This document shows positions 1 through 64,000 of a stretch of 64,000 nucleotides of DNA, one piece after another. The stretch covers positions 744,001 to 808,000 of the forward strand of contig NBBA01000015.1 of assembly GCA_002794785.1 (NCBI GenBank), read 5' to 3'. The stretch comes from Coniferiporia sulphurascens (lineage: Eukaryota; Basidiomycota; Agaricomycetes; Hymenochaetales; Hymenochaetaceae). Numbering within the stretch: position 1 is the first letter of the stretch; each line of letters begins with the position of its first letter. The notes under the pieces were generated by a model that ran no database searches, had not been told where the DNA came from, and was given only the letters and a program-made list of their open reading frames with translations. The position numbers were made by a program, and so were the translations under genes.

Positions 1-870
1 CAAGTCACAGCGGAATCTACGGCTCACACCCGCAACCGATCTTGTAAGATTTTTTTCTACCAACTCAACAAAAAATTACATTTGCTGAGGTTTGTCCGGA
101 TAGCAACCAGTATCTGGGGATACCAGTCGGTACTTCCGTATCGATTTCATCGAGATACCAATTAAACGCCTCCATTCCTGGGCCGGACCTGGCTTCAGTC
201 CAATTTCAGTCCGACCCTCATCAAGGCGGCCGTGATGAAAACTATCAACGCAACTACGGGAATGCATTTGCGCATCTCGGTTACCCGACGAACAGCGGGT
301 TCCTGTCGGGCTCGGGCATGCCTTGAGAACGCGGACAGAGTGCGGGTCTATTTTTGTTTTGGTCTTTTGATATAGCTGGGGAATGTAAACGGCTCATGCA
401 TAAATGTAAAAGTAACTAACGTGTATTTCATAATTTCATACTCTGATCGCGTGCCTTGACAGCTGCGCACTTGTTTTGCTTTGACGTGCTCTCCCGAGAT
501 ATTTTTTTGATTTCGGCCGTGAACGTGCCCGCGATCCCCAATGATCTTCGTCGCATTTCAAATAACGTGCCGCGTATGTGTGAACGCTACAAACGCCGGT
601 ACGATAGGAGTTTCATCGAGAAGTAATACTATTTGGGACACCTCCCATAATGCGAGAAGTCTGGCGAATTGCATACTGTTGTTGATACGGTCAAGGAGTA
701 ACCGATGCCACCAGCGGGTTCGTGGCGTCGTAACACACATCCGTAATGGCCCCTCCCGTCGGGAGTCCCGTATACATGTACCTCAAAGGACAAGGGAAAT
801 CAACCTCAAACATCGCTAACTTGCCAAACTGAAATCATTTGTAATGTGCACTTTTATTTTAGGCCTTTTA

Positions 871-1296
871 CAGCCGTTTGCATATATAATGAGACTGGCC
901 GAAACTAAAATGAGTATATCTGTATTTGTGGACTTAGCGGAAATGATGTTGTCGCGTCATGACCAGTACTGAGCTGTTGGTGCTGGGCGTATCACACACA
1001 TTTTGTACATCTACTAAAATCTTTCCCATGTACCTACTTACTACACTTACACCAAGGTCTATGAGTTGATGTTCCCAGCAAACAAAAAATTCCGAGATCG
1101 TGCCGGCACAAGTATGAGGATTTATTGACCCAGAAACACAAGAAGTGTGACACGCTTAGCGGGAGACGCATCGGAAAAACCGGAAAAGCGCCCACAGCTC
1201 AGTGGCACGACGCGACAGCGTCATTTCCACTAAGTCCACAAAAAGAGATATACTCATTTTGATTCTGGCCAGTCTCATTATATATGCAAACGGCTG
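871..1296. mobile_element. MITE with ~110-bp terminal inverted repeats
   Basis: A 426-bp non-coding element whose left end (from 871, CAGCCGTTTGCATATATAAT) is repeated in reverse complement at its right end (to 1296). The first 30 bases of the two arms are identical and the similarity continues for roughly 110 bases with scattered substitutions and small gaps. Both ends are flanked by TA (869-870 and 1297-1298), the target duplication expected of Tc1/mariner-type elements. No transposase frame is present, so it is non-autonomous. The assignment to Tc1/mariner rests only on the TA duplication. About 200 bases between the arms show nothing recognisable. Confidence 0.85.
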
Positions 1297-1553
1297 TAAG
1301 TAGAAAAAGTACAGAATCATTGTTCAGCTTGGTAGAGAGGTGGAGGAAGGCAAGAAATTCATTTCCAAATACTTGAGAACCAAAAAATAAGTGACGTATA
1401 GGCGACAGACATGATCACACGGTCTGACGATCAAACGCGATTGCCATGTCACAAGCGATCTACATACTGAGTGATCACTGATCCGTGTTCTAACACCGTA
1501 TAGCTCTGGGGTAGGAAGTCAGAACAGATAGCAGAGCCTGGAAGAAGACTCAC

Positions 1554-2591
1554 TTACTGTCCGCTATACAAAACGGGGTCCTCGCCCTGCGAGACAATTT
1601 CTTGATAACCAAGGCCCGAGTCAAAATCGGGCTGGAATTGAGGCATATGATCGTCATAAGGTTCATAACTCAAATAGCCAGCTCTACGACATACGTAATC
1701 AGACAGGATAACGAATGAGCTGATGGAACCAGACACACCCTGATGGCTTTGGAGGAAAGTCTGTACAGTCCAAGTCAGTATTCATATCAGGGGAAAGAAA
1801 GCCGTCAGGATAATGTGATATCTCCAGGTCGATCTCCGAGCCGAAGTTGGGTACGTAAGATGGACTGTGTGGAAGGGAAAGAGACGTCCGGGATATGTAA
1901 TTCCCCCCTAAATGATGGTATTCCCCAACCATTTCTGACATTGTTGGGTTGTTGAACGATCCAAAAGGCCAATTGGATGAATCCGAGGGGGGAGTCTCCG
2001 GTGAGTACGAAGGACTTAGTTCGTTTTCCATAGTGTATATCCCTTCAAGGATTGAAAGATCCCGTTGGAGAGAGTTGGCGAGGTCAGACGAGTCCAGTGA
2101 AGCCGTAGAAATGTGCTCAAGGCGATCATTGCACACCAAAGTGTCAAATGATATCACATTGAATGTTGCAGACGAAGACCCAGTATAGTCGTAAGCTGAG
2201 GTATTAAGAGGGATTTCGAGGTGCAAAGAAGGTGCCGGGGGCAGATTGAGCGTGCCATCACTGATGAAAAGAGACGAGTCGACATTGGGATTACTTGTGT
2301 TTTGTTGGCAATCGGAATCGAACACCACTTGCGGTTGTTCACTTGGAGGTTGATTCTCAATTGTGAGAGCTGACTCAACGGAAGGGGGAGAAGTCTAAAA
2401 CATTGTAAGCTAGAGGTAATACTCGCGCAGTGAATTGTACTGACACCAACTTGGTCCATCACGCCCAAGAACTCGGATGGTACACCTCTCACATGGACTC
2501 GAGGATCCATGCCACAACTCTTTTTCGCGTCATTGGTCTCTATTCGCTTCGGATCTGTGAACGGACGATACTGTTCGAAACAATATTTCAT
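1554..2591 (-). CDS. Unknown Ser/Pro/acid-rich protein, possibly the body of a regulator
   Basis: Three minus-strand exons fit in phase: 2591-2493, 2394-1739 and 1683-1554, giving 294 residues. The introns are GTGAGAGG...TTTTAG (98 nt) and GTGTGTCT...CGTAG (55 nt). The product is rich in Ser, Pro, Asn, Asp and Tyr, with motifs such as PSYSPETPPSDSSNWPFGSF, and has no membrane segment or catalytic signature. That composition resembles the activation regions of fungal transcription factors and the C-terminal part of the regulator at 7.6 kb, but I recognise no family. The first exon is the least certain: its ATG directly follows an in-frame stop, and in another frame around 2480-2500 there is a PCERC motif that could be a degenerate half zinc cluster. 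The stop overlaps a strong donor (ACAGTAAGTGAG), so further 3' exons are possible. Confidence 0.5.
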
Positions 2592-2629
2592 TTAGCAGAA
2601 GGCTCAGCATCAATGCCGGCACTTACGCT

Positions 2630-5050
2630 TTTGCCGCTTTCATGACAAAAGCTGAGAACAGGTGTAGAGGGGACACTGTTCTTATTCTTAGCAGTCGGAC
2701 TCTAATAGAAATAGAGTTAGTACACATTATAGACACCGTGAACTAAAGCAAGCCGACATGTTGTCCAGCCATACAAGTGCCACTCATGCCTGGTACGGAC
2801 GGAGAAGGCAACTACCAGCAATGAGAAAGATTAACGTACCTGGGATTTTCTTCGCTGGGCCATAGGTGACGAGTGACGATCACCGGTACGTATAGATGTG
2901 TGGGGTACGGCGGGGTTGCAGTGCTGAAGAATGGCTCGTTACAATAGCTGTGTGTCTGTACGCGGGGGAGTACGAATACGGGAAGTAGAGGAGCTTTCTT
3001 TGCGAGGTTTTATACGCCGCTTGTTGTAATAAGGAGGATCAAGACCGCTGAATCTGGAGACACTCGGCGACGAAAGAAACACGGCGAGAGAAATTTCGCC
3101 GAATCCATTCGAATACTTAGTGGCCTTCTTGACATTGAGAAGCGAGGCGAACAGCCTCTACTTGAACAATTTGCGCCGTACCAGGCGATGTCCCTTTGGA
3201 GGCGGAGAGCCGAATTCAAGTGTCCACCTCTTTCTATATCAACGCCTGATAAGGTCATCACTTCTCTAAACTGCAATCCCCGAAGATTGGGTTTATGGTG
3301 CGATTACTCACCCTTTTGTACCTAGCATCATATGGCATATGATCTCATTTTCTGCTTCTAAATTCTCGTTACAGATTCACTCATACCGTTTCCTGTCGAT
3401 GAACGGTATTGGCCAGGTTTGGCTCGGGCAAAGAGCGATGTTAATATCTTGATGGCGCCGTTGCTTGTATGAGAAACGACCCGCCAGTAACACGATTCCC
3501 ACTTCCATGGTCCAAGTAAAATCGGCGAACGGAGAGAAGAGCACGAACTCATCGCCGAAAGACATGAGATTAAACCATCAGAGGGCGAACGCGCCGAGAG
3601 GCGAAAGGCGAAGGTGATGCGAGTGGGACAGGCGATTCCGTTCAATCGCGTGGGAAGGCACAATCAAATGCGACGGCTAAAGCGGCGATCGCCTGATTCT
3701 GTTCTCAAAGCGCATTGGGCCTGCTACCGTGATTGCTATCTCTCCAAACATAGCATTATATCGTTCGCAGGTAAAACAATGACAGGACCATTTCGACGTT
3801 TGTCAGAATACGCTTCTCGCCCTGACGGCACCACCAGAAACTGGAATCGGGCCCGTCACGAGTGGTTCACTCTCAAGGTTGGCCAGATTGTTCCGAGCCC
3901 TCCTGCTCCGCCGGTCTGCCGCATCAAAGGATACATGCTAGTACTTGCGTGAGGCGATCCGTAGGTTGGATACATTACTCGGTCTAATTCTCATACTGAT
4001 ACATACTGACTACGGGATAGGTGCTCTGGAAAAACAAGTGGACCGCTAGAACGCATGGAGTAGTGTGTATTTCCAGGAACCCTTTATCGAAGGTCCTGAC
4101 GGCACAATCTGTTCCGCTGATATTCAACAGGTCGTTCTGTGGGATAGCTCCACTCAGTGTATCCCGCCGTATGCGGTTCATCATATTCAGCTCGTCTGTT
4201 TGAAGTCTTGCTAGGTTCAGTATTCAAAGTTCAGTATTCAAAACGTACGTCTTCTGACGACGTAAAGCCGCGAGCGATGCTGTAGGGACTTGCCCCAAGT
4301 TCCGCGGTGTCCCTCGTTTCAAGTACGAGGCCGTGAGCTACATACTTCGATCAGAGGTTTCCCTGATATCGCAGTGGATAGTAAAGTGTTCGTAAAAGTT
4401 TCTCAGCAGAACGCTGAGCAATTGAATACCGATTAGATCCATATAATGTAGGAAGCTACATGACTAAATTAGATAGAACTTTTGGACTTTCGGCGCGATA
4501 GGCCGGTGTAGTAGTCTGCACGGAATAAGGCGATTACTTGATATGTCTATAGCCTTTTATCTTATATTAGGACGTCAACGGCCCACATCAGCGCATTACG
4601 GACGAGGCGATTTACCGTTTGGGGTGAGGAGGCTGGTATCATATCTGGCCTAGTTTCTTGGCACAGGATATTTCTCCAATCCAGGAAAGAGCCTTTGCGG
4701 GCCTGAGCCTGGATGCTCACATCCGAGTCATTGACGCAGTAAACATTGGCTTCGATATCACAATCATATCGTCGGCGTATTTTCGCCCTTAGACTGCCTA
4801 TCTTCGACTCCGCGCCGTAGGCCCGATGTCGCCGTAAACCTTGTTGCAGTGCGCCTGATTTTAAGAAGCGCGGCGTGCATCAGCCCGAGGCCATCCCTAC
4901 TCGTCCCTCAAGAAGCCTGTTCTTTTTCCGCTAGGCGACATTAATTCGTTAACTAAACTGGAAAAAGTCAATGGCTCGCCTCCTTCGGAGAATAACGAGT
5001 GCCTGATCTTATCCTTGCGATCCTCGCCTACAAAATCTGGCCTTAAGTTG
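2630..5050 (-). repeat. Left copy of a large inverted duplication
   Basis: About 2.4 kb that recurs, diverged and in inverted orientation, at about 54.34-57.46 kb. Matching landmarks include 2650-2850 with 57240-57445, 3010-3290 with 56780-57070, 4030-4110 with 56040-56110, 4560-4720 with 55420-55580, and 4890-5035 with 54345-54510. The two copies differ by many substitutions and by a 757-bp insertion found only in the right copy. Written on the minus strand the left copy carries a small open frame (3565-3377) that is also present in the right copy. I see no transposase or reverse transcriptase, so whether this is an old transposon or a segmental duplication is open. Sub-sequences recur a third time near 54.23-54.31 kb. 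Confidence 0.8.
3377..3565 (-). CDS. Repeat-borne small ORF, 62 residues, copy 1
   Basis: An open frame beginning MSFGDEFVLFSPFADFTW, with closely related versions at 56519-56707 and 57490-57684. Shared features in all three are an N-terminal FGD-x-FVLF-x-PF-x-D-x-x-W stretch, then a hydrophobic segment (GI[VM][VL]LA), and a C-terminal W-x-[IV]-PF-x-x-R. It could be a real short protein, an exon of a longer repeat-encoded gene, or simply a conserved block of the repeat that happens to be open. I do not recognise it and infer no function. Confidence 0.3.
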   Translation of the reverse strand: MSFGDEFVLFSPFADFTWTMEVGIVLLAGRFSYKQRRHQDINIALCPSQTWPIPFIDRKRYE

Positions 5051-7630
5051 AGGTTATACCCAGCGTCAAATCTCAATCGACTAGCAATGTCTGCATCGCC
5101 AAGTACGCTCCGATGAAGTACATGCGAGTCAAAAAGCACACCTCACTCATTGCAACAAGGAACTCGCGACTGTTCCGGCTCAAACTCCCGGGGCTCGTTC
5201 GTTCATGGAAGACCGGATGCTTAGGCCCCCTCGCAAAGAGTTCCCTGAGGGAAAACGACCGAAGGTATCGTCTCCTACAACCCCTGACTAAAGCTCACGG
5301 CTCACGACCCATAGTGTGAGCGTACGAGTGTTGGAAAGAAATGTGAGGATATAGAGAAGGGTCCGATTTGCCGGAATGGCGACGCACAAAGACACTTCAT
5401 TGGTCGAACTTATTCTGGGATAGGGTCGACTCTAGGCTCGGATTGGCGGATAGTCCATCAGTTACGATCAATTGTCGTGTCTGCAATGCGGCAATTTTCT
5501 TTCGCTGTCAATCAAATTTGCATGTGCCGTATATGGTGCTAAATATAAGGCTGCGCCTTCAATGGACGTAGTAAACTAAAATTAATATAGATAGAGTAAG
5601 CTGACGGTTAATAATGGGCTGACAGATGACTAAAATAACTTGCCTTGAGCAGGGATATATGTATGTAGACCTAAGAGGCCCGTTGTTTATTGTCTATGGT
5701 GTATGTTAAATCAAAGCGATAAAATATCGGCACGAACACCGACGTGTCCGTCCGTCTGGAGGAGGTGAATAGCCTTATGTCAGTTGGTCAGTTACACGAC
5801 AACTACGTGGGGATGTATAAGCACATGCTGGAACTTAAACCGTCTCAGCAAACTCACTAGCCGAATTGAACCTTCTTAATGTATTTCTGAGTTCCAACCT
5901 TGATGCAGCGAAGGCATTTGTGATTGAAGTAAAGACGTACATGCGGGCCTTTTGCGTTTCAGAGTTCTAAATGCTGTTAGACTTGAAGGCCGCTCGACAT
6001 AAAAACATGTCCTAGGAGCCCGGCGGGGGTCAGAGTCACTCAGACTTTTGTGCTCGAAACGTTTACATTCAATACGCGTTCGGAACCAGAATTTGCATGG
6101 GGTATATTTGGTGCCATTTATATTGCAGAGTAGTACAATATTGCTGACGTGAATTCATGAAACTAATTGCGGATCAAGGCAGACCTGAGGCTGGGTGACC
6201 AGTGAATCGTGATCGTCTGTCGTGATTCTAAATCATAATAATCATAATAATCAAAAATAATCACACGGAGATGGCACGACACCCACCCTTTCATGGCCAC
6301 TTGATTAGCAACGATGACTGTCCCACCTCATTGCTCTCCTTCAGCGTCACCTCCCTCGTCTCAGGCTTGGTAGAAGGCTCGCCGCTACTTGCTGCGTTCC
6401 GAGTCTTGGCTCATATTAGTCGATCGCTTGCCTTAGGCGGTCTATCTCTTGCGTTCCGACCGAGCAACATCACCGCGCCTATGCCATATCTCGTACATGA
6501 AGTGCTTGCGTTTCGGTGTCCCGCTCAGATTGAATCCATTTGGAGTCCAATCGGCAGGTCACCAAAGCTCTACTTGATATTGATCAAGTTGCTTTGTGTA
6601 CGTACGGTCTGGCTGCGGCTGTATGGTGAGGTTGGACCGTGTCACCGCGCGCAACGGATCGGCCATCAGCTTGAAGATAACGTGATGTCAAGTGCCATGC
6701 CCAACGTTGGAAAGGTTGGAGATTAAGGAGTGCCTCAAATAATGGAAGTGGGGCGCATATCAGAGGGATCCAACGAACCGTGGTATCGGGTCTGGGTGAG
6801 CGCGACTCGGACGGGATGGTCTCGTTGGCCTCACTGAAGATTATTGTCGGTCTGTTCCTAACTGCTGGATATCCTCTTGTTGCTTTCTGTCATCTTTCTC
6901 TGATGGCCATCCTGGAAACGATGAGGCGTGTGGTGCATTCAGTCCTAGAAGTCGTCACCCAAGAGAATTGGTAACAGATGCGGGAAGTGGACTGAATGGA
7001 GTCCTTTCCTACGACCCTGGTGCTACTAGATTGTCTTGTCTTCAAGTTTTCCTAGAGCTTAGCCGGATGTCGTGCAGCTATTTTCCTTCAGCGGATGTGT
7101 AGGGGTCTGTCTTGTTCTTGCAGTTTCCGCGGACGTGTACACGTAAAAAGGATATGAGATAACGCTATTTGGGAACCGACCGGACGAATCGACGTACTTG
7201 TGCAGTGGTCCTGTAAGCCTCCAATATTGCTCTTCTTGACCGTCTGACTAAACAGTCTATGACGAGAAGATACATCCATCCCAACCGAGAATGGCTCGAG
7301 ACTTGGAAGTGCTTCGTGCTGCCGTAAACAACATGGGCGTCTCCGGCCAAAACCCCCGATCTAGCGCCAGTCCGATTATTTTCCTTCCACGACTCTGTTT
7401 CATATCACCATCGTCGCCGCTCGCCGACGTGCTCGACCAGCGAGATGGCTTTCGTTCGGCGAATCTGGCCTGGCTTACCGCAAACGAAGGCACTCGACAT
7501 TCACGGGCTGATACCGGATTGATACAGAAACTATAACGGTTTTCTTTACACTTTTGCCGACACCATGAGAGAGCATAGAAAGAGCCCAGTCTCCCTTCCG
7601 CCCGCGCTCGACTCCCCTCCTCAGAATCGC
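5051..7630. other. No gene recognised (5.05-7.63 kb)
   Basis: No exon chain with consistent phase could be built here. An AAT-rich microsatellite-like run lies at about 6227-6262. The longest open stretch (6271-6726, plus, 151 codons) has no recognisable domain, and splicing signals around it are not convincing. The tract looks like decayed or intergenic sequence upstream of the regulator that starts at 7632. Confidence 0.4.
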
Positions 7631-7631
7631 G

Positions 7632-9870
7632 ATGATTGCAAAGCCGGGTGCGAAAAAAGTGCTTCTTCGGAAACCAGGCTCAACCTTGTCGGGCGCGCGC
7701 TCGAAAGCAGCGAAAACAAGGAACCCGAGACCTTGTGCCACTTGTCAACGATATAGGCAGGGTGTAAGAACACATTATCAACTTTATGGGAACGTGCTAA
7801 CGGTCATATGTATGAAGTGCAAAGGTGGTATTCCATGTTTTCTTTGCAAACAAAAACACAAGATGTGCACACCAGGGAAACCCCATAGTACCCGGGAAGT
7901 GGTTGAGAGCGGTCAGCCAGTACGTCGCAGCGACTTTGCCTCACATATGACCCTCATCATGTGCTCACAGGCCGAGCGTATCTTCATACAACAAACGGGA
8001 AAACGTGAGGAGTGAGTTGTCCAGTTCGGTAGTGTTATCCACCTTCATGAAGTACCTCCAGACCCGAACGACAACGCGCTCTTCCCCCTCCTGCTGGGCC
8101 GTCCGTATCTCCCAACCAGCTGCAGGTGGAAATAGTTCCAGTGTCAGTGCGTACTCTTTCGTTTCAAGTAATGGAAGTGTCAGAATCTTTATCGATGTCC
8201 CAAAATTGCGTTGAAGGCACACGACTCTTGCACTCGTCCCTACGCCAGTCCGGTGGATGCCGTTTCTATTGTGCGTCTAAGTCGCGCATAACATCGGCGT
8301 CAATGTCAATATTGCTTAGAGGATGATTGTCATGTACAGCAGCCTTGTCCTTATGTCCCCCGTGATGCTCCCAACTCACCAAGCTGTGAAACGCCAGTCA
8401 CAAGCTCAGTGCGTGTCTAGGACTTGACCATGAGAGGTGGCTAATGCGCTGTTGCAGATAAGAAACGCCTTCTCTTCACTCAGAATCTTCGACAATGGGG
8501 ACCCTGGGGATGATCGTGTTCCGAGTCCGAGCCCGGAGCAATCATACTTCGAGGCGACCACCGATTCGGTGCGTGTGGCCCCCGAAGTGCGTCCCAGTCG
8601 TGCGCCAGAGTCGACTTACGCGATTATTGAAGCATGCTTTTCATACGCAGGGACTTGATCCTCCTATTTCCTGTGACGCTCTAGAATCGCTGAAATGTGC
8701 ATACCGGACCATGAACCCAGTGCGTTTTTTGGACTCACTTGTGACTTATATAGTGTGATAGCTGAGGCGCTGTTGTAGATCGGGACGAACCTTTCTACGT
8801 TTAGCCTTTCTGATAAGGGATCTCGCGACGATCGTCTCCAAAGTTTGGAATCGGGATACTGTTCTAATGTATGGAACGAGGTGTCTATCTATGGTTTTCT
8901 GAACCCTGTTCTCGATAATGGATGCATTATTATGATCAGCATTCTCAAGCCCCTCCGCATCATCCCGTGGGTCCCAATGATGCCCATAAACAATATGGCA
9001 ACCCTGAAAACGACTTTCGTCTATCCCCGCCGTATGAGTCGCTTTGGCCACCATTGCAATATGCTGAGCCCAATTTGCCTGATGGGTTGTACAACACAGT
9101 ACGTACACAACTTTCCCTATGATGGCTATTGGACTGAGTGACCCTCAAATAGACAGCGAGGGGGACAAGTTCGCGTTATATGACGGCCATGGCAAATGCT
9201 CATGCACCTTTCCAGCAGCAGGCTGAGTTTAACCAGGTATGAGTCTTGTCTGTACCCACATACTTCCTCTTTGGGGCACATTCATGGTCGTCCTAGAGTG
9301 TTTCTTGGAGTACGCAAGTTACTGTCGAGCGTCCTGATGGTGCGAGCTTCTTCTTTGTTCTTCTGTTGGTAGCGTGGCTAAGAGGACATTATAATAGGAT
9401 TGCTCCATAATCTCGTGAGTATTTTTACTGTTGTAATCTGGCACACCGTCGCTGTCGTAATTTTTTTCGTTGATATGCCCCTTTTTGTTGCAGGTCGGGA
9501 GCCCTTTAGACACAGTTCCACTTAGAGAGGCCGAGCAAGGGGAAATTTACAGTTTCAGCCTTCCTGACGTGATCAGTACATCCGCAGTCAGTGTCTCTTT
9601 TGCATTCATAATACATCAGAATAGGTTTGAACACGTTAAAATTAGGCGGGATCCAACTCACATGAATCCTTGGATATGCCCGTGTATAACGCAGGAACAG
9701 TATATGACGGGCAGGGCATATTTGTCCCGGAGATACCACACGATCCCGACAGGCTAGATGACATGCTAGAAGAGTTTTTTCGGTAAGCTAAATTAAAAAT
9801 AATTAGACGAACAGCTGACTAATGCAAACTCAGTCTTCTATCAAATACGGAATCTATCACTCAATCCTAA
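7632..9870 (+). CDS. Zn2Cys6 transcription factor, paralogue A
   Basis: A fungal binuclear zinc-cluster regulator, expected to bind DNA in the nucleus. Resolved exons are 7632-7763, 7818-7919, 7971-8011, a segment ending at 9098, 9153-9236, 9494 to about 9567, 9646-9782 and 9834-9870; the part between 8012 and about 8900 is not resolved. The first intron (54 nt, donor GTAAGA, branch CTAAC) removes exactly the codons that interrupt the cluster. After splicing the motif is C-x2-C-x6-C-x5-C-x2-C-x6-C, canonical Zn2Cys6, preceded by basic residues (SKAAKTRNPRP). The C-terminal part is Pro/Asn/Gln-rich and ends in an acidic segment (DRLDDMLEEFF), typical of activation regions. It forms a tandem pair with the gene at 10818, which shares the cluster, its intron position and a downstream AE-rich exon. 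Target genes are unknown; the repeat-peptide gene at 15.7 kb is a neighbour but no link is shown. Confidence 0.75.
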
Positions 9871-10817
9871 TCAGCCATTGTGTACTATCGAGGCTTCTTT
9901 ATAGTTATAACCCATGAACCCGTTTTTCATTTGTCACATGGTGTATAACTTCTGAAAGTATTGTAAGGTCTATGCTTGCATTGTCTTCAACAATCTATAC
10001 CCGACATTTAGTACAGCAAGGGAACTTCTTTTGGGAAGTGCCTGAAGTGAAAATTACACAAAAAATTACAGGTTCTCTTTAGTTGATGCTTAATCATATG
10101 TACATGATACGAGGATTTTCGCTGTATCATAAACCGTAAAAGTCCCCCGGCCGAGTTTGTTTTAGTGCCACGTTGGCTCAATACTTAGTTTAATTTGTCG
10201 TCATTAATTGACCCGAAGCCCGGCTTGCTTGTCGACGTTCGCCGACACCATTAATATCGAGATGGTCGTGTCTAGAAGTGAGAATGCCTCATGTCTTCAT
10301 TGAAGCCCCGCGGCGACAACCCCGGATATAAATATTAGACTCCTGCAAACAACACTCCGTTCATCATCGAGTCAGTTTCGACGTATTGGGCAACGGGGAA
10401 TAAGTTCCGAATAACAGCAAAACACGGATATATTATAGCATAAATCCAAGGGCAGGACTTACAGGCATCAAAACGGGCTCGGAAGTGGTTTCTGTGGGCG
10501 TTGGGAGCTATAGTGAAATTCAAATGCGCCTTGCGGCGAATACCGTTCGGCGGAATTGCGCCACACTCAAACCTTTGTCCCAACAATGGACTCGGACAAG
10601 CCGGCGAGACTCCCCTGATACCACCCACCCCCCCATCAAACCCACAACTGGATTGTATACGAAAACGGTTATCGGCTTGGACAACTCGAATAATACATAG
10701 CCTGCAAGGGGGATTATGTATATCAGGCGGCCGATGTGCGAGGGTCTAGTGGTGCAGCGTACGTTTCCTGGCGTCCTATTTCCTCCCCCAAGTCGGTATC
10801 TGCTTCTCAAAATCACG

Positions 10818-13114
10818 ATGAACAGTTCTTCTGGAAGCAACCCAACTCGTTCCGCACGTTCAACCGCTGCGCGGAATAAAAACCCCAACCCGTGCAGACG
10901 CTGCCAGAGAGGCAGATACGGAGTATGCACAAATGTTCATTATCATCGCGCCGAGTTTAACAAGTGGACTATGAAGTGTGTTTTTGGCCCTCAGGGGTCT
11001 TGCTCTAGGTGCGACAATGATGGGAAGCCATGCATTCCCGGAATTCCGAGAAGGTCCAGTGTGCCCCCAGATGTATATCATGGTCCAACCTCTAAGCGAA
11101 TGCTACCCTCATTACAATGCGACCCGAAGGATACCTTCGTCTCTGTAGATGCCGAGAGCTTGTGAGCGGGCCGAAATCAACCAATTTTAATTCTTATAGC
11201 TCATTTTCACAGAGCTGAACAAGTTAGAAGACGTTACACTGCAGTCCGTAGGTTGTCCGTACCCGCGACAGGAGGGCTATCTACGGTTCGTTTCGCGCCC
11301 ACCGCTAACTTGCCTTTTATTCGCCTGAATGTATCTGCCTTTACACTTGTAATCTTTCAGCGCGGCGCTAGAAGTGGACGAGGTCAAAGGCGCCACGACG
11401 GATTCGTCGGCGGTTCAATTATGCCTGTGACGGAGGTAGCTTCTATGGTGCGTTCAGTGCATGCTCAGTCCCGCGTTATCCAGTATAACGTTTGCCTGAA
11501 GTCATCTTCCCCTTCCACTCTGATCCCCCCGGTATTGGAGGTGAGGACAACAGAACAGTTCGATGTGGTTTGTAAATTCTTCCCCGGGCGCTGGTATGCA
11601 ATGTTAATCCGAAAGCAATGATCCATGAAGGTGCCGACTACGACTGAGCCGCCCAGTGATCAGACCGCGCTTATGCCCAGTATTCGCGAATTGCCTCCTA
11701 CATACCAGGTGAGTAGCGCCGTCACTTTCCATGACAAAGTTCAGGCTCAAATGAACTCGAGCCTGAGGCACTGCAGCAAGTTAACGTCGGTCCCGCTGTC
11801 GCCTCCGTCGATAGTGGCCATGAGAATGATCGAGTCAAGGAAAATATATCAACATCCGGTGATATTTTAGGATCGTCCTATGCTGCTGACGTGCGCGAAG
11901 TACGTGATGTCCTCGGTTTTCGGTCGTATAATTGGTTAATCTGTTTATAGCGTTCGTATACGGATTCTCTTTCTCTCTCTTTTGATTTCCAGGATTCGCT
12001 TCCCGGGAATGCACAGATGCGCATTGAATCCCTAGATCAGCTATGGTCCAGGCTATTTGGCGTGGTTAATCTTGCCGAGGTACGCCAAATGATTGTCTTA
12101 TCTGATGCGCACGCGATATAATATGAGCGGGATTGTCAGGGACTCGACTCGATGCTGGACCCCTCAGTACCACATTATCAAGAACTGCTTGACAATCATA
12201 CCCAGGTGGGCATGCATCCGCGTTATGCGCATATATCTTAATTAACACGGATGATTCTCGTAGAGCGAAAGTATCGGACAAGGAGGCGGCCTCAACTCGT
12301 CACTGACACTGGAAGCTCCTGTCACTGCACTCGAACTTGTGCGTACCACCAGTGGGTCTCGTTCCAGCCATGCGTTAGGCTAACCAACAAGAAGCATCTG
12401 GGCGTAAACACTTCAGGACTTACTATGGACGCCCAAACGAACTGCTTTCAAACTACAGGCTCGGTCGGGATTAACGTTTCCAAGGCACGTATAGCCGTTG
12501 TTTCTTCGTCTCTAGCCTAGCCTTCAGGTGGTTAATAAGTATCTAGGACTTCCTATCATCTGCATACGATCTTAACCCGAATCAGCAGCAACGACCTGCT
12601 AGTCAGGTTTGTGCGCACTTTGTCTCGTGCGCATCCACCTGATAAACCTGGATGGTTTCTACAGAGTATCAGCTCCGAGATAAACACACGCCTTGAAGCT
12701 TTGGAGGATTCCGCTTCCGATAGAGTTGCTTGGAGGATGACTTCCAGTGTGTGCATTAACTATCTTCTTTACGTATCTACGACTAACGCCGTCTCGACAG
12801 ACTTTCAAGTTCTTGTGAGTCAAACATTGAGACATGGAGTTGACTACCAAACAATTCTTGACTTGTTTCTTCGACCACTGAAGGGAACTGAGGTTTCAAA
12901 GGGACTGTTCGATTCAAGCCCGATTCAAGTATCTAGTGATGCAAACGAATGGCCGCCCGATTTTAATCTATACTTGGACGGAGAGCCCGATAGCATCAAT
13001 GACACGGGAAGGTGAGAGATAAGCTTGCTGGGCTAGAGGGGTTTACCTGACTTTGTTTTTAGCCTTGACGAAGTCATGGCAGCCATTATGTGTTGGTCTC
13101 CACCGAGTGTTTGA
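10818..13114 (+). CDS. Zn2Cys6 transcription factor, paralogue B
   Basis: Tandem paralogue of the gene at 7632. Exons resolved at the ends: 10818-10922, 10977-11161, then from 11213, a long exon ending at 13011, and a last exon 13063-13114. The intron 10923-10976 is 54 nt, the same length and phase as in paralogue A. Once removed, the motif is C-x2-C-x6-C-x7-C-x2-C-x6-C, a canonical binuclear cluster with basic flanks (RSARSTAARNKNPNP). The 3' coding exon (about 12611-13011) is mixed helical sequence containing ASDRVAWRMTSSVC and ends in the acidic stretch DGEPDSIND, and the product finishes CWSPPSV. Exons between 11.3 and 12.6 kb are present as fragments but their joins are uncertain. It is presumably a nuclear regulator; no target can be inferred. 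Confidence 0.72.
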
Positions 13115-15610
13115 TATCAAATAAATATAAGGCACATCCATGAGGAACTCATGGGAACCCTTGTGCAGCCTCAATACTAAAGACTACTGTAGCTGTAGGT
13201 ACGGCACTGGGCTCTGCCCACCCGCACCCACAGCAGCAATCCCGACAAAGTGGTATTTATGGGTGGTCTAAATGACCTAACTTCCCAAGCCTGGCTTATC
13301 TAATCAGCCCCCTCCTTGGCGTTTTGTCCAACGTTCACTGCAAGCTCGCAGGTCGACAAATCCAGAGTCTAGGATCGGAGGAACGCAAATAGACAATTAC
13401 CGATGGTTTCGTGACGATATGCCCCTCAGAGAGCGCTCTAGGGCCAGCTCTCTGTATCTGCTATGTACTTTCCATAGATTGGATCGGATCTTCTGGAGAA
13501 TTTTCGCCGTTTTACCATTTTCAATACGACTGTTTTGTATGTACTTTTATCTCCACTAAGTCTTGGTTTCCAGCCATTTTTTAGACTTCAGATACGGTCG
13601 TATTATTTTCACTCGTCGTATGGGCGCTGAGTAATTTAAATTTGAACAAACCCCCGTTGTGTAGAGCAAAAAAATATGGGAGGAAGCCGACATGTCGCAA
13701 CCCCTCCGTAAAAAGACATGCATGTTCAGCCCGCGAGTCAGACCCTATCGCTTCCGAAGAATGTTTAGAAAGCATCAATTAGGCGTGGCAACTCCAACAG
13801 CCACATATTTGGATAGCCATAGTAACGCGGGAGCGTCGTCACTGATATTTGAATCGAATCTATCGAGCCTGTGATATGTACCTGTGCATCAATACTAATT
13901 GAAGTATATGAGATTACATTTTCGTGGCAACAATGAGTCATTTCATAAAAGCGGTGTACCAGGATGAAAACTGGGCGACGAACGCGTTGGTTTGGGCTAG
14001 ACAAAAGAACCAGAACCAGAAGTTTAAGTGGGTGGACACCCCCGGAATTCTTCCATTGGCTGTTGAGAAATTTAAGCGTCTTCTGTGTACAATGATCGTC
14101 GGAAACAGCTTGGCTTAACACGTCATCCTCTCAGCTTCCGCATGAGAAATATCCAACATCACTATGGCCGAGTTGCGGTCAATCGTCGGAGTACTCACAG
14201 CCTTCGAGCAAGCAACGCCAGTGGGTATCCAATCCAGTTCATCGCAAAGTACATCATCGCGCAAGGAAAAAAGAAAGGTCAAGCTTTTGAGTTTCATTCT
14301 TGGAAGAGTCAGATTCGGACGCGGATGTTTCTTTTCGAGTAGCATCATGATGCCAGTATGTGTTGCTTTGGTTTTTTTTCCCTCGGTGCTTTCATCACGG
14401 AGTCGAGATGGTCCAGTCCTGATTGTTTCCCGTACGAATTCGAGTTGGTCGATATAGCAGTCCGAACCAACTTTGAAACGTCGAGTTGGCAGCTCGATGA
14501 CTACAGGTGGCTGTTACGAACTGATTACGTCATATGTAGTGGTGACTCTGTGGTCACAGTCGTGACCGTCGTGTCCCTCCACATGAGGCCGAGCGGCGCG
14601 GCGCGCACACGTACTTGCAAGCTCTTCCACATACTAAGCTACTCAGTTTCCATCTCGCATCGTATGCGTGTCTCGTTAATGAATTACAGGCGCCCGTGTC
14701 TTGTCGTCGTGTCCAAGAGGCTTTGAGGCAACGTGGGCTTCTTAACCAGAGTCGTGCCCGGCCCCCGAGTCAGTAGCGGTGGACTGGCACTCTGCACTGG
14801 AAACTGTACTGCCGCAACTCTCCAAATAGGTCATGCATTCTGGTCGGAACTGCGTGAGTAAATAACGACTCTTTTTCCCCTGATGAGGACGCTCAAATCA
14901 ACGCTCAAGCACTGAAACGGCGGCATTTCTATTGTCCGTTTTATTATCTATTGGAATTGCGAGTCTTGTCACGACAACCAGAATGTGGGCACTAATTAGC
15001 AGTTTAAGCTCCTACAGTAGGGTGCGTTTTTACGTAAACCCTAATGCGATGCCCCAATAAACCCCTATTCGTCCAGACTCACGAACACGCCAAACTCGTT
15101 TTCTTCCCTTCGCGCATTTATGCTCCTGTCTATTGCCCCAGCCGTGCGCACCCTACTATGGAGAGAATCTTTCCAAGCGATTCTATCATCATTTCCTGTG
15201 GCGGGTCTTGTGACGACGAGCTTCTCGTTATCGGTTTCTTTTTAGCCTTTACTCGCTGCCGGGCCGAATCGTACTGCGGCTAGTTTTGCTTTTTGTCTCG
15301 CGTCTCAGGCTTTTCTTGGCTGTGCATCGTGATCAAGATTATCAGCAGCAACGAACCAGCGTTCCCATGTTCCCCTGGGGCGGCGTTTCGCTGTTGTCTC
15401 AGGCAACGGACAATAGTAGGCCAACTGTCTGTAATGTTGACACGCGTGCAATGAGTATGCTGACTACTGTGAACAGAATTAGACTCTACGCATTGCCTCG
15501 GGGCTTTCATGCGGACGATAGAGACTAATAATACAAATGTCAAGCGGAGAATGGAGAGGGAATGGAGCTCGCGTAACCCTTCAGCCTGCTGCGTGGTTTG
15601 CATTAATTCT
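13115..15610. other. No confident gene (13.1-15.6 kb)
   Basis: Contains isolated open stretches, notably 13930-14118 (plus; an unrecognised sequence with DENWATNALVWARQKN) and 14164-14350 (plus; Ser-rich followed by RKEKRK, with an alternative frame reading LEESDSDADVS). They look like possible exons of a decayed or unrecognised gene but I could not join them in phase. The last 300 bases serve as upstream region of the peptide gene. Confidence 0.35.
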
Positions 15611-15613
15611 GGA

Positions 15614-15620
15614 TATATAA
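15614..15620 (+). promoter_or_regulatory. TATA box of the repeat-peptide gene
   Basis: TATATAA in the context GGATATATAAGGACGAGG, about 120 bases upstream of the preferred start codon. It is followed by pyrimidine-rich sequence (CTCTTCTTTG, CACCCTCCACCC) of the kind found around fungal transcription starts. A strong TATA box suits a regulated, highly expressed gene, which is inference. Confidence 0.6.
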
Positions 15621-15738
15621 GGACGAGGGAAGGGCTTCGCTACATCGTTTTCGAGTCCTTTGCATAACACCTCTCTTCTTTGTTCGCTCTCCCGTGCCTT
15701 ATCCCACCCTCCACCCTCTTCTTGCTATGTTACAGCTC

Positions 15739-16582
15739 ATGAAGTTTAGCATCCTCTCAATTGTTCTCGGCTTGGCTATTGCCGCCGTCGCCATTCCGCT
15801 CGACATTGTGAGTTCACACTATTCATCCGTACATCCTCTTATGCCGTTGCTTATGTTCAATGTTGGGCTATCTTTCTTAGCGCACCACAGGGCTTGCGGA
15901 TGCGTATAAACGTGACGCCGCACCACTGGCGGAAAGTTTCCGTCGTGACAAAGCTCCTTTGCCGGATAGCTTTAGGCGTGGCGAACCTCTTCCAGACAGC
16001 TTCAAGCGTGAAGCAGTCCCCTTGTCGGACAGTTTCAAGCGCAAAAACACTCCCCTACCGGACAGCTTCAAGCGCGAAGCGGTCCCGTTGTCGGACAGTT
16101 TTAAGCGCGAGGCCGCTCCCCTACCGGATAGATCTGTGCCATTACCGGATAGCTTTAAACGCGAAGCGGTGCCTCTATCGGACAGTTTCAAGCGCGACGC
16201 TGCTCCTCTGTCGGACAGCTTTAAGCGCGAAGCGGTTCCTTTATCGGACAGCTTCAAGCGCGACGCCGCCCCTCTGTCGGACACTTTCAAGCGTGATGCT
16301 GCCCCTTTGACCGACACTTTCAAGCGGGATGCTGCTCCTTTGTCGGATAGCTTCAATAGCGACGTTGCTCCTTTACCGGATAGTTTCAAGCGCGTTGTTG
16401 CTCCTCTACCAGACAGTTTCAAGCGCGATGTTGCCCCTCTGCCGGATAGTTTCAAGCGCGATGTTGCTCCTTTACCAGACAGCTTCAAGCGCGACGCCGT
16501 TCCTTTATCAGACACTTTCAAGAGAGTTGACACTCCTTTGCCGGATAGCTTCAAGCGGGCTGCTCCAGGAGATAACTTATGA
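15739..16582 (+). CDS. Secreted Kex2-processed repeat precursor (KEP-like)
   Basis: Two exons: 15739-15807 and 15881-16582 (73-nt intron, GTGAGT...TTCTTAG, phase 0), 256 residues. Exon 1 encodes a classical signal peptide (MKFSILSIVLGLAIAAVAI), so the product enters the secretory pathway; upstream in-frame ATGs (15727, 15694) would only lengthen the N-terminus. Exon 2 is almost entirely tandem 11-residue (33-nt) units, consensus [DE]-[AV]-[AV]-P-L-[PS]-D-[ST]-F-K-R. After an initial YKR site, 18 cores end in KR or RR, the recognition sites of the Golgi protease Kex2. Many cores begin with DA, EA or DV, the kind of dipeptides trimmed by Ste13-type dipeptidyl aminopeptidases, as in yeast alpha-factor. 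Predicted mature peptides are 7-9 residues with core PL[PS]D[ST]F. The tail is AAPGDNL. Family comparison: fungal KEP proteins (alpha-factor, Ustilago Rep1, dikaritin precursors) share architecture, not this core. Function is unknown: signal, surface or defence peptide are all possible. No tyrosine occurs in the repeats, which argues against a ustiloxin-type cyclic product. Confidence 0.88.
15914..16560 (+). repeat. 33-bp coding minisatellite in the peptide gene
   Basis: About twenty copies of a 33-nt unit with synonymous and conservative differences between copies (TCGGAC/CCGGAT/CCAGAC and so on), so the array is not a fresh slippage product. Two places break the pattern: a unit ending FNS instead of FKR, and a shortened unit where PD-R-SVPLPD replaces a full repeat. 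Reading frame is kept throughout. The array also leaves the antisense strand open, which is a by-product of the repeats. Confidence 0.9.
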
Positions 16583-17140
16583 ACCATTATCCTGAACCTT
16601 CTCTGTCCGTACCGCGATTCCTTTGCCTAGTTTCTCCTTGCTGACTTACTATTCTTTCTAAAGATCAAATCTTCGTTTATAATTCTTTCCGTCGCATTTG
16701 ACGGGCTATGAAGCTATGCCATTTTACCCACATGCGTTCTCATTCTTAAATGCCCACCTTATTTCGTTGACTTTTCGTCTTTCGTATTACTACTTACTTT
16801 TCAGACATTCGGTCGAATCAATCCTCTACTCTGCTTTCGAATTTTACTTCCCCAAAGTTGCTTCGCATACTTCTGACTTAACTTATGACGTTTATAACTT
16901 ATTATTGACTTGACTTCGAACGAGTTCATAGAAGCACTGGTGCCTGTAAAGTCCGTTAACCTATGTCAATTGTATATAACTATATCCGTGTGAAAAAATA
17001 CTAATGAAACTTTTTTTAACGTTTCAAAGTGTCATCATTCTAATGTAACTAATACAGACTCAATCATATAAATCATATACCGGCCATCTCTTTATAATGA
17101 CTCCGTAGCATCGTCATATTCCACATCATCTAAGGCACCG
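16583..17140. other. Intergenic, convergent 3' region
   Basis: AT-rich sequence between the 3' end of the peptide gene (plus) and the 3' end of the pseudouridine synthase gene (minus). The only open frame is short and low in complexity. It presumably contains both polyadenylation regions; no specific signal can be assigned. Confidence 0.4.
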
Positions 17141-17141
17141 T

Positions 17142-19786
17142 TCACTCCCACACATAGCCCTTGGCAGCCCATTCCGGAAGGCGAGTCTCAAATGCACCGA
17201 GGCTCGCACTCGTATAACGCAACGCGTGCAAAAATATGTAGAGCTTTTCTGGTTTCGGGTCCGGATGTAGTGGGAGGTAGCATTCTGAGCAATAAAGGGC
17301 ACCGTTCTCGCTCTTGGAAACTGGGGTCTCCGGGAAAGGTTCGGGCGTTTGAGCGTGCGCGAGCAAGAGCGCACTTGTGGGCGTCCCGATCAGTACCTGA
17401 TTTGATTCAGCTTGAGAGGTTTCGGTCATAACTTCCGTGATGCTGTCGGACGGCAACGAGAAGTTAGGATCCCGTGCGATGGAACCTTTTCGATGGTCGG
17501 ATCTATCTTTGCCTGATCCTCGTACTTTGCCTTGGAGGTTCTCTTCTGCGGCTTCTGAGTTGACATCATCCTTCCTCTTCCCCTTTTTCTGTTTGGGGTT
17601 CATCTTAGGAACAGGCTTCTGCTGCGCCCATCCAATTGCGTAGTCTCGAGGATGCAGCGCGCCCTTCGCACGAAATACGATGTCACGCCAGCGACTCCAA
17701 TCTTCGTCTTCGTCCTATGGAAACCATCAGCCGACCCGGTTTCAAGGTACGAACGTTTACCCACACCTTTTGATTTCGCAGCCTCGTAATGACGCCAACA
17801 GCTTCATTGGACAGAGGCACGGGGGCACCCAGCCCTATGTCGTGCCCTGTCTCGCGGGGTAAGAGTGTCGGTGCCTCACCTGAAAGTGATGCTCTCAGGG
17901 CCGTTGACTCTTCCTTCGTACGCCAAGCAGGGTTTCCCTGTCTATCTTTTTTCCCATTAGGAAGAATGGAGGTCGGCATGTCTATGTTGGACGCCGGTAC
18001 CGTTATAGCTGACACTTTAAGATCCACAGGCACTACTGAATTTCCCGTGATGTCGGCGTCCAGCCCACCCTCGAGTTCGTCCTCAGCCACGGCTACGCCC
18101 TGATTCGCATTCTCAGTCGTGTCTGCAACGTTTACAGGGCAAGGGTCAAACTCGCTGCGGCCATGCCCCTCCGCAGTTGAGTCTCCAAACTCTGAAGGGG
18201 GTCTGGGTGCCTCACGCTCGTTGCTCGGCGTGAGGTCAATTCCGCCCTTGCCGAGGCGCGGGCCCTGCTTGAGAGCGGTTGGTGAGTCAGAGCGTGTGAA
18301 GGCAAGGTAGGGTGAAACGGGGTCCAGAGTTACGTTAGCAATTAAAGCCAAAGAAAGAAACAAAAGATGGTGGACTGACCCAAATCTTAGTGTCCGCATA
18401 TACAGTATCATTCGCAATTGGATGGCCGAGGTATTGCAAATGTACACGAATTTGGTGGGCTTGAAACATTGATGTTCCACATTCCTGTTATAAGGACAAG
18501 AAGCTGCACAGTTTAACAGGAAATAACGCACATCTTCCCGTGAATGGGCGACCTATAATACACGGTATGGAATCAATGGAACGTAATGCAATTAGTTGAT
18601 GGATACGAACAATGCACGACGCTCGTGTCTGTGATTTTGTCATAATGCATGCGCGTAAAAGTCGTCTTTGCCTCCTGAAATGGAAAAATTATTAGTATGT
18701 ATCAGACGCAAATCTCCGGAACGAATAGTGACGCACCTTTCCCTCAGGATGCACGATGTTCAGTCCCATTTGACGGTCGACGGTCAAAAGAGGTTCCTCG
18801 CAAGTAATCTCCTCTCTGTCATACCTCAAGAATTAACTTCACGTATTCGAGCACCAAAATTAATTTTTTGCTGAATCCTTACACGGGAAATTCCCCTCGG
18901 ACACGCGCTACGTACTCCTTGCGGATCGTCCCAGAAGTGAATTCGGATGTGAGCGTACGCGCGCGGTCTGCAGAGAGCGCAATGATCATCAAGCCTGAAG
19001 TGAGCCTATCAAGACGATTGACGGCTTTAAGGAAACACGTCAGCTACGAATGGTGAAACGGTTAGTGTAAAGTCGATTGGGACTGACTATAGACATTTGG
19101 GAGTCCGAAGTCATCTTTGAGAATCTCCACGAGTGAGTTTTTGAAGTAGCGTCCGGCTGCATGAACGGGCTGTTGAGCAGCGGTAGCATGAGTCCGTCTA
19201 TATTCCGGATATCTTGGTCGACTAAGAGCAGATTGAAGACGCACAATGCTTCCAGGCTTATTGATTACTATGAAGTCACGCTCCTTGTCGTGGTACAATA
19301 TCTCGACGGGAGTGGACGTCACTGGAGGCTCGTGTCGGTGTACGACGTTTCTGCACGAAATGTAAATCTGGCCCTTCAATTCTTCCTGGACAACCAGAGA
19401 ACTTCGGAGCGGGAGACGCACTCCAACGTGTCTCCATTGCGGATGATCGTTCCAGGAAGCGCGATTTTTCCGTTTATCGTCGTCACACCTGATTGCAGAG
19501 CATACCGCTAGAGATACGTAATGACAGTAATCGGCTGAAGAACTCGACTGACACGATTGAAGATACGCACGTAGTACTCGACGCTTCTATCCCTAAACTC
19601 CGTGGAGACGACCTCTAGAATCTCGCGGTCAAACCAACGAGCCTTCGCGTTCGTTCTGTATGGGTACCAGTATGGTGGAATTTTCTTGAGTCCAGGATGG
19701 CGGCCGCCGGCGCGAACCACATCCGGTGGGTCACCGGTATTGCTTGTAGTAGATGCAGACATCATTCTTGATACTCTCGCATTCAA
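17142..19786 (-). CDS. RluA-family RNA pseudouridine synthase (Pus8/Pus9/Rib2-type)
   Basis: Isomerises uridine to pseudouridine in RNA, most likely tRNA position 32. Eleven phase-consistent exons (19786-19571, 19507-19422, 19350-19245, 19169-19088, 19024-18883, 18815-18737, 18674-18611, 18552-18532, 18459-18380, 18264-17767, 17714-17142) give 648 residues. In order: an S4-like N-terminal segment (KKIPPYWYPYRTNAKARWFD, then EFRDRSVEYY), the substrate pocket (VINKPGSI-PVHAAGRYF), the catalytic motif TVNRLDRLTSGL, whose Asp is the family nucleophile, and the RluA signature TGRSHQIRVHLQYLGHPIAN. A long variable insert follows, then a conserved C-terminus (YCSECYLPLHPDPKPEKLYI). The deaminase domain of yeast Rib2 is absent. 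Exon 8 is only 21 nt. Alternative start: ATG at 19765 or 19762. All key motifs are intact, so the gene looks functional. Confidence 0.9.
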
Positions 19787-20012
19787 AAGACGGGCCGTTG
19801 TTTTCTGCAGAGAACCCAGCGTGTTCAGACACCGTCGTAGAGGTTTCGGCGTAGGCGACCTCAGCCTGAGTCCACCGACTCAAAACTGACTGAGATCATA
19901 GGTTAAAATCTGTCCAAATCCGATCTGTTGTCACGTGCTTTTTGGCCTGCTTGGTCCACCGAAGAGTTCGAAGCGAAAGAACCCGTCTTCAAACCCCCGC
20001 CATTGCCTGCCC

Positions 20013-21117
20013 ATGTCTACAGCTCACAGACCAACTTGGGATCCTGCGCAAGCTAAAGAAGTTAAAGGAGGGTCAAGGCAATACTCAGCTCGTGATGTTG
20101 CCTCTCATACCAAGTTGAAGTTTCGGTAACGTGCACATAATGTCGTTTCATGAAGCCATTCCTAATATCAATCCTTCCTCCAGTCAGCCAGGCCAAACTT
20201 CAACTTCTGAGGTTGTGAAGCGTGATTTACGTGCCGAACTGCTGCTGGCTGAACATGCGGCCCGCGACAAAAAGAGAAAGGCAGAGGGAAAGCCCCCTTT
20301 GGAGGACGCCGAGGCACCAACAGCGGCAATAGCAGCAATTGAGGACGACGAGGCAAATAAGCGGAGGAAACTGCTGCAAGATGCACTCGAGCTGGATAGA
20401 GACGACGACGATAGTGAAGATGAGAAGGACGAGGAGAAGGGTGATGGTGAAGAGAAGGCGGAGAAGTCAGGTGCTGATGACGAGTACGTGCCCCTTTGAC
20501 TCGTTTACCTTGCGCCTTTGATTTAGCGACCAACTCTTTTCAAAGTGGTGACGAAGACTCTGATGAAGAGGAGGACGACACTGCGGAGCTGCTGCGCGAA
20601 CTCGCAAAAATCAAACGCGAGCGTGCAGAGGAGAAAGAGCGACTTGAGCGAGAACAGAACGCTAGCGAACAAAAGGCGCGCGAGGAGGAGATCGCTACGG
20701 CGAACCCATTATTGAACCTTGCAGCGGCGCTCGGTCAACAAACGGGCGTAAATACGACGGCACCCGGGACTTTCGCAGTGAAGCGACGATGGGATGATGG
20801 TACGTGGACTCTGTACATCTTCCAGTTTTATATACTTGACGGTGCGCCACGTGCAGACTTGATTTTCAAAAACCAGGCAGTCAACTCGGAAAAGCCCTCA
20901 GGCCAGTTTGTGAACGACCTTTTACGGACAGAGTTTCATAGGTGCGCCATGCTTTTGCCTCCCTTTCGCTCTTTGGTCTCATTCGCGATGCTTTGCATGC
21001 GTTTCGGATTAACAACAGAAAATTTATGGCCAAGTTTATCAAAGTACGTTACGCCGCTTTCTACGAGACTTTTGTTTGTTCTAATGGGCTGTACACGTCT
21101 CTCCGTTTTGGCAGTAA
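20013..21117 (+). CDS. cwc15: Pre-mRNA-splicing factor Cwc15
   Basis: Component of the NineTeen/Prp19-associated active spliceosome, acting in the nucleus. Six exons: 20013-20125, 20184-20483, 20546-20799, 20857-20941, 21019-21043 and 21115-21117. The N-terminus MSTAHRPTWDPAQAKE is the family hallmark, followed by SRQYSARDVASHTKLKFR-QPGQ, then VKRDLRAELLLAE, a basic/acidic low-complexity centre (DDDDSEDEKDEEKGD, DEDSDEEEDDTAELL), and the conserved tail FAVKRRWDD...FVNDLLRTEFHR-KFMAKFIK. The usual family length is 230-260 residues, which this model matches. The stop codon alone makes up the last exon: the final intron (GTACGT...TTTTGGCAG) joins AAA to TAA; without splicing the frame would read on about 60 codons. 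It is divergent from the upstream pseudouridine synthase gene, with about 225 bp between start codons. Confidence 0.93.
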
Positions 21118-24100
21118 TCGCACTTTATATATCTGTCTTTCACTGTTCATATACAAAACAGTTGTACAACATATTTATGCCTCACGGCTTGAGAAGCTAC
21201 TGGGCCTCTAGGCATGGTTTCTTTTCGAACAGCCTCTGAATGTCATTGCGGTGGGATGTGTTATTTGGTTTTCTGCCCGGAGCCACCTCTATAAACTGAA
21301 TTCTTCTTTGGTCCTAAGAGCAGAGTCCTCATCGACATTGATTGAACGGGGACTCTGATTTACGTGCATTTCCTATACGTCCTCGCCTTCAATCTATTTT
21401 GTTTGCCCACACCTCCGTGGTCTCCGACGGCTCATCTGGTCTTGATTTTACTCAAATTCCTGTCACGGTTATCTCGGCGTTTTCCGTCTGACATGCTGTC
21501 GTCGGCCGACGGGACTATCAAATGCCAGCTTACATTTCCAAAATCGCGGCCGATTGCGAGCCGCTCCAATGACCTAGTTGACCATCATTTTAGGACATGT
21601 ATGTCAGTTTGATATGTCGGCGTTCTTGATGCCGGCATCTTGCGCTAACCCGTCATCGCCAAATGCCCCCGACGCTAGCCATACCGTTTTCACTCTCGCA
21701 TAGCTATACATTCCAAGTCCCAAAACAAAAATCAATGGTGGCGTTAAGATGTTTACAGTATGGTTCTTACCGGTCATTCGCGGTCTCTTTTAACCGAACT
21801 CCGGCAATTATACTTTTCGCTGCATCATCGTGCACGGCCGCTCCGCGCTTTGTTTCTTCATGCTGTGTACAGGTTCTAGCGTTTCGCAGCGTCATCTTTC
21901 TGCCTACGCCCTCCCGGGCACCGACGGAGTAGGGTTTACATGATCGCTTCCTGTCAGTACAACTTGCAAAAGCGGGACTAGTACTTGCGAACATTCAGCG
22001 GCGAATCTTCTCGTGCTGATTTACATCGGTGATCCGCCCTTCAAGCGGGCTTCCCGCTGATAGTCTCGACCACTCCCGATTACCATGTGGTTCTTAACGC
22101 CCTTCCGTACAAAGTGTCAAAGGGCGCTCTTGGACATCACGAACCGGCCGGTTTACATATCTTCCTGTTCCATTGTCGCATTTTACACCGTACTGAAGAA
22201 CCGCTGTTAATCGTTTCCGACGAGGGATTGACAACTGCGGCGTTAGCATGATTTGAGTACTCCCTGATTCTGCCCGGACTCTGCCAGTCTCGCAACTCTT
22301 GGGCCATCTTTCCGTATCAAAGTGCTGCAAATCCCTGTATACCCTCGCCAGAGGGCAACGACCTAGAGGCCTCCAGAGTGTGGCAGTTGGACATAGTCCA
22401 AGGGCAGTGATCGAAAGAGACAGTCCTCCCTTTGCCGGGGCATCGCCCGTTTCTGGATACAACGCACTTACATTGAATCTCAGCTGTCACCAGCGTGGCA
22501 ACGTACACGAGTGCAAGTGATTGGACGCCAGTTCTTTCCGGCCTTTTCCTGCTGCCTATGCAGACAAGCGCGATCGAGTCAGCGGCCAACGGCGCTCGTG
22601 GGTGTGCAAGAGCCATCACATTGGTGTCAAACAGCTGAACCATGTCAGAGACCGTGATCGCATCGGTACATCGGTTATTAGCGCCCCTACTAGTCATCCA
22701 AAGATACTGAGAAATGGACTAGCAGGCGTTTACATCCTGTGCCCCATGACATTCGGGGTACTGGTTTTGCAATTACCGAAGGACCGGCCACCCGTATCTA
22801 CATGTCGTAGTTGACGTACGCAGCCGCAATTAGAATCATTCTTGCTCATTAATGAGTGCATTTTATCGCCCTTTGTCCTCATTAGTTGCGCTCCGATTGC
22901 GGGCCTGCCTTTTTCTTTGGAATTTATTTCTCAGACTTCGGTAAAACATTTATCTATTGAGCTGATGGTGCCTTTTCGGCGTCCTACGCTTCCGGATCAA
23001 CCTTAATTGTGGTCTTCTCTCTCAAGTTTGCTTCCGCAACGCATGTAATTGGTTTGACTAAAAAGCGGAATGTAAGTTCAAGCATTCCTATGAACGGAGT
23101 TGCATCAGCATTTGCATCAGAGAAAGTACTTCTGTATCGGAACTTGAAAGCGGCCGCACAGAGGCACATGTACACAATGATACCGACCAGGTTCTCTTCA
23201 GAATTGTTCTCAGCATCTTTAATACATGGTTGAGGATGGATCAAGGCGACGCGCGTACACCAAGTATGTGGCGCAACGCCATGATCGAAGTATACTGTCT
23301 TCGCACCCAAATTCAGCGGAATTGGCTTCATTGAGCCTAAATTCCTAACGCCGTTGCTCGGTTCTACAATCTACGAGAGTCGGGAGCATTTCCATCTATT
23401 ATCGTCTGTGGTAGACGCCACAACGACATAAAATGACAAGCGAGCGAGGATGTTGCCTCCCTACAAAGTGAAGATCAGGGTCGGGGGGAACGGTAGTTGG
23501 TATGTCGATACATAATGTTTAATATGAGGGCGAAAGAAGTTGGGAGCCGTAGCTTAGCACTAGCTAATCTCGGTATCATTTCTAGTCAGGAACCTTCTGG
23601 CCTTGATTTGCTATCGACAAATGAATCCTGGCCCAACCGAGTTTGTCTGAGTTTTGTCATATTTACGAGACGGAGGAAGACCCCTCGTGATGAGGGGACC
23701 CGCGGTCCGGGCAACTCAGAGCGGGAGTCCCTGCCCGTGATACAATCAGTATTCATCGCTGAAACGCACTGATCAGTGGAGAGTTCAGAGCGCGCAGTAC
23801 CCAAGCTACATGGACTAGGTACTGGTCTAGTGATCGCCGAGCATCGCTTTGTATATCTTCTCAGTCCTGCCCCGTGCTTCTGGGTGATGGACTTTAATAT
23901 TTCCACATCGAGTCGGAGCTTAAACCAAGATCGACGCCGTTCCCAGTAGCACTAGTGCTAATACTCATACAATAGTCCTCGTTCTCCCACACTGACTGTA
24001 CTGCACCGGTGCAGCACGTACATCGCCTTCTTGATCTCGTTCTCAGCCCCCGTTACGCCCTTTTTTTTATTGCTCACCTACCGCCGTTGAGTCGTCAGGC

Positions 24101-24750
24101 AATCCCGAACGCGTTGAATGATGATGCTAAAGGACACGTCAAGATGATCAATCATGACTCCAGCTGCCAGCGGCGGGCTCGGAATGCCCTCTGGCAGATG
24201 TCTTCCCCCCGGACCTCAGGCTAACCAAGTACCGCAAGACCGTTGTTGTTCCAACAAATTGAATTCTGTCTACTGGCTTCGCTCACGGAACACGAGTTAG
24301 AAGCGGTTTTATTCGTAACAGGCTCACCTGTTGTTATTTGTCCGATCAAGCCACTGAACACCTATCCTGTGCTTCTAAGAGCCGGCCTAGTGCGGTGTGT
24401 AGCTACTTCCGGTTCGGAATCTGTCGATTCTTCTGAGAATCCACCCAAAGGGCTTTCGTCTCAAGAGGGACGGTGCTCTAGCAGAATCCAGTAAACTCTT
24501 TGACGTATTTTTGAAGCGAAGCCTGCTTGCGCGCCTCTGTGCCACGAATTCAGTTACTTCAATCCAACATCGGCTGTGAATTAAGTTCACTCCGTGAACC
24601 CTGGCTCCCGTCCGTCCACTTTCATACTCCTGTCTTATACCCTGAAAGTACAATCAAGCACAGCCCGGCATTCAGTTCCGCTGAAGATAAAATGCGTTCG
24701 GGCTATCCAGCTGAAATGCACCAATCCCCCTCAGCTCACTTGACTCCCCC
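21118..24750. other. No gene recognised (21.1-24.75 kb)
   Basis: 3.6 kb without a credible exon chain. Open stretches of 70-125 codons occur on both strands (for example minus 23331-22984, 115 codons, and minus 22697-22317) but carry no recognisable domain and no consistent splice signals. Microsatellites and transposon ends were not seen. It may be intergenic or contain decayed sequence. Confidence 0.4.
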
Positions 24751-24758
24751 TCCGCACG

Positions 24759-26764
24759 ATGGGAAACACATCTTCCTTGCATCACCACCACTCCCCGAAG
24801 CCCCACTCCACGGACGGCCGTGCAGTGAGCAAGTCGCACCAACCCCGGTTTGCAAGTAAACTTTCCTGCGTCACCGCCTGGTCCTCGCAGGAGTCCCTCA
24901 ACTCCAGTGGCTCAGAGTCTACTGCGTCCTCCAGCTTTGGCGAAAAGCCCCTGGCCGCTGCTCAGCATGCGTTAGTGAGACCCGAGGATCGGTCTTCGCT
25001 CGAAGATTCGCCGGAGATCAAAGATGCCTTTGATGCTTTCATCGACGCATACCCGGAGTATCGGCAGACATGGATCGTCGATTCCCTGAGACGCAGCGAT
25101 TATGGCCGGCTGACTCGCACTGACGAGACGTATGTGGACTATATGGGAGGCTGCCTATTCCCGGAGAGTCTTATCAAGATCCATTCGGATTTCCTTTCGC
25201 GGAATATCATGGGGAACACCCACTCCGTGAGCAATAGGTCAGTCTCGCCTTCCAGTAAAAATAGATGTGACATGCATGCTCATCGGGGAACTATTGTTTG
25301 TTCAGTTCCCAAACTTCCACCAACCTCGCCGTTGAAGCGCGGGCTGCCGTTCTCAAGTTCTTCAAAGCCCCACCCGGCTACACGGTTATCTTTACGGCAA
25401 ACGCCACAGGCGCGCTCAAACTTGTCGGCGAATCGTATCCCTTCCGCGAGGGCGGAACATTCATCCTCGGGGTCGACTCGCACAACAGCGTAAACGGGAT
25501 ACGACGTTTCGCTTCGCAAAAAGGCGCGCGAGTTGTCTACCTTCGGTCTGGCCACCGTGGTGGCATTGATCTAGCAGAAACGGAGGTACGTACATCAGCT
25601 TGGAATGATGCGGGCTCGACCGGAACCATTCTGACCCGTGTAATGACAGAACGTCCTCGTTGAGCACCAGCCCTCGCGATCGAATGGAGCTCCCTGCCTC
25701 CTCGCCCTTACCGGTCTTTCCAACATTTCAAATTCCAAATGCCCACTATCTATGTGTGCTTACGCAAAATCCCTCGGATACCACACACTTCTGGACGCGG
25801 CTGCACTCGCTACGACGTCAGCCATCAATCTTGCAGAAACTCCAGTTGATGCGATGGCAGTCAGCTTCTACAAAATGTTCGGGTTCCCGACGGGAGTTGG
25901 TGCGCTGGTTGTAAAGGAAGATTTTCTCAGGGAGCTTCAACGCCCTTGGTTCGCAGGGGGAACAGTCGACGTTGTGCAAGTGCCGGGGTCACTTGTCACC
26001 ATGGCTGATGATCTTGTGGAACAGTTTGAGGTAAGCTTCTATCTTCTCCCAAATCAATTGTTGATCAAGCTAACTTCGGAATCGAATTTCGTACTACAGG
26101 ATGGAACGATCAACTATCTTAGTCTCCCTGCAATTACGAATGGTCTTCGTTTCCTTTCCACGTATCTACCATTCCTTCCGGTCCGCTTATCGGCTTTGCT
26201 ACACCATCTTGTGGCTGGCTTGAACGAAATCCGTCATGATAGCAATGGCGCGCGTGCTGCGCGCATCCTGTCCCGCCTGCCAACTCGGCGGCTGCACGAT
26301 ATCGGGGAGCAAGCGAACTTTGGATCGACCGTTTCCATGCACTTTCTTGACGTGAGCTTGTGTTTGTTTTCCTTGCCATCGCTACCGTACTAATTATGCC
26401 TCGTGTTTCGCGGAAATCTTTTCAGTCCGACGGCGCTATGTTGCCACTTTCTTTTATCGAGCACGCCGCGGCACAGAGCAAGATCTCATTGCGTACCGGC
26501 TGCGTGTGCAACCCGGGTGGCGCGGCAGCGATTATCGGGATCGAGAGCGACATGGAGCTACTGTACGAGGGTGTCACGCTTAGAGATTTCGAAACTCGGG
26601 TCGGACATGAACTTGGAGTGGTGCGCATTAGTCTCGGATTGGCAAGCAATTTTGCGGATGTTTGGCGCGTTCTCGAGTTTGCGCGGTGTATAGCGGTGCA
26701 GGAGGAACGCAGCAGGCTATGGAAGGACTGGCAGCGGAGTCGGCACAATCACGACCGCCATTGA
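24759..26764 (+). CDS. Molybdenum cofactor sulfurase-like PLP enzyme (no MOSC domain)
   Basis: Class V aminotransferase-fold, NifS-like protein resembling the N-terminal half of MoCo sulfurase, which takes sulfur from cysteine. Five exons (24759-25237, 25306-25585, 25650-26030, 26100-26351, 26426-26764) give 576 residues, all phases consistent. Residues 1-65 are low-complexity Ser/His-rich. The catalytic part has YVDYMGGCLFPESLI, the PLP-binding lysine context SFYKMFGFPTGVGALV, AGGTVDVVQVP, and the cysteine motif RTGCVCNPGG expected to carry the persulfide. Full MoCo sulfurases are about 800 residues with C-terminal MOSC domains; this protein ends after the NifS-like part, which is seen in other Agaricomycete family members as I recall. 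It could therefore act on another acceptor or with a separate MOSC protein. The downstream neighbour starts about 510 bp away on the same strand. Confidence 0.88.
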
Positions 26765-27278
26765 CTTTTCTCCTTCTGACTTAGGCTGTAAAAACTAATG
26801 TGTACTAATAGCGGCTGACGTTAGGCATCTGCTTCGTCATGCTGTGTATTATTCTCCTAAAACACGGAATTGTATTCCTTTTCCTTCACTAGCATGGATT
26901 AGTACGTGCCTGTAGAACAAGAGATAAATTATATACTACTTTGAGTCAGCTGCTGTACTTAGCATCGGGCGCCAAGTGCCTGCGTGATGAAAAGCTCAGA
27001 CACCGAGACCGGGGATACTTTAGCTGGAGATCTTGTGTTGCCTGATCTCGATTGGCCATGGTATAATGGACTAGCACCGTGTGTACTATACACCCGTTCG
27101 GAGTCGGGGAAGGACCTGGCTTACTAGGGCTCTTTGGCACTGCGCGCTGCTAGTCCTGATCGGGGACAACTCGGTAAGTTCCCTTTGCGCTGATAATTAC
27201 GTAACCAACGCGACTCTACACGTGTCCGATTCCGTTGGGACTCGCGGGGTCGCCGACGAGTCGACGACGGTGGCCAGG

Positions 27279-30200
27279 ATGGATTTCTTCTCCCAGACTT
27301 ACAACGCTCTCAGAGGCCCGACGGGTGCTCCCCAAACAGCGCTCGATGCTATACAACGGCTATCGGGTCGCCTCTCGCCTTCCACCCTCCTCGCCGATCG
27401 GCGCGCCGCGGTACTTTCTCTCAAGGGTCTTTCGCGCGACTGCAAGGCCGATGTCGGAGAGCATGCGCTCGCCGGGCTACTGGACGTACTTGAAACCGAT
27501 GCAGAGATTGACGCGGATATAGGAAAGGCCGTTCTGGAGACCCTGAATGTATTGTGCGATGTCGGAGACGCCAGTCTATCGGCAGAGAGCAAGGCGATCG
27601 GGCTGAAGCATACCGATGAGGTGCTCAAGACGGACAAGGCTGCCAACAAACTCTTCGCCCTGCTTGCGGACCCGAATTTCTATGTCAAATATTCGGCGTT
27701 GCAATTTCTCGCCACACTGTTGCATAATCGCAGGCAGGCGGTGCAATCTTACTTTCTCAAGGCGCAGAACGCACCTGGAAATGCGCTTGCGATCTTAGAT
27801 GATAGGCGGGAAATTATACGGAATGGTACGTAAATCGGGCTAGTTTCGACAAACAACTTATGTCCTGTAGAGGGATTGATCCTCATACAGTCTCTCATTT
27901 CCCAAAGCCCCGACATCCAGAAGCTCTTTGCCTTCGAAGGCGCTTTTGACCGCCTCTTCGCCATAGTACAAAAGGAGGGTGGCGTCGACGGTGGTGTAAT
28001 TGTTCATGACTGTCTTACGTGTGTCGACGGTCTACTGCGAATGAACGTCTCGAACCAGACTTTCTTCCGCGAGACGGGGCTAGCCGGATTCTTGACGTCG
28101 CAATTACTCTTCCCCGCCAATCTCCCACCACAAGAGCCGGCACCACAGGAATTTGCTCTTCAATTCTGGGATGCACAGAAGACGGGGAACGTTCGACTAG
28201 TCTTGGGCATTCTTGGGTTACTGGTTGGATCAAAGGGCAATAATGTACGTAGGTTACTCTTCGAGCTGCGAATCTCGATCTCCTGAAGCGGCGTAGGAAG
28301 CAGAGACCCAAAATTTTGTCCGTTGTCTCGTCGAAATGGCACTCGCGTCGAATGCACCGACAGTTCTGAAGACGCAGGTGAGCATATACAGGGGTTCTAA
28401 ACTAGTCACTAATGAACTTTATTCCAGGCACTTCAACTCCTTCCTACAAACCTCAATTTCTCCTTCATTTCACATATCGTAACTCCGTACATGCCCGTAC
28501 CCGAGACAAATGGAGAGGAATGGGACCGCCTTGAGCCAATTGTGGCACTTGATGCGCTAATCGAACTGGTGGTAGTTGGAGAATATTCTGGTCTAGACGA
28601 AAGGGAATCGAAGCAGAAGGCGAAAGATGCCCTTTTCTTGAGAACCGCGGGAGCTGCCGTTTTCGAGGCAAGTCAAATTCTCTGCTCTTTTGCGGATATA
28701 CCTAACTCATCTCATTTATCAGAACTATACGCGAAAAGAGGAAGTGCGTCTTATTATCTTGAAGGCCATGTTACCCAGTGATGGTGTGTAACACGCTGTC
28801 CTCTAGTCTATGAAGCTTCCTCATCTTTTGCATAGACCCCAGTGCACCGCGTCCTAGTCCAGCCCTTTTGCAGAGTCTCGCTGGGACCTTATCCTCTCCT
28901 TTGGATATACTTGAAGCCCGATCGATTCATCTTGCCTCGCTTCTCTTCGCCTCCCTTATCCGTTCATCTTCGCGCTGTAAGCAACTTGCTCGTTTAATTA
29001 AGCCTTCAGCTATCACTACGCAAGGGGCGGAATCCCAGCAACAATTCTTTGTCCCTGCGGATGGGGCACGTGCTGCTACATCGCAAGCAAAAGCACCGGT
29101 AACAGAGGAAGCAGATGAGGAGGATCCTCCGCAGTCATTGCTTGTTGTTCTCGCCGAGCATCTCTCACTTGCATTTCTATCTCGGGCACACGCTGTCACT
29201 GCTGAAACTGAGCGTGAAACACGAGAATGGGACCGTCTGCTCGTGCTATACCTTGCTTTACTTGCTCAGTGGCTATGGGAGGAACCAAAGGCGGTTAGAG
29301 AGTTCTTGGAAAATGGCGGCATCGGGATGGTGGGCGTCCCATTATTCTATAATCTCACGCTAGTCCTGAATAAATGAACCCCGTAGCTCGTGGAACCCAT
29401 CAACCAGACTACCGATGTTGACCCACTGGTACAGGGTCTTTGTGCTTTCCTTCTGGGTGTTTGCTATGAATTCAACCGCGAACCAGGGGAAATCACGCGG
29501 TACATCACCTCTACGTACCTCAGTGGACACCAATTAATGGCATCTCCCGCAGATCTACGATACACGCAATATTCAGCCGCCTTAGCGTCGACGCGCTTAT
29601 CGGGCGGATGTCGCGGGTGCGCGAGGACGAGCGTTTCAAAGCGATCGATCCGGACGATGTCGTCATGCCGTATAGATTCCCGTCGATGCACCAACATATT
29701 GGCGCTGGCATTCAAGCGGACGGGAGCGACGAAGTCGAAATTTGGTTCGACTGGGCGTTCGTGGACTTCTGGAAGTCGAATTATTGTGGGTATTATGCAT
29801 ATTTATTGTCAGAAAAACATTCTAATACGTGAAACTTCCGAATTACGGAATCGGAAGACACAATTCAACGGGCTATTACACTCGACCCTGACACCCTGAG
29901 CTCGTCTTCTGGTGCGTAATGATATAACCGACAATGCAACAATGGGGCTCGGGTTGATCCACTTTATCAGGTGAAAGCGCCGAGACGGCCATGCTGGTAG
30001 CTTCTCTCCGGGAGGTAATTCGAAGCCAAACAACGCAAATAGAGGAACTACAAGCCCAGCTCCAGTCGGCGGAAAGCACGAGGCAAACCGAGGTATGTCC
30101 ACAAGGAACCCATTCAATCTCATCAATCAGCCGGATTTCAAGCTAGCCAGTGCTTACAATGGCCCCCTATCCCTCCAGATCTCCGATCTGCAGTCCAAAA

Positions 30201-30412
30201 TCGCCTCTCTCACGGCATCGTTTGAGGAGGTGCAGCAGAAACGCAGCGAGGCGGAGAAGGAACAGGAAGATCTGCTTGTGTTCCTGGAGGAACTTAGTAC
30301 GAAGCGCAGGAGAGATAAGGAGCGGCTTCGGGCCGTCGGTGAGGAGGTTTCGGATGAGGAGGAAGCAGACGACGGGGAAGTGGACGAGGAAGAGGATGCA
30401 GAGGATGACTGA
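27279..30412 (+). CDS. uso1: General vesicular transport factor Uso1/p115
   Basis: Golgi tethering protein for ER-to-Golgi vesicles. Eleven exons fit in phase: 27279-27825, 27871-28244, 28297-28377, 28428-28667, 28723-28783, 28836-29329, 29387-29499, 29553-29785, 29858-29911, 29971-30092 and 30179-30412, giving 850 residues. The N-terminus MDFFSQTYNALRGPTGAPQT is typical. Residues about 1-640 form the armadillo-like globular head, with DPNFYVKYSALQFLATLLHN and LVEPINQTTDVDPLVQGL blocks matching the family. Then comes a coiled coil (ETAMLVASLREVIRSQTTQI, SDLQSKIASLTASFEEVQQK) and a very acidic tail (EEVSDEEEADDGEVDEEED), as in p115. The coil is shorter than in yeast Uso1 but normal for filamentous fungi. 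The fourth intron has a GC donor (GAG|GCAAGT). A frame opening upstream at 27081 lacks family similarity, so the ATG at 27279 is preferred. Confidence 0.93.
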
Positions 30413-31800
30413 ACGCTGTTACGTGTCGTGTGAGCAAAGAGGTGGCCTACTGAATGCCGAGAGGTACTTATACAGTGGTTATACATCGGACATACTCTCA
30501 ACTTTTTTACATACATATAATCCATCCAATCTGCGCTTGTAACCGGACCCCTCGCTGCTCGGAACCCGCGATCTATAGTTTAGGTTCACTGGCAAGTGAA
30601 TTACGACAGCCTACAGCCAGTTTGCTTCGCCACTTTGTACACAATCTCCGTTACTTTTGTAATTTACGTTAGCCGTGCTCGGCTAGAGCCTAAGTTATAA
30701 GCGAGGGCGCGGGACTCCTCCGAAATGTATTGGACACTCCGAGAGGCATGGATATAGACTCAGCTAAAACTGTATACTGATAATTAATGCATGATTTATT
30801 AGAGGGCATCCGGACCATGCTCACGACCTGTGGCGGAAAGCTTGGATTTTCAACTCAGTAAACCTACACGATGTGGCCTGGCAGGTGACGCTGCAATCAA
30901 GCCGCATGAGCCCATCTGCACCTACATGTACTGTATGCCAGGTATCGCGCAGTCATCCTCCACCAAAGGGGACTAATTACCGATCTCTTTCCTTAACGTC
31001 CTTCCTAACTTGCGCGGGAAGTGGTCGGTTAAGGTCTTTCATATTCACTTCCATGATGTCCATTTGAACAGCAAATGTTAACAATGGAACAAGACAAAAA
31101 CGGTAAGTAGAGGTTATAAACGTAATCAATCCCAAACTTAGGTATACTAGAATTGAATGAAAAAAACGATATGCGTAAATCATGTTAGTATGAGTGGTCG
31201 TGTGTATGAGCTAAGAGTGCGAAGAGAAAATGAAAAAACAATAAAGATAAAAGGGCGAGAGTTAAAGGAGCTGATAAAACATCGTTGCAAATATCGTCCG
31301 AAAAGATTAGCGGTAACAGGGAAGAAAAGTGAAGACAAATAGGGCCAGTAATGGACAGTGACACAGACAAGCAGGACTTGTACATGGACAACAGGGGAGG
31401 GGAGTAGGAGATGGGTCGCTAAAACAAATAAGCAAATATAAGTTTAAAATATATATCGTACATCTGGTGGTACACTTTGTTGGCACATGTCCCGAGAAAA
31501 CGCGCACGTCCGGTACGGTATTGAAGAAAGGGACTAAGGGCAAGGGGTACGAGAGATGATGGGCGCGCATTACGGGACGAGCGAGTTGACAACAAATAAC
31601 AACACTGCCAAAGGAGAGTTGGAGGATACTTCGAGCTTGACGTTATTTTGAATGCACTCAATGTGCGAGGAAGTACGTGTGCGCGTCAATCATAATCACA
31701 AGATCAATAGACTCGCGAACCGGACCTAGTTAATTGCAGTTATGCGCAAAAGAAAGACCAGATAAGCACGATAGCACGGATGAATCATAGGTAGCCGTAG
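30413..31800. other. Intergenic 3' regions, A-rich
   Basis: Lies between the convergent 3' ends of uso1 (plus) and the large unknown gene (minus). From about 31.1 to 31.45 kb the plus strand is strongly purine/A-rich (many AAAA and GAAGA runs), giving a spurious 61-codon Lys-rich frame. No gene, repeat or RNA is supported. Confidence 0.4.
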
Positions 31801-34800
31801 CTAAGAAACTAACCCAAAGAAGCTGCCGCCCGTCATCTTCAGCTTTGAGCGCAGCGTGCCAATGGATCCTGTTCGCTTATGACCGATCATCCCACCACCT
31901 TGAGCGATGCCATTGCGCCGCTGTGCGCCGGCACTAGGTCCATATTGCGCAAGCGCCGCGCGCTTCTGACGCACACGGTAGACGAGTGCCGCCGCTGCAA
32001 TTGCAGCGTCCGTCATTGGGCTACGTGGGTCCGAGAGCGTCAGGCGGTTCATCCTGCGCCGCCCAAGGACCGATACGCGCTTTGGCTTCGCAACGCCATT
32101 GCTGTACGTAGACATGACGGACTTGCACGAAGCATTCGATTTGGTTGAGACGGCAGAAAGCGGAGCCTGCGAGGCGGGGACGAGTACCGCGCCGCCTTTG
32201 AACTTCGTCACGACACGTAGCTTCGGCAGTGGCGAAGGACGCATGAAGTTCGTGAAGTCCGCCGCAGCTGCGGCCGCGCTACCGTCCGTCGATGTAGAGC
32301 CGGAAGATGCAGGGACAGGGAAGGTGCTTGGGTCGGGCAGGGCGCGGATCGCCGCACGCACGGCGGCAACGGACCGTGAGGACGCGCGCCTCTTCACAGA
32401 ATTGGTGCTGCGCCGCTTGCTCTTCCTGTACTCACTATTGGTGGACGTCCTGTACGACTTGACCTCAGCCGGCTCCTCGTCAATATCGACGAAGCTCTTG
32501 TCACCGTCATCGAAAGGCGCGCTGGAAGGAGGTGCTAGGCCATGACCTGTGTTGACACTGCTCGCGATCGTGTGCAGACTGCCCCTCCTTTCTTCCTTAC
32601 TCGCACCCGCGATGCTCTTCATCATGTCCACGAGTGTAGGGTCGAGCGACACTCGGTTCGAAAACCCGAACATGTCCTGTTCACTGCGATTTGTCTCAAC
32701 AGTCCATACCGAGCGGCTCGTCGGACAGCTATCATCGAGCCCTGTGACCTCCGTGATGGGTGTGTCGAGCGTCATAAAATTCGCTGGTGGCCGTTGGTCG
32801 TCATTCCCCACGGAAGAAGTAGGACGGGCTTTATTAGATGTCGTGCTGACAATCGACCCCTGCCTGCGTGGTCCGAGCTTGCTATTTCGGAAGCGCAGCG
32901 GCTCAACAGTGGGAGTAGTAGCCGAGTATAGCCCCGAGCTCAACGATGTTGAGCGATACGTGCGTGTACCGGAACCGCTGAATGCACTCGGGGGACTGCG
33001 ATTCTTAGCCGCGGCCTCTGCCGCGGAGAACGTCGTCACTGCGGCTTCTGCGCTTCGAGGGACAGATGCCGGCGGTGGTAGCGGGATCGGTCCGGATTTT
33101 GCGGCAGCCGGCGCGGGCGCAGGGTCGACCTTCTGCGCGGACGCCTGGCTCGCCGTCCGACGGATACGCAGCGGCGACACAGACGGCGTAGTATATAAGA
33201 TGGTCGAGGCTCCCGAAGGCAGGTCAATGGCACTAAGCCGGAATTCACTTCCGTACGCTGGCGCTGAGGTTGCCGTAGCGGGCGCACCGACCGAGAATCC
33301 GAATGCACTCGGTGGTGGGAGGCTGTTCGCGACCTTCACATCAATCGCAGGCGGGCGGGTATTTGTGTGATGCGCGTGTTTGCGCGAGCCCAAGACCACG
33401 TTGCTCGCGGTTCGGCCATGTTTCGTTGTCTGGGGGACACCACCGGTGACGGACAGTGCGCGCCGGCGCGGAGGCATCGGCTGGTTAAGCAGTGGGACAC
33501 CCATAGGCAGGTCTAATATGCGTCTCTTCAAGTCTGCGATCTCATCCCGCGTTCGTGTGTGCGAAAGCTGCGAAGGTGCGTTCACATGTCGCGACTGAAT
33601 CGGACGCGGAGGTGACGACGCAGGCGTTCTACCTTGTGGCACGTTTGTCTTTACGCCATACGTATCCATACCAGGTAAGGTCGCGCGCTCCGCAGGCGTT
33701 GTGCCCAAGCGTGCCCAAATCGCACCGGGACTCGGCGGGGCCCCACGTGCAGACGGTATGGGCATCTCCGCCGCACCAAGTGCGCTCGGTCCGGGGATCA
33801 CGAGTGCCGTCGGCGGAAGCGGGAAGCGCGAAAGTGAGAATGCCGACGGCACCGGCGACACCAGCTCTTGCTCCTGTCCTCGCATTGGCGAGAGCAGCTG
33901 CGGCTGTGCGGTCATCTGCGTCGGAGCGAGTGAGTTCGAATTTGGATGAGGAAGGGACCTGGCTTCGCGATCCGGCGACGTGCGCGGCGTCGCAGCGGGA
34001 GTGGGCAACCCGGTTTTAGAGCCGATCTTGTCTGACGCCACGGTTGCGTAGGCATCACCATCTCTGGACGCCGAGGTGCTGCTTCTTGGTCGCGTAAGGA
34101 CGCCTTCCATGTCGATCCCCCCGTCTTCTTCGACCTTGGCGCGGACGGGCACATGTGTCGCGGGCGTTGGGAGCACTTTGTCCCCTCCTTCCACCCCTCG
34201 ACCCTCACTCACCCCCGACTGCAAATTGATAACAGGCACATCATCAAACCACTTCGACTCTTCTGCGCCGCCGGTATCATTCTCATCCAGAATGCGTAGA
34301 AGCTCGTCGATCTCGGGTACGGAATACATGGACGTCGCCCTGCTTAGTACGCTCACGGTCCGCTTGACGTTCCGGCTGATACTGCCTCTGTCTCTTTTTC
34401 GAGAATCCCTGTCACCACCGTCACCGTGCTCAGGGAGGATATTGTCACCGGGACCGACAGCGGGCCCGGACACGTCTTCACGGCCGATTAACGATATAGT
34501 TGACCGGCGTATGCGAGAAAGGCGGAGGGGAGCCTCCACTGGAATTGGAGGGAGAGGTACGATGTTTGGACTCGCGCTTGAGCTCCTGCCCTCATTCCCG
34601 GATGTGTCTGAGCGCGGCGAATCGACGCCTGCCGGCGTTTGGGGTAAAGGTCGAGACCGACGCATGTCAGCGGGAACGTCCGGCTTCCTGAACGGAGTGG
34701 GCGGGAGTGGGCGCCATCCTGCGGCTGGTGCGCTTGCCACGCGTACAAGTGCGCTCGGACGAGGGTCCCATGGCAGCGGATGTGAGGGTCGTGGGACGCC

Positions 34801-36078
34801 GTACGGCGGTATGGGCCCGTTTTCCCCTTCCATTCCCGTTTCCTGTCCCAATAGCTCTTTTACACGCGGGGTCTCGGGGTCGAAAAGGCGCGACGCGCGG
34901 GAGCCGTACGTGAGTACGCTGGAACCATAAGTCTGTGTGCTTTCACGTGCGGGGTCACAGTTGACAGACAAGCGGCTCGAGTCCGGGACGCCGCCCACGC
35001 CGCTATCGTAGCCGTACCAAGAGTTGGAACGCATACTTCCCGTCTCGAGCGTGAGCGCTGAGATGGGACCGCCACTGGACATGGAGTCAGGCATGAGAAC
35101 ATGAGGTAGAAGCGAGTTGCGAGCAAGGCGCATCGCGATGATCGCATCTGCGTCCGGGCGGTTATCGACATTGTCGAGCGCGTCAAGGGATTGTAGGTCC
35201 AGGGTGGCAAGCTGGTCGAGATCTGCGTCTGGAAAGGCGGTGGTGGTGGGGGAGTAAGCGGGGATGGATGGAGAAGCAGGCAGAGGCGGGAGTGACGCGC
35301 GGGGGAGGTAGAGAGGTGCACCAAGTACGATGTCAGAGGGGTGGATCTGACATAGGTAGGGATGAAGATAATTAGCGATCTTTGCGTGGCAGGGTCGGTG
35401 GAGCGTATGTGGGAAAGAATTATACAAGTTTGATGATATTGAAAATAGAACAGATGTCGGGTAGGAAGTAACCGTGGAGGTAAATCGTGAATGATACGGA
35501 TTATCGCAGGAAGACAGGGGCATGGTTAAGCAAGGATAACAAAAACGCACCTTAAAATCTGCGTCTGGTACATGTACATCATCGCTAGCGGCACTCTGAC
35601 GCTTTTCTTGTCGACTCCCTTTAAGCACATCATCGTTGTCGTGGGGAGGTGAAAGGCAAGCGCGCATCGAAGGTGTAGGCGGGCAGGACATGCCGAGGTC
35701 CGAGCCTGAGCCCGAGTTTGAGTCAAGTGTGTCTGAGCCAGGCGAGCTGGAGTCCGAGTCTGAGCCCGAACCGGGGTAGGCGAGGGAGTCACGGGTGAAA
35801 GCGGTCGAAGAGACGGACGCAGAGGTGGATTGATGAGGGTGAGGGGTGTGTTGAATATGCGACTGTGAGCGTGAATGTCGCTGCTTGCTATACCTCGGGG
35901 ATGCGGGTGGCGCAGGCGTGACACAAGTGCCACTGCTCAAGAGGCTATCCCGTACGGAGGAGGCGTACGCAGCGGCGCCCGTCTGCCGCAACGCCATCAT
36001 CTCAGTTTCACGTACGGCTGAGCGAGGGGGCGGAGTGGCGACCGGACGCGGGCCCGAGGCGATCATGGTATCCTGCAT
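31801..36078 (-). CDS. Large Ser/Pro-rich protein of unknown function
   Basis: One of the longest uninterrupted frames in the window, 1,425 codons from the preferred ATG at 36078 (the frame is open to 36480, but the extra 134 residues look like upstream sequence). The protein is disordered and rich in Ser, Pro, Arg and Ala, with poly-acidic and Pro-rich patches (PLPPTPFRKP, VPLPPIPVEAP, PPLPASPSIP) that suit SH3 or WW partners, an S/D-rich run near residues 95-120, and a basic C-terminus (RRRMNRLTLSD, KRTGSIGTLRSKLKMTGG). No catalytic domain, membrane span or signal peptide. A likely 204-nt intron (35347-35550, GTGCGT...GTCAG) is a multiple of three with no stop, so both 1,357- and 1,425-residue products are possible. 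I do not recognise the family; a scaffold or signalling adaptor is a guess. An 845-bp retroposed insertion lies about 570 bp upstream of the ATG. Confidence 0.75.
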   Translation of the reverse strand: MQDTMIASGPRPVATPPPRSAVRETEMMALRQTGAAAYASSVRDSLLSSGTCVTPAPPASPRYSKQRHSRSQSHIQHTPHPHQSTSASVSSTAFTRDSLAYPGSGSDSDSSSPGSDTLDSNSGSGSDLGMSCPPTPSMRACLSPPHDNDDVLKGSRQEKRQSAASDDVHVPDADFKVRFCYPCLTMPLSSCDNPYHSRFTSTVTSYPTSVLFSISSNLYNSFPHTLHRPCHAKIANYLHPYLCQIHPSDIVLGAPLYLPRASLPPLPASPSIPAYSPTTTAFPDADLDQLATLDLQSLDALDNVDNRPDADAIIAMRLARNSLLPHVLMPDSMSSGGPISALTLETGSMRSNSWYGYDSGVGGVPDSSRLSVNCDPARESTQTYGSSVLTYGSRASRLFDPETPRVKELLGQETGMEGENGPIPPYGVPRPSHPLPWDPRPSALVRVASAPAAGWRPLPPTPFRKPDVPADMRRSRPLPQTPAGVDSPRSDTSGNEGRSSSASPNIVPLPPIPVEAPLRLSRIRRSTISLIGREDVSGPAVGPGDNILPEHGDGGDRDSRKRDRGSISRNVKRTVSVLSRATSMYSVPEIDELLRILDENDTGGAEESKWFDDVPVINLQSGVSEGRGVEGGDKVLPTPATHVPVRAKVEEDGGIDMEGVLTRPRSSTSASRDGDAYATVASDKIGSKTGLPTPAATPRTSPDREARSLPHPNSNSLAPTQMTAQPQLLSPMRGQEQELVSPVPSAFSLSRFPLPPTALVIPGPSALGAAEMPIPSARGAPPSPGAIWARLGTTPAERATLPGMDTYGVKTNVPQGRTPASSPPRPIQSRHVNAPSQLSHTRTRDEIADLKRRILDLPMGVPLLNQPMPPRRRALSVTGGVPQTTKHGRTASNVVLGSRKHAHHTNTRPPAIDVKVANSLPPPSAFGFSVGAPATATSAPAYGSEFRLSAIDLPSGASTILYTTPSVSPLRIRRTASQASAQKVDPAPAPAAAKSGPIPLPPPASVPRSAEAAVTTFSAAEAAAKNRSPPSAFSGSGTRTYRSTSLSSGLYSATTPTVEPLRFRNSKLGPRRQGSIVSTTSNKARPTSSVGNDDQRPPANFMTLDTPITEVTGLDDSCPTSRSVWTVETNRSEQDMFGFSNRVSLDPTLVDMMKSIAGASKEERRGSLHTIASSVNTGHGLAPPSSAPFDDGDKSFVDIDEEPAEVKSYRTSTNSEYRKSKRRSTNSVKRRASSRSVAAVRAAIRALPDPSTFPVPASSGSTSTDGSAAAAAADFTNFMRPSPLPKLRVVTKFKGGAVLVPASQAPLSAVSTKSNASCKSVMSTYSNGVAKPKRVSVLGRRRMNRLTLSDPRSPMTDAAIAAAALVYRVRQKRAALAQYGPSAGAQRRNGIAQGGGMIGHKRTGSIGTLRSKLKMTGGSFFGLVS

Positions 36079-36632
36079 GCGCGTCGGGACTCGGGCGTCG
36101 GGGGATGGGCGGGCGGGCGAGCACGAGGCTGCGGGCGAAGGTGAGGGGTGTCGGTAAGGGGCGACAGAGGCGGTCAATTCTGGTGAGAGAGGGTCGGGAG
36201 TGTATAAGTATAAGAGTTGATGTAGAGAGAACAGCTCCGTTTGGGCGCGTACTGCTCCATATAGCAAGAACCGTCCGGGGCTAGCCCTGGAGATCAAAGG
36301 TGAGGGTCCCGTGTCCCCCCCATCCGCTGGCCGACCGTCTGCTTCGATTGGCGACTTGAGAAAAAGAAAAAGAGGAAATAGATAAGACATGGGTTCGCTT
36401 GTACGACCATCTGTGATCGAATTCCGACAACGGCTTCGGTCAGAAGACGACTCGATCCTTGATTCGGCGATGCCGGTCACCTAAAGAGTCAATTCGTAGT
36501 CGTGGGTATGACCGCTTATGCATTCGTGCAAAGTTGGTCGATTCTCGCATCTTTCTGCGTTGTGAGCGGCTCGAAGTTGCAGAACGCGCGGCCATGACGG
36601 CGTCGGGAGAGCTGGACGACGAACGCGGTCGG

Positions 36633-36646
36633 GATGACAAAGGGTC
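36633..36646. repeat. 14-bp target-site duplication, left copy
   Basis: GATGACAAAGGGTC, repeated exactly at 37492-37505 on the other side of an insertion that ends in an A-rich tail. Confidence 0.9.
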
Positions 36647-37491
36647 CAACCCCTTGACCTCTGACCACCATCATCTCACCCAGCGCAAACCGACTCGCAC
36701 CACCAATAATTTCCCTGGGTTAACCACCCACACCAGTCCTCACTCACAGTAGACATCCGTCGAGCTGTTTCATTGCCTTGTTCAACATTCCACTCCCCCT
36801 TTCCCCCATTCCCCCATGCCCCCTTCTATTCCTTCACCTCCCGGTGCCAAACTTCGAAACCAAAACCACATATGAACCCTTCAACATCGTTAACGACAAC
36901 CAGCACATACTAGAATGGGCCATAGGCCAGCACAAACTACAGGTCATCAGCATTAGTGGGCCGCCACACAATTCACGACATATTTTCCTCTATCGAGAAA
37001 ACCTCAGCCGCTATGGCCCATGCATAGACTTAACATCAGTCATCCTACAATTCGCAGTCAACCTAACACCTCATGGCAACCTGGCCCTAGCCTCACGCAC
37101 ACCTACCGCTCCAAGCGATGTCACGTCACCACTCTCAGAGTCACAAATATCGGACATAAAACAATTCAAACCATGCCCACACATAAAACATAAAAAATTC
37201 AGTAGTTTTTCTCATCTTTCACAATCAGTATTAGTCATCATAGAATCCATAAAACCGCCACCCCCCCCTTCACAATTTGCTCTTCCGATTCTTATCCCCC
37301 CTGACAAAACCATTTAGTTACCTCTGACAACCAAACCTCATACCTTTTATTCGACTTAAGCCCAGGAACTTTATACCTTGTTAATCTCCTCCGACACTAC
37401 ACTTTATATGGTCTCACATCCGCGTCTTTTACTATGTAATGTAGCGGTATACAAATGCTGATTTAAAAATAAAAAAAAATAAAAAAAAAAA
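36647..37491 (+). mobile_element. Retroposed insertion, 845 bp, with A-rich tail
   Basis: Flanked by exact 14-bp direct repeats (36633-36646 and 37492-37505) and ending in an A-rich tail (about 37462-37491, A runs broken by two T). These are the marks of target-primed reverse transcription by LINE machinery. The plus strand of the body is conspicuously poor in G and rich in C and A. It contains an open frame of 179 codons (36778-37317) beginning MFNIPLPLSPIPPCPLLF, without recognisable reverse transcriptase, gag or cellular domain. It could be a 5'-truncated LINE, a SINE-like element or a processed retrocopy of an unknown transcript. It lies in the upstream region of the 1,425-residue gene and in opposite orientation to it. 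Confidence 0.85.
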
Positions 37492-37505
37492 GATGACAAA
37501 GGGTC
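37492..37505. repeat. 14-bp target-site duplication, right copy
   Basis: GATGACAAAGGGTC, identical to 36633-36646 and placed directly after the A-rich tail. Confidence 0.9.
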
Positions 37506-40215
37506 ACAGCCAAACCCGTTTGGGCTATTTGCACGTGCTCTGAGGCTATGAGTCACGGAAGCAAATCTCCCTCTTGCTTTGTCCCGACCGACATATGCAT
37601 CTTGGTCGTCGTTTCTTGAACCCAAAACGTACAGTGGCCCACGCGATGCCGCTGCAAGAGCTCACCCGATGATCGTTGCAATAGTGTGCGCACTATTGAC
37701 TCTGAGACTCTAAGTAAAAAAATTAAAATTAAACGAAGGGAAGAGAAAGATTGAAACTTGAACGTAAGTAATGGACAGCATCTGTCTCGTGCACGCGGCC
37801 CATTCCGTGAGGCGCAGTTATATTAAAAAAGCGAAAAACCCTGCGCCGCAAGACACACGGCTCTGCGCTCACCGCTATTTCAACGTCAGTTGATCGCCTA
37901 CCACTGATCAGCGTACCATAGCACATGGAAAGTACTCGCTTATCACTTTTATGCGGCAGACACGTTAAGACGATCAACGGCTTTATGTATTCCTCCTGCA
38001 CCGGTATCTTTCTTTTCCATCCTCCAGCCTCACAATTACTAGCTCATCCGTTTTCGATCCGACACAGTCGGGCGTGTACTTGTGCATGCCTACACAGCCT
38101 CTGATGGTTAGTATCTACCTCCTACAAAGATTTCTGTTCCAGGGCGCAAGCAGGGCCCTGATTAAATGAAGCCCATCGAAGCACTCGTCGGCATATCCAG
38201 CCTTGGCATAAACGGCGGTGTGTCTCCAGGCTTCTCATCTCTTTAGCCGGCGTAGTTATGTTCTCATGCTCTCCACATCTGCCCGACGAAGTAATCTGGT
38301 TCCTTGCTAAATTCGCCGCGCACGTTTGTCGCTTGCGTATATGTCCATCAATCCCGGAATACAGAAGCTGCTCCGCCAGCCATCGACATCACGGGTGTGC
38401 ACTACGCCTTCACAGCCACAATCACGACTCGGCCCTCCAGCCAACCCACATCTACGCGCGCCCACGCTCTCATCCAATCGACCCAAACACTACGATCACA
38501 ATTCGCCATAACAGATCGTAACCCCAGGGAAAGGTCAAGATATCGAGGCGTCACGACCGACCCAAAGGTCTCCAAAACAACACACACACAAAACGAAATC
38601 GGATTGCTATCTGACATGATACCATATCATGAGTACGACCATACGACGTATACTTATCCATCAAAAAATCAAACAGACACAAGGCGCCAGCAAGCAAGAC
38701 TGCTCCAGGGGCGCCATCTAGCGATGGAGGGAGTCCAGTCTGGCCCCTGCATACTCGTATGGTCCCCCGGCACGCCCAACGAGCCCGAAGCCGATGTGGG
38801 TTGACCCACTTACAATAATGGTATGGCGTACGCGTCCGCGTTTTCTCAATGAAGGGTAGTACGACAGACTCTCGGGCTCGAGTCTGTCTTTTCCCCCCTA
38901 CGCGCGATCCGTCTGTATCGCACTTGTCAGGCTCGCTGATGCTGCTCCGAACTCGGGCTTACACGCCGTCCCTGCCCGCCGAAGCATGAGCTTGGGGAAA
39001 TGGGAGATTAAGAAAAGACTACGTCCGCAGTCCTCCTGTGTCATACGCAGGTACTCACGACATGGCGAGCCCACTACTTAGAACATGGGAACCGCGTATC
39101 CAGCGACGCCGCTCCGGGCTCGGAGTCACTGAGCGTTGACAGGATCAACAACTGAGGAAGACTCGGGCGCCGGTGTTCTATTTACGGTCTGCCCCTCAGC
39201 GAATGACCGGCTACCTTAAAAATAATTCTCAATGAACAGCTACTATATAGTAAGAATCATATACTAGTAGTGAGACCGAGGACCAGCAATCATCTCCGCT
39301 CTCCCCGTCCACTGTACCTTTCGGCGCAGCCTTGTTTCCCCACCTTACGACTTCTAGCTTCTATGGCCACCCTCCGAAGAAATTGAAGCCCCTCTATCAG
39401 AGAACGACATCTCGACATCTGTCCATGGCGTACTAAACTTCTGTACACTTCTCGTTTCCACCAACTGCATCCAATGATTCATCCGCGCCTCACTGTTCAC
39501 AAATGTCTGCGTTTACATCTATTGGTTGTCGTCCTATAATTTGCAATCCACAATCCCACGATCCCCCTCCACCCCCAGCGACAATGATGCAATTACGACA
39601 CGCAAAAGCAAAAGATCATGATCAAACTACGCGAGCGAGGCCATGCCGCCGCCATCAACGCGTTGCTCTGCACATTGACGTCGGCTCAGTGTCGTCGCTG
39701 ATTTACGCAACCGGGGGCCCGGTCAGAGCACTTTGGCCCTGAGGCGGCGTCACGCGAGAGGCAGTACGGATCGCGCTTGGGATGCCGGAGGACTTTGTAT
39801 GCCGTACTGTATGCGTGGACAGAATCTTTTAAATATGATGCACAGTTGCAATGGCCCGTCGTACAAGTCAGCTTTGCAGAGCCAGGCTCCAGGTTGTGAG
39901 GTCAAGGCGATGAGGAATTACTATAAAGACTGCAAAACCAGGACCATAAGCTGAGCACAGATAAATAACGGAATATCCCGGATACGCACTGTAGTACTGT
40001 AGTGACTCTAACTGAACAAGGGTAAAGGAGAAAACGAAAACAAGCTGGGATATAACTGTACCTGAGTGTAGAGAGTATAATGCAAAGAGACAAGACGAAT
40101 TTATACTGTACAGACGAGAGGTTGAGCTGAACCAGACGCCAAGAAATGGGAGAGATACAGGTTCCATTGTCTAAAAAGCGATCGAGAGAGTGAGACCATA
40201 GCAAAGAGGAGACCT
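37506..40215. other. No gene recognised (37.5-40.2 kb)
   Basis: Holds a 166-codon open frame (38304-38804, plus) with the odd, Thr/Arg/Gln-rich composition of another G-poor stretch, and a 90-codon minus frame (38001-37729). Neither has a recognisable domain or splice support. No element ends were found. Confidence 0.35.
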
Positions 40216-40220
40216 AACAG

Positions 40221-41890
40221 CTACACGCTCTCCAAAACCTCGCTCCCAAACTCAAAGCGTCCACTCGCAGCAAGGCGTCGCAAGAGCGTGTCTCCAAGTG
40301 CGCTCATTGGTGTGAGTACGCCGCCGTCGCGCGCGAGAGGTGTTAAGCGCTCCGGAGTTAGTAGGCATAAAGCGCTCTCAGAAACCATGACTGCGAAAGT
40401 ATGTGGACAAAGAGGGTTAGTCGGCAAGCTGATGAAGTGCAGAAACTAGGATAAATATAGGAGGCCCAGCGTACCAGCTGTGAGAGTATACCCTGGGTCT
40501 CCCCTTCCGCGCACGGTCGTCTCCACGACAACAGGTTTCTCCAAACCAGGAATTAAATCCGATACACTGACATTGCGGACTTTCATAAAGCCATTTTCGA
40601 GAGCCCTGCATCAAAGAATATCAAATTTCTGTCAGCTCGTCTTACGATGAAGGCAGGAAAAGCATGGCCGCGGAAGAAACCCATTATGACGATGGTAAGG
40701 AGGGGCCACAGTCATATAGAGAGAGCGGCCTCTGACTCACACATCGGACGGGCCCTTTCCGGGCTGTGTTACTAATTTTTCAAATAGCCAGCGCAAAGGT
40801 GGGAAAAGCGCAAGGCATGCACCGCCCAGAGCAAATCCAAAGCTGATCAGGTATGCGCTAATCAGGCCCCACGCCTTTGTCGATTCGCTATAGTCAAACA
40901 CGTCTCCGTACACTATCGCCTCTTCGGTGTCGGCACCACTATCTTCAACAGGTGTTTTGGACGCGGCAACCTCTAACTCGCGCACACGAAGCGCCATAAG
41001 TCCTCGCGTGCGCTGCACAATAGCAATGTTGTGCGGCGCGAGAGGAGTAACGAGCCCGTACAGCGTAGGTCGTACAACAGGGAGTTTATGCACCAACCCG
41101 TGCGGCCCACGGTCTCCCCGCACACGACCCTTGACTGGGCTGAGCACGAACGGGTTTAGCAGTGTCCGCCACGCGGAACGCGGGTCATTGTCGAGCAGGG
41201 AGAACGCAGTGGAAATAGTGCCGCCGGAGAGGCCACCACTTATAGTGAACATTGTGTGCGACTGTGCAACACCTGCACGGCCGTGCGTCGCGGCGCGTAG
41301 TGCACGGGCGCTAAGGAACGCGAGCGCGTCGGAGGGAATAGAGTCGAAGCCACAGGACGGCACTATGATGGCGTGTGTCTTTGTCGCAATGAAATCATAC
41401 TGTGATATAATGTCGTGTACAAATGGCGTCTCTCCGTTGATGTCCACGTAGTGCACGCCGAGCCGGGCGCACACGCTGATCGCGCACCGTAGATTTTAGT
41501 CGGGAGAAGTGGCAGATGAAAGGGGCATACGCACCGCACAACAGACATGCCCCATCGGTAGAATGGACCAACGGCACTAATGACGACCTTAGCATGGCGC
41601 ACAGCGTCGTATACTTCGTCGTCGCGCGTCACATCAACTTCAAAGATGGGCACCGCCGCACCAAGTCCGAGCTCCTCTGCAAGTTCGGTGAGCCGTACCT
41701 TTGAGCGGCCAGCGACGCCGAAGGAAAACGAGTCGCGCTCGCGGTGTACATGCAAGTAACGAGTAATGAGCTTTCCGGTGAATCCTGGTGCACAGAAATA
41801 TGAAGAGGAACGATCAGAAAAATGGACGGAGACGCGTGAGGGCAAAGAATGTGCGGTACCTGTTGCGCCGAGGACGAGGATGTCAATCAT
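40221..41890 (-). CDS. Saccharopine dehydrogenase-like oxidoreductase
   Basis: NAD(P)-binding protein of the SCCPDH / trans-acting enoyl reductase family. Five exons (41890-41860, 41784-41535, 41475-40741, 40605-40475, 40390-40221) give 438 residues in phase. The N-terminal Rossmann motif reads LVLGATG-FTGKLITRYL, followed by FGVAGRSKVRLTELAEELG and VVISAVGPFYRWGMSVVRVC. The family block HYVDINGETPF and the conserved VPSCGFDSIPSDALAF come next. A hydrophobic segment (LISAYLISFGFALGGACLAL, about residue 310) matches the membrane or lipid-droplet helix of fungal members. The C-terminus (VRGRGDPGYTLTA, then ESALCL) is typical. It is unlikely to be the lysine-pathway enzyme, since those family members are longer or lack this helix; the substrate is unknown. 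It lies 460 bp downstream of the next minus-strand gene. Confidence 0.9.
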
Positions 41891-42350
41891 TGTTGAGACT
41901 GGCTATTGCAAAGGAAGAGCTGAGCAGAAAAAATGCGCGAGAGGCAAGGATAGATAGGACGTCAGTGGACGTGCGTAGAGAGTGAACGAGCTCGCTGCGC
42001 ACCGCAGCGAAGAGAGATGGGTCACGGTGATGAGGCACAGCTACAGCGAAGCTGCACCCCATATTAGGAAAGGGAGGATCGGCATAAACGTCGTGCTGTC
42101 GTTGCTGAAGACCTGTGGCCCATTATGTAACTTTGAGTCGACGAGTCGCGGCCCTTCGCATTAATATTTTATCCAAACAAAAATTGACAGGAGATATACA
42201 ACAGCTACTATTAATACAAGCAGCCGAAGGGGGAAAAGATAAGCTAACGGTAAAAAGGACTGTGTGCGGTACGGGTCCTGCGCCGGATAAAGCAGGTATA
42301 CAATAACGGAATCCGTAAAAGCGAAAAATAACAGTATTCCACAAGGGGCA

Positions 42351-45060
42351 TTACACCCCCATACCTGTCCACTGTTTACTATATGGAACAGGGGGAAGCT
42401 CGCGACGCCTTTCCATGAGATCTGCAGGTGATGCACTGTGTCAGTATGCTGTTTAAAGAAAATGGACACAGAGGATATAATGAAAAAGAACGCTCACCGA
42501 TCGGAGATGTGAAGTTGTGTATGAGTGGATTGATTTGAGAGCCTTTTTGTCGTCCGTTATGCCATTGGACATTCTCAGCGGTCAGCGGTCCCGCAGCCTT
42601 ATTTTCCGCAACACCTCCAGGGACCTCCGGCAGTGCGCGCGGCGCACGAGGGCCCGCAGGGCCGCCTTCCTTGCGTCCAGACGTCTTGCGTCCGTACGCA
42701 TGTGCTGTTGGAGCCGTAGGGGCGGATCGTAGCTCGGGCAGTGCAAAGGAATGCGATGTGGGGCCACCGATATGCACGATTCCGTACTCCGCGCCGCTAC
42801 TGTCCTCTCCCGAATCCTTCGCGTCCGCGTCTGCCCAGCGCTTGTACTCATTCTCACGCTCCGACGATGAATACCCCGGCGCGGGCGATGCTGATGGCGG
42901 CGGACGCGGGTCACGCAGATGCGAATGTGAATCTGCCATCATGCGCTCCCTCCCGCGTTCATACGCCTCCGTCCCATTGAGGTCCAGTGGGTCATTTTCT
43001 AAGTCACGCTTGTTGAGTCCCTCCGCTTCGCGTGCGCGTTGCAGCGCCAGCGCCTGCGCACGCAGAACAGGCGAGTCCATGAGGAGGTACGTGTTCGAGT
43101 GTGAGAGCGCTGCCCTGAACGCGTTGGCCTCTTCGTCTCTTTTGTCGAACGGCGGCTGCATAGACTTCACCGGAGCTGTATTTGCACGCGAGGATGGCGT
43201 CGTGCGCCGTTGCTCCGGCAGTGTGTCTTTCGGCTCGGTATGTCTTTTCATGGGCGTACGCGATAAGCGTCGCGAACGTCTGTTCTGCCCCGCGCTGGCA
43301 CCATGAGATGTGACGGAGCCTTGCTGTGCGTGTCCATCATATTGCGCCTGCGAGGGGTATGAGAACCGGGACTGGCGCGATGAATGTGTATGCATCGAGC
43401 GCGCTTTTGAGGCTTCTTTCGCCTGATATTCAGCCTCATATGAACGCGGGAAGAATATCTGTCCGCGAGAATGTGAATAAACCAGATGCAGACGTAGCCA
43501 GGCGAACAGATAGACATACAAGTAGTGTGCATGCGGACGAGAAAACGCAGCCCAACCCGGCGATGATCGCCGACAAGTCCGTCCAAAACCTAAGCGGGCA
43601 AATAAAGTTAAGAAGTCTCCAATAAAACATATTGATCCGTCCTCGTTACGCACATGCTTTCATTAAGATGTTGATGAGGGCGGAGGCCGTCTACGCCAAG
43701 AGCAAGAAGAGGTACGTGCATTAAGAATCGGAAGATGATGCGAATGATCTTCAAACATTTCCATGAATTAAAGCTTTAACGCTCGGTTGTTATAAAAAGA
43801 AAGCGTACGTTTAGCTCGTAGAACTTCCGCAATCTAATGATGATTGACGAGTCGACGCCCTCAGCTTTCTACATCGACGGGTGAGTACAAGTTCTATGAC
43901 TTGAAATTTGTGCACCATGGAACGCACCACTTTCCGGAGGAAGCTCGGGAATGACCACAAAATGGGAATAAATGCGAGCGTGAGCACAAGATCACCGACA
44001 CTTCCTGCCGTGAATGTACGCGCTTCGCACTGTGTTCATAACCCGTCACAAATAGGATCAGCGGCAAGGGATGGAAAACGAAATCATTGGACGAGATCTA
44101 AGATGATTCAGGATAAAGATACGCACGGCGAGGGGATCGTCTCTGTAGACAATGGTAACAATGGGAATGTAGACGAACGCGCCGATAGACCCAATCATCC
44201 ACGCCCGGAAGAAATTGCTTTTAAACCAATCAGTCTGCTGCTGCCTGGCGCTGATAAGGAAAAGCCAAAAGCAAAGCTCTAGAAATGATGTAAAAGGCAT
44301 CAGCGATCATGAAGGCGGCACTTAACAAGGGCCGATCCAGCCAAGGATGCGGATTGATACACACCTTCGAGATGTGTGATCCTGAGAACCCCGTGAGTAC
44401 TATATATAACCCTGGACAGAAAAGGAGACATACATTTCCAAAGACCAGCCAATTGAAAATATCAGCATGAGCGGGAAAATAGCACGCCTGTAATCGTTGC
44501 TCCAGAACGTGTACGGCTTCACTATGACTGGTTCACATTATAACCACATCAGCCAGGGAGCACCGCAAGCGAGCTCTGTGCTCACTTTGTCCCTCTATAT
44601 CCAAGAACCCTTCATGGTATTTAATATAGGCGAATCCAAACGAGTATATCATGATGAGCGGTATGGTTATCAGGTACGTGTACTAGTGGGTTGGTCATCA
44701 GTTCGTTTCCTGGCTCACGAGCCTAGATGAGAACTCACAGTCATAATTCGTTTGAACGCCCCCGAATACGGTGTGTTTGACCATCTGCAGGAAGCATCCA
44801 ACGTCAATGACCACTATGGCATGTACCGTACAATCCCTTACCTTAGGCATTTGAAGCGATCGAAGCGCCAGAGATGACCCAAGAGGAACGCACCGAGCTG
44901 TGATAGACAACAGACGCCACCTATCAGCCGAAATAATAGACTCTGACACACAAAGCGCGCGTCTATCCGCCGATCATGCGTTGCTTAGTGCCACTTACCG
45001 CGGTCGACAGGACGCTCCAGACACAGAATGTGCTTGCCGATGCGTGGGTCATCAGTGGGA
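42351..45060 (-). CDS. Conserved basidiomycete multi-span membrane protein
   Basis: Twelve exons resolved from 44897 to 42351, plus at least one upstream exon ending at 44999: 44897-44842, 44784-44739, 44682-44586, 44527-44434, 44381-44365, 44278-44127, 44029-43919, 43868-43809, 43748-43654, 43589-43520, 43458-42498 and 42421-42351 (610 codons in phase). The N-terminal half has about six or seven membrane helices (GAFLLGHLWRF, TIPLIMIYSFGFAYI, AIFPLMLIFSIGWSLEM, ELCFWLFLI, FVYIPIVTIVY, LVLTLAFIPILW, LMHVPLLALGVDGL). The second half is a disordered, Ser/Arg/Pro-rich cytoplasmic tail. Blocks such as AFKRIMTYTYLI and LNESMFWTDLSAIIAG match a conserved basidiomycete family, from memory. It is receptor-like in layout but I assign no ligand. 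One exon is just 17 nt. The true start is unresolved; a likely first exon lies near 45.17-45.23 kb. Confidence 0.8.
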
Positions 45061-45234
45061 GAAAGTGAGGGAGGGAAAGAGAGAAAGAGTGAGAGTGAGG
45101 AGAGAGAAAGGGGTGATGAGGAGAGAAGGCTTTGAGTGTGTGGGGGGAGCCAGGGGTGCAAGCTCACGAGGACCGCAGAGAAGGCTGCAGTACTTAATCG
45201 CCACACAGGGTTAAGAGCAACGTCGATCAAGAGT

Positions 45235-46570
45235 CAGCGCCTGATACCGGCCACATGCACCTATCCTCGGATCGTATGCGAACTGATGCGGGGCAGAAGA
45301 TATCGCGATGCAGTGCCACTTGTTGCTCCCTCTTACCCCTGGAGCGTGATTAAGCATGCGACTGGCGTAGTACAGTATATAATTTCTCTTGAGACCATGT
45401 TCATTTGCTGGTTTAATAGGCTGCCAGAGTTATCATGTCGATTCGCCAGGGGCACGCACAAGAGGCAAGAACTCTTTACGATCTCAGGCTCGCCATCAAA
45501 TTCTGTACCGAGCAGCCGACGCGTCTTTGGACCCAGAAAAGACCAATCATCAAGATGCAAATTTTGCCTCGGAGAAATGCAGGTGACGTCGACTCCCAAG
45601 TGCGTTGATGGGAGCTTTTCATTTGCTCGGTTTGCAAGGGGGAGAAAAGGGAAAAGTCTTCGCTAAACTTCCTTCCCTCAGGACAGTAGCATAGGGGTGT
45701 ACTAGTGATACTCTGGGAAGTCTTCGGCCGTCCCAAAGGGGAAGGCGGTCGCCCCACGGGTAAACCTTGTTCGCGCCATCCCTTCCACTTTTCATATGAG
45801 AGAAGCTCAAGCCTCCTAAACCACATCGTAAGTGTTATAAATGCGTGTGATAAGCATCTAAGTGTAGACAGGTGGGGTCATCTAATTCAATGACCTTCTG
45901 CAAGCATAAGTGAATCTGGGAAATGCGTTCACCCGTCAGTGGGTGCCGAAACTCCAATCCTGCATGCACCAGGTCTCCTTTATGTATCAACTCGCACTGA
46001 TAGATACTGAGTTCATTGCCAGTTGCCGCAGCTGAGCGGGGTACGTGAAACGTTTCGACCAGTACAGTTTCTTAATCTGGTGATTCGCTTCACGAATGTC
46101 AATTTTTACATCAGTATAAGTCGTAACTGTCGTATCACTGTTTCACAGTCCAGTACCCCTCGGGCTCCCTTGGCTGGCGCCGGAGGCAGAGATGAATTCT
46201 ACAACTGTTAAACGCGCCCGAACCCACTTCTCCCAGTACGTAGCATAACTCGCGCGCTTATATGGCAGCCAGTCCGGAAAAGTTAGCTGCCGGCCTTGAC
46301 GATCAGGTTAAACGCAATAAATTTTGGGCGGGAAGTTGTGTGCCTGAAATGTAAATTCGAATATTTTGCTACTGATACACATATTGCACACGGGTTACAG
46401 AGAAACTCATTTGAGAGTATAGTTGAGATGAGGAATCGGTCCCTTCTTTACTCCGTCACGAGATCAAGGCACAACGGCACTCGAGCGTTCTTGCCAGTCG
46501 GAGGGTCGGTCTATTTTGAGTAAAAGAAAGTTAGAGTCCGACTAGACCGGAGCGTGGTCGTGAGCGCTCA
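45235..46570. other. No gene recognised (45.2-46.6 kb)
   Basis: Includes a purine-rich GAGAGA tract at about 45056-45130 (plus strand) that may be part of the first intron or promoter of the membrane protein gene. Several short open frames on both strands overlap without a coding signature. Confidence 0.35.
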
Positions 46571-46571
46571 C

Positions 46572-46811
46572 GATGCACCGTTCTTGCCTGTCTTTGCATG
46601 CCTTGCAGGCCACTTTGAAATTTTCACGTATACACTAGACAAACTAGTCAGCATGGAATCCCCGGAAATGAGAGGGTGGGAGTAACACCTTGCAGCGTCT
46701 TCTCCGACACTCTCGACAAGCGACTGGACGTATCGCTCTCTCTTTCGATTCCTTAAAATTTTCGGGATTGAGGGTTTCGTGACGAGTCAAAGCTTTGTGA
46801 TTATCGGTAAG
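46572..46811 (-). pseudogene. Orphan Zn2Cys6 head fragment 1
   Basis: Two minus-strand exons encode only the zinc cluster: one ending at 46689 (…IRPVACRECRRRRCK) and one at 46634-46572 (CIRENFKVACKACKDRQERC plus Ile), joined across an intron with donor GTGTTA and acceptor TGTCTAG. The result is C-x2-C-x6-C-x8-C-x2-C-x6-C, a canonical cluster with an extra Cys. A donor (GTGAGC) follows exon 2, but no downstream regulator body could be found in the next kilobase. Exon 1 reads upstream into KALTRHETLNPENF without an ATG in frame. It is probably a fragment of a duplicated regulator, or a gene whose other exons I cannot see. Confidence 0.6.
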
Positions 46812-49800
46812 TGTTTAGATCTAAACGGGAGTCGTGGTTATACGTACGGGGAAGGACGGCTTGGGGAGGGACGGTTTAAAGAAGCCATTTTAGATGAAAC
46901 GAGGTCCTGGGGCGTTCACAAACTATGAGAATCAGCGCATCGCGGCTAGTGATTATATGTACGCTCCCGCAGGGCGGGCGAGGTAGATATCAAACGAGTC
47001 GATACCCTCCAAAGGACAACAGCTTAGTGTTTCCTAACCTTGCCCCCACCTGGATAAGGAAGGAGTGACGGAGAAGACGTCGCGTTCTTCCTGCAGGCAG
47101 CTCCGGGTCAGGTAACATGTACGTATGTCGCACGCGGCACGGGGGAAGGAGTCTTGAAAACATCCGAGGCGATTTCCCTTTCGACTCGAGGGAGGCATAT
47201 AGTAAGCCTGCTTCATTAAGTTTTGATCGAACTGAAGAAAGCCGAAGAAGATGAGGTCGAAACATACGCCCAACCTAAAGACCGCGAAAAATTGTCAGCG
47301 TTCACCATTACTCCCCCTAAGGTTTCTTCCCCGTTTCGAAAGACGATATTGTGATGTCTCCTAATAAGGGACATGTTTATAAAGCGTTTTGGTCTACGGA
47401 CTGATGCGATTTGCTACAGGCAATCTCGGTGATTGCCAGGATCGCAACAACCTAGCACTGTAGGACGTTGATGTACTCAGCTAGATAAATATGCCCGTTT
47501 CGTTTATCCAATAGCGCCTGTGAATACGTATACGATTCACGCAGGTCGGACCAGCGAATGCTTTTTGGTGTCTGCAATACTCTGTATTTCGCATCGCCCA
47601 CCTAATGCTACGGGGACGAAAGGTTCCACCTTCGGTATTCAGCGAAAAGACGGACAGCCCCACCAAGTCTGGGCGGCCAAGGGGTCACCTCTTTTCTGAG
47701 TCTCGGCGAGGGAGGGTGCACGCTTGATGCAGATGGAATCGTCAGCGCGATCGGGCGAGAGAACCAAAGCAAAGAAGGGAAAGGGCGTCGAGTCTTGCGG
47801 AGCATAGGATCCGTGCTTCTTCTCACTGTCGCTTTGTTGGCCCCGAGCCGACTTGATCAATGAAACGCCCAATAATGAAAACTTAACAAAAAAAGGCTTA
47901 CCGGTCCAACTCTCGGATAAGTCGTGGCTAAAAAATAGCTGTGGCCACATTTGGCAATAGCCTCCAGCTCAATCACCCGTGGGAGGTCCTCTCTCTGATT
48001 TTAGAGTCATTGGGCTGTGGGTTGGTTGGATAGATCTGAGCTTCGGAAGGCCGTGCAGATATATGGGCGCGAGCCTGCGCCTTCTCCCGTTCGCTTTTTC
48101 TTCCGCTTAAGGGGTCCGAATGTTGCGGAGTTTAATGCAAATGCGCATATTACGGCTCGGATCGGCCGTTTGACCAAAAGTAGTGCCAATCTAGGGAGGG
48201 AATACGTTATTCCCAATAGCCGATGACGCCCTTAAAGCTGAGCGCCAGTGTCCCCTCATCGAGGAAAGGATTTCCAAGGGTTGCGCTTAGTCTTCTCGGA
48301 GTTTCTTCAGCCCCATACACACGGCCGCGCAGGCCCTAATGCATCTGAGAGGATCTCTCCCTTCCCAATAGTCGTGGGTTACTTGGAACATTCGAAAACG
48401 TCACTCGCACCACCTTCAGGATGGATGTAGCTCAACTGTAGGTTTTTTCAGAACCCCTGGGAGGAATTATACGGAAAATGAGTAATGGATTAATGAGTGG
48501 TAAAGGAAAGCTCTATGTACGTACTACCCGCACAGTCGTGTGCTGACTTCGTCGAAAAGAAACGCCTATGGGTACCATATATGGACGGCTTAGTAAAGAG
48601 GACTATAAAGTGTTGTGAGAACTCTGTCAAACGTTTTCGTATGGAGGATAAATGTCAGCATACCACAGCAGCGCTCCAGAGATAGTCCTTTTTGAAATCG
48701 TTCACATGGACTCGTTCTGCAAATGTGCTTCCGTATATCGACGTTCATCACTATCGCAGAAACTTCTAATTGATGGACAGCTTTCAGGGGAAAAATGAGG
48801 TTTGGAAAATGATGCAGACGAGGGCCATCATCAACCGAGAAAAATTGGTCTTAACATTAATTGTAGCGGATAAACGGTCGTAGATATGAAGTGCGGGTGC
48901 CGCCAGGCGCAGTCGAAGGCGTTGCGCGCCAGCGTGATCCCGTACTAGAGTTTGATCCAAGGACAACGTACGAATATCGTGAGTCGATACAGATATATAA
49001 GTAGTTGGCTGGGAATGAGCGGCGGAGAAGTTTTCTGGAGGAGAGAGCCTGGGAAAGAAAGTGCAGCTTCAAGTTTCCTTGCGTCCCGGGATGATTGATG
49101 GCCCAAGTGACGTTAAAGACTGTGGGACATAAATCTTGACCATGTCCCTTGGTCCGCAGCTGGCAGGCCTGCTGGGACAAATATTGAAACTATCTCGGGA
49201 GTAACCAATACATTCAGCCTCCGGACCGACGATCTGTACTGATCTTGAACGAGATTTCAAGATATCGATATCTGTCCGGACGACAGATCCAGACCGCTTT
49301 TGAATAAGTACACGGGGTAAATCGAGCTATACTCAATGCTGACGAGCTCGGGGACATCCATTTTTTGTCACAGACCTCACTGAAGTTTCTGTTGGCGTAT
49401 TTATTAGTTCCACGCACCAAGCTCTTGTAGACACGGCCATCGTACCTGGTTCGCACCTATCCAACTCCCAAGTTTACGACATGTTAAACTCAAAAGCAAC
49501 GCCCAATGCTTGGGATTATCCAGAATCGAAGACGAGACCATCATTCAGACCAAGTCGGAGATTGTACACGCGACGTGTGGCTTGTTCTTCTAAGTGGGTT
49601 GGTTGGGGGTGGGTACTTATACCTGGAAAATCCAGGGCCAAGCGCTCAATTCACAGCAATGTCGGGCCCAAGCCGACTGGTTTGGTGAGCAGTGCATCAT
49701 CTAGTCCGTAAACCGGATGCAATAGGAAGATGCAAGAGGTAAAGAGACCAAAGCCGCGACGAGGCGCTGCCATCCGTTGAGATTGGCTCGGAAGTATTAC

Positions 49801-51260
49801 GTAAACCCATGGCGCGTACGTATCGCCTGACTGCAATGCCACTTCATGCGGCTGAAATAGCAACAGCATTCATCTAGTTCGACAGTGATTTCCGGTTCGT
49901 GCTCGACAAGTTAACACTGCCTTGTATTTAGTAGGTCTTCTTCCCTGCCCTTCTTTACACCGCGTCTAAGCATGGGAGCAATCTTCTTTCAGGTCGCATT
50001 GCTGGCGCCTAGTTCACCCCACTCAAAAATGCCAGATCTGGAGTGGTTCCCGATTTCATAGGCCTCGCTTCCATGGGTGTTGATATCTCCGGTCCTGAAA
50101 GTTCAGGTGCATCGACGCCCCAGGTTTCAGCACGGAAGGAGAGAGCCCATCGAAAAGGATTGTCCACCTAAAAGGGATACCGCTGCTTATGGGACGGCGT
50201 CAAGGAAGTCATGGACATTGACGAACTCGGCGACACTTCTTCCATGCACGACTTCCTCGAACAAATAGGTCTACGACTTGTTCAGGCTGGCCCACAGATG
50301 CTCACGGAGCGTTGCTACGCGTCGTCTACGGTCGGAGTACATTAAATGTACCCCTAGTCTCGTCTCCTTTCAATATTAATCCCAGCCCGAATCTTGCTTT
50401 TCACCTTCACCGCGCCCAGGGTTATGGTTTTAACGGAAATGATCGAACCAGGTAGTCTCTGTCTACATACGTCAAAACGTTTACTTCTTCCATGTCAAGC
50501 CAAAACCGCAGGATCTGTAGGTTATTGTATTGATCCATTTCCCATTTTTGACCTCGTGTCCTAGGTCTATTCATCGGGGTCAAACCTCAGTAGCGGGATG
50601 ACGTTCACAGATTGCGCGGGAACATAAGCGTCGACCCGTTAGCGAGCCTGATATGTATCAGTTTATTCGCTCTGAACGGAATCGTTCATCCATCGACCTG
50701 AAACTAGGAATCATACGGTTCCATGTCTTCGTTGTTCGGAGACGTTTTTTGGGGGGGCATCTTGGACGTAACGATTGGATTCCACATACATACCTAAGGT
50801 GGACTATGATCGCATAAGCTGTACTTCGCTGGTTAACGATGCAAAGATCTATCCAGTTTCCGCTGAACTCGGTAGAGTAATGCAGCCGACCAGGCATCCT
50901 CCGAGCGCTATGACATCAACCACGGTTGTTCGATAACGATCCTGGTCCGACTCTTTCCACTTACCAACGACAACGCGTCCCATTCATTCTTATCTCTGAT
51001 TGGCGCCCTACAACGACTCAAACATTCACCTTCTGAAAACGAACTTATTGTGTCTGTCGGATGACTAGGGTATCGGTTGATCTTTTCATTTGAGAACGGG
51101 CTACAATCCGGGTCTTTCTACGTCCAAAATTCCCACACGACAACTTGGCGAAGTCCACCATTCTCCTGATCTGATGAATTCATCCACAACCTGATTTTCG
51201 TCAAGAGCGGTTTGGATTCTCGAGGTACTATGGGCGATCGGTTTTACTCGAGTCGATGGT
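46812..51260. other. Gene-poor tract with scattered coding-like fragments
   Basis: No gene can be assembled. At about 50170-50340 (plus) an unassigned frame reads KEVMDIDELGDTSSMHDFLE and continues for some 20 more codons, looking protein-like, but a stop precedes it and no partner exon was found. It may be a relic. Other open frames (47.0-47.3 and 47.6-47.95 kb minus, 49.5-49.7 kb plus) show nothing recognisable. Confidence 0.35.
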
Positions 51261-51264
51261 TTCC

Positions 51265-53585
51265 GACCCGAAGGTCTCGAAAAACTGACAGCCGTTAGTC
51301 GATTTGCGGCATTTTTTTACACCTGTATCAAGGCAAATGGGAATGTTTGAAAAGCCTGCGCAATTGACATGAAAATCGATTAGATAACAAATCGATGTCG
51401 ACTTCAAGAAGACTGGTCCGAACGAAAGCGGAAAAGCGAAAACAAAAGAGCGTTAAGCACTGGCTTGTTTCAAACAAGTCATACTTTGAGTCGAGGCGTC
51501 GCCTGCGGAAAATGGGTATAGCGCACGGGATTCGAGCATAGAGTAGTCAAGACCAGCTTTTTCCATGTGTAGGACCGTTCCCTTAATGATTCCAGGCATG
51601 ATATGAATGCGACAGAACAGCTCTCGATCGCTACATTCTGTTCTGCCCCTTTTTGCACACGACTGCCCACCGTGCTATATTTATGTTAGGCGGTGCACTT
51701 ATGTAATCGAATATTCACAGACGAGCGATATCAGCTCCGTCGTCCCTAGGCATCAATAGTTTTGCTGGACTTTCTCGCTCTTTCTTAGTATACAAGTACA
51801 GGCCCAGGACAGAAACAACAATGACAATGCTATTCATGTTTTAAAACTGCAATCACTTCGCGGTGTCGGTCTAATCAGGGGAGATAGGGACGGAGATACG
51901 CGTCAGTTCAGTCGAGTCTGCCACTCAGTTTCCGTACTCACAACACACTTCTCACTTCTGTTTATACACGCCCCACAGTCCCCATCGACATCATTCCGTA
52001 CGCACTGACGACTACCGGTATGTATTCAAGTGACGGAGATAAGGAGAAACCAGTACCTTGCAGCGTCTTCTCTGGCACGAACGACAGGCTACGGGACGTC
52101 TGATTCTGCCTCCCGTCTTCGCCATTCTTTCGGGAGTCCAATTTCTAGATGAGTCAAAGCTTTCACGAATCGGTGAGTCCTCGGAGTAGAATAGAACGTG
52201 TGAGTAAGCGTACCCTTCGGACATAGCGTAGATGCGTGAGATAGGGTAGATGAACGAGATGGCGAACTTAGAGCGTGCTGGAGAAAGACGCGATTATTGG
52301 GCGAACAGTCAGTGTAAGTCAGTGTGGGGATGAAAACCGTAGAGGATAGACCTGTCGCAAAGCTTAAGGATTGAGATTGCGTCGTTTGCGCCTCTCTGCA
52401 GAGCGACAACTTGAGCGACGCGATTACCGTAGCACGAAGTATGGCACGTTTTGATACACCCCCAGTATAGTAGTCCGCGCCGCTACCAAGGTAGGTAAAG
52501 TCGTAAGGTTACTGAGCCAGATGTATGGCAATGTCGGGAAGAAACAACATTTCGTCTCGCCTGTTGAAGACTGTCAGAATCCGAGAAGGAGATGCAAAGT
52601 ACACACACCCTTTCGACATCCAAAGGTAACATGAATCTGGAAATGAAAAAGTATCAATTGTCCGCAATTGACGTGGCCGTATTATCTTGAATACATAAAT
52701 GGTGCAGTGCACGCGCGACGTCTTCAGACATCCGAGAAGCGGATTTGGAGGATACGTGAAGACGTTGTGCGATCCCATCAATGGTAATCAATGGCATAGT
52801 GCATGCGCGACGTCTTCAAATATTCAAGGAAGCCTCATTCTGCTGCATGAGTGCGTGTTTCGTAGGAAATGACCGGTATTTCCACTTCTATATCAACCGC
52901 GCCACAGCGTTCCTTGAGGACTGAGGCGAGGTGCCTGGTCTTGCGAGCAAATGACCAATGGAGTGGTGACCAGTGAGAACATCTTAGTGTTTGCTGGTTG
53001 ACTGGGTTGACGAGCAAAATGATGCCGAAATTTGCTGGGTTAATCCAAGTTTATATAACCCGCACCCAATAGCTAGGCCGAGTGTGCGCACCAAAAATAT
53101 CGCCTTGGAGAATTGGCTGCATTCGATAGCCCGCTAGCCACTGTACTCAGCGAGCTCTTTTGAGGAACAGAATCGTCCACCGTGAGCCGCAAGCGTACGA
53201 TAATGCAGTTCAGCTACCCGTGACTCTTGCGAACTCGAAGTGATGCGTCGATACCCCAATAATCGCTGTTGAGGAATGTGAATAGTGGATGGTGCCCACG
53301 CACCTGCACCACGCACTATCACCCGACCGTACAATCCGCTCAACCCGGTGCAAACATACAGGCTTTATGAGATACCTGGTGTTCGCGGCTGAAGACTCAG
53401 CGGAGCGATGTGGTCAGAAGCAACCCACTTGGGTGCGCGCCTGGGTGAGCGTGGCGCAGACCCTTACGGAGTTTAAAATAGGAAACCCCTGAAGAATTTT
53501 GTAGCTCAAGTTTCGGACCAAGCACTCAAGCTAGTGTACAGTGCTTCATGGCGGCGAGCTAGCGCAAATGAGAAAGGACTAAACT
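51265..53585. repeat. Segment duplicated at 62.3-62.9 kb (longer copy)
   Basis: Two parts of this segment match the same strand further right: 51265-51605 with about 62305-62615, and 53323-53570 with about 62628-62875. In the right copy the two parts are adjacent, so the left copy has about 1.7 kb extra (including the zinc-cluster fragment at 51942-52224), or the right copy lost it. Identity is moderate, with many C/T and G/A differences. Read on the minus strand, 51605-51490 gives TVLHMEKAGLDYSMLE and the right copy gives VLHAEKDGLDYYV, hinting that this was once coding. Confidence 0.7.
51942..52224 (-). pseudogene. Orphan Zn2Cys6 head fragment 2
   Basis: Best preserved of the three heads. 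Exon 1 (52224-52057) starts with an ATG and ends RRPVACRSCQRRRCK; exon 2 (52004-51942) is CVRNDVDGDCGACINRSEKC plus Val. The intron has donor GTACTG and acceptor GTCGTCAG, phase 0. The assembled motif is C-x2-C-x6-C-x8-C-x2-C-x6-C with basic flanks, so the DNA-binding part is intact. A strong donor (GTGAGT) follows exon 2, but I cannot find convincing following exons. Either the body lies in unrecognised exons toward 51.3 kb, where the duplicated segment shows coding-like sequence, or the gene is truncated. Its position inside the extra part of a duplicated segment suggests it moved with it. Confidence 0.6.
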
Positions 53586-53589
53586 TTGC

Positions 53590-54230
53590 GGGAGGTGGCA
53601 CCTCTAGTTCGACATTGGCTCGACATATGAAGGTCTAACAGGGGCTACAAGAAGGGGATTTGTCCTCCCATCCGACCTTAGCAGGCGGCTCATTTGGCCT
53701 GCACCTAGCGGACACTATCGCCTGCCGCTCGCACCCATTGTATGGAAAACGTCTGGGGATGTTGAGGTGGGTGGCGAAGAGACAACGTGGTACATGGTCA
53801 TGTTAGGCACAAGTATCCGACGGTAAACAAAGCAGTTATTATTTGGAGGTCCGCTTGACCAGTATTTCGCTTTAGGCTGAATGACTACGAGAATACAAAG
53901 TGCATACTCGGGTAGCTGCTAGTTAAAATTTCGACGTATTTCTTCTTCTTGGAGTTGTCGGCGTGTTTGACCCAAGAATTCCTATGAGGTGGTTATCTAA
54001 GCTCGCCAAAGTACGACAGGACCCCGATGTACATTCCTATTCCTATCCTATATAATAATTTCGCTCAGTCCTTGCTTCCATAAGAATGTTACTAATAGTT
54101 TTACTAAGAACGTTCTGGTTCTAGCGTCACATGTCACTCCGGTTATCCGGGGACCGGTCAACCCCCGGAAAATATCCCTGGCGAAGTGAGGGATATTGAG
54201 AGCTTGTAAGAAAGAGCAAAAACCATTACC
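53590..54230. other. No gene recognised
   Basis: AT/GC-mixed sequence between two repeats, with no open frame, repeat end or RNA that I can support. Confidence 0.35.
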
Positions 54231-54623
54231 AAATTGCGCTTTAAGAGCAGAATCAGGAGATCGCCGCACTTGATTGCGCTTTCCCACGCGACTGTACAGA
54301 ATCGCTCTCACCGGCACTCCCCGGAGTCCCCTTCTTTCAAGTTATATGAGGATCGCACTGGCAAGGATAAGACCAGGCAGCCGTTATATCCCCGAAGGAG
54401 ACGAGCTAATGACTTCCGCCAATATGGTTGGCGATGTAATGTTGCCTAGTGGGAAAATAACAGGCTCCTTAAGGAACGAGTATGGATGGCCTCGGGCTGA
54501 TGCACGCCGTCGCCTCTAAAACCAGGCGCACTGCAACAAGGTTTACGGCGGCATCGGGTTTAATGCGCGGAGCCGAAGATAGGGGGAAAAGGTAAAATAT
54601 GCCAACGGTGGGATTGTGATAAT

Positions 54624-55380
54624 GGATGACTTTCCGTAGACTAATTATATTATACTAGTAGTATTTTCTGCCCATATCAGGAAGGACCTCACTAGCGGAA
54701 AAGTGCCGGGGTCCCTGTGCACTGCATCAGAAGGTTAAATTGGGCTGAATAAACCCTAATCTACGAAGGGGGGTACCCCCCCCCTTCGTAGATTATTGTA
54801 GTCACGAATATAATATAAAAGGAAATAAACCCTGAATCGCTTTCCGGAAACTCGGCGATTTGTAATTACATAACATGCCACCAACGCATTATGCACCGGT
54901 TGGGAGGCTGTTATGCCTTTATTTTATTGTGTTCTGGAGTGGGTGTATGCACAGACATTTTGATTTAACTTGTAGGCTTTAGCTATTCTAATTTGGTGAA
55001 GAAACCCATTAGTATCAACCCTTGCACACATTTGAAGTGTTGCTCATGCCTTTGCCAGGCTACTTTCTCTTAACACTGCTAAGCTAATACCTACGTTATA
55101 TCTATTTTGACAATTTGTACACATTCCAGGTATTTTCCAACGCATATATGCATAACATGCGGCTTCGCTGAGTTGTTTGAGTGAAGTGGAAGTTTGTGCA
55201 GATGGGAACTAACTTCCATATTAGGCGTACAGATGTTCTATTAGGCCCATCTTAGTAAACGTTGCTGATGGCCTACTATTTTTATTCACGAATATAATAT
55301 CCATCAGGCACGTTTTTGCGGTGCCAAATAGGGTCCAAATTACTATGACTATAATAAAAAAAGTCTACGGAAAGTCATCC
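54624..55380. mobile_element. Nested non-autonomous DNA transposon, 757 bp
   Basis: Terminal inverted repeats of 19 bases (GGATGACTTTCCGTAGACT) bound the element, with AAT on both sides (54621-54623 and 55381-55383). The left copy of the host repeat, near 4755-4765, lacks the element and gives the empty site: GGCTTC-GAT-ATCAC against GGCTTC-ATT-[element]-ATTATCAC here (minus-strand reading). That makes the boundaries and the 3-bp duplication unusually secure. No transposase is encoded. A 3-bp duplication fits PIF/Harbinger- or CACTA-like mechanisms, but AAT is not the usual TWA, so the superfamily is open. Confidence 0.85.
54757..54795. repeat. Long perfect hairpin, 17-bp arms
   Basis: TAATCTACGAAGGGGGG at 54757-54773 is the exact reverse complement of 54779-54795, with a 5-base loop (TACCC). 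The stem contains a G6/C9 core. It sits inside the nested transposon, about 130 bases from its left end, and is absent from the empty site. Confidence 0.9.
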
Positions 55381-56518
55381 AATGAAGCCACAGTTTAATG
55401 TACAGTATCTATGACGTGATCGTCCAGGCCCAAGCTCGCAAAGGGTCTTTTCTGGATTGGAGAAATACCTTGTGCCAAGAAACTAGGTCAAATATGATAC
55501 TAGCCTCCTCACCCCAAACGGAAAATCGCCTTGTCTGTACCCTGTGTTACACATAATGCGCTGATGTGAGCCGTCGACGTCCTGGTGTAAGAGAAAAAGC
55601 TATAGACATATCAAGTACTTTTCTTATGCCGTGCAGACTACTACACCAGCCTCCCGCGCCAAAAGTTCTATCTCATTAAAATCATATCATTTCATACATT
55701 ACCATGAAAATTCGGTATTCGATTGTTCAGCGCTCTGCCGAGATATTGTCACGAACACTTTTACTATCTACTGCGCTAACAGGGAAATCTCTGATCGAAA
55801 CATGTAGCTCACATCCTCGTTATTAATACTGGGAACACCGTTGGAGCAACATTATGCATCCATACAGCATCGTCAGTAACCTTAAATCGTTAGTAACGAG
55901 CGTTCCGCGTTTTAGATATTGAACCCAGCAAATCTTCAAGTAGACGAGTTGAGCATATCAAACAGCATACTATAGGATCCACTGAGTGAAGCTATCCCAC
56001 AGAGCGACTCCGAGTATCAGCGGGGCAGATTGTGCCGTCAGGACCTTCAATAAAAGGTTTCTAGGAATACACATCACTCCATGCGTTCTAGCGGCCCCAA
56101 GAGTATCTATTCCGTAGTCAGTATGAGATTTAGATCGAGTACTGTACCCAGCCTATGGATAATCTCACGCAAGTATTAGCATGCATTCTTTGATGCGGCA
56201 GACCGCAGCAGGCAGAACAAACTAGTCAGCATCGGGACTGAACCGCTCGTGACGAGCTCGATTCCAGTTTCTGGTGGTGCCGTCAGGGCGAGAAGCGTCT
56301 TTTGACAAAACGTCAAACTTGTACCTGCGAACGATCATATGAGAGATAACAAGCACGGTCGATGCGCTTCAATAACAGAATCAGGCGATCGCTGCTTTAG
56401 CTTATTGCGTTTTCCCACAGGTCAAATCGCTCGGCATTTCCCAAATTCCCATCACCTTCGTCTTTCGCCCCCGCCGCGGCTTCCCCTCTGTACTGTATGT
56501 ATTATGCTTCGATATTTC

Positions 56519-56707
56519 ATGGCTTTCGGCGATAGGTTCGTGCTCTTCTCTCCGTTCGCCGATTCTACTTGGACCACGGAAGTGGGAATCGTGTTACTAG
56601 CGGGTCGTTTCTCATACAGGCAGCGGCGTCATCAAGATATTAACACCGCTCTTTGCCCGAGTCAAGCCTGGCCAATACCGTTCTTAAGTCGACAGGAAAT
56701 AGTATGA
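56519..56707 (+). CDS. Repeat-borne small ORF, copy 2
   Basis: Starts MAFGDRFVLFSPFADSTW and is about 62 residues, in frame with an upstream opening at 56339. It matches copy 1 (3565-3377, minus) at most positions, including QRRHQDIN-x-ALCPSQ-x-WPIPF, with differences mostly C/T and G/A at DNA level. Function unknown; it may be an exon or a chance open block of the repeat. Confidence 0.3.
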   Translation: MAFGDRFVLFSPFADSTWTTEVGIVLLAGRFSYRQRRHQDINTALCPSQAWPIPFLSRQEIV

Positions 56708-57489
56708 GTGAATCTGTAACGGGACTTTAGAGGCAGAAAATGAAAGCACATGCCATATGATGCTAGTGAGTGATCGCACCATAAACCCAATCTTCGGAAA
56801 TTGCAGTTTAGAGAAGTGATGACCTTATCAGGCGTCGATACAGTATAGTAAGAGGTGGATGCTTGGAATCGGCTCTCCACCTACAAAAGGACATAGCCTG
56901 GTACGGCGCGATTATTCAAGTAGAGGCTGTTCGCCTCGCTTCTCAACGTCAAGAAGGTTACTAGGTATTCAAATGAATTCGGCGGAATCTCTCTCGCCGT
57001 GTCTCTTTCGCCGAGTGCCTCCAGGTTCAACGGTCTTGATGCTCCCAAATTATAACGAGTGCGGCGTATAAAACCTCGAGCAGCAAACTCCTCTACTTTC
57101 CATATTCGTCTTCCCCCGCATACCGGTCTGTACACACGCATAGCTATTGCAATGGATTTCCCATCAGCTCTGCCTACTGTACCCAGAAAATCTGAACGTA
57201 CTAGTGATCTTCACTCGTCATCCACAATTATGTCCCAGCGAAGGAAATCTCAAGTACGTTAATCTTTCTCGTTGCTAGTAGTTGCCTTCTCCGTCCGCAC
57301 CAAGCATGTGCAACACTTGTGTGGCTGGACAAAGTGTTGACTTGTTTTAGTTTATGGTGTCTATAATGTGTACTAACTCTGTTCTATTGGAGTCCGACTG
57401 CTAAGAATAAGGACAGTGTCCCCTGCACACCTGTTTTCAGCTTTTATCAAGAAAGCGGCCAAAGTGTATATGACATGCTTTGATAATCC

Positions 57490-57684
57490 ATGGCTTTCGG
57501 CGATGATTTCGTACTCTTCTTGCCTTTCACCGATTCTATCTGGACTGTTGAAGCCGGAATCATGGTACTAGCGAGCGGGGTGCAAGCAGCGGCGCGCGGC
57601 GCCATCAAGGGATTCGATAGCGTCCCTTGCCCTCGAGCGTGGCTAGTACCATTCCTGAATCGCTCGTACGTCGACTCAATTTAG
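57490..57684 (+). CDS. Repeat-borne small ORF, copy 3 (diverged)
   Basis: A 64-codon frame starting MAFGDDFVLFLPFTDSIW, lying just outside the right repeat copy and about 780 bp downstream of copy 2. It keeps the N-terminal block, the hydrophobic middle and the final PFLNRS but replaces the RQRRHQ region with AAARGAIKGF. The first 60 bases are much better conserved than the rest. Confidence 0.3.
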   Translation: MAFGDDFVLFLPFTDSIWTVEAGIMVLASGVQAAARGAIKGFDSVPCPRAWLVPFLNRSYVDSI

Positions 57685-57689
57685 AACGT

Positions 57690-58180
57690 CTACGTGTGGA
57701 GTGTAAAGTGGGGAAACACAGTGGATGGAATGGGTGTAAGCGCTGTCTACGGGAACCTGCGTCATGTTTTCGTCTTCATCAATGACGATCGCTAAGCAGT
57801 TGATGCTTTCCTGTTTGTCTGTTTTTCTTTTCTTCTTTTCTTCTAGAATTACAGATCCCAAGTGACTCCCAGACTGCACGATAAACTCCTCTGTAAAAAC
57901 TGCTATCTCCCTGTATGCACTGCTGATCTCCACAGAACGGCCGTATATTTGCCGCTTGGAAACAATTGATCAAGTACAATACATGTTTACACATCTAATC
58001 CACAATTGCTCGTTGTTCTTCTCTATCCCCCCCTTCATCGAGCAGTTTGTTTTTGACATGTTACGAGTGTTATATCACTAAACCGGTTACTTATGCGAAA
58101 GGCGTTCTTTCGGAGGATCGGTCTAATAAAACATGATATCTCAGTTCAATCATTGCAAGGCCAGAGTGCAGTATTGGTCC
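57690..58180. other. No gene recognised
   Basis: Contains a pyrimidine-rich run (57810-57845 plus strand, CTGTTTGTCTGTTTTTCTTTTC) and no supported gene. Confidence 0.35.
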
Positions 58181-58184
58181 TTAC

Positions 58185-58420
58185 AACACATATCGCGCCC
58201 TTGTTCTGACATGCCAGGCAGGTTTCACGTATACTTTCTCGCTCACACTAGTTACCGTTAGCGTGCGATTCTCACAAAAAAGGGAAAAAGTAATGCCTTG
58301 CCATGCACTCTCTGGCAAGACCTGCAAGCAGTGAGACGCCCTGCCTTGCCACCCGCCTTAAAAATCCTGTCAGGAGTCAGAGGTTTTTCAAAGCTTCGTA
58401 ATTCAGATTAGTATGCGGTA
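58185..58420 (-). pseudogene. Orphan Zn2Cys6 head fragment 3 (degraded)
   Basis: Exon 1, ending at 58297, encodes RLTACRSCQRVHGK; exon 2 (58247-58185) encodes CERESIRETCLACQNKGAIC plus Val. Joined, they give C-x2-C-x6-C-x8-C-x2-C-x6-C. Signs of decay: the first-intron donor is GC followed by ATTA, a weak match even for GC-AG introns, and sequence upstream of exon 1 needs a frame change relative to the other two heads (a TGA appears after EALKNL). No regulator body follows. Exon 2 is exactly 63 nt, as in the fragments at 46.6 and 52.0 kb, and is followed by a good donor (GTAAGG). Confidence 0.55.
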
Positions 58421-61400
58421 TGAAGTCAGTGATGTATGCGTACTTGAAGTTCATGGTAAAGACTCGAAGACTCTGGTAGATGAAGTGGTGATAATGAAGT
58501 CGCGAGGTGGGTAGGTTGAATGTCGATAGCTTGAACGTGAACGCTCTAGCATCTTTATATTAGCCAGCGGACACAGGCGAAAGCCATAGAGGTAGGACCA
58601 GCCGATGGCCTCTTGGAGAGCGTAAGGCTTGGCACTTCCGCTTTGCCTGTTTGCTCCTGTAAGGAAATCGACGCGACAACTCCCGCCGAACGTGGACGAC
58701 TCCGCCGAAATTTGGCAACATAGTTCGGCGATACCGCTGGAGCTTCCGTCTGAACAGCCAGAAAGGGGAAACCATAGAGGCATTCTCCTTTCCTGGAACT
58801 TTTTTCGGCGAACACGAACTGCACTTGGCGCACGGGAACAGCGTGTTTGGGAGGGACTGGCACACCAAATCAAAGTGAGTAAACTGAGAGGACGTCAAAT
58901 GAGGACAGACGAAACCATTTAGGGTAGATCAAAACCATGACTCACCTCGCAATATCCTTCATTGGCCTCAAGCCGACACGGATCGCTCAGGCATTTCCCC
59001 AAAGTGGAAAATATCGTTTTCACATCAGGAAAATGCCTGGGCGATTCGTAATGAGTGACAAGGCCTTCTCGGAAAGGCATAACACGAAAGCGTAAACCTC
59101 CTTCAAGATTCAAAGTAGCAGCCGCCTGCGAGCCTACATAACCGGCCATAAACAGTCCTGGTGATTGTCAGAAACGCCGAATTGCAGATTCGCCGAAGAG
59201 TTGCCTCCCTAGGCACTCAAGTTACGGCACATCCATAGACTCGAACGAGGGGATCGGGAGACCTGAGGTTTCGCCTGTTTAGGGATAATGGGAGGATATC
59301 GCCCACTTGGGCCTGATTAGCCTGGTAACTGAAGCAGTACAAGTACGGAATAAACTTACTGATGCTTCTCGGTAAAATGCGGGTGTTTATTCGAGAGAGT
59401 ACACGGGGGAAGTTCGTGTTCGGCCTTTTCATTGATACCTTCCACCGTTGCGATACCTTCAAGTAGGCTTAAGTCTCCCGTTCAGATGTGAACTTCACAT
59501 AACTTGCTTGGACTCTTCTTTCTCCCATAGCCCGGTCCCGGCGTCTTTGAAGAGGCAGCTAAAGAACCCAGACTTTTTGAATACATTAGAAATCGGGCAA
59601 CAAACAGCGAAGAAGACTTCAAATCCTCACGCGGGTAGGTTAATCCTCAGGAGGGGTTCATTGACGATCCGTGTAACACGTATCGACAAGTTGGTGCGGC
59701 TGGCCGGGAAACCTTTTTAGTATTTTTGATAATACCAGCGTACAGGGTCCGGTCGCATGCACTTGTAGCTTCGGAGCGGGCGATCTTGACATGATTATGC
59801 ACACATGTTCATTCCACAATTTGGGTCCTTCAGTCCATCCAGCGTCACTTAAACGTCCTTCGACAGACCCCCGTATGAAAGAATGGAAGGATTTATTAGG
59901 AGAGTCGATGGTACAGCGGTGGATATAAGACTTGTCGTTCGAATCTCGAGGAGTTACGTCCTCCCGCCTTTCTTTGTAAGTCAGAAGCATCCCGCAGTAA
60001 GGGACGCAGCTGCCGTCTTACGTCCGGAAGAGGTTTGCGTACGGGTGTCGTGAGCGTGGTTGAAATCATATCGAGCGACCTTGAAATGGTGTATGAGCAG
60101 TGATCCGTCTGGTATTTACCCGCAGATGTTGATTATGAGAAACGTTGTCGTAGTCGGATAGAAACGATGGCCCTGTAGGAATGCGATCGCGGAGTCCCCC
60201 GTCCGAGTGGATTGTTCGAGCTGCAACAGAGATTACGGGAACATAAATCGCGGATGGTTTCCGCGCCTCGGTGCGACAAATTACGTGTTTCGTCCCACAC
60301 GCTAATGTACGAGTGTTTTTGCTTTAGGCATTTGCAGGCTCAAAGAATTGCCTCCTGAACATCCTAAAGAGTTCTGTTGAAGAAATAGTAGAAGCGTCAT
60401 ACGAACTTTCTCGTAGTAAATTTTCTGCATACCTGAGTTTCATAGATTGCCGATTTCCTCCGACCACTACCGTAAGAAGGGTTCCGGCTTGGGCCTGCGA
60501 GGCTGCGACGCGTCAAGTCCTCCGATCAAGTCCGAGTCCCAGCGCGTACTAATGCTGAGGTCTAAGCTTCGATAGTCCAATGTTTTGTAGCTGAAGGTAG
60601 ACGCTGATCCGGTACATCTTGGAACTGTATGATTCTTTTCGGTACGATATCTTGGATGGAGTGAGGCTAAGGAAGCAAAGGTTGGCCAAAAGGCGCCAGT
60701 GCTGGTACCGTCAGTGCACAGGTCAATCTCTCAGTCCTTTGATCACGGGGCTTAGCTAACATCACGTGAGTCAATGATGTTCCTACGCGTAACCAGACTC
60801 GGTAATGCCAGACCTGGATTCTGCACTCATCCTGGGTTTGTCGTCAACGTTTTTCGCACATTTGATACAGCCGTTTAGCCGCAAGATCCTATGAATATGT
60901 CCAAACATAATCTCAGAATATAAATTATTCCTAAATCAGTATTACGTCGTTTTTGCTCGGCATCCGCCTAGTCCGATGGCCTATCAACTCAGAAGCACTC
61001 ATCCACACTGGATCTTGGGACTTTTGGTCTCCCGACAGGGACATCTGAAAATTTGGCCATTATCACCGCCTTGCAGGCTCAACGACAGATATGCCGCAGC
61101 GTTTCAGCTTTCGCCTAATGTCTTCCGGCTGTGTAACGACTAGCTAAGCTCCTGCACGAAAATGGAACATTGATCAAACTGGTCGACCCACCTGAAATAA
61201 TTTGGAAGACCGTACGGCAAAGTGCTGATCCCATAACGGGTACCCGAGTGGTTTTCAAGCGTTCATGAACACGGCAACTCCCCCGTTTTGAGCGCATCTG
61301 GGACGGATCTACAACCTTTTTCTCGTGAGCCCATACGTGCACCTGTAATATATCCGTATACGCCCACACCATTTATAGAGGCCAGCCAAGTAAGGCGACT

Positions 61401-61560
61401 CCCGTATCGACATAAAGAAAGAACTTACCAGGTTGAAAATTGTGAATATATGCGATTAGTAAGATATATGTCAGCTCGCGGTGATCTTATTTCCTATTTT
61501 ATAGTATACATCATAAACTGTACAGTCGGGCGCATATAGCTGCGCCCGAGGCGACCGCGC
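58421..61560. other. Gene-poor tract (58.4-61.6 kb)
   Basis: Around 58.5-58.9 kb four frames are open at once for 90-140 codons, which reflects low stop-codon density rather than a gene; none has a domain. The rest has short frames only. No exon chain, RNA gene or transposon end could be supported. Confidence 0.35.
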
Positions 61561-61705
61561 ACCTCAGTCCTTTTGACCCGGGCTGAGGTGAGCGTCTTCT
61601 ATTTATTGTATAAGCGCCCGTGAATTGACGCCCGTATACTAGATCTTTGTACAGGTAGACTACTACACTATAGAGTCCTTTTGACCCGGGCTGAGATCTT
61701 TGTAC
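61561..61705. repeat. Imperfect tandem repeat with small hairpin
   Basis: The 22-mer AGTCCTTTTGACCCGGGCTG(AG) occurs at 61566-61587 and 61674-61695. AGATCTTTGTACA occurs at 61641-61653 and 61693-61705, and GAATTGACGCC at about 61622 and 61742. The first copy is flanked by ACCTCAG (61561-61567) and CTGAGGT (61583-61589), forming a 7-bp inverted repeat. Confidence 0.75.
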
Positions 61706-62304
61706 AAAAATCTTGCTGTATGCGAAGTGTTTCTGTGTTCAGAATTGACGCCTTAGAAGGCGGTGTCTAGCTAGGCATCGTGGGGAGATAGGATCAAACA
61801 TAATACTGTATTTTATCTGACGGTGAAACCGCTAACGAGAAAACACTTGTACATCTTTATATTAACTTAAGGTGTACTGGAGCATACATCATAAGGTCCC
61901 ACCCGTTCTTCTACCACTACAAAGTCTCATTGATCTTCTGTGCTCTCCTGCATAGTCCACTCGTACTACCCGTGTCACTATCTGTAACCACCACGGCTAA
62001 CATATTCCCTCTTTCATTTTCTATCTCAAGACGAGTTGAGACGCCGCTGGTTATCATCGCTTGTACTTGGAAAATATGAGCCGGCACAAAAAGAAATCAC
62101 GCCGGGTAGGTCTCTCTTGTCCCTTCCTGTCCCTTTCCTCTTCGGAAGGTTGGAATAGATTAATACAACTTCGGGCCAATACGCGTTGAATTATCCCTGT
62201 TCGCGACATCTGCACCATTGATTGACTTTATTTGGACTGATTTGCCAATGATCCTCTCAGTACCATATAATGGTTTATTGGTCTTGCTCAGGCTAATGCT
62301 CTCC

Positions 62305-62880
62305 GACCCGAAGATTACAAGACCTAGCACCCGTTAGTCGATTTGCAACAATATCAAGATAAAACGGGAATAGAGTGTTTCAAAAGCCTGTGCGCTTGAG
62401 TTGGAGCTTGATCAAATAACATGCCAATGTCGACCTTCAATGGGACTGATTCAAACGAAAGCGGAAGAGTGAAGGCATTTAATTATTGGGTACTGTCAAG
62501 CCATCCTGAGTTGAGTGCTGCCTGCATACATAGCATACGGCATTCGAACATAGTAGTCGAGACCATCTTTCTCCGCATGTAGGACCATTACCCCTGAATA
62601 ATTCTAGTATGCCGTATGTACCTGCACGCCGACCGTACAGTCCGCTCAACCCAGTACAAACAGGTGAATGTCAAAGAACATATGGTGCTCAAAATTGAAG
62701 ACTTGACGAGCGATGGAGCCATAAGCTTGAACCGATTTGAAGGCCATGCGCGGCACAGATCCATACAGATATGAAAAATCAAAGGCCCCAGAGGGATTTT
62801 GTAGCTCGTCCTAGCTTAATGTTCCAGACCAAGCACCCAAATTAGTGCGCATTGCTTCATGGCTGCGAGCTAGAGCCGTG
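62305..62880. repeat. Segment duplicated from 51.3-53.6 kb (shorter copy)
   Basis: Direct-orientation partner of 51265-51605 joined to 53323-53570; the intervening 1.7 kb of the other copy is missing here. Conserved landmarks are GTTAGTCGATTTGC, TGTAGGACC, GACCGTACA-x-TCCGCTCAACC and GGATTTTGTAGCTC-type sequence. Confidence 0.7.
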
Positions 62881-64000
62881 CTATTGTTTATTCGTCCTAC
62901 CTCGCGTTGTGCGTCGTCGCTGCCTTGCCGCTTTTGCTGCTCGCACTCCCGCGGCCACCGAAACAACCATCCGACCCGAATGCTCGCCATTCGGGTATTC
63001 ACGTGTCTCTAGCGTAACCGCGAGCACCGTTAACGTCGTCTGCCATAGCATGAGAACTACTAACATTGACTCCACGGTTGTCTGGCGCGCGCTGCTTGCT
63101 GATTATCTGAGCATGACTTATCTGAGCCTGTGAAATGGCATGATTCCCACCAACAGGTATGATGCCGGCGACATGTTCGAGAGTCTGCTTCACCCGACTG
63201 TGGGTTCCTAGGCTTGCGGGACACTGGGTCTCTTATCCTTGGTCTGGAAGATGATCCAAGGCGAAAAACGGGAAAGCAAGACGCAGACGGCCCTCAGGCT
63301 ACCGGGTTTCGGCAGGCAGACTTCCTGGTGATGGTGTGAGGAAAACGCAGCTCTACTCATGCTAAAAACTGACACACCGAGAAGCTTTTCTTCTCTGGGT
63401 AGGAGAAGCGTATGAAAGTCAACTTCAAAAGTGAGCAAGACGAAAAGGTTGGATTAGAAAAGACGACTTGAACGCACACGAAATGTTTGGACTTGCCTTG
63501 GGAGACGCCCCATTAGTTTAAAGCCTGCGTAGTAACTGACCACTGTGTCACTGCTCTTTGGGCTTTCACAATCAGCTACCGACGGTCTGCGACTGTTTCC
63601 CATAACCAACGACTCTTCGGTGTCAGGTCCTTTGAATTGTCGTTAGCGTAGATGGAGTATCAGTTTTTGCAGATGATGCCAACAAAGGCATCCTATTTGA
63701 TATCATGACAGTGGTAGAATGATTATTAACTGAAGATTAAACCTAGTATTGGTTAAGACCAGGCCGGAACTTGTTCATAGAGGATGGGCCTACCGCCTCG
63801 GTGGAATTCCACTTAGCCTGACGGGTTCATGGCTGACGGAAGCAAACAACATATACACTAATTTTAGAATCTACGCACGTTGTGGTAGATGATGAGGTGC
63901 AGTGGTGAAGTTGAGGTGAAGGTGGGTTATCAGTGTAAACTGATGTATTTCTTGGGCGAGACCAGCTCCCCTTATATACACATTCCGTGAGCTAGTACTA
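62881..64000. other. No gene recognised at the right edge
   Basis: Short overlapping frames only. A TATA-like TATATACA lies at about 63975, close to the window edge, and could belong to a gene outside the window. Nothing else is supported. Confidence 0.3.

Follow-up and report, generated by a model that had tools for sequence, protein, structure and literature searches.

The locus at 15739-16582 raises two questions: what kind of protein it encodes, and what would become of that protein once it is made. It lies in a stretch of 64,000 nucleotides, referred to as the window, which is C15:744001-808000 of a 39.3 Mb genome. Two exons on the forward strand, when joined, translate to a 256-aa protein. 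The elements of this gene model are as follows.

15614..15621 (+): TATA-box-like TATATAAG, ~118 bp upstream of the ATG, its role presumed from position
15739..15807 (+): exon 1, with the start codon, a stretch that resembles a signal peptide by translation and hydropathy, and the first pro-residues
15808..15880 (+): predicted intron, 73 nt, GTGAGT...TTAG, phase 0
15881..16582 (+): exon 2, with the rest of the pro-segment (RTTGLADAYKR), the peptide array, the tail and the stop TGA

The unspliced frame ends after 56 residues with a stop at 15907, and therefore the full-length frame requires splicing. The 73-nt intron is the predicted site. Alternative GT..AG pairs leave the frame open too, and the best donor is that of the 15808-15880 intron. 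A second in-frame ATG is present at 15727. Residues 3-18 of the precursor are hydrophobic, and AVA stands ahead of a likely cut after residue 18, which we place on the assumption that the -3/-1 rule applies. The precursor would enter the secretory pathway. The short pro-segment ends in KR and lies directly ahead of the array.

The array consists of 18 KR/RR-ended segments, followed by a C-terminal tail of seven residues, AAPGDNL. Sixteen segments are single units, of which 15 have 11 residues and one has 10, and the other two are fused units of 18 and 22 residues. A dibasic pair ends 18 of the 19 complete cores. To describe the products we use a trimming rule, in which N-terminal dipeptides are stripped as long as residue 2 is Ala or Pro. 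Class A units have the form [DE]A-xP-L[ST]D[ST]F; class B units carry the leaders DV, VV, KN, VD, DK or GE. The array and representative units are:

15914..16558 (+): the array itself, 18 KR/RR-ended segments; of its PLx[DE][ST]F cores, 19 are complete and 1 is truncated
16010..16042 (+): class A example, EA-VP-LSDSF-KR, leader trimmable, predicted product LSDSF
codons from 16109 (+): truncated core EAAPLPD-RS, a trimmable leader joined to LP
16328..16393 (+): fused double unit in which NS replaces KR, predicted long product LSDSFNSDVAPLPDSF
16427..16459 (+): class B example, DVAPLPDSF-KR, leader neither X-Ala nor X-Pro, predicted product DVAPLPDSF

The first-pass annotation, made from the letters of this stretch, had described a signal peptide, one intron and an array of 11-residue units ending in KR or RR, and the two-exon model with its 18 segments bears this out at the level of sequence. 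Both of its counts are sound: the roughly 20 units correspond to the 19 complete cores plus the truncated one, and the 18 or so peptides to the dibasic-ended segments. The core it gave, PL[PS]D[ST]F, is conserved but was drawn too narrowly: position 3 can be T or A as well as P or S, and the core of one unit is PLAESF.

The array is not a product of chance. One ORF in the window has a segment that resembles 17 others, whereas first-order Markov resampling of the window, repeated 60 times, never gave more than 1. Pairwise dN/dS among the 19 units has a value of 0.089 when computed in the forward coding frame. The other two forward frames give 1.8 and 2.6, and the three reverse frames give 1.55, 0.17 and 1.69. 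The reverse frame with the value of 0.17 is the one that pairs its third positions with the coding third positions; the reverse strand also has an open frame of 249 residues. Variability is concentrated at third codon positions (in a column permutation test, 8 of 100,000 permutations reach the observed value). Purifying selection acts on the units as protein. Silent change among the units is near saturation (pS 0.72) while the peptide is kept, and the array is therefore probably old and selected as a peptide.

These properties point to a KEX2-processed repeat protein (KEP). Le Marquer (PMC6339444) defines KEPs by at least 4 KR/RR fragments, at least 3 of them similar, that fill at least 15% of the protein. 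Here, with similarity judged by sequence and not by the original pipeline, 18 segments span residues 35-249 of 256. We conclude that the gene probably encodes a KEP precursor with Ste13-type leaders and an alpha-pheromone-like architecture. The precursor would be secreted and a kexin would cut after every KR or RR, after which a Kex1-type carboxypeptidase would take off the KR and a membrane-bound Ste13-type dipeptidyl peptidase would strip N-terminal X-Ala and X-Pro pairs. Each of these cleavages is predicted from the precursor itself.

The genome has candidates for all three activities. Two kexin genes, on C5 and C13, each carry the Asp (VDDG), His (DHHGTRC) and Ser (HGGTSAAAP) motifs; both exceed the cut-off for the P-domain and have a hydrophobic segment close to the C-terminus. 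Among kexin fragments in one Pfam scan, only the S8 domain of the C5 gene was above cut-off. A single Ste13-like DPPIV_N/S9 gene, on C2, has an N-terminal hydrophobic segment, which we take to be a feature of Ste13 as well, and the motifs GW/SYGG, DDNV and SDH, the first of them split by a presumed intron. The S10 carboxypeptidases, with 34 matched stretches in the genome, are candidates for the Kex1 role. Ste13 itself is described as recognising X-Ala and X-Pro (PMC9252082).

Not every segment would be trimmed. The residues that follow the Kex2 site are X-Ala in 11 of 18 segments and neither X-Ala nor X-Pro in the other 7. Under the trimming rule, class A units would give the linear pentapeptides LSDSF, LSDTF or LTDTF, and class B units would resist trimming and remain as peptides of 8-9 residues ending in PLPDSF, namely DVAPLPDSF, KNTPLPDSF, VVAPLPDSF, VDTPLPDSF, DKAPLPDSF and GEPLPDSF. 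The 18 predicted products are 5 LSDSF, 2 LSDTF, 1 LTDTF, 1 ESF (from DAAPLAESF), 7 untrimmed 8-9-mers, all ending in PLPDSF, and 2 long products, which are the fused segments. The Ste13-like trimming proposed at first thus has the X-Ala leaders and the Ste13-like gene behind it but does not extend to all units, and the expected product size of 7-9 residues fits class B and not the 5-mers of class A. Ste13-type enzymes may be slow after Val, which counts against the trimming scheme. Taken together, we put two-class trimming of the precursor at about an even chance.

Leader and core are paired. In the 16 single units, the core Leu is followed by S, T or A in 9 of 9 cases where the leader is [DE]A, and by Pro in 7 of 7 with any other leader (Fisher, P = 8.7e-5). 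Across all 19 complete cores the split is 10/10 and 9/9 with no exception for Pro (Fisher, P = 1.1e-5), with 2 of the 9 class B cores sitting within fused segments, so that their leaders are not N-terminal. Over 14 distinct units P is 5.8e-4. Two cases are awkward: the first unit, DAAPLAESF, has LA and would be cut to ESF by the same rule, and the truncated core EAAPLPD has a trimmable leader ahead of LP. Scoring the LA unit as a violation in the single units gives P = 1.4e-3, including the truncated core gives P = 1.2e-4, and counting both as violations among 20 cores gives P = 3.3e-4. All these values overstate independence because the units are related by duplication, and the pairing was noticed first and tested afterwards. 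After correction over all 55 pairs of positions, the position 2-6 pair is marginal (max-statistic P = 0.048).

A blocked class B leader would matter because an exposed LP is a Ste13-type site, so that the core would be lost. It is conceivable, if rather unlikely, that the leader dipeptide gates entry of the Ste13-type enzyme according to whether that enzyme would destroy the core, so that one precursor would yield two product classes; the coupling of leader and core as a mechanism is read from this pattern. The pairing may also reflect descent. On that reading, to which we give appreciable weight though somewhat less than an even chance, the gene is a Kex2-cut KEP in which two old unit types, EAVPLSDSF-like and DVAPLPDSF-like, were spread by unequal crossing-over, and the pairing means nothing for trimming. 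The array does contain a 66-nt higher-order repeat, its classes run ABBABABAAAAAABBBBAB with the same types grouped in places, and leader positions 1-3 co-vary among themselves. On the other side, leader positions 1 and 3 show no significant co-variation with position 6 (P = 0.14 and 0.26), and seven silent sites do not split classes A and B (permutation P = 0.31), a result of low power with 7 sites near saturation. The six different class B leaders, in 7 single units, also speak against simple descent, in that all lack Ala at position 2 while 9 of 9 class A units keep [DE]A.

With the precursor itself as query, one other gene in the same genome was found, a sister KEP at C1:1899387-1900199 (-), a single open frame of 271 residues (reciprocal E about 4e-12). 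Most of the similarity comes from the repeated layout of leader and KR, and common descent is therefore plausible, not proven. When the rule is applied to the sister, 20 of its 21 segments lose whole dipeptides down to exactly ASADW, and one segment stays ELEPASADW; one 14-residue leader consists of seven X-Pro/X-Ala pairs in register. The KEP reading of the first-pass annotation, with its Kex2 sites and secreted repeat precursor, is upheld on the sequence and strengthened by this sister and by the matching protease genes. In protein searches the C1 gene has relatives with ADW cores in Dendrothele bispora, Stygiomarasmius scandens and two further sources, and it also matched Boothiomyces at E 0.33. 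PMC9769878 describes the peptides MSGVAADW, SGVAADW and LSGVAADW from Pleurotus and SGTGEASAADW from Lentinula, as well as removal of X-A/X-P leaders from a Coprinopsis KEP expressed in Pichia. The -AADW/ASADW KEPs of Pleurotus, Lentinula, Dendrothele and the C1 gene share their architecture with the window gene but differ in the core: a core ending in ADW is absent from the window gene, whose cores end in [ST]F, and present in its C1 sister.

DNA patterns for further KEPs were searched genome-wide; both miss RR sites and other codons. KR-[DE]-A-x-P has 46 sites against 30 for the reversed-pattern control, 11 of them in the window gene and 4 in the C1 gene, and the remainder are unclustered genome-wide except for a pair on C18, on opposite strands and 1.8 kb apart. 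W-KR-[DE] has 43 sites against 46 for its control, and the C1 gene accounts for 11 of the 43. Paired sites on C11 and at a distance of 4 kb from the C1 gene were checked with a simple ORF scan, which found no further KEP. An early sequence pattern also matched on C4.

Protein homology searches, in which about 8000 candidates sharing most words were scored per search, returned no convincing homologue of the PLx[DE][ST]F core. The database includes fungi, as the C1 query reached named NCBI fungal proteins. The sole protein match of the precursor was P0001 (E 2e-5), and a profile that included it drew in P0002-P0008. We rejected these as KEP homologues: P0001-P0007 have the non-repeat TSVGADATPPKPKPP in common and FLDEPPDKPPP occurs in all eight, and the KEP contains neither string. 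In our judgement the P0001 match reflects repeat composition, not kinship, and the profile E-values are no evidence for a KEP family. P0001 has DV leaders ahead of cores that lack LP and therefore gives no support to the pairing rule. P0007 has a hydrophobic start, and secretion of the P0001-P0008 family is possible. Exon 2 also matched FtsX_ECD and three other Pfam entries, all below the curated cut-offs, and these matches were set aside.

The strings DSF, SFKR, PLPD and PLSD are absent from the main texts of PMC6339444, PMC7329392 and PMC9769878, and a literature text search for core strings gave, among the matches listed, none whose title concerned a fungal repeat peptide. The earlier suggestion of an undescribed peptide family fits these searches as far as the core is concerned, within the main texts of the KEP surveys; the architecture is already known, with Ste13-type leaders established for basidiomycete KEPs (PMC6339444, PMC7329392, PMC9769878). 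Such KEPs resemble the window gene in their signal peptide, tandem cores separated by KR/RR, many X-Ala/X-Pro leaders and no tailoring cluster found. The window gene differs in cores that end in [ST]F and in untrimmable leaders in 7 of 18 segments, all 7 with a Pro core. Ascomycete alpha-pheromone precursors such as yeast MF-alpha share the Kex2/Kex1/Ste13 logic and the tandem copies; their core is, as we understand it, unlike that of the window gene. Compared by description rather than by sequence, Ustilago Rep1 and the UstA dikaritins also have a repeat precursor with dibasic cutting, whereas the window units are of 11 residues with main predicted products of 5-9 residues, no UstYa match on the contig and no Trp or Tyr in the cores. 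The gene would join a known kind, with a core that is apparently unreported and a two-class leader-core pairing that appears unusual.

The first-pass annotation had also named UstA-type precursors, and a dikaritin-type RiPP, with released cores cyclised by UstYa-family enzymes, would share this layout; the genome has six UstYa-domain matches. None of the six is on the window contig, however, all being on C4 and C2 in an exon-by-exon search that a split gene could escape, and Pfam scans of 31 selected window ORFs gave no UstYa, P450 or methyltransferase domain. Such absence is weaker evidence than presence because the search went exon by exon and 31 selected ORFs were scanned. The precursor has no Trp, and its sole Tyr is in the pro-segment with none in the cores. 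The neighbours that can be named are housekeeping-like (the first three below), and we consider a dikaritin pathway highly improbable.

20.1-21.2 kb of the window: Cwc15 (Pfam)
25.3-26.4 kb of the window: class V aminotransferase (Pfam)
28.8-29.9 kb of the window: Uso1 (Pfam)
41.4-41.9 kb of the window: saccharopine-dehydrogenase-like, sub-threshold match (Pfam)

Fungi also have repetitive secreted wall proteins, and the precursor could be an uncut wall or surface protein with incidental dibasic sites. Two observations argue against this: 18 of the 19 complete cores retain the dibasic pair, in many cases in register with an X-Ala leader (11 of 18 segments), and the C1 sister shows exact dipeptide register. 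We regard it as very unlikely.

Several other features were seen in passing. On C4, two pairs of UstYa matches (C4:1937186-1938669 and 1962977-1964461) lie about 25 kb apart in mirror orientation with equal or similar scores, probably an inverted duplication of a possible dikaritin-type cluster; a simple ORF scan of C4:1930001-1970000 found no repeat precursor near them. The window has an inverted interspersed repeat of about 2.4 kb (2624-5018 and 54361-57468, copies 77-81% identical) that looks like a degraded mobile element, with no domain identified. ORFs at 7569-8012 (+) and 10701-11162 (+) are related and Cys-rich (34% over 93 residues, E 8e-12) with no Pfam match, a possible family of small zinc-binding proteins. 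A single open frame of 1559 residues at 31801-36480 (-), is Ser/Pro-rich and has no Pfam match; part of the stretch around it is GC-rich, at 0.59-0.62 over 32-36 kb.

What the peptides do is a separate matter. KEP-derived peptides are widespread in fungi, with few detected and most without a known function (PMC6339444, PMC7329392, PMC9769878). PMC9769878 describes no apparent phenotype in Coprinopsis strains with knockouts of 6 kep genes, and given this result no signalling role is established for KEP peptides. Our best guess, a tentative one, is that the products would be secreted fungal signals, most likely unmodified, that pass between hyphae or act on neighbours. Nearly as likely, and a substantial possibility in its own right, the peptides are made as proposed but act outward on microbes, animals or plants. 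PMC9769878 favours such biotic interaction, since its kep knockouts lacked an axenic phenotype. No receptor is known for the window peptides, which fits outward action too. A STE2-type receptor had 0 matches in the genome, but no control genome matched either; the pheromone receptors found are of the STE3 type. Eight STE3-family matches, six over the cut-off, lie within 10 kb at C8:772662-781279, a cluster that we take to resemble a basidiomycete mating-type locus. This cluster, together with the introns, the ADW-type sister and the two kexins, suggests a basidiomycete fungus as the source. The peptides are short, Cys-free and, by computation, mildly acidic, and the lack of the usual antimicrobial features counts against outward action.

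The window gene, read as a KEP precursor, is a compact and testable case: its product sequences are predicted, its sister precursor has published relatives and the candidate processing enzymes are present, all in one genome. Should the leader-core pairing prove functional, one protease would control a two-product output. If gating by the leader holds, how much pentapeptide is made relative to nonapeptide would depend on how active one dipeptidyl peptidase is, a new route to two signals from one precursor.
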